Assembly: GCA_002716485.1 (NCBI GenBank)
Contig: PBBE01000053.1
Coordinates: 1 to 34,639 of the forward strand
Length of the DNA stretch: 34,639 nucleotides
Direction of reading: 5' to 3'
Source of the DNA: Actinomycetota bacterium
Lineage (GTDB): Bacteria; Margulisbacteria; Marinamargulisbacteria; GCA-2716485
Shown here: piece after piece, positions 1 to 34,639 of the stretch
Position numbering within the stretch: position 1 is the stretch's first letter
Layout: each line of letters begins with the position of its first letter
Made by a program: the position numbers and the translations under genes
Notes under the pieces: generated by a model
Database searches by the model: none
Told to the model about the DNA's origin: nothing
Seen by the model: only the letters and a program-made list of their open reading frames with translations

Positions 1-1200
1 CAAGCAATAATAAATCCAACCTAATATTCCTCCAGCTAAAATCAAAGTGGTCCAACTTGCAATCTTCATCACTAACTTGGATCTTATTTCCAGTAATTTT
101 TTATATAATATTGCAATTTGGTTCAACTTTCCTCCCAATCGCCCTGACAACTCTGCATCCCGTAAAATTTTACTTACTAACTTAGGGAATACCTGCTTAT
201 GTTCAAAGGTCGAAGAGAGTCGCTTCCCCTCAATTAATTGGGATTTGATTGCTTGGATTTCTTTTTGATAGACCAAATTGTCACTCACATTATTTAAAAT
301 ATCAAAACACTGCAATATCTTGACCCCGTTTTTTTCTAACAAATAAAAGTGTTTAAACATTTTGGTCACTAAAAACATTTTGACTGCACCATTGATCATC
401 GGAATCTTTAATATCCCTTGATGGTATCGATATCGAACGCCCTTAATGCGTCCCAATATATATAACGCAATAACTCCAACCACAATGTTCTTTAGTGTCG
501 GTATCAAATAGGTATTAATGGCCATTAAAATATCCAATGAGATCTTAGTGCGCATCAGTGTGGTTTCTTTATAATAAACGGCCTTATGCAGCTCAGGCGC
601 AAAGATAAATGCCAATACATAGATAAATATCCCAATTAGGCCCACTAAGCGTGCGATCCCATATATCATGGACATCATCTCTTTTTTTTCTTTACTTTTC
701 CATTCTAAAAACAATAAGTTTTCCTTGAGAATCTCCTGTAACTTGCCCACTCGCTCACCTGTTTTAACCCCCACAATATAAATATCTGGAAATAAGTAGT
801 TATATTCCATTAGACAATCACTTAGCTTTTTTCCTTTTTTAATATTGGTAATCATTCGATTGACCATTAACCGATAACTGAGTGAAATAAATAACCCTTT
901 CATTTCAATCATGGCATCTAATACTTGTAAACCTGAGGCCAATAGTTCTTGTAGTTCTTGGGTAAATAACAGCAACTGGTCCTTACTTAAACGTGGACGC
1001 AATATAGTATGATAAAACGATTTAAATACCAATTCACAGACGGCACTAAGTATGGGCCCTAAATTAGTCAGCTCAATATTAGCGCCTTCTTTATTTCGCT
1101 TAAGCTCATATACGGTCCACTCTTTTTCAACTTCAGAAATAAGCCCTTGTGTACGGTGGCCTTTCTCATCTAGTGTCCGATAGTAATACCATAAGTTCAT
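1..1200 (-). CDS. gspF: GspF/PilC-type inner-membrane platform protein (3' end outside window)
   Basis: Polytopic inner-membrane protein on which the assembly ATPase acts in type II secretion and type IV pilus machines. Reading the minus strand from the ATG at 1200 gives 400 uninterrupted codons up to the window edge, so the C-terminus is missing, probably by only a few residues because the frame ends inside the last hydrophobic helix. Two T2SSF repeats are visible, at about residues 72-195 and 275-390. Each has the amphipathic start (LSKDQLLLFTQEL; VTKMFKHFYLLEKNGV) and the family motif KTGERVGKL or DAELSGRLGGKL. Hydrophobic segments lie near 180-202, 228-250 and 378-400. The start overlaps the stop of the upstream ATPase gene as ATGA, so the two are translationally coupled. 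GspF and PilC cannot be separated from the sequence alone. Confidence 0.9.
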   Translation of the reverse strand, partial: MNLWYYYRTLDEKGHRTQGLISEVEKEWTVYELKRNKEGANIELTNLGPILSAVCELVFKSFYHTILRPRLSKDQLLLFTQELQELLASGLQVLDAMIEMKGLFISLSYRLMVNRMITNIKKGKKLSDCLMEYNYLFPDIYIVGVKTGERVGKLQEILKENLLFLEWKSKEKKEMMSMIYGIARLVGLIGIFIYVLAFIFAPELHKAVYYKETTLMRTKISLDILMAINTYLIPTLKNIVVGVIALYILGRIKGVRYRYHQGILKIPMINGAVKMFLVTKMFKHFYLLEKNGVKILQCFDILNNVSDNLVYQKEIQAIKSQLIEGKRLSSTFEHKQVFPKLVSKILRDAELSGRLGGKLNQIAILYKKLLEIRSKLVMKIASWTTLILAGGILGWIYYCL

Positions 1201-2735
1201 TCATTGATCTCCATGACCCTCGCGACTTCTTCAATGGTAGTAAGGCCTTTTGATACTTTTTCTCTGGCATCATTAATCATCGGAACAAACCCTTGGTCAA
1301 TGGCGGCATTTCGAATTTCTAAAAATGACCGTTCTTCATAAATCTGACTCCTTAAATGGGTATTAATTTCTAAAATTTCTACCAAAGCCACTCTTCCATA
1401 ATACCCGGTTCCTAAACAGGACTTGCAGCCCTTTCCCCGCTTATATGATTTCTTTTTTAACCCTATTTGCTTTAATAGTTTTGGATCTGGGGAATAGGAC
1501 TCACTACATTCGTTACAAACCCGACGTGCTAACCGCTGAGAGACCACCATATTAAGCACTGTTGACACAATATAGCGTGTCAGCCCTAAATTACATAAAC
1601 GATCAATACTTCTTACGGCATCATTACAATGAAGTGTACTTAGTAAAAGGGCCCCTACCAGTGCATTTTGAACCGCTACCGACACTGTTTCTTGGTCCCG
1701 AATCTCTCCTACTAAGATGACATCAGGGTCTTGTCTCAAAAAAGAGCGGCAAGTACGGGCAAAATCCATGTTAATTTTGGCATTTACCTCCACCTGATTA
1801 ATCCAATCGAGTCGTTTTTCAACCGGATCTTCCACCGTTAGAATCTGTCGACTGACGTCATTAATTTTATCTAATAAGGCATATAAAGTCGTGGTCTTTC
1901 CTGAGCCAGTGGGCCCAGTAACCAACATAAGCCCTGAGGATCGGGTACTGCCTTGAATTAATAAAGACTCATGATACTCAGAAAAGCCTAACTCTGATAA
2001 GTGATGATAAATCTGATATGAATCATGGATTCGAATGGTAATTTTCTCCCCATAAATCGCACCTATCGTGGCGACTCTTAAATTGACTTGCCGGTCCCGA
2101 ATTTGAATAATAAACTGACCATCTTGAGGCAGCCGAGATTCAGCAATATCCATTCCAGCATCAATTTTAATAATATTACCAATGACGACTGCCGCACTAC
2201 TGGGTAATGACTGAAATAAATGGAGTACGCCATCAATTCTCAAGCGAATATTTAATTTATCTTTACCAGGTTCAATATGGATATCTGAAGCACGATGGGT
2301 AATGGCATAATAAAACAACATATCTACAATTTGAACCCAAGAGGGCTGACCTTTTACTAAAATTAATGACACGGGATCTAATTCTCGGACTAAAAATGAG
2401 GCTTCTGCTTCTTTCTCAACGCCACCTTTAAAATCAGATACACTCTCAAAGACCTCTTCAAAACGCCCAAAATGACTAATTAAGGCATGTTGAAGCTCAA
2501 AAATATCAACCCTTACCAAGTGACAGGGGCCTTGGACCTCTTGCTCAATTAAATCTTTTAATTCAATATTATGAGGCTGGTCGGTCCCTATAATTAACAC
2601 CCCATCTTCAATGGCCAATGGTAAAATATGATGCTTTTCAATGAGCCTGACCGGTAATGATGACATCAAACTGTCATCTAAAGTTAAATTTGAGATATTA
2701 TTGACTTCATCTGGCCCAATATTTAAGTATGCCAT
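1197..2735 (-). CDS. gspE: GspE/PilB-family assembly ATPase
   Basis: Cytoplasmic hexameric ATPase that powers pilus or pseudopilus assembly. Residues 20-100 match the MshEN/T2SSE N-terminal domain (ILPLAIEDGVLIIGTD). The core has RASDIHIEP (148-156), Walker A GPTGSGKT (274-281), Asp box TVEDPVE (300-306), Walker B DPDVILVGEIRD (336-347) and His box STLHCNDA (366-373). The zinc-binding tetracysteine C407-C410-C437-C440, typical of extension ATPases (GspE/PilB/MshE), is intact. At 512 aa it is somewhat shorter than PilB (about 565). The start shares a base with the secretin stop (TAATG) and the stop overlaps the gspF start, so the three form one operon. No retraction ATPase (PilT) is seen in the window. 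Confidence 0.95.
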   Translation of the reverse strand: MAYLNIGPDEVNNISNLTLDDSLMSSLPVRLIEKHHILPLAIEDGVLIIGTDQPHNIELKDLIEQEVQGPCHLVRVDIFELQHALISHFGRFEEVFESVSDFKGGVEKEAEASFLVRELDPVSLILVKGQPSWVQIVDMLFYYAITHRASDIHIEPGKDKLNIRLRIDGVLHLFQSLPSSAAVVIGNIIKIDAGMDIAESRLPQDGQFIIQIRDRQVNLRVATIGAIYGEKITIRIHDSYQIYHHLSELGFSEYHESLLIQGSTRSSGLMLVTGPTGSGKTTTLYALLDKINDVSRQILTVEDPVEKRLDWINQVEVNAKINMDFARTCRSFLRQDPDVILVGEIRDQETVSVAVQNALVGALLLSTLHCNDAVRSIDRLCNLGLTRYIVSTVLNMVVSQRLARRVCNECSESYSPDPKLLKQIGLKKKSYKRGKGCKSCLGTGYYGRVALVEILEINTHLRSQIYEERSFLEIRNAAIDQGFVPMINDAREKVSKGLTTIEEVARVMEINE

Positions 2736-4447
2736 TAATAGGTTCCTGCCATTTCAGGTTCATTAATTCGAACAATATACGGGGTAATTAATACGGTAAT
2801 TTCCAATTTCTTTTCGGTGATACTTTCAAACGTAAACCATCCCCCTACTACCGGCAACGCACTTAAAAAGGGAACTTTTTTAACTATCACGCCTTTTTTG
2901 TTTTGGATTAGCCCACCAATCACAATGGTTTGGCCATCTTTAAGTAACACCTGGGTATCTGCCTGGGTTGTACTGGATCGAGGCGTATTATTCTCCACCA
3001 ACCCTTCCGAAATTTCAGGTTTAATTTCCATTAGAATCTCATCACGGTCATTAATATGAGGCGTGATTTCAAGGGTAACTCCTGTATTTAGAAACTTAAT
3101 ATTTTCGATGACTGATGTGTTACTTCCTGTGGAGGTGGTACTTTGGGTCGTATAGCCTTGGGTGGTCCCTGTATTAATATTGGCTTTTTGATGGTTAGTC
3201 ACTAAAATTTTAGGGTTAGCTAAAACATCCACATCACTTCGATTTTTAAAGGCAGCCATAAAATCCACTGCAGGCACTTTAATATCGGCCAGTCCCATAA
3301 AATAATCGCCACTCTCTTTGAGAACTTTACTGGTCTGCGCGAACATCTTTTGAAAGTCTATGCCCAGCCCTTCACTTACATCATAATTTGATTCTATAAT
3401 CACCGCTTCAATTCGAACCTGCTTCGGCCGAACATCTACCTGGCGTATTAGTTGTTCTAACTGATTTAACTTGCCGATACTGCCCTTCGCAATAATACTA
3501 CGTTCTGTAGGCTCAATGGTCATTTCGGATAATGAAGAAATGTTTTTGATGGAATTAAGGACATCTTCTACACTTAAATAATCCAAAGAGATGACCCGAA
3601 GCGGCTCTTGGTTTTCAATTTTGATCATATCATCTTTTAAATACCAGCTACACTTCCAATAAGTTAAAACACTTTCTAATAGGTCAATAGGGTGAATATT
3701 CTCATAACTAATGGTGATCTCTTGATTGGCTTGGCTGGGATTGGCGTCATAGACAATATTTAAATCAAATTCATCTGCTAAGAGTGGAATCAAGGTATTC
3801 ATATCAATTTTTTCAAAGCGATAGTCACCCCGCTCCTCAAGTCCAATATGTCGCTTTAAGATCATGTAGGCCTCTTTCTGATCAATATACAATTCCCTGG
3901 CAAAACCAAATTTGGAAAGGGATGTTTTAACCCCTGAATAATGGACACTTATTGCATGGGTTTTTGTATTATTTTGCCCTATTTTTCCTTCAAAAATAAT
4001 ATGATTTTGAGGAGATTGCTGAGATAATAATAACGAATACACAAACTCGCCCTTGGCTTGCAGTTCGACCTGGCTGCCATTGATTAACAACTGATTCACT
4101 CTTGAATTGAGGACCTGCCCCTTAATCGTTAAGGTATTTTGAGTGACTTTTTGCTGGTCTCTTGGTGTATAGATCTTAATCCAAGGATGTTCTCGTGACA
4201 TTAATTGATACGGGCTTTCAACTGTTTGAAAATGGGATGTATCGCTGGGGCTTATTGACCCTTTAGGGACCTCTTCTGGGACACTCACGCTTGTAGCAGC
4301 AGCAGGTAACACCCAAGACTGATGGGCGCCATAGGACGGTAAATGAGGCTGAATATGAGGCTCTTCTGCATGTATCTGACCACTGGCCATCCACGCTGCA
4401 ATCCCTACTCCTATTACGGCCTTTTGTAAGCACTGCTTGATACTCAT
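2735..4447 (-). CDS. Outer-membrane secretin (GspD/PilQ/MshL family) with N-terminal Ig-like domain
   Basis: Multimeric outer-membrane channel through which a pilus or substrate leaves the cell. Residues 1-27 are a signal peptide ending at IHA. Residues about 88-170 look like an Ig/PKD-type beta-sandwich (PWIKIYTP, TIKGQV, INGSQVELQAKGEF, FEGKIG), which is unusual at this place. A short secretin/TonB N-terminal domain follows (about 207-283), then an N1-like domain (about 286-340) and the secretin domain (about 343-565) with VRIEAVIIE, VLANPKILVTNHQKANINTG, GVTLEITPHI and LKDGQTIVIGGLIQ. The last 40 residues (FLSALPVVGGWF ... VLITPYIVR) are classic. It starts 2 nt after the preceding gene, with AAGGAG about 12 nt upstream. 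It could serve either a type II secretion system or an MSHA-like pilus. Confidence 0.93.
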   Translation of the reverse strand: MSIKQCLQKAVIGVGIAAWMASGQIHAEEPHIQPHLPSYGAHQSWVLPAAATSVSVPEEVPKGSISPSDTSHFQTVESPYQLMSREHPWIKIYTPRDQQKVTQNTLTIKGQVLNSRVNQLLINGSQVELQAKGEFVYSLLLSQQSPQNHIIFEGKIGQNNTKTHAISVHYSGVKTSLSKFGFARELYIDQKEAYMILKRHIGLEERGDYRFEKIDMNTLIPLLADEFDLNIVYDANPSQANQEITISYENIHPIDLLESVLTYWKCSWYLKDDMIKIENQEPLRVISLDYLSVEDVLNSIKNISSLSEMTIEPTERSIIAKGSIGKLNQLEQLIRQVDVRPKQVRIEAVIIESNYDVSEGLGIDFQKMFAQTSKVLKESGDYFMGLADIKVPAVDFMAAFKNRSDVDVLANPKILVTNHQKANINTGTTQGYTTQSTTSTGSNTSVIENIKFLNTGVTLEITPHINDRDEILMEIKPEISEGLVENNTPRSSTTQADTQVLLKDGQTIVIGGLIQNKKGVIVKKVPFLSALPVVGGWFTFESITEKKLEITVLITPYIVRINEPEMAGTY

Positions 4448-4449
4448 GA

Positions 4450-4902
4450 TTATTTCTGGCTCCTTGTTAATTGCAGTTCTTTTCCATTCTGACCTTGAAG
4501 TGTGACCATCTCGTCTGTAATGCGTTTAATAGTGAGTTGATCAATGGTATCGCCAACCTGATACCGCTGATTATTAATAATGACTTTATACCCTGACCTT
4601 TTGCTCTTATAGATGGCTGATACCTTATATTTTGGCTCACTCGCTGTATTTGATGCTCTAAGGTTTCGATACCCACGTCCTCGCTCACGCGTTTTACCAG
4701 GATCATAAATCACCCGCTCAAAGGGGTCTTTTTCCCAAACACGATTCTCGGCCAAGTTAGGAATAAAATCCGCCCCATTCATAGCTGTGGCATATATTGA
4801 TGAATTTAGTAACAAGCCGATACTTGCGCTCATCATTATAAGCCCCCCTATTTTATTGATCTTCCAACTTATCTTTTTCATCCTATTACTAACAATACCC
4901 AC
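4450..4902 (-). CDS. PilP/MshK/GspC-like periplasmic connector protein
   Basis: 150-aa protein beginning with a GTG codon; an in-frame ATG lies 7 codons later (MKKISWK). An AGAG-type ribosome site 8 nt before the GTG favours the longer form. Residues about 17-40 form a hydrophobic signal/anchor. After a low-complexity linker, residues 92-148 look like the small beta domain of PilP/GspC homology regions (YKVIINNQRYQVGDTIDQL, then VTLQGQNGKELQLTR). This domain is known to dock on the secretin N-domains. Its place directly upstream of the secretin gene, 2 nt away, matches mshK-mshL or pilP-pilQ gene order. The family call rests on the fold-like pattern and on context; sequence identity to any named member cannot be judged here. 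Confidence 0.65.
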   Translation of the reverse strand: MGIVSNRMKKISWKINKIGGLIMMSASIGLLLNSSIYATAMNGADFIPNLAENRVWEKDPFERVIYDPGKTRERGRGYRNLRASNTASEPKYKVSAIYKSKRSGYKVIINNQRYQVGDTIDQLTIKRITDEMVTLQGQNGKELQLTRSQK

Positions 4903-4953
4903 TTTTAAATCTCTTTAAACATGCTATTTTTTTAATCTATCAATGATGACCCA

Positions 4954-4986
4954 TAAAAAAACACCACCCCGAATTGGGGTGGTGTT
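4954..4986 (-). terminator. Strong rho-independent terminator of the putative pilin gene
   Basis: An 11-bp perfect inverted repeat (AACACCACCCC at 4960-4970, GGGGTGGTGTT at 4976-4986) encloses a 5-nt loop. On the minus strand it is followed by a run of Ts (4954-4960). It lies 39 nt past the stop of the 385-aa gene and before the PilP-like gene, so it should separate the abundant pilin transcript from the assembly operon. Confidence 0.9.
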
Positions 4987-5024
4987 ATCCGATACATTAA
5001 CTGTTAATTACGTTAGGTAACTAT

Positions 5025-6182
5025 CTATACATCGTCTCCTCTAGTATCGTGAGAACAGCTTCCTGTCTCTGCGCTTGTTTCGTGATTATAGTTTCCTAAG
5101 TGACAACCGTCATTGTTATCTTTGGTACCGAAGTCGACAAATAATGTTTCCACCATTGGCGCTCTTGCGTGTTGCCTGTAAAGTCGGTTTGTATTTTCAT
5201 CGATAATCATTTTATCAACAAACGCGCCTCCTTCTAATTCAATCCCGTCTGGTCCCATTCCAATCGCTTGGATCTCAGTACCGATGGTTAAGGATGCGGG
5301 TGTACCAAACTTACCTGATAACGGTGTATCTTCATAAAAGCTACCATAAGCATCATTTTGAACGCCTGTCGCAGGATGGAATCCCCGAATATAGACCATA
5401 TACTGGGCTTCGCTATCAAGCTTAGAACTTGAATCCGGCTTTTCTGCAGGTGGTACATAGTAAGAGTTACGCTTAATATTAAACTTCTCTGCCACACCAC
5501 CGTCTTTGACAAACTGCTCTGACATTAAAATTTGATCATCAACTGTAAACCCACGGTTACCCGCCACTAAATTCACCTGGTATCTCATGGTTCGATAGGA
5601 GGTCCCATCTACAAAGTTTCCGGTTCCATCACTAGTCGTGGTCCCTCTAATAATTTTGACCGCTGAGGCATCTGTTGAATAGGCATTCCCTGGATCAAAT
5701 GTTACATTAAACTGTGACGCATCTGTTACCGTGCCCACCAGTGACTTTCCAATTAATGTCCCCAGTGTAACGATTCCTTTTCCGCCTGAATAATCTTCAA
5801 CAATGGCACCACTTTGGACTTTAAATCCTAATAAGTCGCCTAGTACATCAACCTGGTCAATTTCCAGTGCAATTGCATCGGTGGCAGTTAATGGCCAGTC
5901 ATCTGCAATATTCCCGGAGGTCTTGTTGGTATATGCTTTTCCATATGCCCCCATAACCAATTCATCATGAACCAGTGATGATAGTCCCATTGCTGTAGCG
6001 ATGTGTCGATCAAGCTCAACCATCCGTCTTTGTTGGTCAGGCGTGATTTCCGTGATACCCGCTAAAATTAGCGCTGCAGCCACGGTTGCAAATGTTGCCG
6101 ATACATTCTCAGCATTATCGTCCCCTCGAAATCCTTTGATCTTCTGGACGAAGCGTTTTAATATTTTTGGTATTTTTATCAT
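5025..6182 (-). CDS. Putative large pilin-like structural protein
   Basis: 385-aa protein not recognised by family. The ATG at 6182 has a good GGGGG-A ribosome site about 9 nt upstream. The N-terminus is basic (MIKIPKILKRFVQKIKG), followed by a polar stretch (FRGDDNAENV) and one hydrophobic helix (SATFATVAAALILAGIT, about residues 28-44). This resembles a prepilin with cleavage at KG-F and an acidic residue at mature position 5 (Asp), but it lacks the usual FTLIE motif. The rest is beta-rich, Gly/Thr/Asp-rich and looks exported. The C-terminus carries a Cys pair (DGCHLGNYN ... GSCSH) like the disulfide-bonded D-region of type IV pilins. It sits between pilus assembly operons as a single gene with its own strong terminator, as expected for a highly expressed fibre subunit. 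The major-pilin role is an inference. Confidence 0.55.
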   Translation of the reverse strand: MIKIPKILKRFVQKIKGFRGDDNAENVSATFATVAAALILAGITEITPDQQRRMVELDRHIATAMGLSSLVHDELVMGAYGKAYTNKTSGNIADDWPLTATDAIALEIDQVDVLGDLLGFKVQSGAIVEDYSGGKGIVTLGTLIGKSLVGTVTDASQFNVTFDPGNAYSTDASAVKIIRGTTTSDGTGNFVDGTSYRTMRYQVNLVAGNRGFTVDDQILMSEQFVKDGGVAEKFNIKRNSYYVPPAEKPDSSSKLDSEAQYMVYIRGFHPATGVQNDAYGSFYEDTPLSGKFGTPASLTIGTEIQAIGMGPDGIELEGGAFVDKMIIDENTNRLYRQHARAPMVETLFVDFGTKDNNDGCHLGNYNHETSAETGSCSHDTRGDDV

Positions 6183-6577
6183 CTATCTAATCCCCCTTTG
6201 ATTTATAAACTCGACATTCAATATAATTTTTTTACTCTTTAAAAACATCCCCTCCTTTTTATCTCCTTCACTTTTTTAATAAGTATTATTTATTATTTTA
6301 AAATTGATATAACCTCCTGTTAGATTATGTTTTTTTGGTTTCTAATCTTATATATTCCCATTTTTTCTATTTTTTAAACATCGAAATTTTATGTTTTTTT
6401 GAGACACTCTGTTTTTATGCACCCTAGCCCCCCCCCACTTCCTTAGATTACTGCCTTTTTTGCTCATCGTATCTTGCCTGCTCGCCTATGGTATGTACGC
6501 CCATTTAATCAACCACCCTCTTCGCTTCACTTCGGTCTTCTCCAGTCTGTATTTTTATCCCTTTTCCTAAATGTGAT
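6183..6577. other. AT-rich intergenic region between divergent pilus operons, with C9 tract
   Basis: About 395 bases separate the putative pilin gene (minus) from the pseudopilin operon (plus). The part next to the pilin is very AT-rich with many T runs and probably holds its promoter, but no clear -35/-10 pair could be fixed. A run of nine Cs lies at 6428-6436. An open frame of weak standing crosses it (listed separately). No RNA gene or terminator was seen. Confidence 0.6.
6403..6570 (+). other. Open frame across a C9 tract, possible small membrane peptide
   Basis: Between a TGA at 6400 and the TAA at 6568 one frame stays open for 55 codons and crosses the C9 tract at 6428-6436. After the tract it encodes a hydrophobic helix (FLRLLPFLLIVSCLLAYG) and a short tail. 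It has no ATG in this frame. The nearby ATG at 6417 is in another frame and ends after nine codons (TAG at 6444), but loss of one C would join it to the hydrophobic frame. It could be chance or a slipped-strand switch. Confidence 0.15.
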
Positions 6578-6634
6578 ATGATAGGAGATATTGATTTCAC
6601 ATATAAAATGAATAACTTAGGGATAAAACATCGC

Positions 6635-7183
6635 ATGAAAAACAGAGGCCTATTTTACTGGTTTTCAGAGAAAGGGTTAACACTCATCGAGCTAGGTATA
6701 CTGGTATCATTAATTACGGTACTAAGTATGACCTTTAATCCTGGTTTTATTACTTATTACTTTAATGTCGTCTTAGATAGCATCTCCATTAACCAAGACG
6801 TTCAGTATGTGAACACCTACTTAACCTCATTAACCCAAAAACAACTTCAAATTAATACCCTTTCAGATCATTCAGTTAGTTTTAATCAAGGAGATGATCA
6901 CTATCACCTTTTTTTATCTTCTACAGATACAAAATCTGGTCTACGCACCCTTAAGCTAAGAAAAAACCAAGGCCCTGCCACAGAATTCCTTACTCGTATC
7001 GCCCCTGATCTTGATCCAGACACCCCTTACTTCACCTTTTCCCAACAAGACCTTTCACCCACCAGTGCCAGCGCCAATGTTCGACTTATGGCCCTGTCAT
7101 TCACCCTATCTCATCAAGTTATTTCACGTAACTTCACCTTAACTTACCCCTTATTTTCGCCAGAAGAGCTTCATCTACAATGA
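6635..7183 (+). CDS. Type IV pilin-like minor pseudopilin (canonical leader)
   Basis: Prepilin with a textbook N-methylation site: a short leader ending EKG, then LTLIELGILVSLITVLS with Glu at mature position 5, so it should be processed by a PilD-type peptidase and join the fibre tip or pseudopilus. I chose the ATG at 6635 because it gives a 14-residue leader and has TAGGGA about 11 nt upstream; in-frame ATGs at 6578 and 6608 would make the leader unusually long. The globular part (to about residue 182) shows no recognisable subfamily signature. Its TGA overlaps the next start as ATGA. It heads a four-gene operon of pseudopilins and inner-membrane platform proteins. Confidence 0.75.
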   Translation: MKNRGLFYWFSEKGLTLIELGILVSLITVLSMTFNPGFITYYFNVVLDSISINQDVQYVNTYLTSLTQKQLQINTLSDHSVSFNQGDDHYHLFLSSTDTKSGLRTLKLRKNQGPATEFLTRIAPDLDPDTPYFTFSQQDLSPTSASANVRLMALSFTLSHQVISRNFTLTYPLFSPEELHLQ

Positions 7184-7911
7184 GTCTACCCTTCACTCTC
7201 TATTCGCGCCGCCAGCATCATGGATTCACATTAATTGGGGTCTTATATGTCCTTTTATCCTTATCAGTGATTGCCCTGATCATTTTTTCTCAGACCTCTC
7301 AATTTTTTATTTCTATCTATAAATACTCTGATTTTTATAAGGCCCTTATTAATAGTGAAAAACCTGCAATCGTGGCCACTCACCGCACCCTTTTAAGCCT
7401 AGATCCAAACGAGCAGACACTTAGCCGCCTTTACAACATTGATGACATGAATGCTCAAATTAGCACGGATATGCTCCCTGCTCTGACGATTAAAACGACC
7501 CTTTCTGGAACAGAAGACACCTATACATTCTTAAAAGAAACACGTGTCCTACCTCGCCTTTCGTCTTTTATTGAATTTGACCTTTCTAATTTAGCCCAGA
7601 CACCGTATTCCTTATCACAACTTAAAATTACCAATCAGCACCTGTCTTCTAGTATTCAATTTAATTACATTCAACTAATCCCAGACCCTACTACCCCGGT
7701 CTTTTTAAATAGTATTGGGATTGAAGACAGCACTTATTCATGTTCAGTGGTTAATGAATCTACTTATTTATTTACTTGTGAATCCATTCTTCTACCGGCC
7801 CAATCTAGCCACTTGCTTACACTTAATTTTAGTAGTCCACTTAGTAATTTTTATAATTTATATCTGACCCTTTCTGACCAATCAAAGGCCCAAACCAATG
7901 TCTCTTTTTAA
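7180..7911 (+). CDS. Minor pseudopilin lacking Glu5
   Basis: 243-aa protein with a prepilin-type N-terminus: a basic leader (YSRRQHHG) followed by FTLIGVLYVLLSLSVIALII. The conserved Glu at mature position 5 is replaced by Gly, a trait known for GspK/PilX-type tip subunits that need not dock behind another subunit. The remainder is beta-rich and contains one Cys pair (TYSCSV ... LFTCES) that could form a disulfide. It overlaps the previous gene by ATGA and the next by 14 nt. The sequence alone does not assign it to a named minor pilin; tip location is an inference from the missing Glu5. Confidence 0.7.
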   Translation: MSLPFTLYSRRQHHGFTLIGVLYVLLSLSVIALIIFSQTSQFFISIYKYSDFYKALINSEKPAIVATHRTLLSLDPNEQTLSRLYNIDDMNAQISTDMLPALTIKTTLSGTEDTYTFLKETRVLPRLSSFIEFDLSNLAQTPYSLSQLKITNQHLSSSIQFNYIQLIPDPTTPVFLNSIGIEDSTYSCSVVNESTYLFTCESILLPAQSSHLLTLNFSSPLSNFYNLYLTLSDQSKAQTNVSF

Positions 7912-9400
7912 CTCATATCTCTTAAAGTCTTCATTTCACCTTAATGCCCCCAAAGGCAGTATTTTTCTTCACCAAAATAGCTTAGACATTATTATCTTTG
8001 ATCGAAAACAGCCTCAAAGCCCCCAACAATACTGGCGATTTAATAATGTTGACCAAGAAGCGCCCCTTCTTTTTTTAACCCGTTATTTAAGTGAGATTCA
8101 ACATGAATTATCCCATGCTCAATTTAGTTTATGTATTGCCAACGATGACATGATGATCAAATCAATCCCGATTATGTCTTCAAAACGACTCTCCCAGCAA
8201 ATTAAAATTAAATTAGGGTCTGATTTTCTATTTAATCATATTTGGAAATATCAATTTTATACGCCCACGAATAGCCCCTCGTTTGCACTTACTTATAAAA
8301 TTCATCAAAAAACCCTCAATGACTACCTTGGTGTTTTTAGGTCACTCAATTTAACCTTACGAGATATTGTTCCGTTCACCTCTGTTCTTGAAAGCACCGT
8401 TTCAAGCTGGCCAGCCACCACACTATCTGACCAAGCAACGGTTATTTCATATTGGCCTGACTCTTTTTCCCATTATCTTTACTTTTATGAGGCCTCCACA
8501 TTAACATATTCTCGACATTTAAATCACGCCACACAAATGGCCCCCCTTATTCAAGACCGCGCTGTTGATCAAAGTCATATCTTGGCTGAAATCACTCAAA
8601 CAATCGCCAATGATATTACCACGACTATGAAATATTTCCAGGAACATATTTGCATGACCCCCATTAAATCATTAATTCTATTGGGTCCGCCTACTAAACT
8701 CCAAGCCTTATCTAAACGGCTCCCTAAAACCGCAGCTATTTCAATGAATCCATTCTCAGTTCCCAATGAAAACACTGACCCTATAATAAGCAGTTCAGCC
8801 CCAAAACCATCCCCCTTTACTTTAGGGACTCACCGTTCCTTAAACCAACCTGAAACTAAATACTCTGCCTTTAACTTTACCCCTCGATTATACCGAATGT
8901 TAAAATACATGCCTTTATTTTATATAATACTTGCGCTAGGAATTGGGATTATTTTTTATATTAAGTGGAATGACCGCGCCGCACACTTAAAGGTACTTTC
9001 AAGCCTTGAGTCTCAATTAATTGAAAACCGACAATTATCCAATGCCCTGTCACCTGATTTTAATACCTACTCTTCCTTACTCAAACAAACGAATTATTTC
9101 TTATCTTTTAATGAAACTGTATCCAAATCGATCCGAGAAACCTCCTCTATCTTCCCAAAAACACTCTACTTTTTAAGTACCAACCACCCTGATCATCTAC
9201 AAATCACCAATATTACGATTAGTCACCGGCGATATTCCTTTAAAATGATTGGCTATTTCTTAGAAGCACATAAAAAGACCCTATTTCCTGCTTATGTAGA
9301 ACTACTTGAAACCTCCGGCCTGTTTACGAACCTACAATACTCCCTAATATCAAAGGACGAAATTTCTAGTTTTGAAATTACAGGAGCCCTCAAAAAATGA
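7898..9400 (+). CDS. PilM-PilN fusion (MshI/GspL-like) assembly protein
   Basis: 500-aa protein that appears to join two subunits usually made separately. Residues 1-325 have the outline of the actin-like PilM/GspL cytoplasmic domain (GSIFLHQNSLDIIIFD; RLSQQIKIKL; KSLILLGPPTKLQAL; FTLGTHRSL). Residues 326-500 begin with a PilN-like lead (FNFTPRLYRM), one transmembrane helix (337-356), a short coiled coil, and a periplasmic domain of ferredoxin-like length. In T4P/T2SS machines this part couples the cytoplasmic ATPase to the periplasmic alignment ring. It overlaps its neighbours (14 nt upstream, ATGA downstream), and the next gene is a PilO-like protein, its expected partner. The actin-like part looks degenerate, as in GspL, so ATP binding is doubtful. 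Confidence 0.65.
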   Translation: MSLFNSYLLKSSFHLNAPKGSIFLHQNSLDIIIFDRKQPQSPQQYWRFNNVDQEAPLLFLTRYLSEIQHELSHAQFSLCIANDDMMIKSIPIMSSKRLSQQIKIKLGSDFLFNHIWKYQFYTPTNSPSFALTYKIHQKTLNDYLGVFRSLNLTLRDIVPFTSVLESTVSSWPATTLSDQATVISYWPDSFSHYLYFYEASTLTYSRHLNHATQMAPLIQDRAVDQSHILAEITQTIANDITTTMKYFQEHICMTPIKSLILLGPPTKLQALSKRLPKTAAISMNPFSVPNENTDPIISSSAPKPSPFTLGTHRSLNQPETKYSAFNFTPRLYRMLKYMPLFYIILALGIGIIFYIKWNDRAAHLKVLSSLESQLIENRQLSNALSPDFNTYSSLLKQTNYFLSFNETVSKSIRETSSIFPKTLYFLSTNHPDHLQITNITISHRRYSFKMIGYFLEAHKKTLFPAYVELLETSGLFTNLQYSLISKDEISSFEITGALKK

Positions 9401-10119
9401 TACTTCCCTCTTTTAAATTTGGTATTTTAATTCGTTTTTTTCAACGTCATGTCTTTTTATTCTCACTTATTCCGGTGCTTTCAGGACTCTTAGTCTTACT
9501 GTTCTTTTTTATTCATAGTGTCATTGTGTTTCCTGTCCAAAACCGTATTTCTCAAACTGAAAAACGAATTCAAATCACCCAAAAGCACATTACTCGTATG
9601 CAAACAGCAAATGCGAAGGACGCTTATTTTAACTTAATTCAATCTCACCCCACCCTATTGGCACAGCTTAATGGCCATGAAGACCCCGCCTATATTATTT
9701 ATAATGAAGTGACACAAAACCCATTTACCGATATTACGATTGAAGATGTTAGTGTCTCTGGCGGCTATGGCTTTCATACAAGACACCGAAAACTAGTCAC
9801 CGATTTACTTATTAAATTTGAAGGCCAAGATCAGGTCAAGGCCATGAATTTACCTAAAAAAAAGCCTCGATCTGACTTCATTCTTGACCTTTATAACTTT
9901 TCAGTGGTCAACTTTACGATTAAAACCGATTCCCTTAAACAGTTAGGCGAATTTTTATTTTATTTGCCCCAACTTAGCATCCCTATCTTACATACTAATA
10001 TGCGTTTATCCTCACCTGATGAGGATGAGCCCTTTGAATTGACCATGAATTTATCTGTTATTTGTATCAATACGAGCTATGTTAAGGAACTGTTACTTGA
10101 TCTTTCGTCAAATCAATAA
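9397..10119 (+). CDS. PilO/GspM-like inner-membrane alignment protein
   Basis: 240-aa protein with a short cytoplasmic N-terminus, one transmembrane helix (about 19-45), a short coiled coil (about 46-70, QNRISQTEKRIQITQKHITR) and a mixed alpha/beta periplasmic domain. This is the architecture of PilO/GspM/MshJ, which pairs with PilN to link the inner-membrane platform to the secretin. Primary sequence in this family is poorly conserved, so the call rests on architecture and on its position directly after the PilM-PilN fusion (ATGA overlap). Its 3' end overlaps the convergent small gene by 38 nt. Confidence 0.6.
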   Translation: MILPSFKFGILIRFFQRHVFLFSLIPVLSGLLVLLFFFIHSVIVFPVQNRISQTEKRIQITQKHITRMQTANAKDAYFNLIQSHPTLLAQLNGHEDPAYIIYNEVTQNPFTDITIEDVSVSGGYGFHTRHRKLVTDLLIKFEGQDQVKAMNLPKKKPRSDFILDLYNFSVVNFTIKTDSLKQLGEFLFYLPQLSIPILHTNMRLSSPDEDEPFELTMNLSVICINTSYVKELLLDLSSNQ

Positions 10120-10525
10120 TATCCACATCATCTTTAATGTATACGTGATCAATATTTTGTTTTTTTAATTTGATATAAAAGATAACATTTCCTGCCTCTT
10201 TTTCAATACGAACAAATGAACTTTCTTCATCGTATAGCCCGCCACCACTGGGGTCTCTTAACATGGGAATATCTCCCATTGTGCGTAATTGTTGGATACT
10301 GACCTGAATCTCCTCATCTTCTGCCGGCCGATCGATCCAGCCCTCATAAAATCCCAGTTGAATAACGCTGGTAATCTTAGTGGCATTATAGACATGTAAT
10401 TGTTTTTCAATATTATCTTGATAACTGGCATAACTAATATATAAACCGGCACTCAACAACGCGGTAAGACCGGCTGTATGATAAGAGGCCCTTAACATAT
10501 CTACAAATGATGACACCACACTCAT
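10082..10525 (-). CDS. Small membrane-anchored protein of the pilus locus (possible atypical pseudopilin)
   Basis: 147-aa protein of unknown family. It has one N-terminal hydrophobic stretch (residues about 17-34, AGLTALLSAGLYISYASY) followed by an amphipathic, charged segment, then a soluble domain with acidic patches. The arrangement resembles a pilin stalk, and a Gly directly precedes the hydrophobic stretch, but position 5 after that Gly is Leu and the consensus is weak. It lies 64 nt downstream of a clear GspG-like gene on the same strand and is probably co-transcribed with it. Its last 38 nt overlap the 3' end of the PilO-like gene on the other strand. A role in the pilus machine is inferred from context only. 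Confidence 0.5.
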   Translation of the reverse strand: MSVVSSFVDMLRASYHTAGLTALLSAGLYISYASYQDNIEKQLHVYNATKITSVIQLGFYEGWIDRPAEDEEIQVSIQQLRTMGDIPMLRDPSGGGLYDEESSFVRIEKEAGNVIFYIKLKKQNIDHVYIKDDVDIIDLTKDQVTVP

Positions 10526-10589
10526 ACTTTAGACATACCCACTTCTGGGTTGACTTAAACATTGATAAATACTGGTAAATAAGTAAGGC

Positions 10590-11354
10590 TTAGGTCCCTG
10601 AAGCCCGTTGAACCTGAGGATTGGAATGGGCAAATAACTGCCATTGATCTGTATTGGAATCATAGTCATAATGCCAATCCACGACCTCTTCCGTTCGTGA
10701 TTGCTTTGAGCGCTCTTTGGTATACGGATCATTGGGAATTTCATCTAAAAATTGTTGATCTACTAACTCCGTTAAATTACTCGGGTAATACCCAAATACA
10801 GATTGATATTGGGCCAGGGCATGCTGCATAATAATCATGCTGGCATTTAAGCTTTTTTGACTAGGGTACTGACTTACAAAAATAGATCTCTCCATTTCTA
10901 AGCCCTCATTATGAATCAGCTTAATACTCACTTTTTTAATGCGACTTCCCCCGGTCCCGCTGGCAGTATTAATGTCTGAGACTTGTAACCCGTCATTTGT
11001 TAACGTATAAAACTGACTTTGGATTTGGCCCTGTTTAATGGGGAGCCCAGCCATATCCTTTGCCCACATTACAGCTGGATCTAAGGGGCTATCATATAAG
11101 GGCTGATCGGTATTGATATCCCCAGACCAATACCCAATGGTTTTAATCTGAGCTATTTTTTTTTGGATTTGGGTCTCTAATAATACATAGTGGTCCATGT
11201 GATTCAATTTATTTAACACATAGCTACTGGAAGAAAAAATAACCGCCCACACCATTAAGACCATCCCCACTAAAAAGCCAAAATCTATTAATGTTACGCC
11301 TTGATTTCTATTCATGGCATTCAAAATTAAGTCTTTTAGATTCGCCCGTCTCAT
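10590..11354 (-). CDS. GspG-like pseudopilin with Asp at position 5
   Basis: 254-aa pseudopilin. A leader ending NRNQG precedes VTLIDFGFLVGMVLMVWAV, so the prepilin peptidase site is intact while the usual Glu5 is replaced by Asp. The C-terminal part (about 165-254) carries the GspG/major pseudopilin signature: a helix with ALAQYQSVFGYYPSNLTELV, then DEIPNDPYTKE and a Trp-Tyr strand (DWHYDYDSNTDQWQLF), the region that binds calcium in GspG. It is longer than typical GspG (about 140 aa) because of an inserted middle domain. The start at 11354 is supported by AAGGAG 5 nt upstream; an in-frame ATG 13 codons later would give a 6-residue leader and is a possible alternative. Confidence 0.8.
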   Translation of the reverse strand: MRRANLKDLILNAMNRNQGVTLIDFGFLVGMVLMVWAVIFSSSSYVLNKLNHMDHYVLLETQIQKKIAQIKTIGYWSGDINTDQPLYDSPLDPAVMWAKDMAGLPIKQGQIQSQFYTLTNDGLQVSDINTASGTGGSRIKKVSIKLIHNEGLEMERSIFVSQYPSQKSLNASMIIMQHALAQYQSVFGYYPSNLTELVDQQFLDEIPNDPYTKERSKQSRTEEVVDWHYDYDSNTDQWQLFAHSNPQVQRASGT

Positions 11355-11453
11355 ATGTACTCCTTATTGTTAAGGATACTGGATTATTAATGAATTGCAA
11401 CTTTTTATTTGACCCAATTTCGCCTTAAGAGCCCTTTATATATTTTTATACCT

Positions 11454-11481
11454 TTGAGCTTGGCTTAGAACCCATTATAAT
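11454..11481 (+). promoter_or_regulatory. Putative sigma70-type promoter of the TSUP/rmlC/hydrolase operon
   Basis: TTGAGC (11454-11459), a 16-bp spacer and a perfect TATAAT (11476-11481) lie 21 nt before the ATG at 11503, inside the divergent gap after the GspG-like gene. Confidence 0.55.
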
Positions 11482-11502
11482 GGTCATGAAAGTAGGTAAC
11501 GA

Positions 11503-11850
11503 ATGGCAATTGTTTTTTTGGGACTTTTAACCGGTATTTTTAGTGGCATTGTGGGAATTGGTGGTGGCTTAATTTTGGTCCCAGCATTGACCTTAATTTT
11601 TGGGCTTAGCCAGCACGTCTCCCAAGGCACCACTTTGGCCATGATGGTTCCTCCAGTGGGTATTTTGGCGGCATGGACCTATTACCAACACGGTCATGTC
11701 AATATTAAAGTCGCCCTTCTTTTAATTTTAGGCTTTGTGTTTGGGGGGCTTATCGGGGCCAAGATTGCAGTTCAGTTACCCGTCCTTTTATTACGAAAAT
11801 TATTTGCGGCCCTTTTAATTGTTAGTGGCATTTATATGATGGTCAAATAA
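11503..11850 (+). CDS. Half-size TSUP (TauE/SafE, DUF81) membrane permease
   Basis: 115-aa integral membrane protein with the N-terminal signature of the TSUP family (LLTGIFSGIVGIGGGLILVPAL, here residues 8-29), followed by about three more hydrophobic helices and the repeat-type ending KLFAALLIVSGIYMM. The family exports or imports sulfite, sulfonates or other small anions; the substrate here is unknown. Full-length members have about 250 residues formed from two repeats, while this one has a single repeat. Short members exist and are thought to act as dimers. It is 3 nt upstream of the epimerase gene and probably in one transcript with it. Confidence 0.85.
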   Translation: MAIVFLGLLTGIFSGIVGIGGGLILVPALTLIFGLSQHVSQGTTLAMMVPPVGILAAWTYYQHGHVNIKVALLLILGFVFGGLIGAKIAVQLPVLLLRKLFAALLIVSGIYMMVK

Positions 11851-11853
11851 ATC

Positions 11854-12396
11854 ATGAAATTTATCCCCACCGACATTCAGGATGTGATCATTATTGAACC
11901 CCAGGTCTTTGGGGATGAACGGGGTGCCTTTTGGGAATGCTATCATCAACGCAAATTTCATCAGGCGGGTATCACAACGAATTTTATTCAAGATAATCAT
12001 AGTACCTCTGTCCAAGGAACCTTACGTGGCCTTCATTTTCAAACGACTCCTTATGCCCAATCCAAGTTAGTCAGAGCCATTTCAGGTGAGATTTTTGATG
12101 TGGCTGTGGACCTTCGTTCAGGCTCAGAGACCTATGGCCATTGGGTCTCCTGTCATTTATCCAGTGAAAATAAGCGCATGCTCTTTATCCCTCAAGGCTT
12201 TGCCCATGGCTTTTATGTCCTGAGCCCTGAGGCCCAAGTCCACTATAAATGTGATGCCCTGTACCACCCTGATGCGGACCGATGTGTAAAGTGGGACGAC
12301 ACTAATATTGCCATCGATTGGCCCCTATTAGCCCCCCCCATTGTATCTGCTAAAGATCAAGCGGGACAGGCATTATCGGCCATTCAAGCCCAATGA
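11854..12396 (+). CDS. rfbC: dTDP-4-dehydrorhamnose 3,5-epimerase (RmlC)
   Basis: Cytosolic cupin enzyme that epimerises C3 and C5 of dTDP-4-keto-6-deoxyglucose, the third step of dTDP-L-rhamnose synthesis for surface polysaccharide. Visible landmarks are ERGAFWECY (22-30), FIQDNHSTSVQGTLRGLHFQ (44-63) with the catalytic His at 61, the cupin segment IFDVAVDLRSGS, FIPQGFAHGFYVLS and the closing VKWDDTNIAIDWP with the Asp expected in the active-site dyad. At 180 aa it has normal length. The rest of the rml pathway (A, B, D) is not in this window. Members acting on related dTDP-sugars look alike, so the exact product is not certain. It overlaps the next gene by ATGA. Confidence 0.93.
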   Translation: MKFIPTDIQDVIIIEPQVFGDERGAFWECYHQRKFHQAGITTNFIQDNHSTSVQGTLRGLHFQTTPYAQSKLVRAISGEIFDVAVDLRSGSETYGHWVSCHLSSENKRMLFIPQGFAHGFYVLSPEAQVHYKCDALYHPDADRCVKWDDTNIAIDWPLLAPPIVSAKDQAGQALSAIQAQ

Positions 12397-13307
12397 GTGC
12401 TATGAAGCCCACCTACTATCAAATGAGTGACCAAAGTAAGCTTGCGAGCTATTTTTGGGGCGCTAAGGGCACGCCACGTGGGGTATTGCTAATTGTGCAT
12501 GGCATGATGGAACATGCCCAGCGATATGATGAATTTGCCCTCTATTTAACCCAACAGCATTATCATGTGCTGGCCTTTGATCTTCGTGTTCATGGCCAAA
12601 GTGTCCCGGCACCTCAATTAGGTCAACTGGCCCCGCCAGTCAACTGGACCCACTTTTGCCAAGATATTCATTTTTTTTATAATCACATCCAAACCAGCTA
12701 TCCAGACTTGCCTATTATTTTGATGGGCCATAGCTTTGGCTCTTATTTGGTTCAACAGTTCTGTCAGGAGTTTGAGCCTCGCTTGGCAGGCCTCCTCTTA
12801 TCCGGCACCTCTTTCCAAGCGCCCTTTCTGACCCGGGTTGGGGCCGCTGTGGCCCAATTAATGGGACTGTTTCAACCCAAGAATCAGCCCTCTAAGTTGT
12901 TACACGCCTTGGTCTTTTCGCCCTATAACCGGCCTTTTAGGCCCAATCGCAGTCCCTTAGATTGGTTATCAGCCAACCCTGACAATGTGGACCGATATAT
13001 CAAGGACCCGCTTTGTGGCGTCCCTTGTTCTATTTACTTTTTTCAGACCCTTTTTAAGGGCCTTTCTAACTTATACGCTGGCTTATCCAAGCGACCTTTT
13101 CCGCCCCAATGTCCGGTTTTGATCATGACGGGTGAGCAGGACAGTCATGCTACTGACCTTCATCGCTTATATGACTATTATGAGGCCCATAGCCCCTCTT
13201 TACAGGTTCACTGCTACCCTGAGGCTAGACACGAGCTGTTACATGAGCATATTAAAGATACTGTTTATATGGATATTTCGAAGTGGCTTACTCAGGTGAC
13301 GACTTAA
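12393..13307 (+). CDS. Alpha/beta hydrolase, lysophospholipase / monoacylglycerol lipase-like
   Basis: 304-aa soluble serine hydrolase of the PldB/Hydrolase_4 family. The HG motif VHGMMEHAQRYDEFA (35-49), the DLRVHGQS segment (63-70), nucleophile elbow GHSFGS with Ser114, Asp in MTGEQDSH (Asp250) and His in EARHELLHE (His280) make a complete catalytic triad. Such enzymes cleave acyl esters of lysophospholipids or monoglycerides; the substrate cannot be told from sequence. There is no signal peptide, so it should act in the cytoplasm. It is translationally coupled to rfbC (ATGA), and its 3' end overlaps the convergent mannosyltransferase gene by 20 nt. Confidence 0.88.
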   Translation: MSAMKPTYYQMSDQSKLASYFWGAKGTPRGVLLIVHGMMEHAQRYDEFALYLTQQHYHVLAFDLRVHGQSVPAPQLGQLAPPVNWTHFCQDIHFFYNHIQTSYPDLPIILMGHSFGSYLVQQFCQEFEPRLAGLLLSGTSFQAPFLTRVGAAVAQLMGLFQPKNQPSKLLHALVFSPYNRPFRPNRSPLDWLSANPDNVDRYIKDPLCGVPCSIYFFQTLFKGLSNLYAGLSKRPFPPQCPVLIMTGEQDSHATDLHRLYDYYEAHSPSLQVHCYPEARHELLHEHIKDTVYMDISKWLTQVTT

Positions 13308-14796
13308 TTTTTTTACTTGAAAAACGGTCATCAATTTTGGGTTGAAAAATCTCATAGCCATAGTTGCTAGGCATAACACTCTCACTTGGATGCTCCCGCC
13401 GGCCCAACTTTTTGAAACGGGTTGTTGCCACAGTTGAAAACTGAGCGGTAAACTGGACCTGTTTTCTGACCAGCAAATAGTCGGCTATTTGATGAATATC
13501 CCAGTCGGGATGAATCCCCAAATGATTATTTAAAATCAACGGTTTTTGATGATGCAAATAATAAAACCCACCGGTCATATGCCAAGGATCTGAAAGATCA
13601 ACCAAGGCATTTAAGCTGGGGTCATTAGATAGCTCACGATAGATGGTCAAACTAGGGTCCGTCCATAATAAAGGCCACTTATATATCTGCCCTTGACCAG
13701 GAATTTGGCTCAAAAGGCCCAGTAGATTGGCCAGAACCAACCAAGCAATTAGACATTTTGACCATAAACCCGCATAAAGGTCTTGGTCACGGGTCTCTAA
13801 AAACCGATCGATTTGCACGCTGATTAGGAGCAACATAAACGGAATCATCGGGATCATAAAGCGATATTCTTTATGGCCAATCAAACTATGACTCAGTAGA
13901 ATCGTCATCATGACTAAAAAAGGGAGTTTGGCCTGTCTAAACTGCTGCATGCCCGCAAATATACTTACACTAAATAGCCCCAAAGAGCCGATCATGATCC
14001 AGGTTAAGTAACTTAAGGGCCGATGGGTCCCAAAAATAGCGGCCACTTGATGGCCCAGATTAAAGCCAATGTTATTGATTGTAGATGCCCACCAAGTGCC
14101 CCAAGTCAGATGGTCTAATGCGCCTGATAACAACACTGCCGTACCGAGCCCAATACCGAGCATACGAGAAAGTCGCTGTCGGTCTTGCCAATAATCCATG
14201 GCCAAAATTAGGATCACGACAGGAAACAACTGGATCCGAAACACCAAGCTTAGACCTAAAAATAGCCCTTGAAACACTTGGCTTTTAGGCCCTTGATAGG
14301 CACGCAGCCCTAAGGCAGCGATTAAGACCGCCATCCCCAAACATTCCGATAAACTTCGATGGGCCACATAAATTAACTCATACCAGGTGCTCGTTAAAAG
14401 TAAGGCAATAATCGCTGCACGGTGACTGGCGATGGTCTTGGTGTATGAATAGATCCCCCAAGGCACCACTAATGAAATGGCCGATAAATAGAGTTTGGTC
14501 AGGGGAATATAAATATCTGGTCGACCCAAATGTAAAAGTTTACTAACCCATAAAGGGACACTCACTAAGCCTGGTAATAGCCAAGACCGGGTCCCAAATC
14601 GAAATTCCCAAGGAATAATACCGTTCCCAAACACCCAGCGATGGGCCTGTTCGAGGGCTTGAAATAGCTCGTCAGGATGATAAATATGATCGGTAAACAG
14701 GGCAACCGCGGCCCTTATCATCAAAGCACCGATTAAAACGAGCGGTAGAACTATTTTTTTTGGGCTAATTCTCATGACAGTGATATGTTCTATCAT
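13288..14796 (-). CDS. GT22-family (Alg9/PIG-B-like) polyprenyl-linked mannosyltransferase
   Basis: 502-aa polytopic membrane glycosyltransferase of the GT-C fold. The N-terminal loop carries the GT22 signature HPDELFQALEQAH (40-52), GNGIIPWEFRFGTRSWLLPG (57-76), and a second family motif SHSLIGHKEYRFMIPMIPF (302-320). About 9-10 hydrophobic helices follow. The acidic pair in HPDE is the expected catalytic site. GT22 enzymes are known mainly from eukaryotic GPI-anchor and N-glycan synthesis, and bacterial members are sporadic. In bacteria they would use a lipid-linked sugar donor to decorate a surface glycan. It is a single gene on the minus strand; the start may be the ATG at 14796 or the Met 7 codons later. 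Confidence 0.85.
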   Translation of the reverse strand: MIEHITVMRISPKKIVLPLVLIGALMIRAAVALFTDHIYHPDELFQALEQAHRWVFGNGIIPWEFRFGTRSWLLPGLVSVPLWVSKLLHLGRPDIYIPLTKLYLSAISLVVPWGIYSYTKTIASHRAAIIALLLTSTWYELIYVAHRSLSECLGMAVLIAALGLRAYQGPKSQVFQGLFLGLSLVFRIQLFPVVILILAMDYWQDRQRLSRMLGIGLGTAVLLSGALDHLTWGTWWASTINNIGFNLGHQVAAIFGTHRPLSYLTWIMIGSLGLFSVSIFAGMQQFRQAKLPFLVMMTILLSHSLIGHKEYRFMIPMIPFMLLLISVQIDRFLETRDQDLYAGLWSKCLIAWLVLANLLGLLSQIPGQGQIYKWPLLWTDPSLTIYRELSNDPSLNALVDLSDPWHMTGGFYYLHHQKPLILNNHLGIHPDWDIHQIADYLLVRKQVQFTAQFSTVATTRFKKLGRREHPSESVMPSNYGYEIFQPKIDDRFSSKKIKSSPE

Positions 14797-14863
14797 ACGT
14801 TAATCTTAACTAGGAATACAAGTATTTCACTCTATTTTGATACCCCCTTACTCAGATTAGGGG

Positions 14864-14892
14864 TTGCCTTTATTTAATGATATGATTATTAA
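14864..14892 (+). promoter_or_regulatory. Putative promoter giving a nearly leaderless transcript
   Basis: TTGCCT (14864-14869), a 17-bp spacer and TATTAA (14887-14892) end only 3 nt before the ATG at 14896. An alternative -10, TATGAT (14881-14886), is poorly spaced. No Shine-Dalgarno sequence is visible before the gene. Confidence 0.35.
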
Positions 14893-14895
14893 GTA

Positions 14896-15204
14896 ATGGA
14901 ACCAAATCAATTTAGCTCTCTTCAAAATGCCATTAAGGTCTTGGCGGATCGCGGATTCACTGAGTCGATTATTTGTGACGAAAACGGGGCCCGCTTTGCC
15001 GATGACGATGCCCTTATTGAGCCCTCTCAGATCCGAATTGTGGATTATCATCGGGTTGAGGCGGACTCTGATGCCGATGACCGATGCATGGTCTATGCCT
15101 TGGAAAGTGAGTCTGGACGAAAAGGGGTCCTTGTTAACTCGCCAGGCATGTATTCTGATACAAATATCAATGCTTTTTTAAAACAACTGGAGACCCCCTC
15201 CTAA
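14896..15204 (+). CDS. Small conserved protein of the family often labelled 'phosphoribosylpyrophosphate synthetase'
   Basis: 102-aa soluble protein. It matches from memory the pattern of a family of about 100 residues common in Bacteroidetes: an N-terminal helix (SLQNAIKVLADRGFT), a strand IRIVDYHRVEADSD, then DDRCMVYALESESGRKGVLVN and a closing GMYSD...FLKQL. Databases often call this family phosphoribosylpyrophosphate synthetase, but it has none of the PRPP-synthetase motifs and no known activity, so that name should not be trusted. No ribosome site is seen upstream; a promoter-like -10 lies just before the ATG, so it may be translated from a leaderless mRNA. It precedes aspS with its own gap and candidate promoter in between. 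Confidence 0.7.
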   Translation: MEPNQFSSLQNAIKVLADRGFTESIICDENGARFADDDALIEPSQIRIVDYHRVEADSDADDRCMVYALESESGRKGVLVNSPGMYSDTNINAFLKQLETPS

Positions 15205-15245
15205 GCCACTGTTTATTTTTAAGTGGCCCTTTATCACTGTATTCC

Positions 15246-15274
15246 TTGCCTGAAAAGGGGGCTTGTAGTAGTAT
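15246..15274 (+). promoter_or_regulatory. aspS: Putative promoter of aspS
   Basis: TTGCCT (15246-15251), a 17-bp spacer and TAGTAT (15269-15274) lie about 42 nt before the aspS ATG. The same TTGCCT hexamer begins the candidate promoter of the preceding gene. Confidence 0.4.
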
Positions 15275-15316
15275 TGAGACTAGTTAATTTTTTTTGAAAT
15301 TTTTTAGGAGTATCAC

Positions 15317-17125
15317 ATGGATTGGAAAACACGTCAGTACTGCGAGTCAATAACAATAAAAAATAGTGGAGATGCGGTTCACTTATGTGGCTGGGTGGAT
15401 ACTATTCGTGACCATGGCCAGCTATTATTTATTCATATTCGGGACCGTTCTGGGGTCCTTCAACTGGTCTTTGATCCTACTGTCAATCAAGACGTGTACG
15501 ATGCAGCGTCACGGCTGCGTAGTGAAGATGTGATTTCAATAGTTGGGACGGTTCTAGAACGTAGTGACGAGGCCAAAAACCCCAATATTGTCTCCGGTGA
15601 TATTGAAATTCAAGTCAATCAAGTGGATTGCTTAAATAAAAGTGAAACCCCGCCGTTTGTGGTCTCTGAAAAAGCCGATCAAGACGGGGCCTTTAATGTG
15701 GATGAGGATTTACGGCTCAAGTACCGGTACCTTGACCTGCGTCGCCCCCAAATGAATATCAATTTGATTCAACGGGCCAAATTACTACAAATTGTTCGAC
15801 GTTACTTAGATAAACAAGGCTTTATTGATGTGGAAACGCCCATGCTCACCAAGAGTACCCCTGAAGGGGCTCGGGACTATTTAGTGCCCAGCCGTGTTCA
15901 TGAGCATCAGTTTTATGCCCTCCCCCAATCGCCTCAGTTATTTAAACAACTGCTCATGATGTCAGGCCTGGATCGTTACTATCAAGTGGTCAAATGTTTT
16001 CGGGATGAAGATTTGCGTCCTAACCGTCAACCGGAATTTACGCAACTTGATATTGAAGCGGCCTTTATTGACGAGTCTTATATTTATTCTTTAATTGAGC
16101 CCCTTATTGTTGAGCTTTATGCCCATGTGGGAGTAACAGTCCCGACCCCATTTCCTCATATTCCTTACGAAACAGCAATGAATGAATATGGTTCTGATCG
16201 ACCTGACCTTCGCTTTGAAATGAAGATGGTCGATGTCTCTTCGGTCTTAACGAACGTCCAATATCGAATTTTTAATCAAATTTTAGCCTCTGGCGGAAAA
16301 ATTAAAGGGATTAATGTTAAAGGCCAGGCCGAGAAATTAAGTAAAAGCTTTCTTCAAGATGAGCTGGCTAAAAAAGTCGTTCCTCAATTTGGAGGTAAAG
16401 GCGTTAGCTGGATGAAAGTAATTGACGGAAAACTAGAATCTAATATTGTCCAATTTTTCTCTGACGAGGAACAAGCGGCCCTCATTTCGGCCCTTAATGG
16501 CGAAAACGGTGATGTCTTTTTATTAATTGCAGATACCAACCCAGATCTTGTCAATGAAATCCTAGGTAAATTACGACTATTTATGGCCCAACGTCAGGGC
16601 TTGATTGACGAGACAGCCGTGGCGCCATGTTGGGTCACTGAGTTCCCCATGTACGAGCTTAAAGACGGCCGGCTATCCAGTGTCCATCACCCTTTCACCC
16701 AGCCGGAAGAAGGTGAACTACCGGGCCCTGATGACCGTGAGCAGTTAATTAAGTTACTTTCTCGCTCTTATGACCTGGTCATTAACGGTGAAGAGCTTGG
16801 TGGCGGTAGTATTCGTAACCATGACCCAAAACGACAAGAAATGATCTTTAGGCATCTGGACTTAAGTGAGTCGGAAATTGAGGCTAAATTTGGCTTTTTT
16901 GTAAATGCCTTGCAATATGGGGCGCCGCCTCATGGAGGTATTGCCTTGGGAGTGGACCGACTGGTGAGTATGATCTTAGGCCGTGAGTCTATCCGTGAAG
17001 TGATCGCCTTTCCAAAAAATCGGACGGCCTTTTGTCCCTTGACCCAAGCCCCTGGCCCAGTCAGTGAGGCTCAGTTAGAGGATCTGCACTTGAGATTAAA
17101 GCCGATTCCGGTACCTAGCACCTAA
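15317..17125 (+). CDS. aspS: Aspartyl-tRNA synthetase, bacterial type
   Basis: Class II aminoacyl-tRNA synthetase that charges tRNA-Asp. It starts at an ATG with AGGAG 8 nt upstream. Order of domains: OB-fold anticodon-binding domain (1-110), catalytic core with YRYLDLRRPQM and FRDEDLRPNRQPEFTQLDIE (motif 2, about 219-238), the bacterial GAD insertion (about 285-410), and motif 3 (GGIALGVDRLVSMILGRES, from about 540). The OB-fold has His33 in RDHGQLLFIHIRDRSG, where E. coli has Leu30. This His is known from non-discriminating AspRS enzymes that also charge tRNA-Asn and rely on the GatCAB amidotransferase. At 602 aa it has normal length and looks intact. Confidence 0.97.
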   Translation: MDWKTRQYCESITIKNSGDAVHLCGWVDTIRDHGQLLFIHIRDRSGVLQLVFDPTVNQDVYDAASRLRSEDVISIVGTVLERSDEAKNPNIVSGDIEIQVNQVDCLNKSETPPFVVSEKADQDGAFNVDEDLRLKYRYLDLRRPQMNINLIQRAKLLQIVRRYLDKQGFIDVETPMLTKSTPEGARDYLVPSRVHEHQFYALPQSPQLFKQLLMMSGLDRYYQVVKCFRDEDLRPNRQPEFTQLDIEAAFIDESYIYSLIEPLIVELYAHVGVTVPTPFPHIPYETAMNEYGSDRPDLRFEMKMVDVSSVLTNVQYRIFNQILASGGKIKGINVKGQAEKLSKSFLQDELAKKVVPQFGGKGVSWMKVIDGKLESNIVQFFSDEEQAALISALNGENGDVFLLIADTNPDLVNEILGKLRLFMAQRQGLIDETAVAPCWVTEFPMYELKDGRLSSVHHPFTQPEEGELPGPDDREQLIKLLSRSYDLVINGEELGGGSIRNHDPKRQEMIFRHLDLSESEIEAKFGFFVNALQYGAPPHGGIALGVDRLVSMILGRESIREVIAFPKNRTAFCPLTQAPGPVSEAQLEDLHLRLKPIPVPST

Positions 17126-17159
17126 AGACGATTGGCCTACTCTTCGTTTGAATGGATCC

Positions 17160-17179
17160 AAGTTAGATCAAGCTAACTT
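17160..17179. repeat. Inverted repeat between convergent aspS and purF
   Basis: AAGTTAG (17160-17166) and CTAACTT (17173-17179) form a 7-bp hairpin with a 6-nt loop in the 80-nt gap between the two stop codons. There is no clear T-run on either side, so it is at best a weak bidirectional terminator. Confidence 0.3.
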
Positions 17180-17205
17180 AATGGTCGCAGGCTATGTTCT
17201 TTTGC

Positions 17206-18624
17206 TTACTTCTTTTCAGCGTATAGTTTAATTTTTCGTTTTTCCATGGCATATTTCCCCTTATTTCGGACCTTTAAGGGATAATCGCCACTAAAGCATG
17301 CTGTACAAAAGTTGCTATTGGGTTGAGAGGTAATCATATCTAACATCCCCTTTTGAGATAAATAGCCCAAGCTATCGGCCCCTACATACTCCATAATCTC
17401 TTTTACGCCTTTTTTGGCAGCAATTAACTTGTTTCTAGATGGCGTATCGATACCAAAGTAACAGGAAAAGCGAATGGGAGGCGAAGAAATTCGTAAATGG
17501 ACCTCTTTGGCGCCCGCTTTGTATAAGGCTTGAACCCGTTGCTTGGAGGTGGTTACCCTCACAATCGAGTCATCAACAACCACAACCCGCTTATCTTTTA
17601 AGACATTTCGAATGGGATTCAGCTTCACTTTAACCCCTAAGGCCCGAATCTTCTGATGGGGCTGGATAAAGGTCCTTCCGACATAATGATTTCTCGTCAT
17701 CCCAATTTCATAGGGAATCCCCGACTCTTCGGCATAGCCTAAAGCAGCGCTGTTTCCTGAATCCGGAATGGACATCACCAAATCAGCGTCTATAGGATGT
17801 TCTCTGGCCAATTGTCTTCCAAACTCTTTTCGAAGCTCATGAACGCCGTCTCCAAAGACAATGCTATCGGGTCTGGCAAAGTAAATTTGCTCAAAGACAC
17901 ATAACTTAGGCGTCACTTTTTGAGGGATCTGGTAAGAGCTCACCCCATTATTATCAATATAAATAATTTCACCAGGCTCGATTTCTCGGACATAAGTCGC
18001 ATCAATTAAGTCCAGGGCACAGGTTTCAGAGGCCACAATATAACCGTTCCCTAACTTTCCTAACACCAAGGGCCGAAAACCAAAGGGATCTCTAGCCGCA
18101 ATCATATAGTTCTCACCCAAGCTCACTAGTGAATAGGCCCCTTCTATTTTGGCCAGGGTTTGTTGGAAGTTTTCGACCATGTTACTGCCCTTACTTCGAG
18201 AAATTAAATGCATTAAGATCTCAGAATCTACAGTACTTTGAAACAAAGCCCCTTCTGATTCGAGTTGACGATATATGGTATAGGCATTGGTTAAGTTGCC
18301 GTTATGCGCCATGGCCAATTTGCCTTGGGCCGTTTTAGAATAAAGAGGCTGAATATTATTTTTATCATTTGAACCTGATGTCGAGTATCGGACATGGCCA
18401 ATGGCTTGGTCGCCTTTTAAATAGGTCAGATTCTTGTTACCAAATACTTCTGAAACTAAGCCTTCATCTTTGACCACATAATAATTACGCTGATCGTAAC
18501 TAACAATCCCCGCACTTTCTTGGCCACGGTGCTGTAAGGCATATAAACCTAAGTAACACAGCTTTGCAGCTCCTTCACACCCGTAAACACCAAAGACACC
18601 GCATTCATGTTTTAGCTCTGACAT
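17206..18624 (-). CDS. purF: Amidophosphoribosyltransferase, Fe-S type
   Basis: First committed enzyme of purine synthesis, making phosphoribosylamine from PRPP and glutamine in the cytosol. I chose the ATG at 18624 because AGGAAAG sits 7 nt upstream and it leaves a short propeptide (MSELKHE) before the catalytic Cys of CGVFGVYG; a longer frame to 18726 exists but adds non-family residues. The glutaminase domain has HVRYSTSG, MAHNGNLTN and STVDSEILMHL. The PRTase domain has IPDSGNSAALGYAEESGIPYE and the PRPP loop VVVVDDSIVRVTTS. Four Cys in the expected places (KLCVFEQIYF, RFSCYFGID, NFCTACFSGDYP) indicate a B. subtilis-type [4Fe-4S] enzyme. The PRPP loop is odd: the Gly normally seen after VR is Val357. 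Confidence 0.96.
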   Translation of the reverse strand: MSELKHECGVFGVYGCEGAAKLCYLGLYALQHRGQESAGIVSYDQRNYYVVKDEGLVSEVFGNKNLTYLKGDQAIGHVRYSTSGSNDKNNIQPLYSKTAQGKLAMAHNGNLTNAYTIYRQLESEGALFQSTVDSEILMHLISRSKGSNMVENFQQTLAKIEGAYSLVSLGENYMIAARDPFGFRPLVLGKLGNGYIVASETCALDLIDATYVREIEPGEIIYIDNNGVSSYQIPQKVTPKLCVFEQIYFARPDSIVFGDGVHELRKEFGRQLAREHPIDADLVMSIPDSGNSAALGYAEESGIPYEIGMTRNHYVGRTFIQPHQKIRALGVKVKLNPIRNVLKDKRVVVVDDSIVRVTTSKQRVQALYKAGAKEVHLRISSPPIRFSCYFGIDTPSRNKLIAAKKGVKEIMEYVGADSLGYLSQKGMLDMITSQPNSNFCTACFSGDYPLKVRNKGKYAMEKRKIKLYAEKK

Positions 18625-18810
18625 GATAACACTTTCCTCTTGTATTGATGACACTGATGCCATTGTAACGAAGCTTAATGATATCGGCAAGTGATGATTA
18701 TACCCATTGTCTCTCTGATCACCCATCAGAAGGAATCCTAACTTGGCTTAGCTTATTTTAAGATGGGATTCCCTATAGACGACTTTGTTAAAATAAGTGA
18801 TAATAAAGTG

Positions 18811-20934
18811 ATGATTCGCACCCCCCTACTCTTAGTATTTATAATCGTGCCTAGCATTTTATATGCAGCATTAACCAAAGATCTGGCACTGAAAACGGTA
18901 TTATTTAAAAGCTTAAATTATTACCACTATAACCCCATCCCCATTAATGATGACTATTCCGCGTCTGTCTTTGATACCCATATCAAGTCCATGGACCCCA
19001 ACAAACGCTTTTTTTTAGCCACAGACATTCAAAAACTTTCAAAATATAAATCCAAGATCGATGACCAACTTAAGCAAAATAAAAACGGATTTTTTACGGA
19101 TAGCAACGCCCTTTTTTCTAAGCGGGTCGCCCAAGTCCAAGACCACTTTGAATCGGTTATTGAAGGCCAATTCTCCTTTTCTTCAGATAAGACATATGAA
19201 ACAGACCCTGATAAGCGTGACTTTGAGCCGTCCCTTTCTGCCCTCAAGCGCCGTTGGCAAGACTTAATTACTTACCAAGTTCTCACCGAATACCTAGAGC
19301 GCCTAGATTCTGAACTTAGCAGCCAAAACATTACTTTAGACAATGCGCCGACTATTATCGATAGCGAGCTATTATCACAGTCCAAAAAAACCGTTCAAAA
19401 ACGACTTTCTCGTTACTTCACACGGATTCAAGAGACCTCCGAAGATGAACATCGTCACCAATATCTAAAGGTCTTATCCTCTATTTTTGATGACCATAGT
19501 GTCTACTTATCCCCTAAAAATAAAAGTGATTTTGATATTAGTCTGTCTGGAAAACTGTATGGGATTGGGGCGGTATTAAGTGAAGATGATGCCTTTATTA
19601 AAGTCATTGAAGTGATTGCAGGTGGTCCTGCGTGGCGTGATGGCTCTCTTAAAAAAGACGATGTGATTCTTGAAGTGGCCCAAGATGGCCAAGAAGCCCA
19701 TTCTATTTTAGGAATGAATATCTCTGATGCCGTGCAACTTATTCGAGGTAAAAAAGGAACGACCGTTCATCTAACCGTTAAGCGACCCAACGGTAAAGTT
19801 CAGGTCATCTCTATTGTCCGAGACCTCGTATTAATTGAAGAGACCTTTGCCAAGGCGGCCTTAATTTCAGACCAGCGTTATCAACATCGTTTTGGCTATA
19901 TTTATATCCCTAAATTTTATAGAGATTTCAGTAATAAAAGTCATCGATATACAGCGAAAGATGTGAAAAAGATTTTACGATTTTTTAGCCGTCAAAATGT
20001 TCAGGGTGTTGTCTTAGACCTTCGCTCGAATATGGGTGGCTCTTTAGATGATGCGGTCAAGGTTAGCGGCTTATTTCTTGACCGAGGCCCTGTTCTTCAA
20101 GTCCGGAAGCGTCAGGGACAAATTACAATTCGAGATGAACGTGAGGGCCCTGACCCTGGCATGATCTACAAAGGGGACTTGGTCGTCTTAGTTAATCGAA
20201 ACAGCGCCTCTGCCTCAGAAATTTTAGCGGCTGCCCTTCAAGATTACCGTAGAGCAGTGATTGTAGGAAGTGACCAAACCTACGGTAAAGGAACGGTACA
20301 AATGATCCTGAACTTAGATAAAGTCGACCCTCAAAAAGCCGTTCTATTTAAGCCCTTAGGCGAAATTAAAATCACTACCCAAAAATTTTACCGAGTTAAT
20401 GGCGGGGCTACCCAATATAAAGGCGTACAATCTGATATTGTGTTGCCCATGTTAACCGATGTTAGAGATATTGGAGAACGATTCATGGATCACTCCCTAG
20501 AATGGGATACGATTCGGCCCTTAAAATACCGGCCACTTACCCCGGACTATGACTTGGCTGACCTTAAAAAGAAAAGTATTGCTCGTACTAAACAGTCTCC
20601 AATATTTTCAGCCCGATCGAAGTATATTAAGGCCCTAAAATCTGAAATTGAAAAGTCCGAATCTCCCCTTAAGTTATCCACTGCTTATTTAGAAAAGAAA
20701 CAGATTGATGACGTCATGGACCAATATGATGATTCCCAAAAAGAAGTGGATTTCTTAACATTTTTAGACACCACCCTACTCTTTATTCCAGAACCGGATA
20801 ACTTGAGCCCGGAACAACGTATCGAAAAAGATAAAATCAAACAAGAAAAACAAGACAAATGGCACAAGCGCCTTAAAAAAGATGTGATCCTTCACGAGGC
20901 ACTGTCTATTCTTAACGATATGGGAGAATCCTAA
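18811..20934 (+). CDS. Prc/Tsp-type carboxy-terminal processing protease (S41)
   Basis: Periplasmic serine protease of the tail-specific type, known to trim or degrade envelope proteins and peptidoglycan hydrolases. The ATG at 18811 gives a clean signal peptide (MIRTPLLLVFIIVPSILYA). An in-frame ATG at 18763 adds 16 residues and is the longer alternative; neither has a clear ribosome site. Order of domains: N-terminal DUF3340-like region, PDZ (YGIGAVLSEDDAFIKVIEVI onward), the S41 core with GYIYIPKFYRD and VQGVVLDLRSNMGGSLDDAV, then NRNSASASEILAAALQDYRR...TYGKGTVQ with the Ser-Lys dyad (about Ser483 and Lys509 counted from the longer start), and a charged C-terminal DUF3340-type tail. Length fits Prc (about 680-700), not short CtpA. 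It is joined to the next gene by TAATG. Confidence 0.93.
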   Translation: MIRTPLLLVFIIVPSILYAALTKDLALKTVLFKSLNYYHYNPIPINDDYSASVFDTHIKSMDPNKRFFLATDIQKLSKYKSKIDDQLKQNKNGFFTDSNALFSKRVAQVQDHFESVIEGQFSFSSDKTYETDPDKRDFEPSLSALKRRWQDLITYQVLTEYLERLDSELSSQNITLDNAPTIIDSELLSQSKKTVQKRLSRYFTRIQETSEDEHRHQYLKVLSSIFDDHSVYLSPKNKSDFDISLSGKLYGIGAVLSEDDAFIKVIEVIAGGPAWRDGSLKKDDVILEVAQDGQEAHSILGMNISDAVQLIRGKKGTTVHLTVKRPNGKVQVISIVRDLVLIEETFAKAALISDQRYQHRFGYIYIPKFYRDFSNKSHRYTAKDVKKILRFFSRQNVQGVVLDLRSNMGGSLDDAVKVSGLFLDRGPVLQVRKRQGQITIRDEREGPDPGMIYKGDLVVLVNRNSASASEILAAALQDYRRAVIVGSDQTYGKGTVQMILNLDKVDPQKAVLFKPLGEIKITTQKFYRVNGGATQYKGVQSDIVLPMLTDVRDIGERFMDHSLEWDTIRPLKYRPLTPDYDLADLKKKSIARTKQSPIFSARSKYIKALKSEIEKSESPLKLSTAYLEKKQIDDVMDQYDDSQKEVDFLTFLDTTLLFIPEPDNLSPEQRIEKDKIKQEKQDKWHKRLKKDVILHEALSILNDMGES

Positions 20935-22622
20935 TGAACACCTCTTCTCTGATCCAAAACCAGGCCCTTAATTCGGCCTCTCTTTTTGAACAGACCCTTC
21001 AAAACCGGGCTTTTCAGCCACTACCAATCTTTCAAGGAGACCATGGCGTTCAAGCATGCCGCTTCTCAGAAAGTCCAAATCACCGCTTTTCCGTTAGTGA
21101 TCATAAAGTCAAAGCCGCATTTCCGAATTTACTCTCTGGTGATACGGTCCCGGTACTCACCGTAAAAGGGCCTTTATCCTCGGTCCAAGGGAAACGCATT
21201 GCCGTTCTGTTTTCAGGTGGCCCTGCCGCAGGTGGCCATAATGTGGTGGCAGGAATCGCCCATGCCTTGGGCGACCAAAACACCCTACTAGGTGTTAAAT
21301 CAGGTCCCAAGGGACTTTTAAATGGGGACCTCGCACCGCTGTGTGCCGATGATATTGCATCTGTCGCCAACATGGGTGGCTTTGATTTATTAGGCTCAGA
21401 CCGCACCAAAATTAAGTCGGAGCAGCAATTTGAACAAGTAAAATCGGTGGTTCGAGACCATCAACTCGATGGCATTATTATTATTGGGGGCGATGACTCC
21501 AATACCAATGCCGCCCTGATCGCTGAGTTTTTATATGATGAGCAGTGTAGCGTGATTGGGGTCCCTAAGACGATTGACGGGGACTTACAGATCCCAGATC
21601 TGCTGCCCATCTCCTTTGGGTTTGATACAGCCACACGAATCTACTCTGAGCTGTTGGGTAATATTTTACAAGATACCCCCTCGTCCCAAAAGTATTGGCA
21701 TTTTGTCAAACTGATGGGTCGAAGCGCCAGCCATGTGACCCTAGAGGTGGCCCTTCAGACCTGTCCACCACTGGTCTTAATTTCAGAAGAAATCGCGGAA
21801 AAGCAATGGCGTCTATCTGATGTAGTGGCCCATATCGCCAATGGAATTATTTTACGGTCCCAACAAAAGATGAACTATGGGGTGGTCTTGATCCCGGAAG
21901 GCCTAATTGAATTTATTCCTGAATTTCAGGCCCTTATCGCTAATCTAAATGTAATCTTGGATACCCACCAAGATACCCTTTCACAACAAGAATATGAAGA
22001 CAATTATCGCTTTATCACTGCTCAACTCCCCTCAGATCTGGGCGATTTATTAGATAGCTTACCTGCCAATATCCAACGTCAATTGGTTTTAGAACGAGAC
22101 AGCCATGGCAATGTCCAGGTCTCCCAAATTCCTACCGAGGCCCTGTTAATTGATATGACCCAAGATTATTTAAAAGCCAATGCCCCTGAAGTGCCCTTTG
22201 CAAGTAATGCCCATTTTTTTGGCTATGAAGGTCGCTGTGGCGCCCCTTCTAGTTTTGATGCCTATTATACCTATAACTTGGGGTTAGTGGCAGGCTCTTT
22301 GGTATTGGACCAAAAGACAGGCTATATGGCCGCGATTCGACACTTTGATCAAGTACCTGAACCCCTTGCCATTCCTTTAACGGGGTTAATTACCCAAGAA
22401 CAGCGGGGCGCCGCGACCCATCTCGTCATCGAAAAAGCGCTGGTTAACCTTGACTCACCGGCCTTTCAGCACCTGGTAAAACACCGTGACCACTGGTGTT
22501 CCCAAAATGCATTTAAGAGCCCTGGCCCTCGACAATACTGGGGCCCTACTGCGAAGCAGTTACCCTTAACTGTCGCTTTGAACCAAGGCTATGAGACCTA
22601 TTTATTTAATGACGGGTCTTAA
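20934..22622 (+). CDS. pfp: Pyrophosphate-dependent 6-phosphofructokinase, long type
   Basis: Glycolytic enzyme that interconverts fructose 6-phosphate and fructose 1,6-bisphosphate using PPi. Landmarks are RIAVLFSGGPAAGGHNVVAG (88-107), GGFDLLGSDRTKI (148-160), IIIIGGDDSNTNAA (181-194) and PKTIDGDLQIPDL (211-223). The GGDD and PKTIDGD pair (Asp in place of the ATP-enzyme Gly, and the Lys) marks a PPi user. Length of 562 aa fits the long clade seen in plants, spirochaetes and chlamydiae. It follows the S41 protease with a TAATG overlap. Its stop shares the palindrome TTAA with the stop of the convergent aminopeptidase gene. The reaction is reversible, so it could also serve gluconeogenesis. 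Confidence 0.95.
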   Translation: MNTSSLIQNQALNSASLFEQTLQNRAFQPLPIFQGDHGVQACRFSESPNHRFSVSDHKVKAAFPNLLSGDTVPVLTVKGPLSSVQGKRIAVLFSGGPAAGGHNVVAGIAHALGDQNTLLGVKSGPKGLLNGDLAPLCADDIASVANMGGFDLLGSDRTKIKSEQQFEQVKSVVRDHQLDGIIIIGGDDSNTNAALIAEFLYDEQCSVIGVPKTIDGDLQIPDLLPISFGFDTATRIYSELLGNILQDTPSSQKYWHFVKLMGRSASHVTLEVALQTCPPLVLISEEIAEKQWRLSDVVAHIANGIILRSQQKMNYGVVLIPEGLIEFIPEFQALIANLNVILDTHQDTLSQQEYEDNYRFITAQLPSDLGDLLDSLPANIQRQLVLERDSHGNVQVSQIPTEALLIDMTQDYLKANAPEVPFASNAHFFGYEGRCGAPSSFDAYYTYNLGLVAGSLVLDQKTGYMAAIRHFDQVPEPLAIPLTGLITQEQRGAATHLVIEKALVNLDSPAFQHLVKHRDHWCSQNAFKSPGPRQYWGPTAKQLPLTVALNQGYETYLFNDGS

Positions 22623-24127
22623 CTTTTTTTAGGGACCTTGGCATTTAAGACAAAGCCGATTAGGTTTTGTACCCCTACCCCAGACATGCCCTTGATGTGG
22701 TGTTGCTTGGAGCTATTATTGCTCATCATTGACGCGATATCCATATGAAGCCAGGCAATATCATCTGTAAATTGTTCTAAAAACTTGGCGGCACTACAGG
22801 TGCCCCCGTACCGGCCCTCAGAACAATTGGCAATATCGGCATAATCTGACTTCAGATAGTCCAGATACTCCTCATATAAAGGCAACTGCCAGACCCGTTC
22901 GCCTGAAAATTCAGCTACATTTTTCATCTCATCGACCATGGCTTGCTCATTGGTTAAGATGGCCGTTGCCATTTCCCCTAAGGCCACTAAACACGCACCA
23001 GTTAAGGTGGCCACATCGATGATACAGCGGGCTTTTTTGCTTACCGCATAGCAAATCGCATCCGCTAATATTAATCGTCCTTCAGCATCGGTGTTTAAGA
23101 TCTCAATGCTCTTTCCGTTCATTGCGGTGATAATATCACCAGGTTTGAGTGCCGTTGATGAGGGCATGTTTTCTGCGACAGGAATCAAGCCTAACACGGA
23201 GTCTTTGGGCTTGAGCTTGGATAAGCCGAGCATGGCCCCAAATACAGCGGCAGCGCCACTCATATCTGCTTTCATACTGCTCATCCCTTTGGACGGCTTA
23301 ATAGAGATTCCACCTGAATCAAAGGTCACCCCTTTTCCTACCAAACAAATCGGCGCCTTGGTTTTACCTTGGTATTCCAGGCATAATAATCGTGACGGAT
23401 ACTGGGAGCCTTTGCCCACCCCTAATAAGGCGTTCATCCCCATTTTTTGGGCCTTGGCGGCTGAAATCACTGTCACCTTAATATTGGACCCTTTGAAGGT
23501 CTTTTTTGCATAAGCTTCAAAACTTTCAGGATTTAAAATATTGGCGGGCCGGTTGGCTAAGTCACGGGCCTCATTCACGGCATCGCCAACCACCTGACCT
23601 GTTTTACTGCCTTTTTGAAAGGCGGCAAGTGAGGACGGCTTAAGCTGGGAAACGACCCAGTTAATGGTGATATTGGCTTTCTTACTTTTCTCCGTTTTAA
23701 ACTCTGTAAACTCATAGGCGCCCATTTGCATCCCCTCGGCAATACACTGGCCTAGTTGATTGGCCTCTAGGTCTGCCCACTGACATTCACTTGCGATCAC
23801 TTGAACACATTTACTTTTGTTTTGAATGGCTGCTTGGGTGATACTGCCACTTAACTCTCGATACTCAATATAGCCCGGTGCCCCTTTCTTTTTTTCCATT
23901 CCAAAAAACATACATCGGGTCAAACGCTGATTGGCTTGAATATAAATGCTATACTCACTGCCCTTTTTGGCACTTAAGGCCTTGCTTTTAATCAACTCAT
24001 TAACTAGCTTTTTAGACGAATTATCAAAAAGGCTGAGCTTGTCCAGCCCTTTGGTACTTAAGATAGGGATTATAATCAAATCCGTCTTAGAATCTAACTT
24101 AGATTGTGTTTGGCTACTTAGTTTCAT
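22619..24127 (-). CDS. pepA: Leucyl aminopeptidase (M17, PepA family)
   Basis: Cytosolic hexameric metallo-aminopeptidase that recycles peptides. The start at 24127 has AAGGAG 8 nt upstream; a frame to 24157 exists but has no such site. The N-terminal domain (to about 170) is the variable M17 part. The catalytic domain shows GKGVTFDSGG (264-273) with the first metal-binding Lys and Asp, KADMSGAAAVFGAM (286-299) and the family signature NTDAEGRLILADA (345-357) with Asp and Glu ligands and Arg at the bicarbonate site. All metal ligands appear intact. At 502 aa it has normal length. It is convergent with pfp and is probably a single gene. Confidence 0.95.
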   Translation of the reverse strand: MKLSSQTQSKLDSKTDLIIIPILSTKGLDKLSLFDNSSKKLVNELIKSKALSAKKGSEYSIYIQANQRLTRCMFFGMEKKKGAPGYIEYRELSGSITQAAIQNKSKCVQVIASECQWADLEANQLGQCIAEGMQMGAYEFTEFKTEKSKKANITINWVVSQLKPSSLAAFQKGSKTGQVVGDAVNEARDLANRPANILNPESFEAYAKKTFKGSNIKVTVISAAKAQKMGMNALLGVGKGSQYPSRLLCLEYQGKTKAPICLVGKGVTFDSGGISIKPSKGMSSMKADMSGAAAVFGAMLGLSKLKPKDSVLGLIPVAENMPSSTALKPGDIITAMNGKSIEILNTDAEGRLILADAICYAVSKKARCIIDVATLTGACLVALGEMATAILTNEQAMVDEMKNVAEFSGERVWQLPLYEEYLDYLKSDYADIANCSEGRYGGTCSAAKFLEQFTDDIAWLHMDIASMMSNNSSKQHHIKGMSGVGVQNLIGFVLNAKVPKKS

Positions 24128-24553
24128 TATATATACTCCTTGTTTCATACCTTTCATACTGCCACCTGATGATCATCAGGGGCCTTATTTATAGTATACC
24201 CTATCTTGGCACTAAATTTTGCATGACCGTCATTCCGATTATTTACTAATTTTTTTCTAGGCTTGGTTTAAGGTCTTATTCACTAATGTGTCGCCTGTTA
24301 CCTGATTCACTTTATAGACTATGCCCCTCAATCGTGTCCCCGCCCCTAGTCACCGTTCATGCTGCGACCTTCCTACCCATCTATTTCCATCCGTTGCCAC
24401 ATGATCTCAAACCCATGATATAATTGAGTAATACGATTTAAAATACGACATGCCAAATAAGCGGCCTAAACGCTGTGTTTAAGTAAGACAAAAAGTGGGA
24501 ACATTGTGACATACAGATGAATAAAAGAATGCAAGATTGGAAGGATCATTTAA
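24128..24553. other. Intergenic region before the antiporter gene
   Basis: About 425 bases between divergent pepA and the antiporter. No plausible gene was found. A candidate promoter (24394-24424) is the only signal; the leader after it would be about 120 nt and shows no riboswitch-like or long hairpin structure that I can recognise by eye. Confidence 0.5.
24394..24424 (+). promoter_or_regulatory. Candidate antiporter promoter
   Basis: TTGCCA (24394-24399) and a perfect TATAAT (24419-24424) separated by 19 bp, a slightly long spacer, in the gap upstream of the antiporter. Confidence 0.35.
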
Positions 24554-26326
24554 ATGGTCGGTCATGATTTCTTGGCCTTGACCAGCATCCCTGTCATTGG
24601 CATTGCCTCGCAATGGCTATCTTGGCGGGTTCGTATCCCGGCCATTATCACCCTCTTAATTAGTGGTATTTTAATTGGCCCTGTACTTGGGTTTTTAGAC
24701 CCTGACCACCTACTTGGAAATCTAATTTCACCTATAGTGTCATTAATGGTTGCTGTTATTTTATTTGAGGGGGGTCTTAGCCTTAAGCTATCTGACATAC
24801 ATGGCCATGCTAAAATTTTACGTAATTTAATTTCCATAGGGGTCATGGTTAGCTGGGTCTTAACAAGCTTATTAGGGATCTATGTGTTAGAACTAGACAT
24901 CCAATTATCGATTCTTTTAGGCGCCGTTCTGGTGGTAACCGGCCCTACTGTTATTATCCCCCTACTTCGTCATATTCGTTTACAGCGGACCATCAGTTCT
25001 ATTCTTCGTTGGGAAGGAATTGTCATCGACCCTGTGGGTGCCACGCTATCCGTACTGGTCTTTGAAATTATCTTAGCTCGAGGGTCTCAAGATGCCTTAG
25101 GTCTGGCCTTAGTGGTTATTGTCACCACCTTATTTGCAGGCCTAATCTTAGGATTTCTAGGTAGCTTTGTCTTGATTAGTATTATTAAACGACACTGGGT
25201 CCCTGAGTTTTTACAAGAGTCCGTCTCTTTGATGCTGGTTTTTATTGTCTATACCCTGTCTCATATGATTCAACCAGAGTCCGGTCTTCTGGCCGTGACC
25301 ATTATGGGCATCGTCTTGGCAAATCAAAAAATTGTGACCATCAAGCATATTGTCATATTTAAGGAAAACTTGACCGTGCTATTATTATCGGCTTTATTTG
25401 TCATTCTGGCAGCAAGGATCGAAATGCAAGAGCTTCTGGCCATTTTAGATATTAAAAGCTTTTTCTTTATGGCCGGGATGATCTTGGTGGTTCGACCTTT
25501 GAGTGTCTGGCTTTCCACCATGAGGTCCCACCTGTCTTATCGAGACCGATTCTTTTTATGCCTCATGGCCCCCAGAGGAATTATTGCAGCCGCTATTGCC
25601 TCCATTTTTGCCCTTCGTTTGACCGAAGTGGGTTTTGAAGAGGCCTCTCGATTGGTGCCAATTACCTTTTTAGTCATTATTGCCACGGTGTCCTTTTACG
25701 GACTTTTGGGTCGGACCTTTGCCTCTTTACTAAAGCTTCAACCCCAACAAAAAGGCATTTTGATTGCGGGTGGTCATTCCTGGGCTCGGCAATTTGCCAA
25801 AATACTAACGTCTTATGGCATTTATGTCATTGTGGTGGATACCAATAAAGAAAATACATTAATCGCCAATCAAGATGGGATTAAATCGATTCATGGGAGC
25901 ATTTTATCCAAAAAAGTCAGTGAGGAAGTGACCTTAGGCAATGTGGGATATTTGCTAGCCATGACGGCCAGTGATGAGACCAATATCTTATCATTTATTG
26001 AATATGCCAATATCTTTGGATACTCTTATGTCTATCGCCTTTTTTCTAAAGATAAAACCAAGGACTTGTCCCGATACCAACATGGCCGGATCTTATTTGG
26101 GAAAGGGATCACACACACCTATATTTCCACACTCATGATGGCCGGCTCTAAAATGAAAGCGGTTTTACTTACTGAAGAGTTTGACTATCAAAAATACAAG
26201 AAAAAATACCATAAGTTTATTCCCTTATGCGTTATTTCTGAGAAAAATAAAATTCAGTTCTTCTCCTACCCCACCAAAATTGAGCCTGGGGTGAATGATG
26301 TACTTGTTAGTATTATTAGCCCCTAA
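24554..26326 (+). CDS. CPA-type Na+(K+)/H+ antiporter with C-terminal TrkA-N-like domain
   Basis: 590-aa inner-membrane antiporter for pH or cation homeostasis. It starts at an ATG with GGAAGGA 8 nt upstream. Residues 1-395 hold about 12 hydrophobic helices with the transport-core motifs ISGILIGPVLGFLDP, ILFEGGLSLKL, LVVTGPTVIIPLLRHIR and WEGIVIDPVGATLSVLVFE, in which Asp of IDPVGA is the expected ion-binding residue. This TGPTV/IDPVGA variant is the one I associate with antiporters carrying regulatory nucleotide-binding domains. From about 400 a Rossmann-like RCK/TrkA-N domain follows (GILIAGGHSWARQFAKIL, VIVVDTNKEN, LAMTASDETN). Its glycine loop is degenerate (GGHSWA), so nucleotide binding is uncertain. 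Na+ versus K+ specificity cannot be decided. Confidence 0.9.
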   Translation: MVGHDFLALTSIPVIGIASQWLSWRVRIPAIITLLISGILIGPVLGFLDPDHLLGNLISPIVSLMVAVILFEGGLSLKLSDIHGHAKILRNLISIGVMVSWVLTSLLGIYVLELDIQLSILLGAVLVVTGPTVIIPLLRHIRLQRTISSILRWEGIVIDPVGATLSVLVFEIILARGSQDALGLALVVIVTTLFAGLILGFLGSFVLISIIKRHWVPEFLQESVSLMLVFIVYTLSHMIQPESGLLAVTIMGIVLANQKIVTIKHIVIFKENLTVLLLSALFVILAARIEMQELLAILDIKSFFFMAGMILVVRPLSVWLSTMRSHLSYRDRFFLCLMAPRGIIAAAIASIFALRLTEVGFEEASRLVPITFLVIIATVSFYGLLGRTFASLLKLQPQQKGILIAGGHSWARQFAKILTSYGIYVIVVDTNKENTLIANQDGIKSIHGSILSKKVSEEVTLGNVGYLLAMTASDETNILSFIEYANIFGYSYVYRLFSKDKTKDLSRYQHGRILFGKGITHTYISTLMMAGSKMKAVLLTEEFDYQKYKKKYHKFIPLCVISEKNKIQFFSYPTKIEPGVNDVLVSIISP

Positions 26327-26347
26327 ACGACTGTAAGCCCTGCCCCT

Positions 26348-26815
26348 TTACGATGATGCTACCCTTGTTTGGCGTCTTAAACCGAAGCCTAACAAAGGCC
26401 TCTCCTCTCTACCGCTTGTAGATTGGCCTCTTGTTTCATTGGATTCACTCACACCCATTCTAGACTGTGCACCACGGGCATGCTTACCCCACCCTAACAC
26501 ATCAACAATACTAGCATTTGGATTTCCTCTGAGATATTTTTGTATGGCGCTTAAATTCTTGAGTCGACGTCTTAGCCTTTGGGTCTCAGCTGTCTCTACT
26601 CCCCGCTGTTGTCCCAATCGTGCCTTTAACCGCTGGTTTGTAATGTTATAAATTTCGTTTATCTGTTCATGATCATACGTCCGCTCTAAATGACGCGGCC
26701 GCTCACTTTGTTGTGATGTTAATACCGCCTCAACACAGTGATTATAATACTCGTGATTTTTAGCGTGTTTGAATGCAGTGGTAATCGATACTATCTTAGA
26801 ATCCAGGGTTGGCAC
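26348..26815 (-). CDS. Hypothetical protein with basic, disordered C-terminus
   Basis: 155-aa protein of no family that I recognise. It starts with GTG at 26815, with AGGA about 10 nt upstream. The first 105 residues are predicted helical and charged (RTYDHEQINEIYNITNQRLKA; ETQRLRRRLKNLSAIQKYL). The last 45 are rich in Arg, Gly and Ser (GRE, RGQ, LRRQTR) and look disordered. There is no signal peptide or membrane helix. It could be a nucleic-acid-binding or secreted effector-type protein, but nothing in the sequence decides this. It is convergent with the antiporter gene (22-nt gap). Confidence 0.5.
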   Translation of the reverse strand: MPTLDSKIVSITTAFKHAKNHEYYNHCVEAVLTSQQSERPRHLERTYDHEQINEIYNITNQRLKARLGQQRGVETAETQRLRRRLKNLSAIQKYLRGNPNASIVDVLGWGKHARGAQSRMGVSESNETRGQSTSGREERPLLGFGLRRQTRVASS

Positions 26816-27215
26816 GGTGGTAATGTCCTATTGTATTATTTTACTGAGACTCATTCTCATTTTGCATAATATTTTATTCACAATAAAAGATCAAGACCTA
26901 CTTTAAAATGCCCCATACGAATATGGGCCAGCTTCCTTATTATTCTGTCTACTTTTATTTACTTCCTGTCTTTTTTTAGGGCGCCTATTGCCGATCCTTT
27001 CTTATCTGCACAACGGGTCACCATTGAATGTGAAATTTCACCATGTTTAAAGCACTTATTTCCTGGGTATGTCTTAGATATAGCAAATAGGACACGGATC
27101 AACCATTGCTTGCCTAAGGACCCCCCTCCTTTAAAAAAGACTTTTTTTTTTTATGTCGGGGATATCCATCTGATCCCCCCTCTTTGCTGTGATCATATTA
27201 ACAAAAGAGGGAATT
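26816..27215. other. 400-base gap with an ATG-less open frame and homopolymer runs
   Basis: The gap before the PorV-like operon. It contains runs T7 (26971-26977), C6, A6 and T11 (27142-27152), and an open frame in plus frame 2 described separately. No terminator or promoter could be placed with confidence. Confidence 0.5.
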
Positions 27216-27268
27216 ATGTCAGGATTAAAGGGGGTGCTTATCGGTTGCTTAAGTGTATTGCTCATTAG
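26870..27268 (+). pseudogene. Possible degraded or phase-variable small exported protein gene
   Basis: One plus frame stays open for 132 codons without an ATG, GTG or TTG near its start. It encodes a hydrophobic helix (IWASFLIILSTFIYFLSFF) followed by a soluble Cys-containing stretch (QRVTIECEISPCLKHLFPGY, then RINHCLPKDPPP) and ends inside the next gene. An ATG frame (26908, MPHTNMGQ) runs into a stop at the T7 tract, exactly where a one-base slip would join it to the helix frame. The T11 tract lies later in it. It may be a decayed gene, a switchable one, or chance. Confidence 0.25.
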
Positions 27269-28109
27269 CCCCAGTTATGCCAGCCAATTTTTCCAAGATA
27301 CCATCCTACTAGATGGCTTTAGTAAAGGGTACGCCATTACGGCCGATACCCAAGGTAGTGACGCTTTATTTAAAAACCCTGCCGCCGTTACCAATACCTT
27401 CACTAATGAATTGAACACGAGCGCGTCCTCTTACTATGATGACTTGTTTAAAACGGCTTACTTTCGACTAAAGCGTCCGCTTTCTTCGTCATGGATCGCC
27501 GCCATTCAAGTCCCTGTTCAGCGTCACCAAAACATGGCCATTACAGGCCTTAATACGACTTCAGGAGAATTCTATCAAGTCAGTACCTACGCTGACTCCC
27601 TATTTGCTACCATTGCCACTATTGGCCATCAAAAAAATGATACCGGTATGGCCTTTGGGACCAGTATCGGAGTATACCAACATCAAATCCATACCCGAAA
27701 AGAAACACGACTAGGCATTGATATTGGTCTTTTAAGCCCCTTTAAATATGGTCAATGGGGCCTATCACTTCAAAGTATTCAGACCTTGTCTCCTTTTTCT
27801 ATTTTAAGTAGCCTTCAAAGTCAGTACCAAGCAAATATGGGGTTCCATATTCTTGGCACGTCATGGCGTCCAGACCTTCTCACTGATATTAGCTTTTCGC
27901 CAAACCAACCTGCCCAAATAAACCTTGGTCTTCGCTACTCTTTAACTAATATCTTATCTATTACAGGGGGCGTATTCGACCTTAAAACCCAACGAAGAAT
28001 GAGCCTGGGAGTCAACCTCAACCTACCCAACTATGCTATCCAATATGGCTATGGTCATGCGGGGATCTTAGGAAATATCCATAAAATAGGAGTTACCCTT
28101 TATGACTAA
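27216..28109 (+). CDS. PorV/FadL-superfamily-like outer-membrane beta-barrel protein (first copy)
   Basis: 297-aa exported protein. The ATG at 27216 has GAGGGA 3-8 nt upstream and begins a signal peptide (MSGLKGVLIGCLSVLLISPSYA); a GTG at 27189 in frame is less likely. The mature start is typical of the PorV/PorQ/UPF0164 group: a GFSKGYAITADTQGSDALFKNPAAV segment in which NPA is the hallmark, followed by alternating strands, SGEFYQVSTYADSLFATIATIG, and an aromatic-ended C-terminus (KIGVTLYD). PorV is known as the outer-membrane shuttle of type IX secretion; other family members have unknown roles. It overlaps by 8 nt the gene for a subtilase with a T9SS-like C-terminal domain, a likely cargo. 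Confidence 0.7.
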   Translation: MSGLKGVLIGCLSVLLISPSYASQFFQDTILLDGFSKGYAITADTQGSDALFKNPAAVTNTFTNELNTSASSYYDDLFKTAYFRLKRPLSSSWIAAIQVPVQRHQNMAITGLNTTSGEFYQVSTYADSLFATIATIGHQKNDTGMAFGTSIGVYQHQIHTRKETRLGIDIGLLSPFKYGQWGLSLQSIQTLSPFSILSSLQSQYQANMGFHILGTSWRPDLLTDISFSPNQPAQINLGLRYSLTNILSITGGVFDLKTQRRMSLGVNLNLPNYAIQYGYGHAGILGNIHKIGVTLYD

Positions 28110-29739
28110 ACTATCTCGTGGATTCAGTCTATTCCTGGTCCTTCTTCCTGTACTGCTATTTGCACAGCCTTCCCAGCCTCATTTAGTGATTATTAAATAC
28201 CATAATAGCAACCCCTTATCCCAACAGCTTTCCGGAGGCAATGACCTGAGCACTCAAACTCAAATCAATACTCACCCTGTGGTTCACTCCTCTAAATCAA
28301 TGACGATGCCTCAATCATCTATTTATATGCCGAGCCAGGGCCTTTCCCCCGTCCAGTTTGCCCAATACCAAATGGCCACGATTAAAGAAAGTATCTCTCT
28401 TGATCAGGCCGTTTCTGAGCTCTCTCAACTCTCTGGCGTCGAGTATGTGGAGCCGGTGTACCCGGTCCATCTACATGAACAAATTAATGACCCCTACTTT
28501 GATCAACAACCTTACCTTCATCAAAGTAATCTGCACCAGCTATGGCGATTAAATGGACTGGCCAATGTTGTTGTGGCTGTAATCGATACTGGAATTGACA
28601 CCACACATCTTGATCTCAAAGATCAAATCTATGAAAATCCATTTGAACAACTCAACGGAATTGATGATGACGGAAATGGCCTCATCGATGATATCACTGG
28701 ATATAACTTTTTTAATTATTCCCTGAGTGGCGGTGCGCCTAACCCCAATGATGAGCACGGCCATGGGACTCACCTTGCTGGTATTATTGCTGCCAAACGA
28801 AATAATACTATTGGTATTTCAGGACTCTCTAGTCAAAGTTTACTATTAAACCTTCGATTCCTAGATAAGAATGGGATGGGCACCCAGGTAGATGCGGCCA
28901 TGGCCATTCGGTATGCGGCGGATATGGGCGCTAAGATCATTAATTGTTCCTGGGGCTACTTTCGACTCAATACCATTCTAAAAGAGGCCGTGGAATATGC
29001 CTTATCTAAGGGCTGTATTATTTTTGCAGCCACGGGTAATAGTCAAACGGATGTGCCAGAATACCCTGCAAGTATTTCCGGTGTAATTGCCGTGGGCTCG
29101 GTAAATCTTAATCATGAACGATCTAGCTTTTCTAGCTATGGTAGCTATGTGGACTTTGTGAGTTATGGCGAGCAAATTTATTCCACCTTGCCCAATCAAT
29201 CCTATGGCTATAAAACGGGGACCTCCCAAAGCACCGCGATTATGTCAGCAATGGCGGCAGAAGTCTTATCCTATCAACCTAACCTGACCCGACACGACCT
29301 AGAATCCCTATTTGAACAAACCGCCTCTAATAATCATCAGTCCTCTTACTTTGTAGGACATGGCATTGTGGATCCTAATCGTCTCTTACTTGGCTTGAAT
29401 GTTGACTCTGATCTGGACAACCCTTTTACTGTGATCTTTGAATCTTCTAGCCAAGACCTCAACCTGGGTGAATGTCTCAATTATCCGAACCCTGTCATGG
29501 GAAACCATACCACATTTGGTTTTTCTTCTGATAAAAATGATGTACCTGTTAAAATCCATATCTTTTCATTGGTCGGCCAAAAAATAAAAACCATCGAAAA
29601 ATCGAGTACAAACGCGTATAATACCATTAGATGGAATATTGATGAACATATTCCCAATGGCACTTATATTTATGTTGTTGAAGCGACGTACAATGGCCAC
29701 CCTTATTACCAAAAGAAACAACTGAGCATTATCAGATAA
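28102..29739 (+). CDS. Secreted subtilisin-family (S8) protease with FlgD/T9SS-CTD-like C-terminal domain
   Basis: 545-aa exported serine protease. Signal peptide at residues 1-21 (ending LLFAQ), then an I9-type propeptide region (about 25-130). The S8 domain has Asp162 in VAVIDTGID, His221 in EHGHGTHLAG, oxyanion Asn313 in AATGNS and Ser375 in GTSQSTAIMSA, a complete triad although QST replaces the common MA(A/T)P. An Asp-rich calcium-type loop (GIDDDGNGLIDD) sits at 187-198. Residues about 464-545 form an Ig-like domain with LNYPNPVMGNHTTFGF, VKIHIFSLVGQKIKTIE, and IPNGTYIYVVEA, the pattern shared by FlgD-Ig and the type IX secretion sorting domain (TIGR04183-like). It follows a PorV-like barrel gene with an 8-nt overlap. 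Confidence 0.9.
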   Translation: MTKLSRGFSLFLVLLPVLLFAQPSQPHLVIIKYHNSNPLSQQLSGGNDLSTQTQINTHPVVHSSKSMTMPQSSIYMPSQGLSPVQFAQYQMATIKESISLDQAVSELSQLSGVEYVEPVYPVHLHEQINDPYFDQQPYLHQSNLHQLWRLNGLANVVVAVIDTGIDTTHLDLKDQIYENPFEQLNGIDDDGNGLIDDITGYNFFNYSLSGGAPNPNDEHGHGTHLAGIIAAKRNNTIGISGLSSQSLLLNLRFLDKNGMGTQVDAAMAIRYAADMGAKIINCSWGYFRLNTILKEAVEYALSKGCIIFAATGNSQTDVPEYPASISGVIAVGSVNLNHERSSFSSYGSYVDFVSYGEQIYSTLPNQSYGYKTGTSQSTAIMSAMAAEVLSYQPNLTRHDLESLFEQTASNNHQSSYFVGHGIVDPNRLLLGLNVDSDLDNPFTVIFESSSQDLNLGECLNYPNPVMGNHTTFGFSSDKNDVPVKIHIFSLVGQKIKTIEKSSTNAYNTIRWNIDEHIPNGTYIYVVEATYNGHPYYQKKQLSIIR

Positions 29740-30678
29740 ATGAAAACCCCGTCCTTAAGCCCCACTCTCTCTCACCCAGCAGCCATTCTTTTGGCCCAAA
29801 AAATCCAATCCATTGTTCACCGCTACCAAGCAAACTTTGCCGACTTGTTTGTCCAACAAAAACCCAATGGCTCTTATGTGACTAGCCTTGATTATGCATT
29901 ACAGCTACTCATTACTCATTGGGCCCGCCCTTCATCACTAATCGCTGAAGAAGATATTTCATTACTACTAAAGCCAGATCATGCCGCCTTTAAATCAGCG
30001 GTTCATTATCTCATTCAATTATCGGGTACCCGTCACTCCTTAGATGAGTTGATCCAAGCGCAATGTAATCTCCCTAAGGTCCCCCAAGGTCACTATTGGG
30101 TCCTTGACCCTGTGGATGGAACCAAGGGACTGTTGAATCAAGAGGAATTCTCTACGGCTATTGCGAGCTTGACGGACACACGCTCACAAAGTGCCATTAT
30201 TGGCAGCTTTGGCTACCCTGATCCCGGCATGACCATGTTCATTAGCACCCAAGATCACCCTGAGATCAGTATCATCACGCCTCTTTCTAACACCCCTGAG
30301 ACTTTAGACCTTCCTCCTGATGGCCCCATGGTTATTTGTTTATCTCGGGGTCGATTTCAATCTAAAATTGCGCCTTATCTACAATCCAAACGACCTGATA
30401 TTCAATTTCTATGCCTTCATAGTCAATGTAAATATGTTGCCTTACTCTTAAACCATGCTTGTGCTTATATTCGCTGTCCCAACCCTGATGGCCGCCGTGA
30501 ATATATCTGGGACCACTTACCTGGTATTATTTTGGCCCAAAAGGCAGGCTTTATTGTGTCTGACTTTAAAGGCCATGCCATTGAAACACAAGGAGATACC
30601 CTTCTACATAACCGTGGTATCCTGGTCTGTCGACCCTACCATCACCCATTATTATTATCCCTTCTTAGTTCTTTTTGA
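29740..30678 (+). CDS. Inositol-monophosphatase-superfamily phosphatase, Hal2/PAP-phosphatase-like
   Basis: 312-aa cytosolic magnesium-dependent phosphatase. Visible motifs are KPNGSYVTSLDYALQ (41-55), IAEED (68-72), HYWVLDPVDGTKGLLNQEEF (118-137) with the metal ligands Asp123 and Asp126, and REYIWDHLPGIILAQKAGF near residue 257 with the third Asp. The VLDPVDGTKGF-type motif and the long middle section favour the Hal2/SAL1/MET22 branch (3'-phosphoadenosine 5'-phosphate phosphatase) over simple inositol phosphatases. Its ATG follows directly on the subtilase stop (TAAATG), so it is co-transcribed. Why a sulfur-metabolism type enzyme sits in a secretion operon is unclear. Confidence 0.85.
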   Translation: MKTPSLSPTLSHPAAILLAQKIQSIVHRYQANFADLFVQQKPNGSYVTSLDYALQLLITHWARPSSLIAEEDISLLLKPDHAAFKSAVHYLIQLSGTRHSLDELIQAQCNLPKVPQGHYWVLDPVDGTKGLLNQEEFSTAIASLTDTRSQSAIIGSFGYPDPGMTMFISTQDHPEISIITPLSNTPETLDLPPDGPMVICLSRGRFQSKIAPYLQSKRPDIQFLCLHSQCKYVALLLNHACAYIRCPNPDGRREYIWDHLPGIILAQKAGFIVSDFKGHAIETQGDTLLHNRGILVCRPYHHPLLLSLLSSF

Positions 30679-30746
30679 CCTCTAATTAATATTTGTTTTT
30701 TTATATATTAATTTAAATATATTATAATCAACACTCCCCACCCATC

Positions 30747-30775
30747 TTGACTTATTAATAATAATTTAATATTAT
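30747..30775 (+). promoter_or_regulatory. Putative sigma70-type promoter of the second PorV/CTD operon
   Basis: TTGACT (30747-30752), a 17-bp spacer and TATTAT (30770-30775) lie in the AT-rich 220-base gap after the phosphatase gene. The leader to the ATG at 30899 would be about 117 nt. Confidence 0.5.
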
Positions 30776-30898
30776 GTATGCCAATAGTAATACTTATATT
30801 AATTGACTATGTTTATAAAAAAGCATGTAAGTAGATCATCAAGGTAAGTTTCCAATACAAATAATCCCAAGCAAATATAAATCACAGAGAGTTTCAAG

Positions 30899-31522
30899 AT
30901 GTCTATTTCCCCTTTATCCCTATATCGCCCCCTTATCTCTGACTTATCAGCACGCTATTTTGGCTTTCTTTTTTTCTTTTTATTATTTTTATTTAGCTTT
31001 TTTTCGGTTACACACGCTATGAAACTGGAGTATTACAACCACTTTATAGAAGTAAGGGATCCATTTCCTACCCAATCGACCCAATCATTGGTCCCAATTA
31101 GTATTAAATTTACAAGCCCCCTAGAATCCACCGCACCGGGAAGTGAGACGCCCCCTATTAATTCTACCCCCCTCGTTGAATCTGAATTTAAACTTTTAAA
31201 AGACCCCCTTGTCAGCCCTAGCCCCATGTCCTTTTCTCAAGACACTCAGTTAGGATTTGGATTTCTGGGTGCAGGGACCATTGAATTTAAATTCTTTGAT
31301 ATGTTTGGCACCCAAATCGCCCAGCATATCATTGATGAAACGACCCTAAAGGTCAATCAATCCTATGAAACCTATGGGGACTTTACGGGTAAGTTTTATT
31401 CGTTCCCTATTAACCGAGACCTATTCAATGGCATCCAATTGCCATCCGGGCCCTACTTCTTCTTAATGATTCAAGGCGATCGGGTCCTACATAACGGCAC
31501 CTTTTTGGTGAGCGCCTCATGA
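30899..31522 (+). CDS. Exported protein with FlgD/T9SS-CTD-like C-terminal domain
   Basis: 207-aa protein of no assigned family. A long signal or signal-anchor (RYFGFLFFFLLFLFSFFSVTHA) ends near residue 40, with GAGAG 7 nt before the ATG. Residues about 41-115 are Pro/Ser/Thr-rich and probably extended. The C-terminal 90 residues contain TIEFKFFDMFGTQIAQHII and LPSGPYFFLMIQGDRVLHNG, the closing pattern of FlgD-Ig and type IX sorting domains (G.Y.. .. .G.. ...F.V). It overlaps the start of a second PorV-like gene by 4 nt. As a whole it looks like a small cargo or partner subunit of that barrel, an inference from position and fold. Confidence 0.6.
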   Translation: MSISPLSLYRPLISDLSARYFGFLFFFLLFLFSFFSVTHAMKLEYYNHFIEVRDPFPTQSTQSLVPISIKFTSPLESTAPGSETPPINSTPLVESEFKLLKDPLVSPSPMSFSQDTQLGFGFLGAGTIEFKFFDMFGTQIAQHIIDETTLKVNQSYETYGDFTGKFYSFPINRDLFNGIQLPSGPYFFLMIQGDRVLHNGTFLVSAS

Positions 31523-32460
31523 GATATGGGTGGATATGGTTGAGCCTGCTTTTGGCGCTTGGCTCTCTTCAGCTTCAAGCAAAAGACTATTTATTAATGG
31601 ATCGGATTGGCATATCGGCCGAGTCTATTGCCTTAGGGCGGGTTATGGGAAATTCTAATCAAGCGAATGCTATCTTTGGGAACCCAGCTGCCTTATTTCG
31701 TATTCCTCGATACTCTATTTCCGCCTTCAACTTGTCTCATATGAATCATCGGGTCCAATTTTTTAATTTGGCAGCAGCCTATCGATGGGGGGATGGTGTT
31801 TTTTCTATGGGTGTACTTAGAGGCAGTACCAACGGTATTCCAGTGGTTTCTGACTTTATTCAAACGGATTCGACCCATTACCGAAACGTGATGACAAAAC
31901 TAGCCTATCAGCGCTTGATTAATCCTCGGATTTCGGTGGGGCTTGCCGGCACTTATTATCTAACTTCTTCACATTTACAAACAGGTAAGGGAACGAATAT
32001 TGATCTGGGTCTCATTTATCGTCGTAAAGATAGCCATATTGGCCTCTTACTTAAAAACATCTTGCCAAGATCAGTTCAGTATTCTCATCAATCTGAGTCT
32101 GATTTTTCAGCTCAAGAAGCGATCCCAAGCGCCTTACAGGTCTCCTTAAAATCGGCACCAACTATGGGCTTACAGTTTCTTCCTCAACTAAATTTCTCTC
32201 GCCATTCTCTTGCCAATGGGGATAAGTCCTTTTTTATACTGCCTTCTATGGGTGTTTTATTCCACCCTATTCATTGGCCCTTAATTGACTTACGTGCCGG
32301 CCTTCATCGTGAGCTGAGTATAACACTCACCCAACGAACCCGCTATGCCTTTGGCATTGGCCTTGACTTATATAACTTATATTTCGCTTATACTTTTGAG
32401 CGAAATGAATTTGAGTTGGACCCTAATATGCATTATTTTTCTGTCAGCATTAACCAATAA
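31519..32460 (+). CDS. PorV/FadL-superfamily-like outer-membrane beta-barrel protein (second copy)
   Basis: 313-aa exported protein. Signal peptide MRYGWIWLSLLLALGSLQLQA (to about residue 21). The mature start has the same hallmark as the first copy, GRVMGNSNQANAIFGNPAAL with NPA, followed by repeated beta-strand patterns (SISAFNLSH, AYRWGDGVFSMGVLRG, VGLAGTYYLTSS, IDLGLIYRRK, AFGIGLDLYNLYFAY) and the terminal HYFSVSINQ. The two copies are similar in size and layout but not close in sequence, so not a recent duplication. It overlaps the CTD-like gene before it by 4 nt and lies 20 nt before the large repeat protein gene. The barrel may export or anchor one of these. Confidence 0.65.
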   Translation: MRYGWIWLSLLLALGSLQLQAKDYLLMDRIGISAESIALGRVMGNSNQANAIFGNPAALFRIPRYSISAFNLSHMNHRVQFFNLAAAYRWGDGVFSMGVLRGSTNGIPVVSDFIQTDSTHYRNVMTKLAYQRLINPRISVGLAGTYYLTSSHLQTGKGTNIDLGLIYRRKDSHIGLLLKNILPRSVQYSHQSESDFSAQEAIPSALQVSLKSAPTMGLQFLPQLNFSRHSLANGDKSFFILPSMGVLFHPIHWPLIDLRAGLHRELSITLTQRTRYAFGIGLDLYNLYFAYTFERNEFELDPNMHYFSVSINQ

Positions 32461-32480
32461 ATATCAAGGAGGAATTATCT

Positions 32481-34639
32481 ATGACAGCATCTACCCCCCC
32501 ATCTTATTCGAAAGCAAAGGCCTTTATCTTTGCCCTTATGGCCAGTCTCTCACTCTCGTCAGGGCTATACGCACAAGAGACTGAGGATCTTAACTATATC
32601 AAAGTCCAAGCCCAATTTTCAGAACAAAGCACGGGTGCCTTAATTAACGGGAACCGTGATGTCACCGTTCAAATTACCAAAGGGGACCAAGACTCAGAAT
32701 CTGAACAATGGTCTCAACTCTTTTCTGACACGCCTTTTGTGGATGGCTTCGTAAGCCTTGAGTTAGGAAAGGACCCTAACAATCCCCTCTCCGCAGATAT
32801 TTTTGATGAGTCTAACTGGATCCGGTTCACTGCAAGTGATGACTCTGGTAACTCTAATACTGCGGTTATTCCTATCTTAGCAGTTCCTAAGGCCATTAAA
32901 TCAGAACGGGCCTCTTCTTTGGGTATCTCTGATCGCCTTTCGATCACCTTAGACCCCCTCACAGATCAACTCATTGTCTCGGGTAACTTAACGCTGAAAT
33001 CAATTAATGCCGTATCTACATCCAATTTTAACCTTTTGACCCAGGACCAAAATCAATTGGTCCAAGTGAACCCTGGCGGACATGCCAACCAAGTCCTCAA
33101 AGTTTCTTCTGAAGGCAACTCCTTTGACTTGGCTCCAGCCTTATTACTAGGCTCAGAAGATCCCCAAACGTTTACTGGTACTCAATTCGTTATTGGAAAC
33201 GAGTCTGAACTACAAGTTCTAGGTTCGCTTCGAATGAATACTACCAATGACCCCATTGCCTTTTCAGGACTTAGTAATGATTTTAGAGTGATCAATAATG
33301 CCTTGAGCATTAATACAGATGCCCTTCCACAAATACCGGCCATGTCAAACTTGGGTCAGTCTCTGGTGGCTGCTGATACAAAGGAAAATGCCCATACTGT
33401 TTTGGGAATCTCAGAACTTGGCTTTATTAATCAAGAAACCCTTAGTGAACAAGGCTTTTTAACCAGTGTTCCTGAAGAATTTGTTACTGAAACCGAGCTA
33501 AACACACAACTATCTAGCAGCTTAGCGCCTTACTCTTCTGCCACTTTTACCAGTGACTCGGACGGTTTGGTCCCCAAATCATCTACAGCAGGCGACCAAA
33601 ATAGGTTTCTTAGAGGAGATGGGACCTGGCAAACACCGTCAGGATCTGATATGGCGCTTTTTTCGGATACCGCCGCTGGACTCGCACCTCAAATCGACTT
33701 AGGTGACGAACATAAATTTTTAAAAGGGGATGGAACCTGGGGCACCCCCCAAGGAACTACTTACGGAACATTCGACAACGATAACCCTGGACTGGTCCCT
33801 GCGCCTGGTGCCGATAAAAGCACCCATTTTTTACGTGGGGATGGTGAATGGGTAACGGCCCCTACTGACGGCACGGGTACTGATAACCAAGATATTGAAG
33901 GCTCTGTATTAACTGACCAAATCCTAACAATTGGAATTAAAGATGGTAGTTCTCAAGACGTGGAACTAGGTCATTTATATGCACCGCTTTCAGGAGTAAG
34001 TGCAGTGGGGACCTTGGTACCCCCCTCTAACGCTGAGTCACAAAATAAGTTTCTTAAAGGAAATGGGACTTGGGGAGAGGTTGTCAGTAACGGAAGCGGA
34101 ACCGATGATCAAGATATTTCTGGTTCTGGTTTAGCAGGTCAGATCCTAACCATTGGAATTGAGGATGGTAATTCAGAAGAGGTGGACCTAAGCGCATTAT
34201 ATTCAGTATTTTCAATAGATAGTACTGAAGGGTCTTTGGTTCCTGCCTCTACTGTTGATGAGAAAGATAAGTTTCTAAAAGGCGATGGGACTTGGGGCAC
34301 CCCTACTGATACGACTTATAACCCCTTTTCACCCGCTACCAACAGTGACTCTGGGAGCACGGGCCTTGTCCCTGCACCACCTGCGACAGCTCAGGTCAAA
34401 TTTCTAAAAGGCGACGGCACTTGGGACACTCCTTCTGATACGACTTATAATGCCTTTTCAGGCGCTGATGGTACTAATTCAGGAAGCGCTGGGCTTGTAC
34501 TTGCGCCAGCGGCGGATGATAATCTCAAGTTTCTTAAAGGCGATGGCACTTGGGACACACCTCCCGGTACAACTTATAGCCCCTTTTCAGGCGCTGATGG
34601 TACTAATCCAGGAAGCCTTGGGCTTGTACTTGCGCCAGC
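32481..34639 (+). CDS. Large secreted protein with tail-fibre-like KGDGTW repeats (3' end outside window)
   Basis: Open frame of at least 719 codons running off the right edge, with AGGAGGA 7-8 nt before the ATG. Signal peptide: KAFIFALMASLSLSSGLYA. Residues about 35-145 match a pattern known from large surface proteins of many bacteria: GALINGNRDVTVQITKG, WSQLFSDTPFVDGFVSLELG, and IPILAVPKAIKSERA (compare ADLF...W and VPYAFRA types). A central region of 200 residues follows. From about residue 360 the repeats begin, each with (K/R)FL(K/R)G(D/N)GTW, ending in variants of TTY and GLVPAP. Such GLVPAP-KFLKGDGTW units are familiar from phage tail fibres and from bacterial adhesins that end in a trimerisation/endosialidase-chaperone domain. 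The C-terminus is not in view. It follows the second PorV-like gene by 20 nt. Confidence 0.85.
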   Translation, partial: MTASTPPSYSKAKAFIFALMASLSLSSGLYAQETEDLNYIKVQAQFSEQSTGALINGNRDVTVQITKGDQDSESEQWSQLFSDTPFVDGFVSLELGKDPNNPLSADIFDESNWIRFTASDDSGNSNTAVIPILAVPKAIKSERASSLGISDRLSITLDPLTDQLIVSGNLTLKSINAVSTSNFNLLTQDQNQLVQVNPGGHANQVLKVSSEGNSFDLAPALLLGSEDPQTFTGTQFVIGNESELQVLGSLRMNTTNDPIAFSGLSNDFRVINNALSINTDALPQIPAMSNLGQSLVAADTKENAHTVLGISELGFINQETLSEQGFLTSVPEEFVTETELNTQLSSSLAPYSSATFTSDSDGLVPKSSTAGDQNRFLRGDGTWQTPSGSDMALFSDTAAGLAPQIDLGDEHKFLKGDGTWGTPQGTTYGTFDNDNPGLVPAPGADKSTHFLRGDGEWVTAPTDGTGTDNQDIEGSVLTDQILTIGIKDGSSQDVELGHLYAPLSGVSAVGTLVPPSNAESQNKFLKGNGTWGEVVSNGSGTDDQDISGSGLAGQILTIGIEDGNSEEVDLSALYSVFSIDSTEGSLVPASTVDEKDKFLKGDGTWGTPTDTTYNPFSPATNSDSGSTGLVPAPPATAQVKFLKGDGTWDTPSDTTYNAFSGADGTNSGSAGLVLAPAADDNLKFLKGDGTWDTPPGTTYSPFSGADGTNPGSLGLVLAP
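33606..34639 (+). repeat. Tandem repeats coding KFLKGDGTW units; 37-, 74- and 43-residue spacing
   Basis: The codon for Phe of the KFLKGDGTW core occurs at 33606, 33717, 33828, 34050, 34272, 34401 and 34530. Steps are 111, 111, 222, 222, 129 and 129 bases, all multiples of three. The 222-base step is twice the 111-base one, but its extra half is a distinct domain (GTDxQDI ... ILTIGI.DG.S). The last 129-base copies are nearly identical in DNA. Confidence 0.9.

Follow-up and report, generated by a model that had tools for sequence, protein, structure and literature searches.

A divergent pilin-like protein at a type 4 filament locus of a Margulisbacteria genome and its narrowly distributed candidate family

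Results

Organization of the locus

The stretch of DNA analysed here (the window; 34,639 nucleotides) is an entire contig of a 1.40 Mb genome that is 56% complete. A gene for a 385-aa protein sits between a same-strand operon for GspC-like, secretin, GspE and GspF proteins and divergent genes for pilin-like, GspL-like and GspM-like proteins. The features are as follows, a slash marking the predicted cut in signal motifs.

1..1200, minus: GspF/PilC-type platform protein, running off the window (Pfam PF00482; best NCBIfam model GspF)
1197..2735, minus: GspE/PilB-type assembly ATPase with an MshEN domain (domain matches)
2735..4447, minus: secretin with an N-terminal Glucodextran_B-like domain (Pfam PF00263, PF09136)
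4450..4902, minus: GspC/GspB-like periplasmic protein (Pfam T2SSB, 28.5 bits, barely above the cut-off)
4960..4986, minus: intrinsic terminator between the 385-aa gene and the GspC/secretin operon (folding)
5025..6182, minus: pilin-like protein CDS, long family, 385 aa (ORF; 13-relative profile)
5055..5105, minus: C-terminal stretch with Cys360 and Cys376 (sequence; not conserved in relatives)
5568..5576, minus: VNL motif, residues 203–205, the most strongly conserved motif in the family's body region (VNLAG; alignment columns invariant or nearly so)
6051..6104, minus: hydrophobic segment, residues 27–44, aligned with the relatives' membrane/alpha1 helix (hydropathy, alignment; low-confidence model helices)
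6123..6182, minus: predicted leader peptide, residues 1–20 (MIKIPKILKRFVQKIKGFRG), cut likeliest after G20, alternatively after G17
6190..6199, minus: ribosome-binding site AAAGGGGGAT (sequence)
6578..7183, plus: pilin-like protein with an EKG/LTLIE signal (sequence; weak prepilin matches)
7180..7911, plus: pilin-like protein, HG/FTLIG (ComGD-like match, E 8e-5)
7898..9400, plus: GspL/PilM-like protein (no hit in Pfam; named from its position and by analogy with the C26 locus)
9397..10119, plus: GspM-like protein (weak Pfam T2SSM match, E 0.078)
10082..10525, minus: 147-aa member of a companion short pilin-like family (65.8 bits to the profile of its L034/L035/L036 relatives)
10590..11354, minus: 254-aa pilin-like protein, QG/VTLID (sequence)

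The 385-aa ORF starts with ATG, about 9 nt downstream of AAAGGGGG. Its features are present as the first-pass annotation described them: a basic leader ending in KG (MIKIPKILKRFVQKIKG), Asp at +5 counted from Phe18 (D22), a hydrophobic segment and a C-terminal pair of cysteines. The leader, 20 (or 17) residues long, carries seven Lys or Arg and no Asp or Glu. The hydrophobic run of residues 27–44 is preceded by DDNAEN, peaks at a 19-residue Kyte–Doolittle value of 1.69 at residue 29 and is the only such segment in the protein, and Cys360 and Cys376 are its only cysteines. The proposal that the gene has a strong terminator of its own is likewise upheld, the element at 4986–4960 forming an 11-pair stem with 7 GC pairs and a T-rich tail (folding z-score −3.7; 1 of 200 shuffles equally good). 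The gene has no codon bias beyond background, the reference set being without ribosomal L2 and EF-Tu, which are absent from the incomplete genome. Upstream, a short in-frame ORF (6183–6248) has GGAGGGG just before its ATG and stops at a TAG abutting the ATG of the 385-aa gene; with its Shine–Dalgarno spacing too short, it is probably a chance ORF.

Among the machine proteins, the GspE, GspD and GspF models score best, each under its equivalog cut-off. A search of the incomplete window genome gave no PilT, and the one further ATPase found there is GspE/ComGA-like rather than PilT-like. The earlier description of a 'pilus locus' is thus only partly sustained: type 4 filament genes do lie on both sides, but the machine looks as T2SS-like as T4P-like and the locus could equally build a T2SS-like pseudopilus. 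Elsewhere in the window lie a gene for a subtilase with a weak match to a type IX-type sorting domain (28102–29739; PF18962, under the cut-off) and one for a large, secreted-looking, adhesin-like protein with FLKGDGTWGTP repeats (32481–34637), which runs off the contig end and has no Pfam match.

A family reached through the adjacent secretin

Used alone, the 385-aa protein had no match in Pfam or NCBIfam and no relative in single-sequence searches of phylum and GTDB contigs. A weak match in G056 (E 0.0097) was set aside as chance, being antisense inside an EF-Tu gene, and a sequence search of the PDB returned a chance dehydrogenase only. Since single-protein searches gave no relatives, the neighbouring secretin was used as query and relatives were reached by reading the loci of its orthologues (Candidatus Marinamargulisbacteria and kin). 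Secretin orthologues in G003 and G024–G026 match at E≤1e-90, the next-best at 3e-66.

The final profile finds 15 family members, one to four per locus, from 5 of the 74 phylum genomes (the window genome G000, G003 and G024–G026). This long family is confined to the five genomes that have the secretin subtype of the window, the other four being those with the four closest secretin orthologues. Two family ORFs lie directly upstream of a GspC–secretin–GspE–GspF operon in G003, which is of the same order as the window genome; G025 and G026 each have four, between pseudopilins and GspF, and in G024 three adjoin GspF on its upstream side. In every one of the relatives' proteins a basic leader, a Gly and a hydrophobic helix precede a body in which the motifs DPTA, YD, VNLAG, PFxYxxS and VILPxD recur. 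A prepilin peptidase gene adjoins the GspC–secretin genes in G024–G026; the window genome, 56% complete, yielded none. The upstream G003 member (L033, 6913–7866) seems to begin at ATT behind a GGGGGG run, a start chosen because no ATG, GTG or TTG precedes the leader.

A second long-family member of the window's genome (L088, 9123–9884) has GspL/M-like and canonical pilin genes nearby. The L088 region (G000:C26), at 3195–9884, appears as a second type 4 filament locus with GspL/M-like and several pilin-like genes, and the long-family member lies right behind an adenylate/guanylate-cyclase-type gene (7166–9052; judged from sequence). By eye, the protein of L088:936–1676 and the 254-aa pilin-like protein of the window (10590–11354) have a common C-terminal stretch (LPNNPYT...EEEVDWDYQQQ and IPNDPYT...EEVVDWHYDYD, respectively), which recalls the C terminus of GspG.

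Membership of the 385-aa protein

A profile built from 13 relatives, with the window protein left out, scored the window protein at 21.4 bits; among 1,000 shuffles the top score was 9.3 bits, the reversed protein reached −0.4 bits, and residues 71–385 alone scored 14.5 bits. In the MAFFT alignment, G20 falls in the column of the relatives' leader Gly and V203–N204–L205 in the columns of VNL. Identity to the other members is 15–26%, and BLASTP against the protein from G003, the nearest genome, gave E 0.002. Compared profile to profile, eight f17 members did not match the window protein significantly (probability 1%); the link had to be made through G003, of the same order, whose protein matches the f17 profile at 4.7e-7. 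Taken together, the alignments support the window protein as a distant member of the family, of which the window gene is the longest and most divergent.

It is well supported that a family in five genomes with a constant assembly/secretion machine is real, small, previously unnamed, narrowly distributed and pilin-like. The suggestion of a novel pilin-like class made from the window alone is therefore substantiated: there is a family, unnamed, with a conserved class III-type leader Gly and a type 4 filament locus. The suggested D-region disulfide fared worse, Cys360 and Cys376 being absent from the mature parts of the relatives; only the L088:9123 protein has a pair, at other positions.

The cleavage site

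In class III signals the leader is hydrophilic and basic and its last residue is Gly or Ala (PMC10191384). The leader of the window protein is basic and hydrophilic and ends in Gly, and its gene is accompanied by type 4 filament machinery (GspC/D/E/F, in the window and in relatives). The leader Gly is invariant across all aligned family members, in leaders of 14–31 residues. Of 200 random subsets of the alignment, most put the cleavage Gly at G20 and a few at G17 or elsewhere. The most likely predicted cut is thus after G20 (RG/DDNAE) rather than after G17, which displaces the KG-F site of the first-pass annotation. The residue at +5 is then Glu (E25), or Asp if counted from G17; in relatives it is Leu, Ile, Ala or Thr. 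Glu5 is common, not universal, in such signals (PMC10191384).

A class III signal continues, straight behind the cut, with 20–25 residues that are mainly hydrophobic. Hydrophobic residues follow the Gly directly in relatives (NALLLATAG...; Kyte–Doolittle up to 2.6). The hydrophobic stretch of the window protein begins at about +7, behind the acidic DDNAE, which is unusual for a class III signal. The prepilin signature models PF07963 and TIGR02532 match neither the window protein nor any long-family member tested.

Structure models

The AlphaFold model of the window protein has a pLDDT of 37; its alignment lacked G003, the best bridging relative. A relative was modelled at pLDDT 62, with helices at residues 2–18, 20–46 and 49–80 followed by strands, and this model found no PDB match. 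The models are too weak to display a pilin fold, the lollipop in which a long alpha1 helix packs on an antiparallel sheet.

A companion short family

The 147-aa protein at 10082–10525, which is without Glu5, is homologous to the proteins of L034, L035 and L036. The profile of this short family matches the canonical YSLIE pilin of L088:3195–3695 at 38.1 bits, with 25.9 for the body, and that pilin passes TIGR02532. Long and short families have a common motif at the helix end, EKxxHxxNA (hhalign score 33.6, against 19.9 for the best of 60 column permutations). Their bodies do not match, and the link between them is one of the helix region only.

Discussion

We consider that the 385-aa protein probably belongs, as a divergent and enlarged member, to a family of type 4 pilin-like subunits restricted to one lineage. 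Its single N-terminal hydrophobic helix would insert in the membrane, leaving the basic leader on the cytoplasmic side, and a prepilin peptidase would cut after the leader glycine, most likely G20 (RG/DDNAE). The adjacent machine of GspE ATPase, GspF platform, GspL–GspM and GspC–secretin could then assemble the subunit, the product being a surface or periplasmic filament with the putative beta-rich body exposed.

An accessory or mixed-subunit role is slightly favoured over that of major subunit because relatives have several tandem paralogues. It seems rather unlikely that the 385-aa protein is the dominant subunit of the locus's filament, the major pilin of the first-pass annotation. The loci read of the window contig (G000:C53) and of G024–G026 encode no GspG-type pilin, a long-family gene occurs at every such system, and the strong terminator sets the 385-aa gene apart from the machine genes, all of which would suit a major pilin. 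However, most relatives have two to four family members, the tandem paralogues (three or four per f17 genome, two in G003) are non-identical, no terminator was found 3′ of the relatives' genes, the 385-aa gene shows no codon bias beyond background, and the relatives are without Glu5. Moreover, a canonical GspG-like pilin is encoded at a separate locus (L078) of the same genome and could serve as a shared major subunit. We can entertain, tentatively, a large minor or tip subunit analogous to GspK/PilX that has been multiplied in some relatives. GspK-type subunits are comparatively large and without Glu5 (PMC5207764; PMC10191384), and in known systems they occupy the tip, where they start assembly (PMC5207764); this fits a long-family protein that is larger than the companion pilins, a hydrophobic or neutral +5 residue in all relatives and a GspC/D/E/F/L/M-like machine for which PilT was not found; set against it are the unmatched T2SSK and PilX models, the Glu at +5 of the window protein if cut after G20, and a number of copies per locus that is unusual for a tip cap.

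It is also quite improbable that the protein is no pilin at all and instead a periplasmic partner of the secretin machine, either membrane-anchored or secreted, with an ordinary signal anchor or signal peptidase I signal. The unmatched prepilin models, the acidic residues directly before the hydrophobic segment and the lack of a confident pilin fold in the models would agree with such a partner, but the invariant Gly at the expected −1 position behind leaders of 14–31 residues, the linkage to a prepilin peptidase and the likeness between its helix end and that of a family containing a canonical pilin argue for a pilin-like subunit. Returning to that reading, a more ambitious form of it, to which we give little credence, is that the family provides the bulk of a type 4 filament that is heteropolymeric and specific to some Margulisbacteria, with subunits mostly without Glu5 and drawn from several co-encoded paralogues.

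A pilin-like family without a match in the signature databases is previously undescribed, and it occurs in a phylum that is related to Cyanobacteria and in which surface structures have hardly been studied. Should the family consist of filament subunits, the majority would work without Glu5, the residue credited with driving subunit docking, and the family would test the generality of that rule.

In design the long family may be comparable to the large GspK/PilX-type subunits. Both have a Gly-ending pilin-like signal, a larger size than the other subunits and GspC/D/E/F/L/M-like machinery, and the relatives' +5 residue is non-acidic. They differ in that the family matches no T2SSK model of Pfam or NCBIfam and no PilX model, that it has several paralogues per locus and that in the window protein the +5 residue counted from G20 is Glu. 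With canonical type IV pilins and GspG (PF07963, TIGR02532) the window protein has in common the basic leader, the Gly, the N-terminal helix and the neighbourhood, and its body is probably beta-rich; unlike them it is without a signature match and without [FYL]xLIE, and at 385 aa it is much longer. A further comparison is with heteropolymeric type 4 pili such as those of a monoderm bacterium (PMC10628169). In the same way, a locus with more than one similar pilin gene could point to a mixed filament. The pilins of the monoderm bacterium, however, are reportedly canonical type 4 pilins.

Follow-up and report, generated by a model that had tools for sequence, protein, structure and literature searches.

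Our genome context analysis of a 34,639-nucleotide contig (PBBE01000053.1 of assembly GCA_002716485.1, referred to below as the window) suggests, with a probability of about one half, that the locus near its end comprises two modules belonging to an outer-membrane export and display system of type IX-like character in the phylum Margulisiibacteriota. We count in favor of this reading a C-terminal sorting domain (CTD) scoring over the model cut-off, the family of the barrels, the pairing of CTD and barrel genes, their conservation in the class, the covariation of the partners, a giant barrel and the subtilase genes that adjoin it. Counted against it are the lack of recognizable GldLMN, a GldK signal confined to a common domain, the near absence of C25 peptidases, low TM-scores to SprA, a short sequence match to SprA that extends to phage tail proteins, PDB profile searches that do not find SprA and the result on partner specificity among small-CTD pairs.

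The earlier note on this DNA had placed the module outside Bacteroidota, and this is borne out: the host belongs to Margulisiibacteriota, which in the NCBI placement is part of the Cyanobacteriota/Melainabacteria group, outside both Bacteroidota and FCB. Near-relative loci carry the names Marinamargulisbacteria or Margulisiibacteriota, and one of them (L068) is the contig of G001, which belongs to the same order as the window genome. Genes of the type IX secretion system (T9SS) occur in Bacteroidota and possibly in other FCB phyla, and have been stated to be absent elsewhere (PMC11285876). Our literature search (preprints not covered) returned no paper linking Margulisiibacteriota or Margulisbacteria with a T9SS or a system of this kind. 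The window genome (G000; 1.4 Mb) is 56% complete and absences in it mean little, so the searches described below were extended to the whole phylum.

Table 1. Features of the two modules and of the gene lying between them (window positions)
Feature	Position	Strand	Remarks
Barrel 1	27216..28109	+	exported PorV-like outer-membrane barrel, 5' of the subtilase gene; longest ORF 27189-28109 from GTG, ATG at 27216
S8 subtilase	28102..29739	+	exported, with C-terminal sorting domain; Peptidase_S8 2.3e-55; barrel 1-subtilase order conserved
Subtilase CTD (type A, T9SS-type)	29482..29685	+	residues 461-528; TIGR04183
IMPase-like gene	29740-30678		between subtilase and small exported protein
Small exported protein	30899..31522	+	CTD-like C-terminal half at ~31211-31513; family A4
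Barrel 2	31519..32460	+	PorV/PorQ-family, paired with the small CTD protein; NF033709 4.4e-12
Long exported fibre-like protein	32481..34637	+	third gene of module 2; ORF runs off the contig end

The genes noted earlier were found in their places, together with both of the overlaps described: the frames of barrel 1 and the subtilase share 8 nt, and those of the small protein and barrel 2 share 4 nt. According to the ORF reading of the window, the long fibre-like frame begins 20 nt past barrel 2; this third gene had been absent from the earlier note, as had the recurrence of the two modules next to each other in relatives and the giant barrel described below. We considered the IMPase-like gene for membership in the module and dismissed it, since it was not seen next to the module in the related loci that we inspected.

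The first module combines barrel 1 with the subtilase, whose C-terminus scores 29.7 bits against TIGR04183 (cut-off 23). The same site reached 32.8 bits in the genome search, which recovered five TIGR04183 CTD sites over the cut-off in the window genome. The catalytic motifs of the subtilase are invariant across 5 orthologues. Barrel 1 has no HMM match of its own; it aligns with barrels encoded 5' of the orthologous subtilases in four related loci (L120, L125, L129 and L133), several of which match the PorV_fam model NF033709. The pair of barrel 1 and CTD-subtilase recurs in all four of these loci, and in two of them (L129 and L133) it directly adjoins the triad of module 2 (small CTD protein, barrel and long exported protein). 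The subtilase may process exported proteins, a PorU-like role performed by another protease fold.

In the second module, the small exported protein gave no HMM match itself, and 14/16 aligned members of its family match TIGR04183 at E <= 0.01. The type B model, TIGR04131, was not among the NCBIfam matches of the CTDs, which match TIGR04183 instead; some of them also match PF13585 (CHU_C) weakly. Taken together with the subtilase score, this assigns the C-termini to the type A family, in agreement with their earlier reading as FlgD/T9SS-CTD-like domains. Barrel 2 scores 46 bits against NF033709, under its 90-bit cut-off, and has two paralogues in its own genome, on contigs C25 (2e-21) and C47 (4e-15), the former of which passes the PorP_SprF model PF11751. 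Within the barrel-2 family, 18/19 members match PorV and PorQ and 6/19 match PorP/SprF, the single match to FadL (1/19; Toluene_X, Pfam) being weak. This count goes against the FadL-type assignment that the earlier note had named among the findings that would refute its proposal.

The small CTD protein and its barrel are followed by a gene for a long exported protein in three copies within the window genome (the window, C25 and C47) and in 11/20 of the fetched class contexts, and the position of the third gene is kept in both sets. The fibre-like protein of the window shares its N-terminal domain with the corresponding fibre of L119 (3.3e-6), which in addition has a weak Peptidase_G2 match, and the L126 protein shows a borderline match to the gp37 trimerization domain. 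The third gene of C47 encodes a C-terminal Peptidase_S74 domain (1.1e-13), which in the tail fibres and spikes of phages acts as an intramolecular chaperone. A CTD was not seen in those third-gene proteins that are complete enough to judge; the window copy lacks its end.

Several variants of the PorV-family barrels were also observed. A PorV-like barrel of the window genome (L020:7108-9423, on G000:C8) carries an S-layer homology domain (SLH, 6.4e-10) fused to its C-terminus and lies directly 3' of a gene for a 1,132-aa CTD protein. Many PorV-family frames of the phylum are 600-800 aa long and may carry extensions like this fusion. A solitary PorV-family barrel, with no CTD neighbor and in a neighborhood common to three relatives (L130:5644-6582, L134:5501-6430 and L137:5438-6361), is perhaps a general shuttle.

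The association of CTDs with barrels extends over the phylum. PorV-family barrels were found in 35/36 genomes (with a match over the cut-off in 15/36), and matches to the PorU model in 33/36, nearly all of them at the CTD end of that model. Among the 149 such CTD matches listed in these 36 genomes, 51 have a PorV-family barrel at most 500 bp downstream on the same strand versus 0.09 expected, where the expectation assumes uniform placement, ignores shared ancestry, counts a few repeat matches within single proteins and serves as a guide, not as a p-value. Ten further CTDs among the matches listed lie 0.5-2.5 kb downstream of a same-strand PorV-family barrel, which is the arrangement of barrel 1 and the subtilase.

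Another explanation would be that these are unrelated pieces, with the CTDs being FlgD/Ig-like adhesion domains, the barrels FadL-type transporters and their adjacency a result of the general clustering of envelope genes. The folds are indeed alike, single barrels reach TraF_2 or Toluene_X weakly, and CTDs without known machinery have been noted in Poribacteria (PMC3909097). Nevertheless, the TIGR04183 score over the cut-off, the preponderance of PorV/PorQ over FadL matches, the pairing at ~500-fold above expectation (among the matches listed) with fixed order and strand, and the covariation at the level of module types described next make this explanation improbable.

To what extent each barrel serves its neighbor, as the earlier note supposed, depends on the level of comparison. 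The CTD and barrel distances correlate (r = 0.42 over 32 pairs), and true partners outperform swaps made within a genome (p = 0.002; 32 pairs, two of which, L011 and L012, contain 'CTDs' that are probably no CTDs). Thus the supposition is supported between module types. It was not supported among the small-CTD paralogues, as no partner-specific co-evolution could be detected when only the small-CTD pairs were compared (rank 32 among 96 for the true arrangement).

A search for T9SS core genes elsewhere in the genome, which the earlier note had called for, led to a candidate pore. The SprA model TIGR04189 gave local matches to long ORFs in 25/36 genomes and in 0/14 controls, never over its cut-off and restricted to one region (positions 585-716). 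Most of the matching genomes have this ORF from a single family of giant barrels of ~1,300-1,850 aa, present in 71/74 genomes of the phylum and in 34/34 good ones. The copy of the window genome (G000:C30:10060-15039) lies outside the window and adjoins queA. The predicted structure of the C-terminal 1,197 residues of the L079 giant barrel (pLDDT 80.7) contains ~35 long strands; the SprA/Sov translocon has 36 strands. In Foldseek comparisons of the C-terminal part, three SprA chains were the top PDB matches with a fourth at rank five, and for the N-terminal half (from L068) a phage tail protein came first and SprA, at ranks 2, 3 and 5, was the top outer-membrane match; the TM-scores of the SprA matches are low (0.14-0.16), and as SprA is the largest solved barrel its length may favor it in such a ranking. 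The sequence signal common to the giant barrel and SprA is limited to one short hairpin segment, which occurs in phage tail proteins too. Profile searches of the PDB with the giant barrel did not find SprA, and no useful relative was obtained for the PorV-type barrels or for the small CTD family in this way. Because of the low TM-scores, the possible length bias and the hairpin-only sequence signal, we call this protein SprA-like rather than SprA. We regard the giant barrel as the likely pore and its identity with SprA as putative.

Outside the class of the window, a subtilase gene adjoins the giant-barrel gene in 27/45 genomes (convergently in 26), and those of these subtilases that were read in detail have CTD-type tails and catalytic motifs.

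The surroundings and relatives of the giant barrel yielded other observations. Shorter paralogues (e.g. L001, G008:C38:6883-7221, and L002, G032:C1:1378515-1378886), with frames of ~850-1,080 aa, occur in many genomes of the phylum and give the best scores of all with the SprA model (as much as 51 bits). An amidase-like gene is located 3' of the giant-barrel gene in three class genomes (L063, L064 and L065). ExbB-like and TonB-like ORFs, judged by eye, lie near the giant barrel in L064 and offer a possible lead to an energy source.

The same components could in principle provide surface anchoring without type IX transport, so that the CTD proteins exit by another route, the PorV-like barrels only hold their CTDs at the surface and the giant barrel does something else. 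A possible other outer-membrane route is encoded in the window itself at 1197-4447 (a secretin together with an ATPase of the T2SS/type IV pilus type), no Gld motor was found (see below), and type B CTD proteins of Bacteroidota anchor to PorP-like barrels (PMC9143113). On the other hand, the secretin and the ATPase may be parts of a type IV pilus, transport is the role of CTDs and PorV-type barrels in those cases that have been studied (PMC12618676, PMC10994853), and a subtilase adjoins the giant barrel in 27/45 genomes outside the class. We consider anchoring alone unlikely.

The motor and the sortase of the T9SS were not recovered. GldL was found in 0/36 and GldN in 0/74 genomes, GldM gave two matches, neither over the cut-off, and GldK was matched only in the region of its common FGE-type domain, never over the cut-off; the GldL, GldM and GldN models matched no control genome either. 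The C25 peptidase domain (PF01364) was detected in 1/36 genomes and not in the 56%-complete G000. The frame with its sole occurrence (G031:C19:23121-24188, 1.1e-51) spans 3,856 aa, includes a CTD match as well and has a PorV-family barrel gene downstream. A search of the own-genome barrel against plasmids found nothing.

These results could be explained by a complete but strongly diverged T9SS, with a Gld motor, ring and sortase beyond the reach of the models. The failure of three Gld models on the control genomes, the weak GldM matches in two genomes and the C25 domain in one are all compatible with this explanation. However, GldN is missing throughout a set of genomes in which the giant barrel is present in every good one, and the giant barrel is adjoined by subtilases, not by C25 proteases. 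A complete T9SS appears quite unlikely. Of the two readings offered by the earlier note, the full T9SS is not supported, whereas a different export route built on the same pair fits better, with the giant barrel as its likely pore; of the core genes to be sought in the genome, only a SprA-like one came to light, and gldKLMN and a C25-type PorU did not. We refer to the system as T9SS-like and do not class it as a T9SS because the motor and PorU features that were tested for were not found.

For the type IX-like reading preferred here, we envision the following scheme. A Sec signal peptide would bring the CTD proteins to the periplasm, where a dedicated PorV/PorP-like barrel encoded by the adjacent gene would catch the CTD, and the cargo would then cross the outer membrane via the giant SprA-like barrel encoded elsewhere. 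Module 1 would deliver the CTD-tagged subtilase, which may mature exported proteins. Module 2 would deliver the small CTD protein, which would be retained on its barrel and could serve the long fibre of the next gene as an anchor or assist it in reaching the surface. More tentatively, we see a possible case for a type IX relative of its own kind, which would combine a SprA-like giant barrel with many one-cargo PorV-like shuttles, employ a CTD-subtilase for PorU, operate without a GldKLMN motor, and have among its cargo long fibres surfaced via a CTD provided in trans on a small partner.

If this more tentative reading is true, type IX-type export reaches beyond FCB, either by ancient origin or by early transfer. 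A phylum-wide version with no recognizable motor, in the cyanobacterial group, would bear on the age and the minimal parts of the shuttle-and-giant-barrel mechanism, and on whether a PMF motor and a C25 sortase joined it only later. The conserved CTD-barrel gene pairs constitute a natural test set for how shuttles recognize CTDs, and the triad of small CTD protein, barrel and fibre suggests how fibre proteins that have no CTD could reach the surface.

Among known systems, the closest is the T9SS of Bacteroidota (SprA/Sov, PorV, PorU, GldKLMN and the type A CTD, TIGR04183), in which type A cargo is carried out of SprA by PorV (PMC10994853). Shared with it are the combination of a Sec signal with a type A-like CTD, the PorV/PorQ-family barrels and a giant outer-membrane barrel for which SprA is, at the low TM-scores given above, the best match among solved structures. 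The system described here differs from it by its non-FCB phylum, the lack of recognizable GldLMN and the near absence of the C25 protease. PorU resembles our subtilase in being a CTD-bearing protease, the gene of which here lies close to that of a shuttle barrel or adjoins the giant-barrel gene; however, PorU is a C25 cysteine protease, and the subtilase is an S8 serine protease, in which CTD cleavage or LPS attachment would be hypothetical. The second comparison is with the type B CTD/PorP-SprF pairs of Bacteroidota, whose CTD proteins depend on the barrel of the next gene downstream (PMC12618676) and anchor to PorP-like barrels (PMC9143113). Module 2 has the same order, with the barrel gene directly 3' of the cargo gene; its small CTD protein may likewise stay anchored on the barrel, and a part of the barrel-2 family matches PorP/SprF. 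In contrast to the type B pairs, the CTDs match the type A model, and a third gene encodes a fibre-like protein with no visible CTD. Finally, while the T9SS relies on one general PorV, the system of Margulisiibacteriota has many barrels, each paired with a cargo gene.
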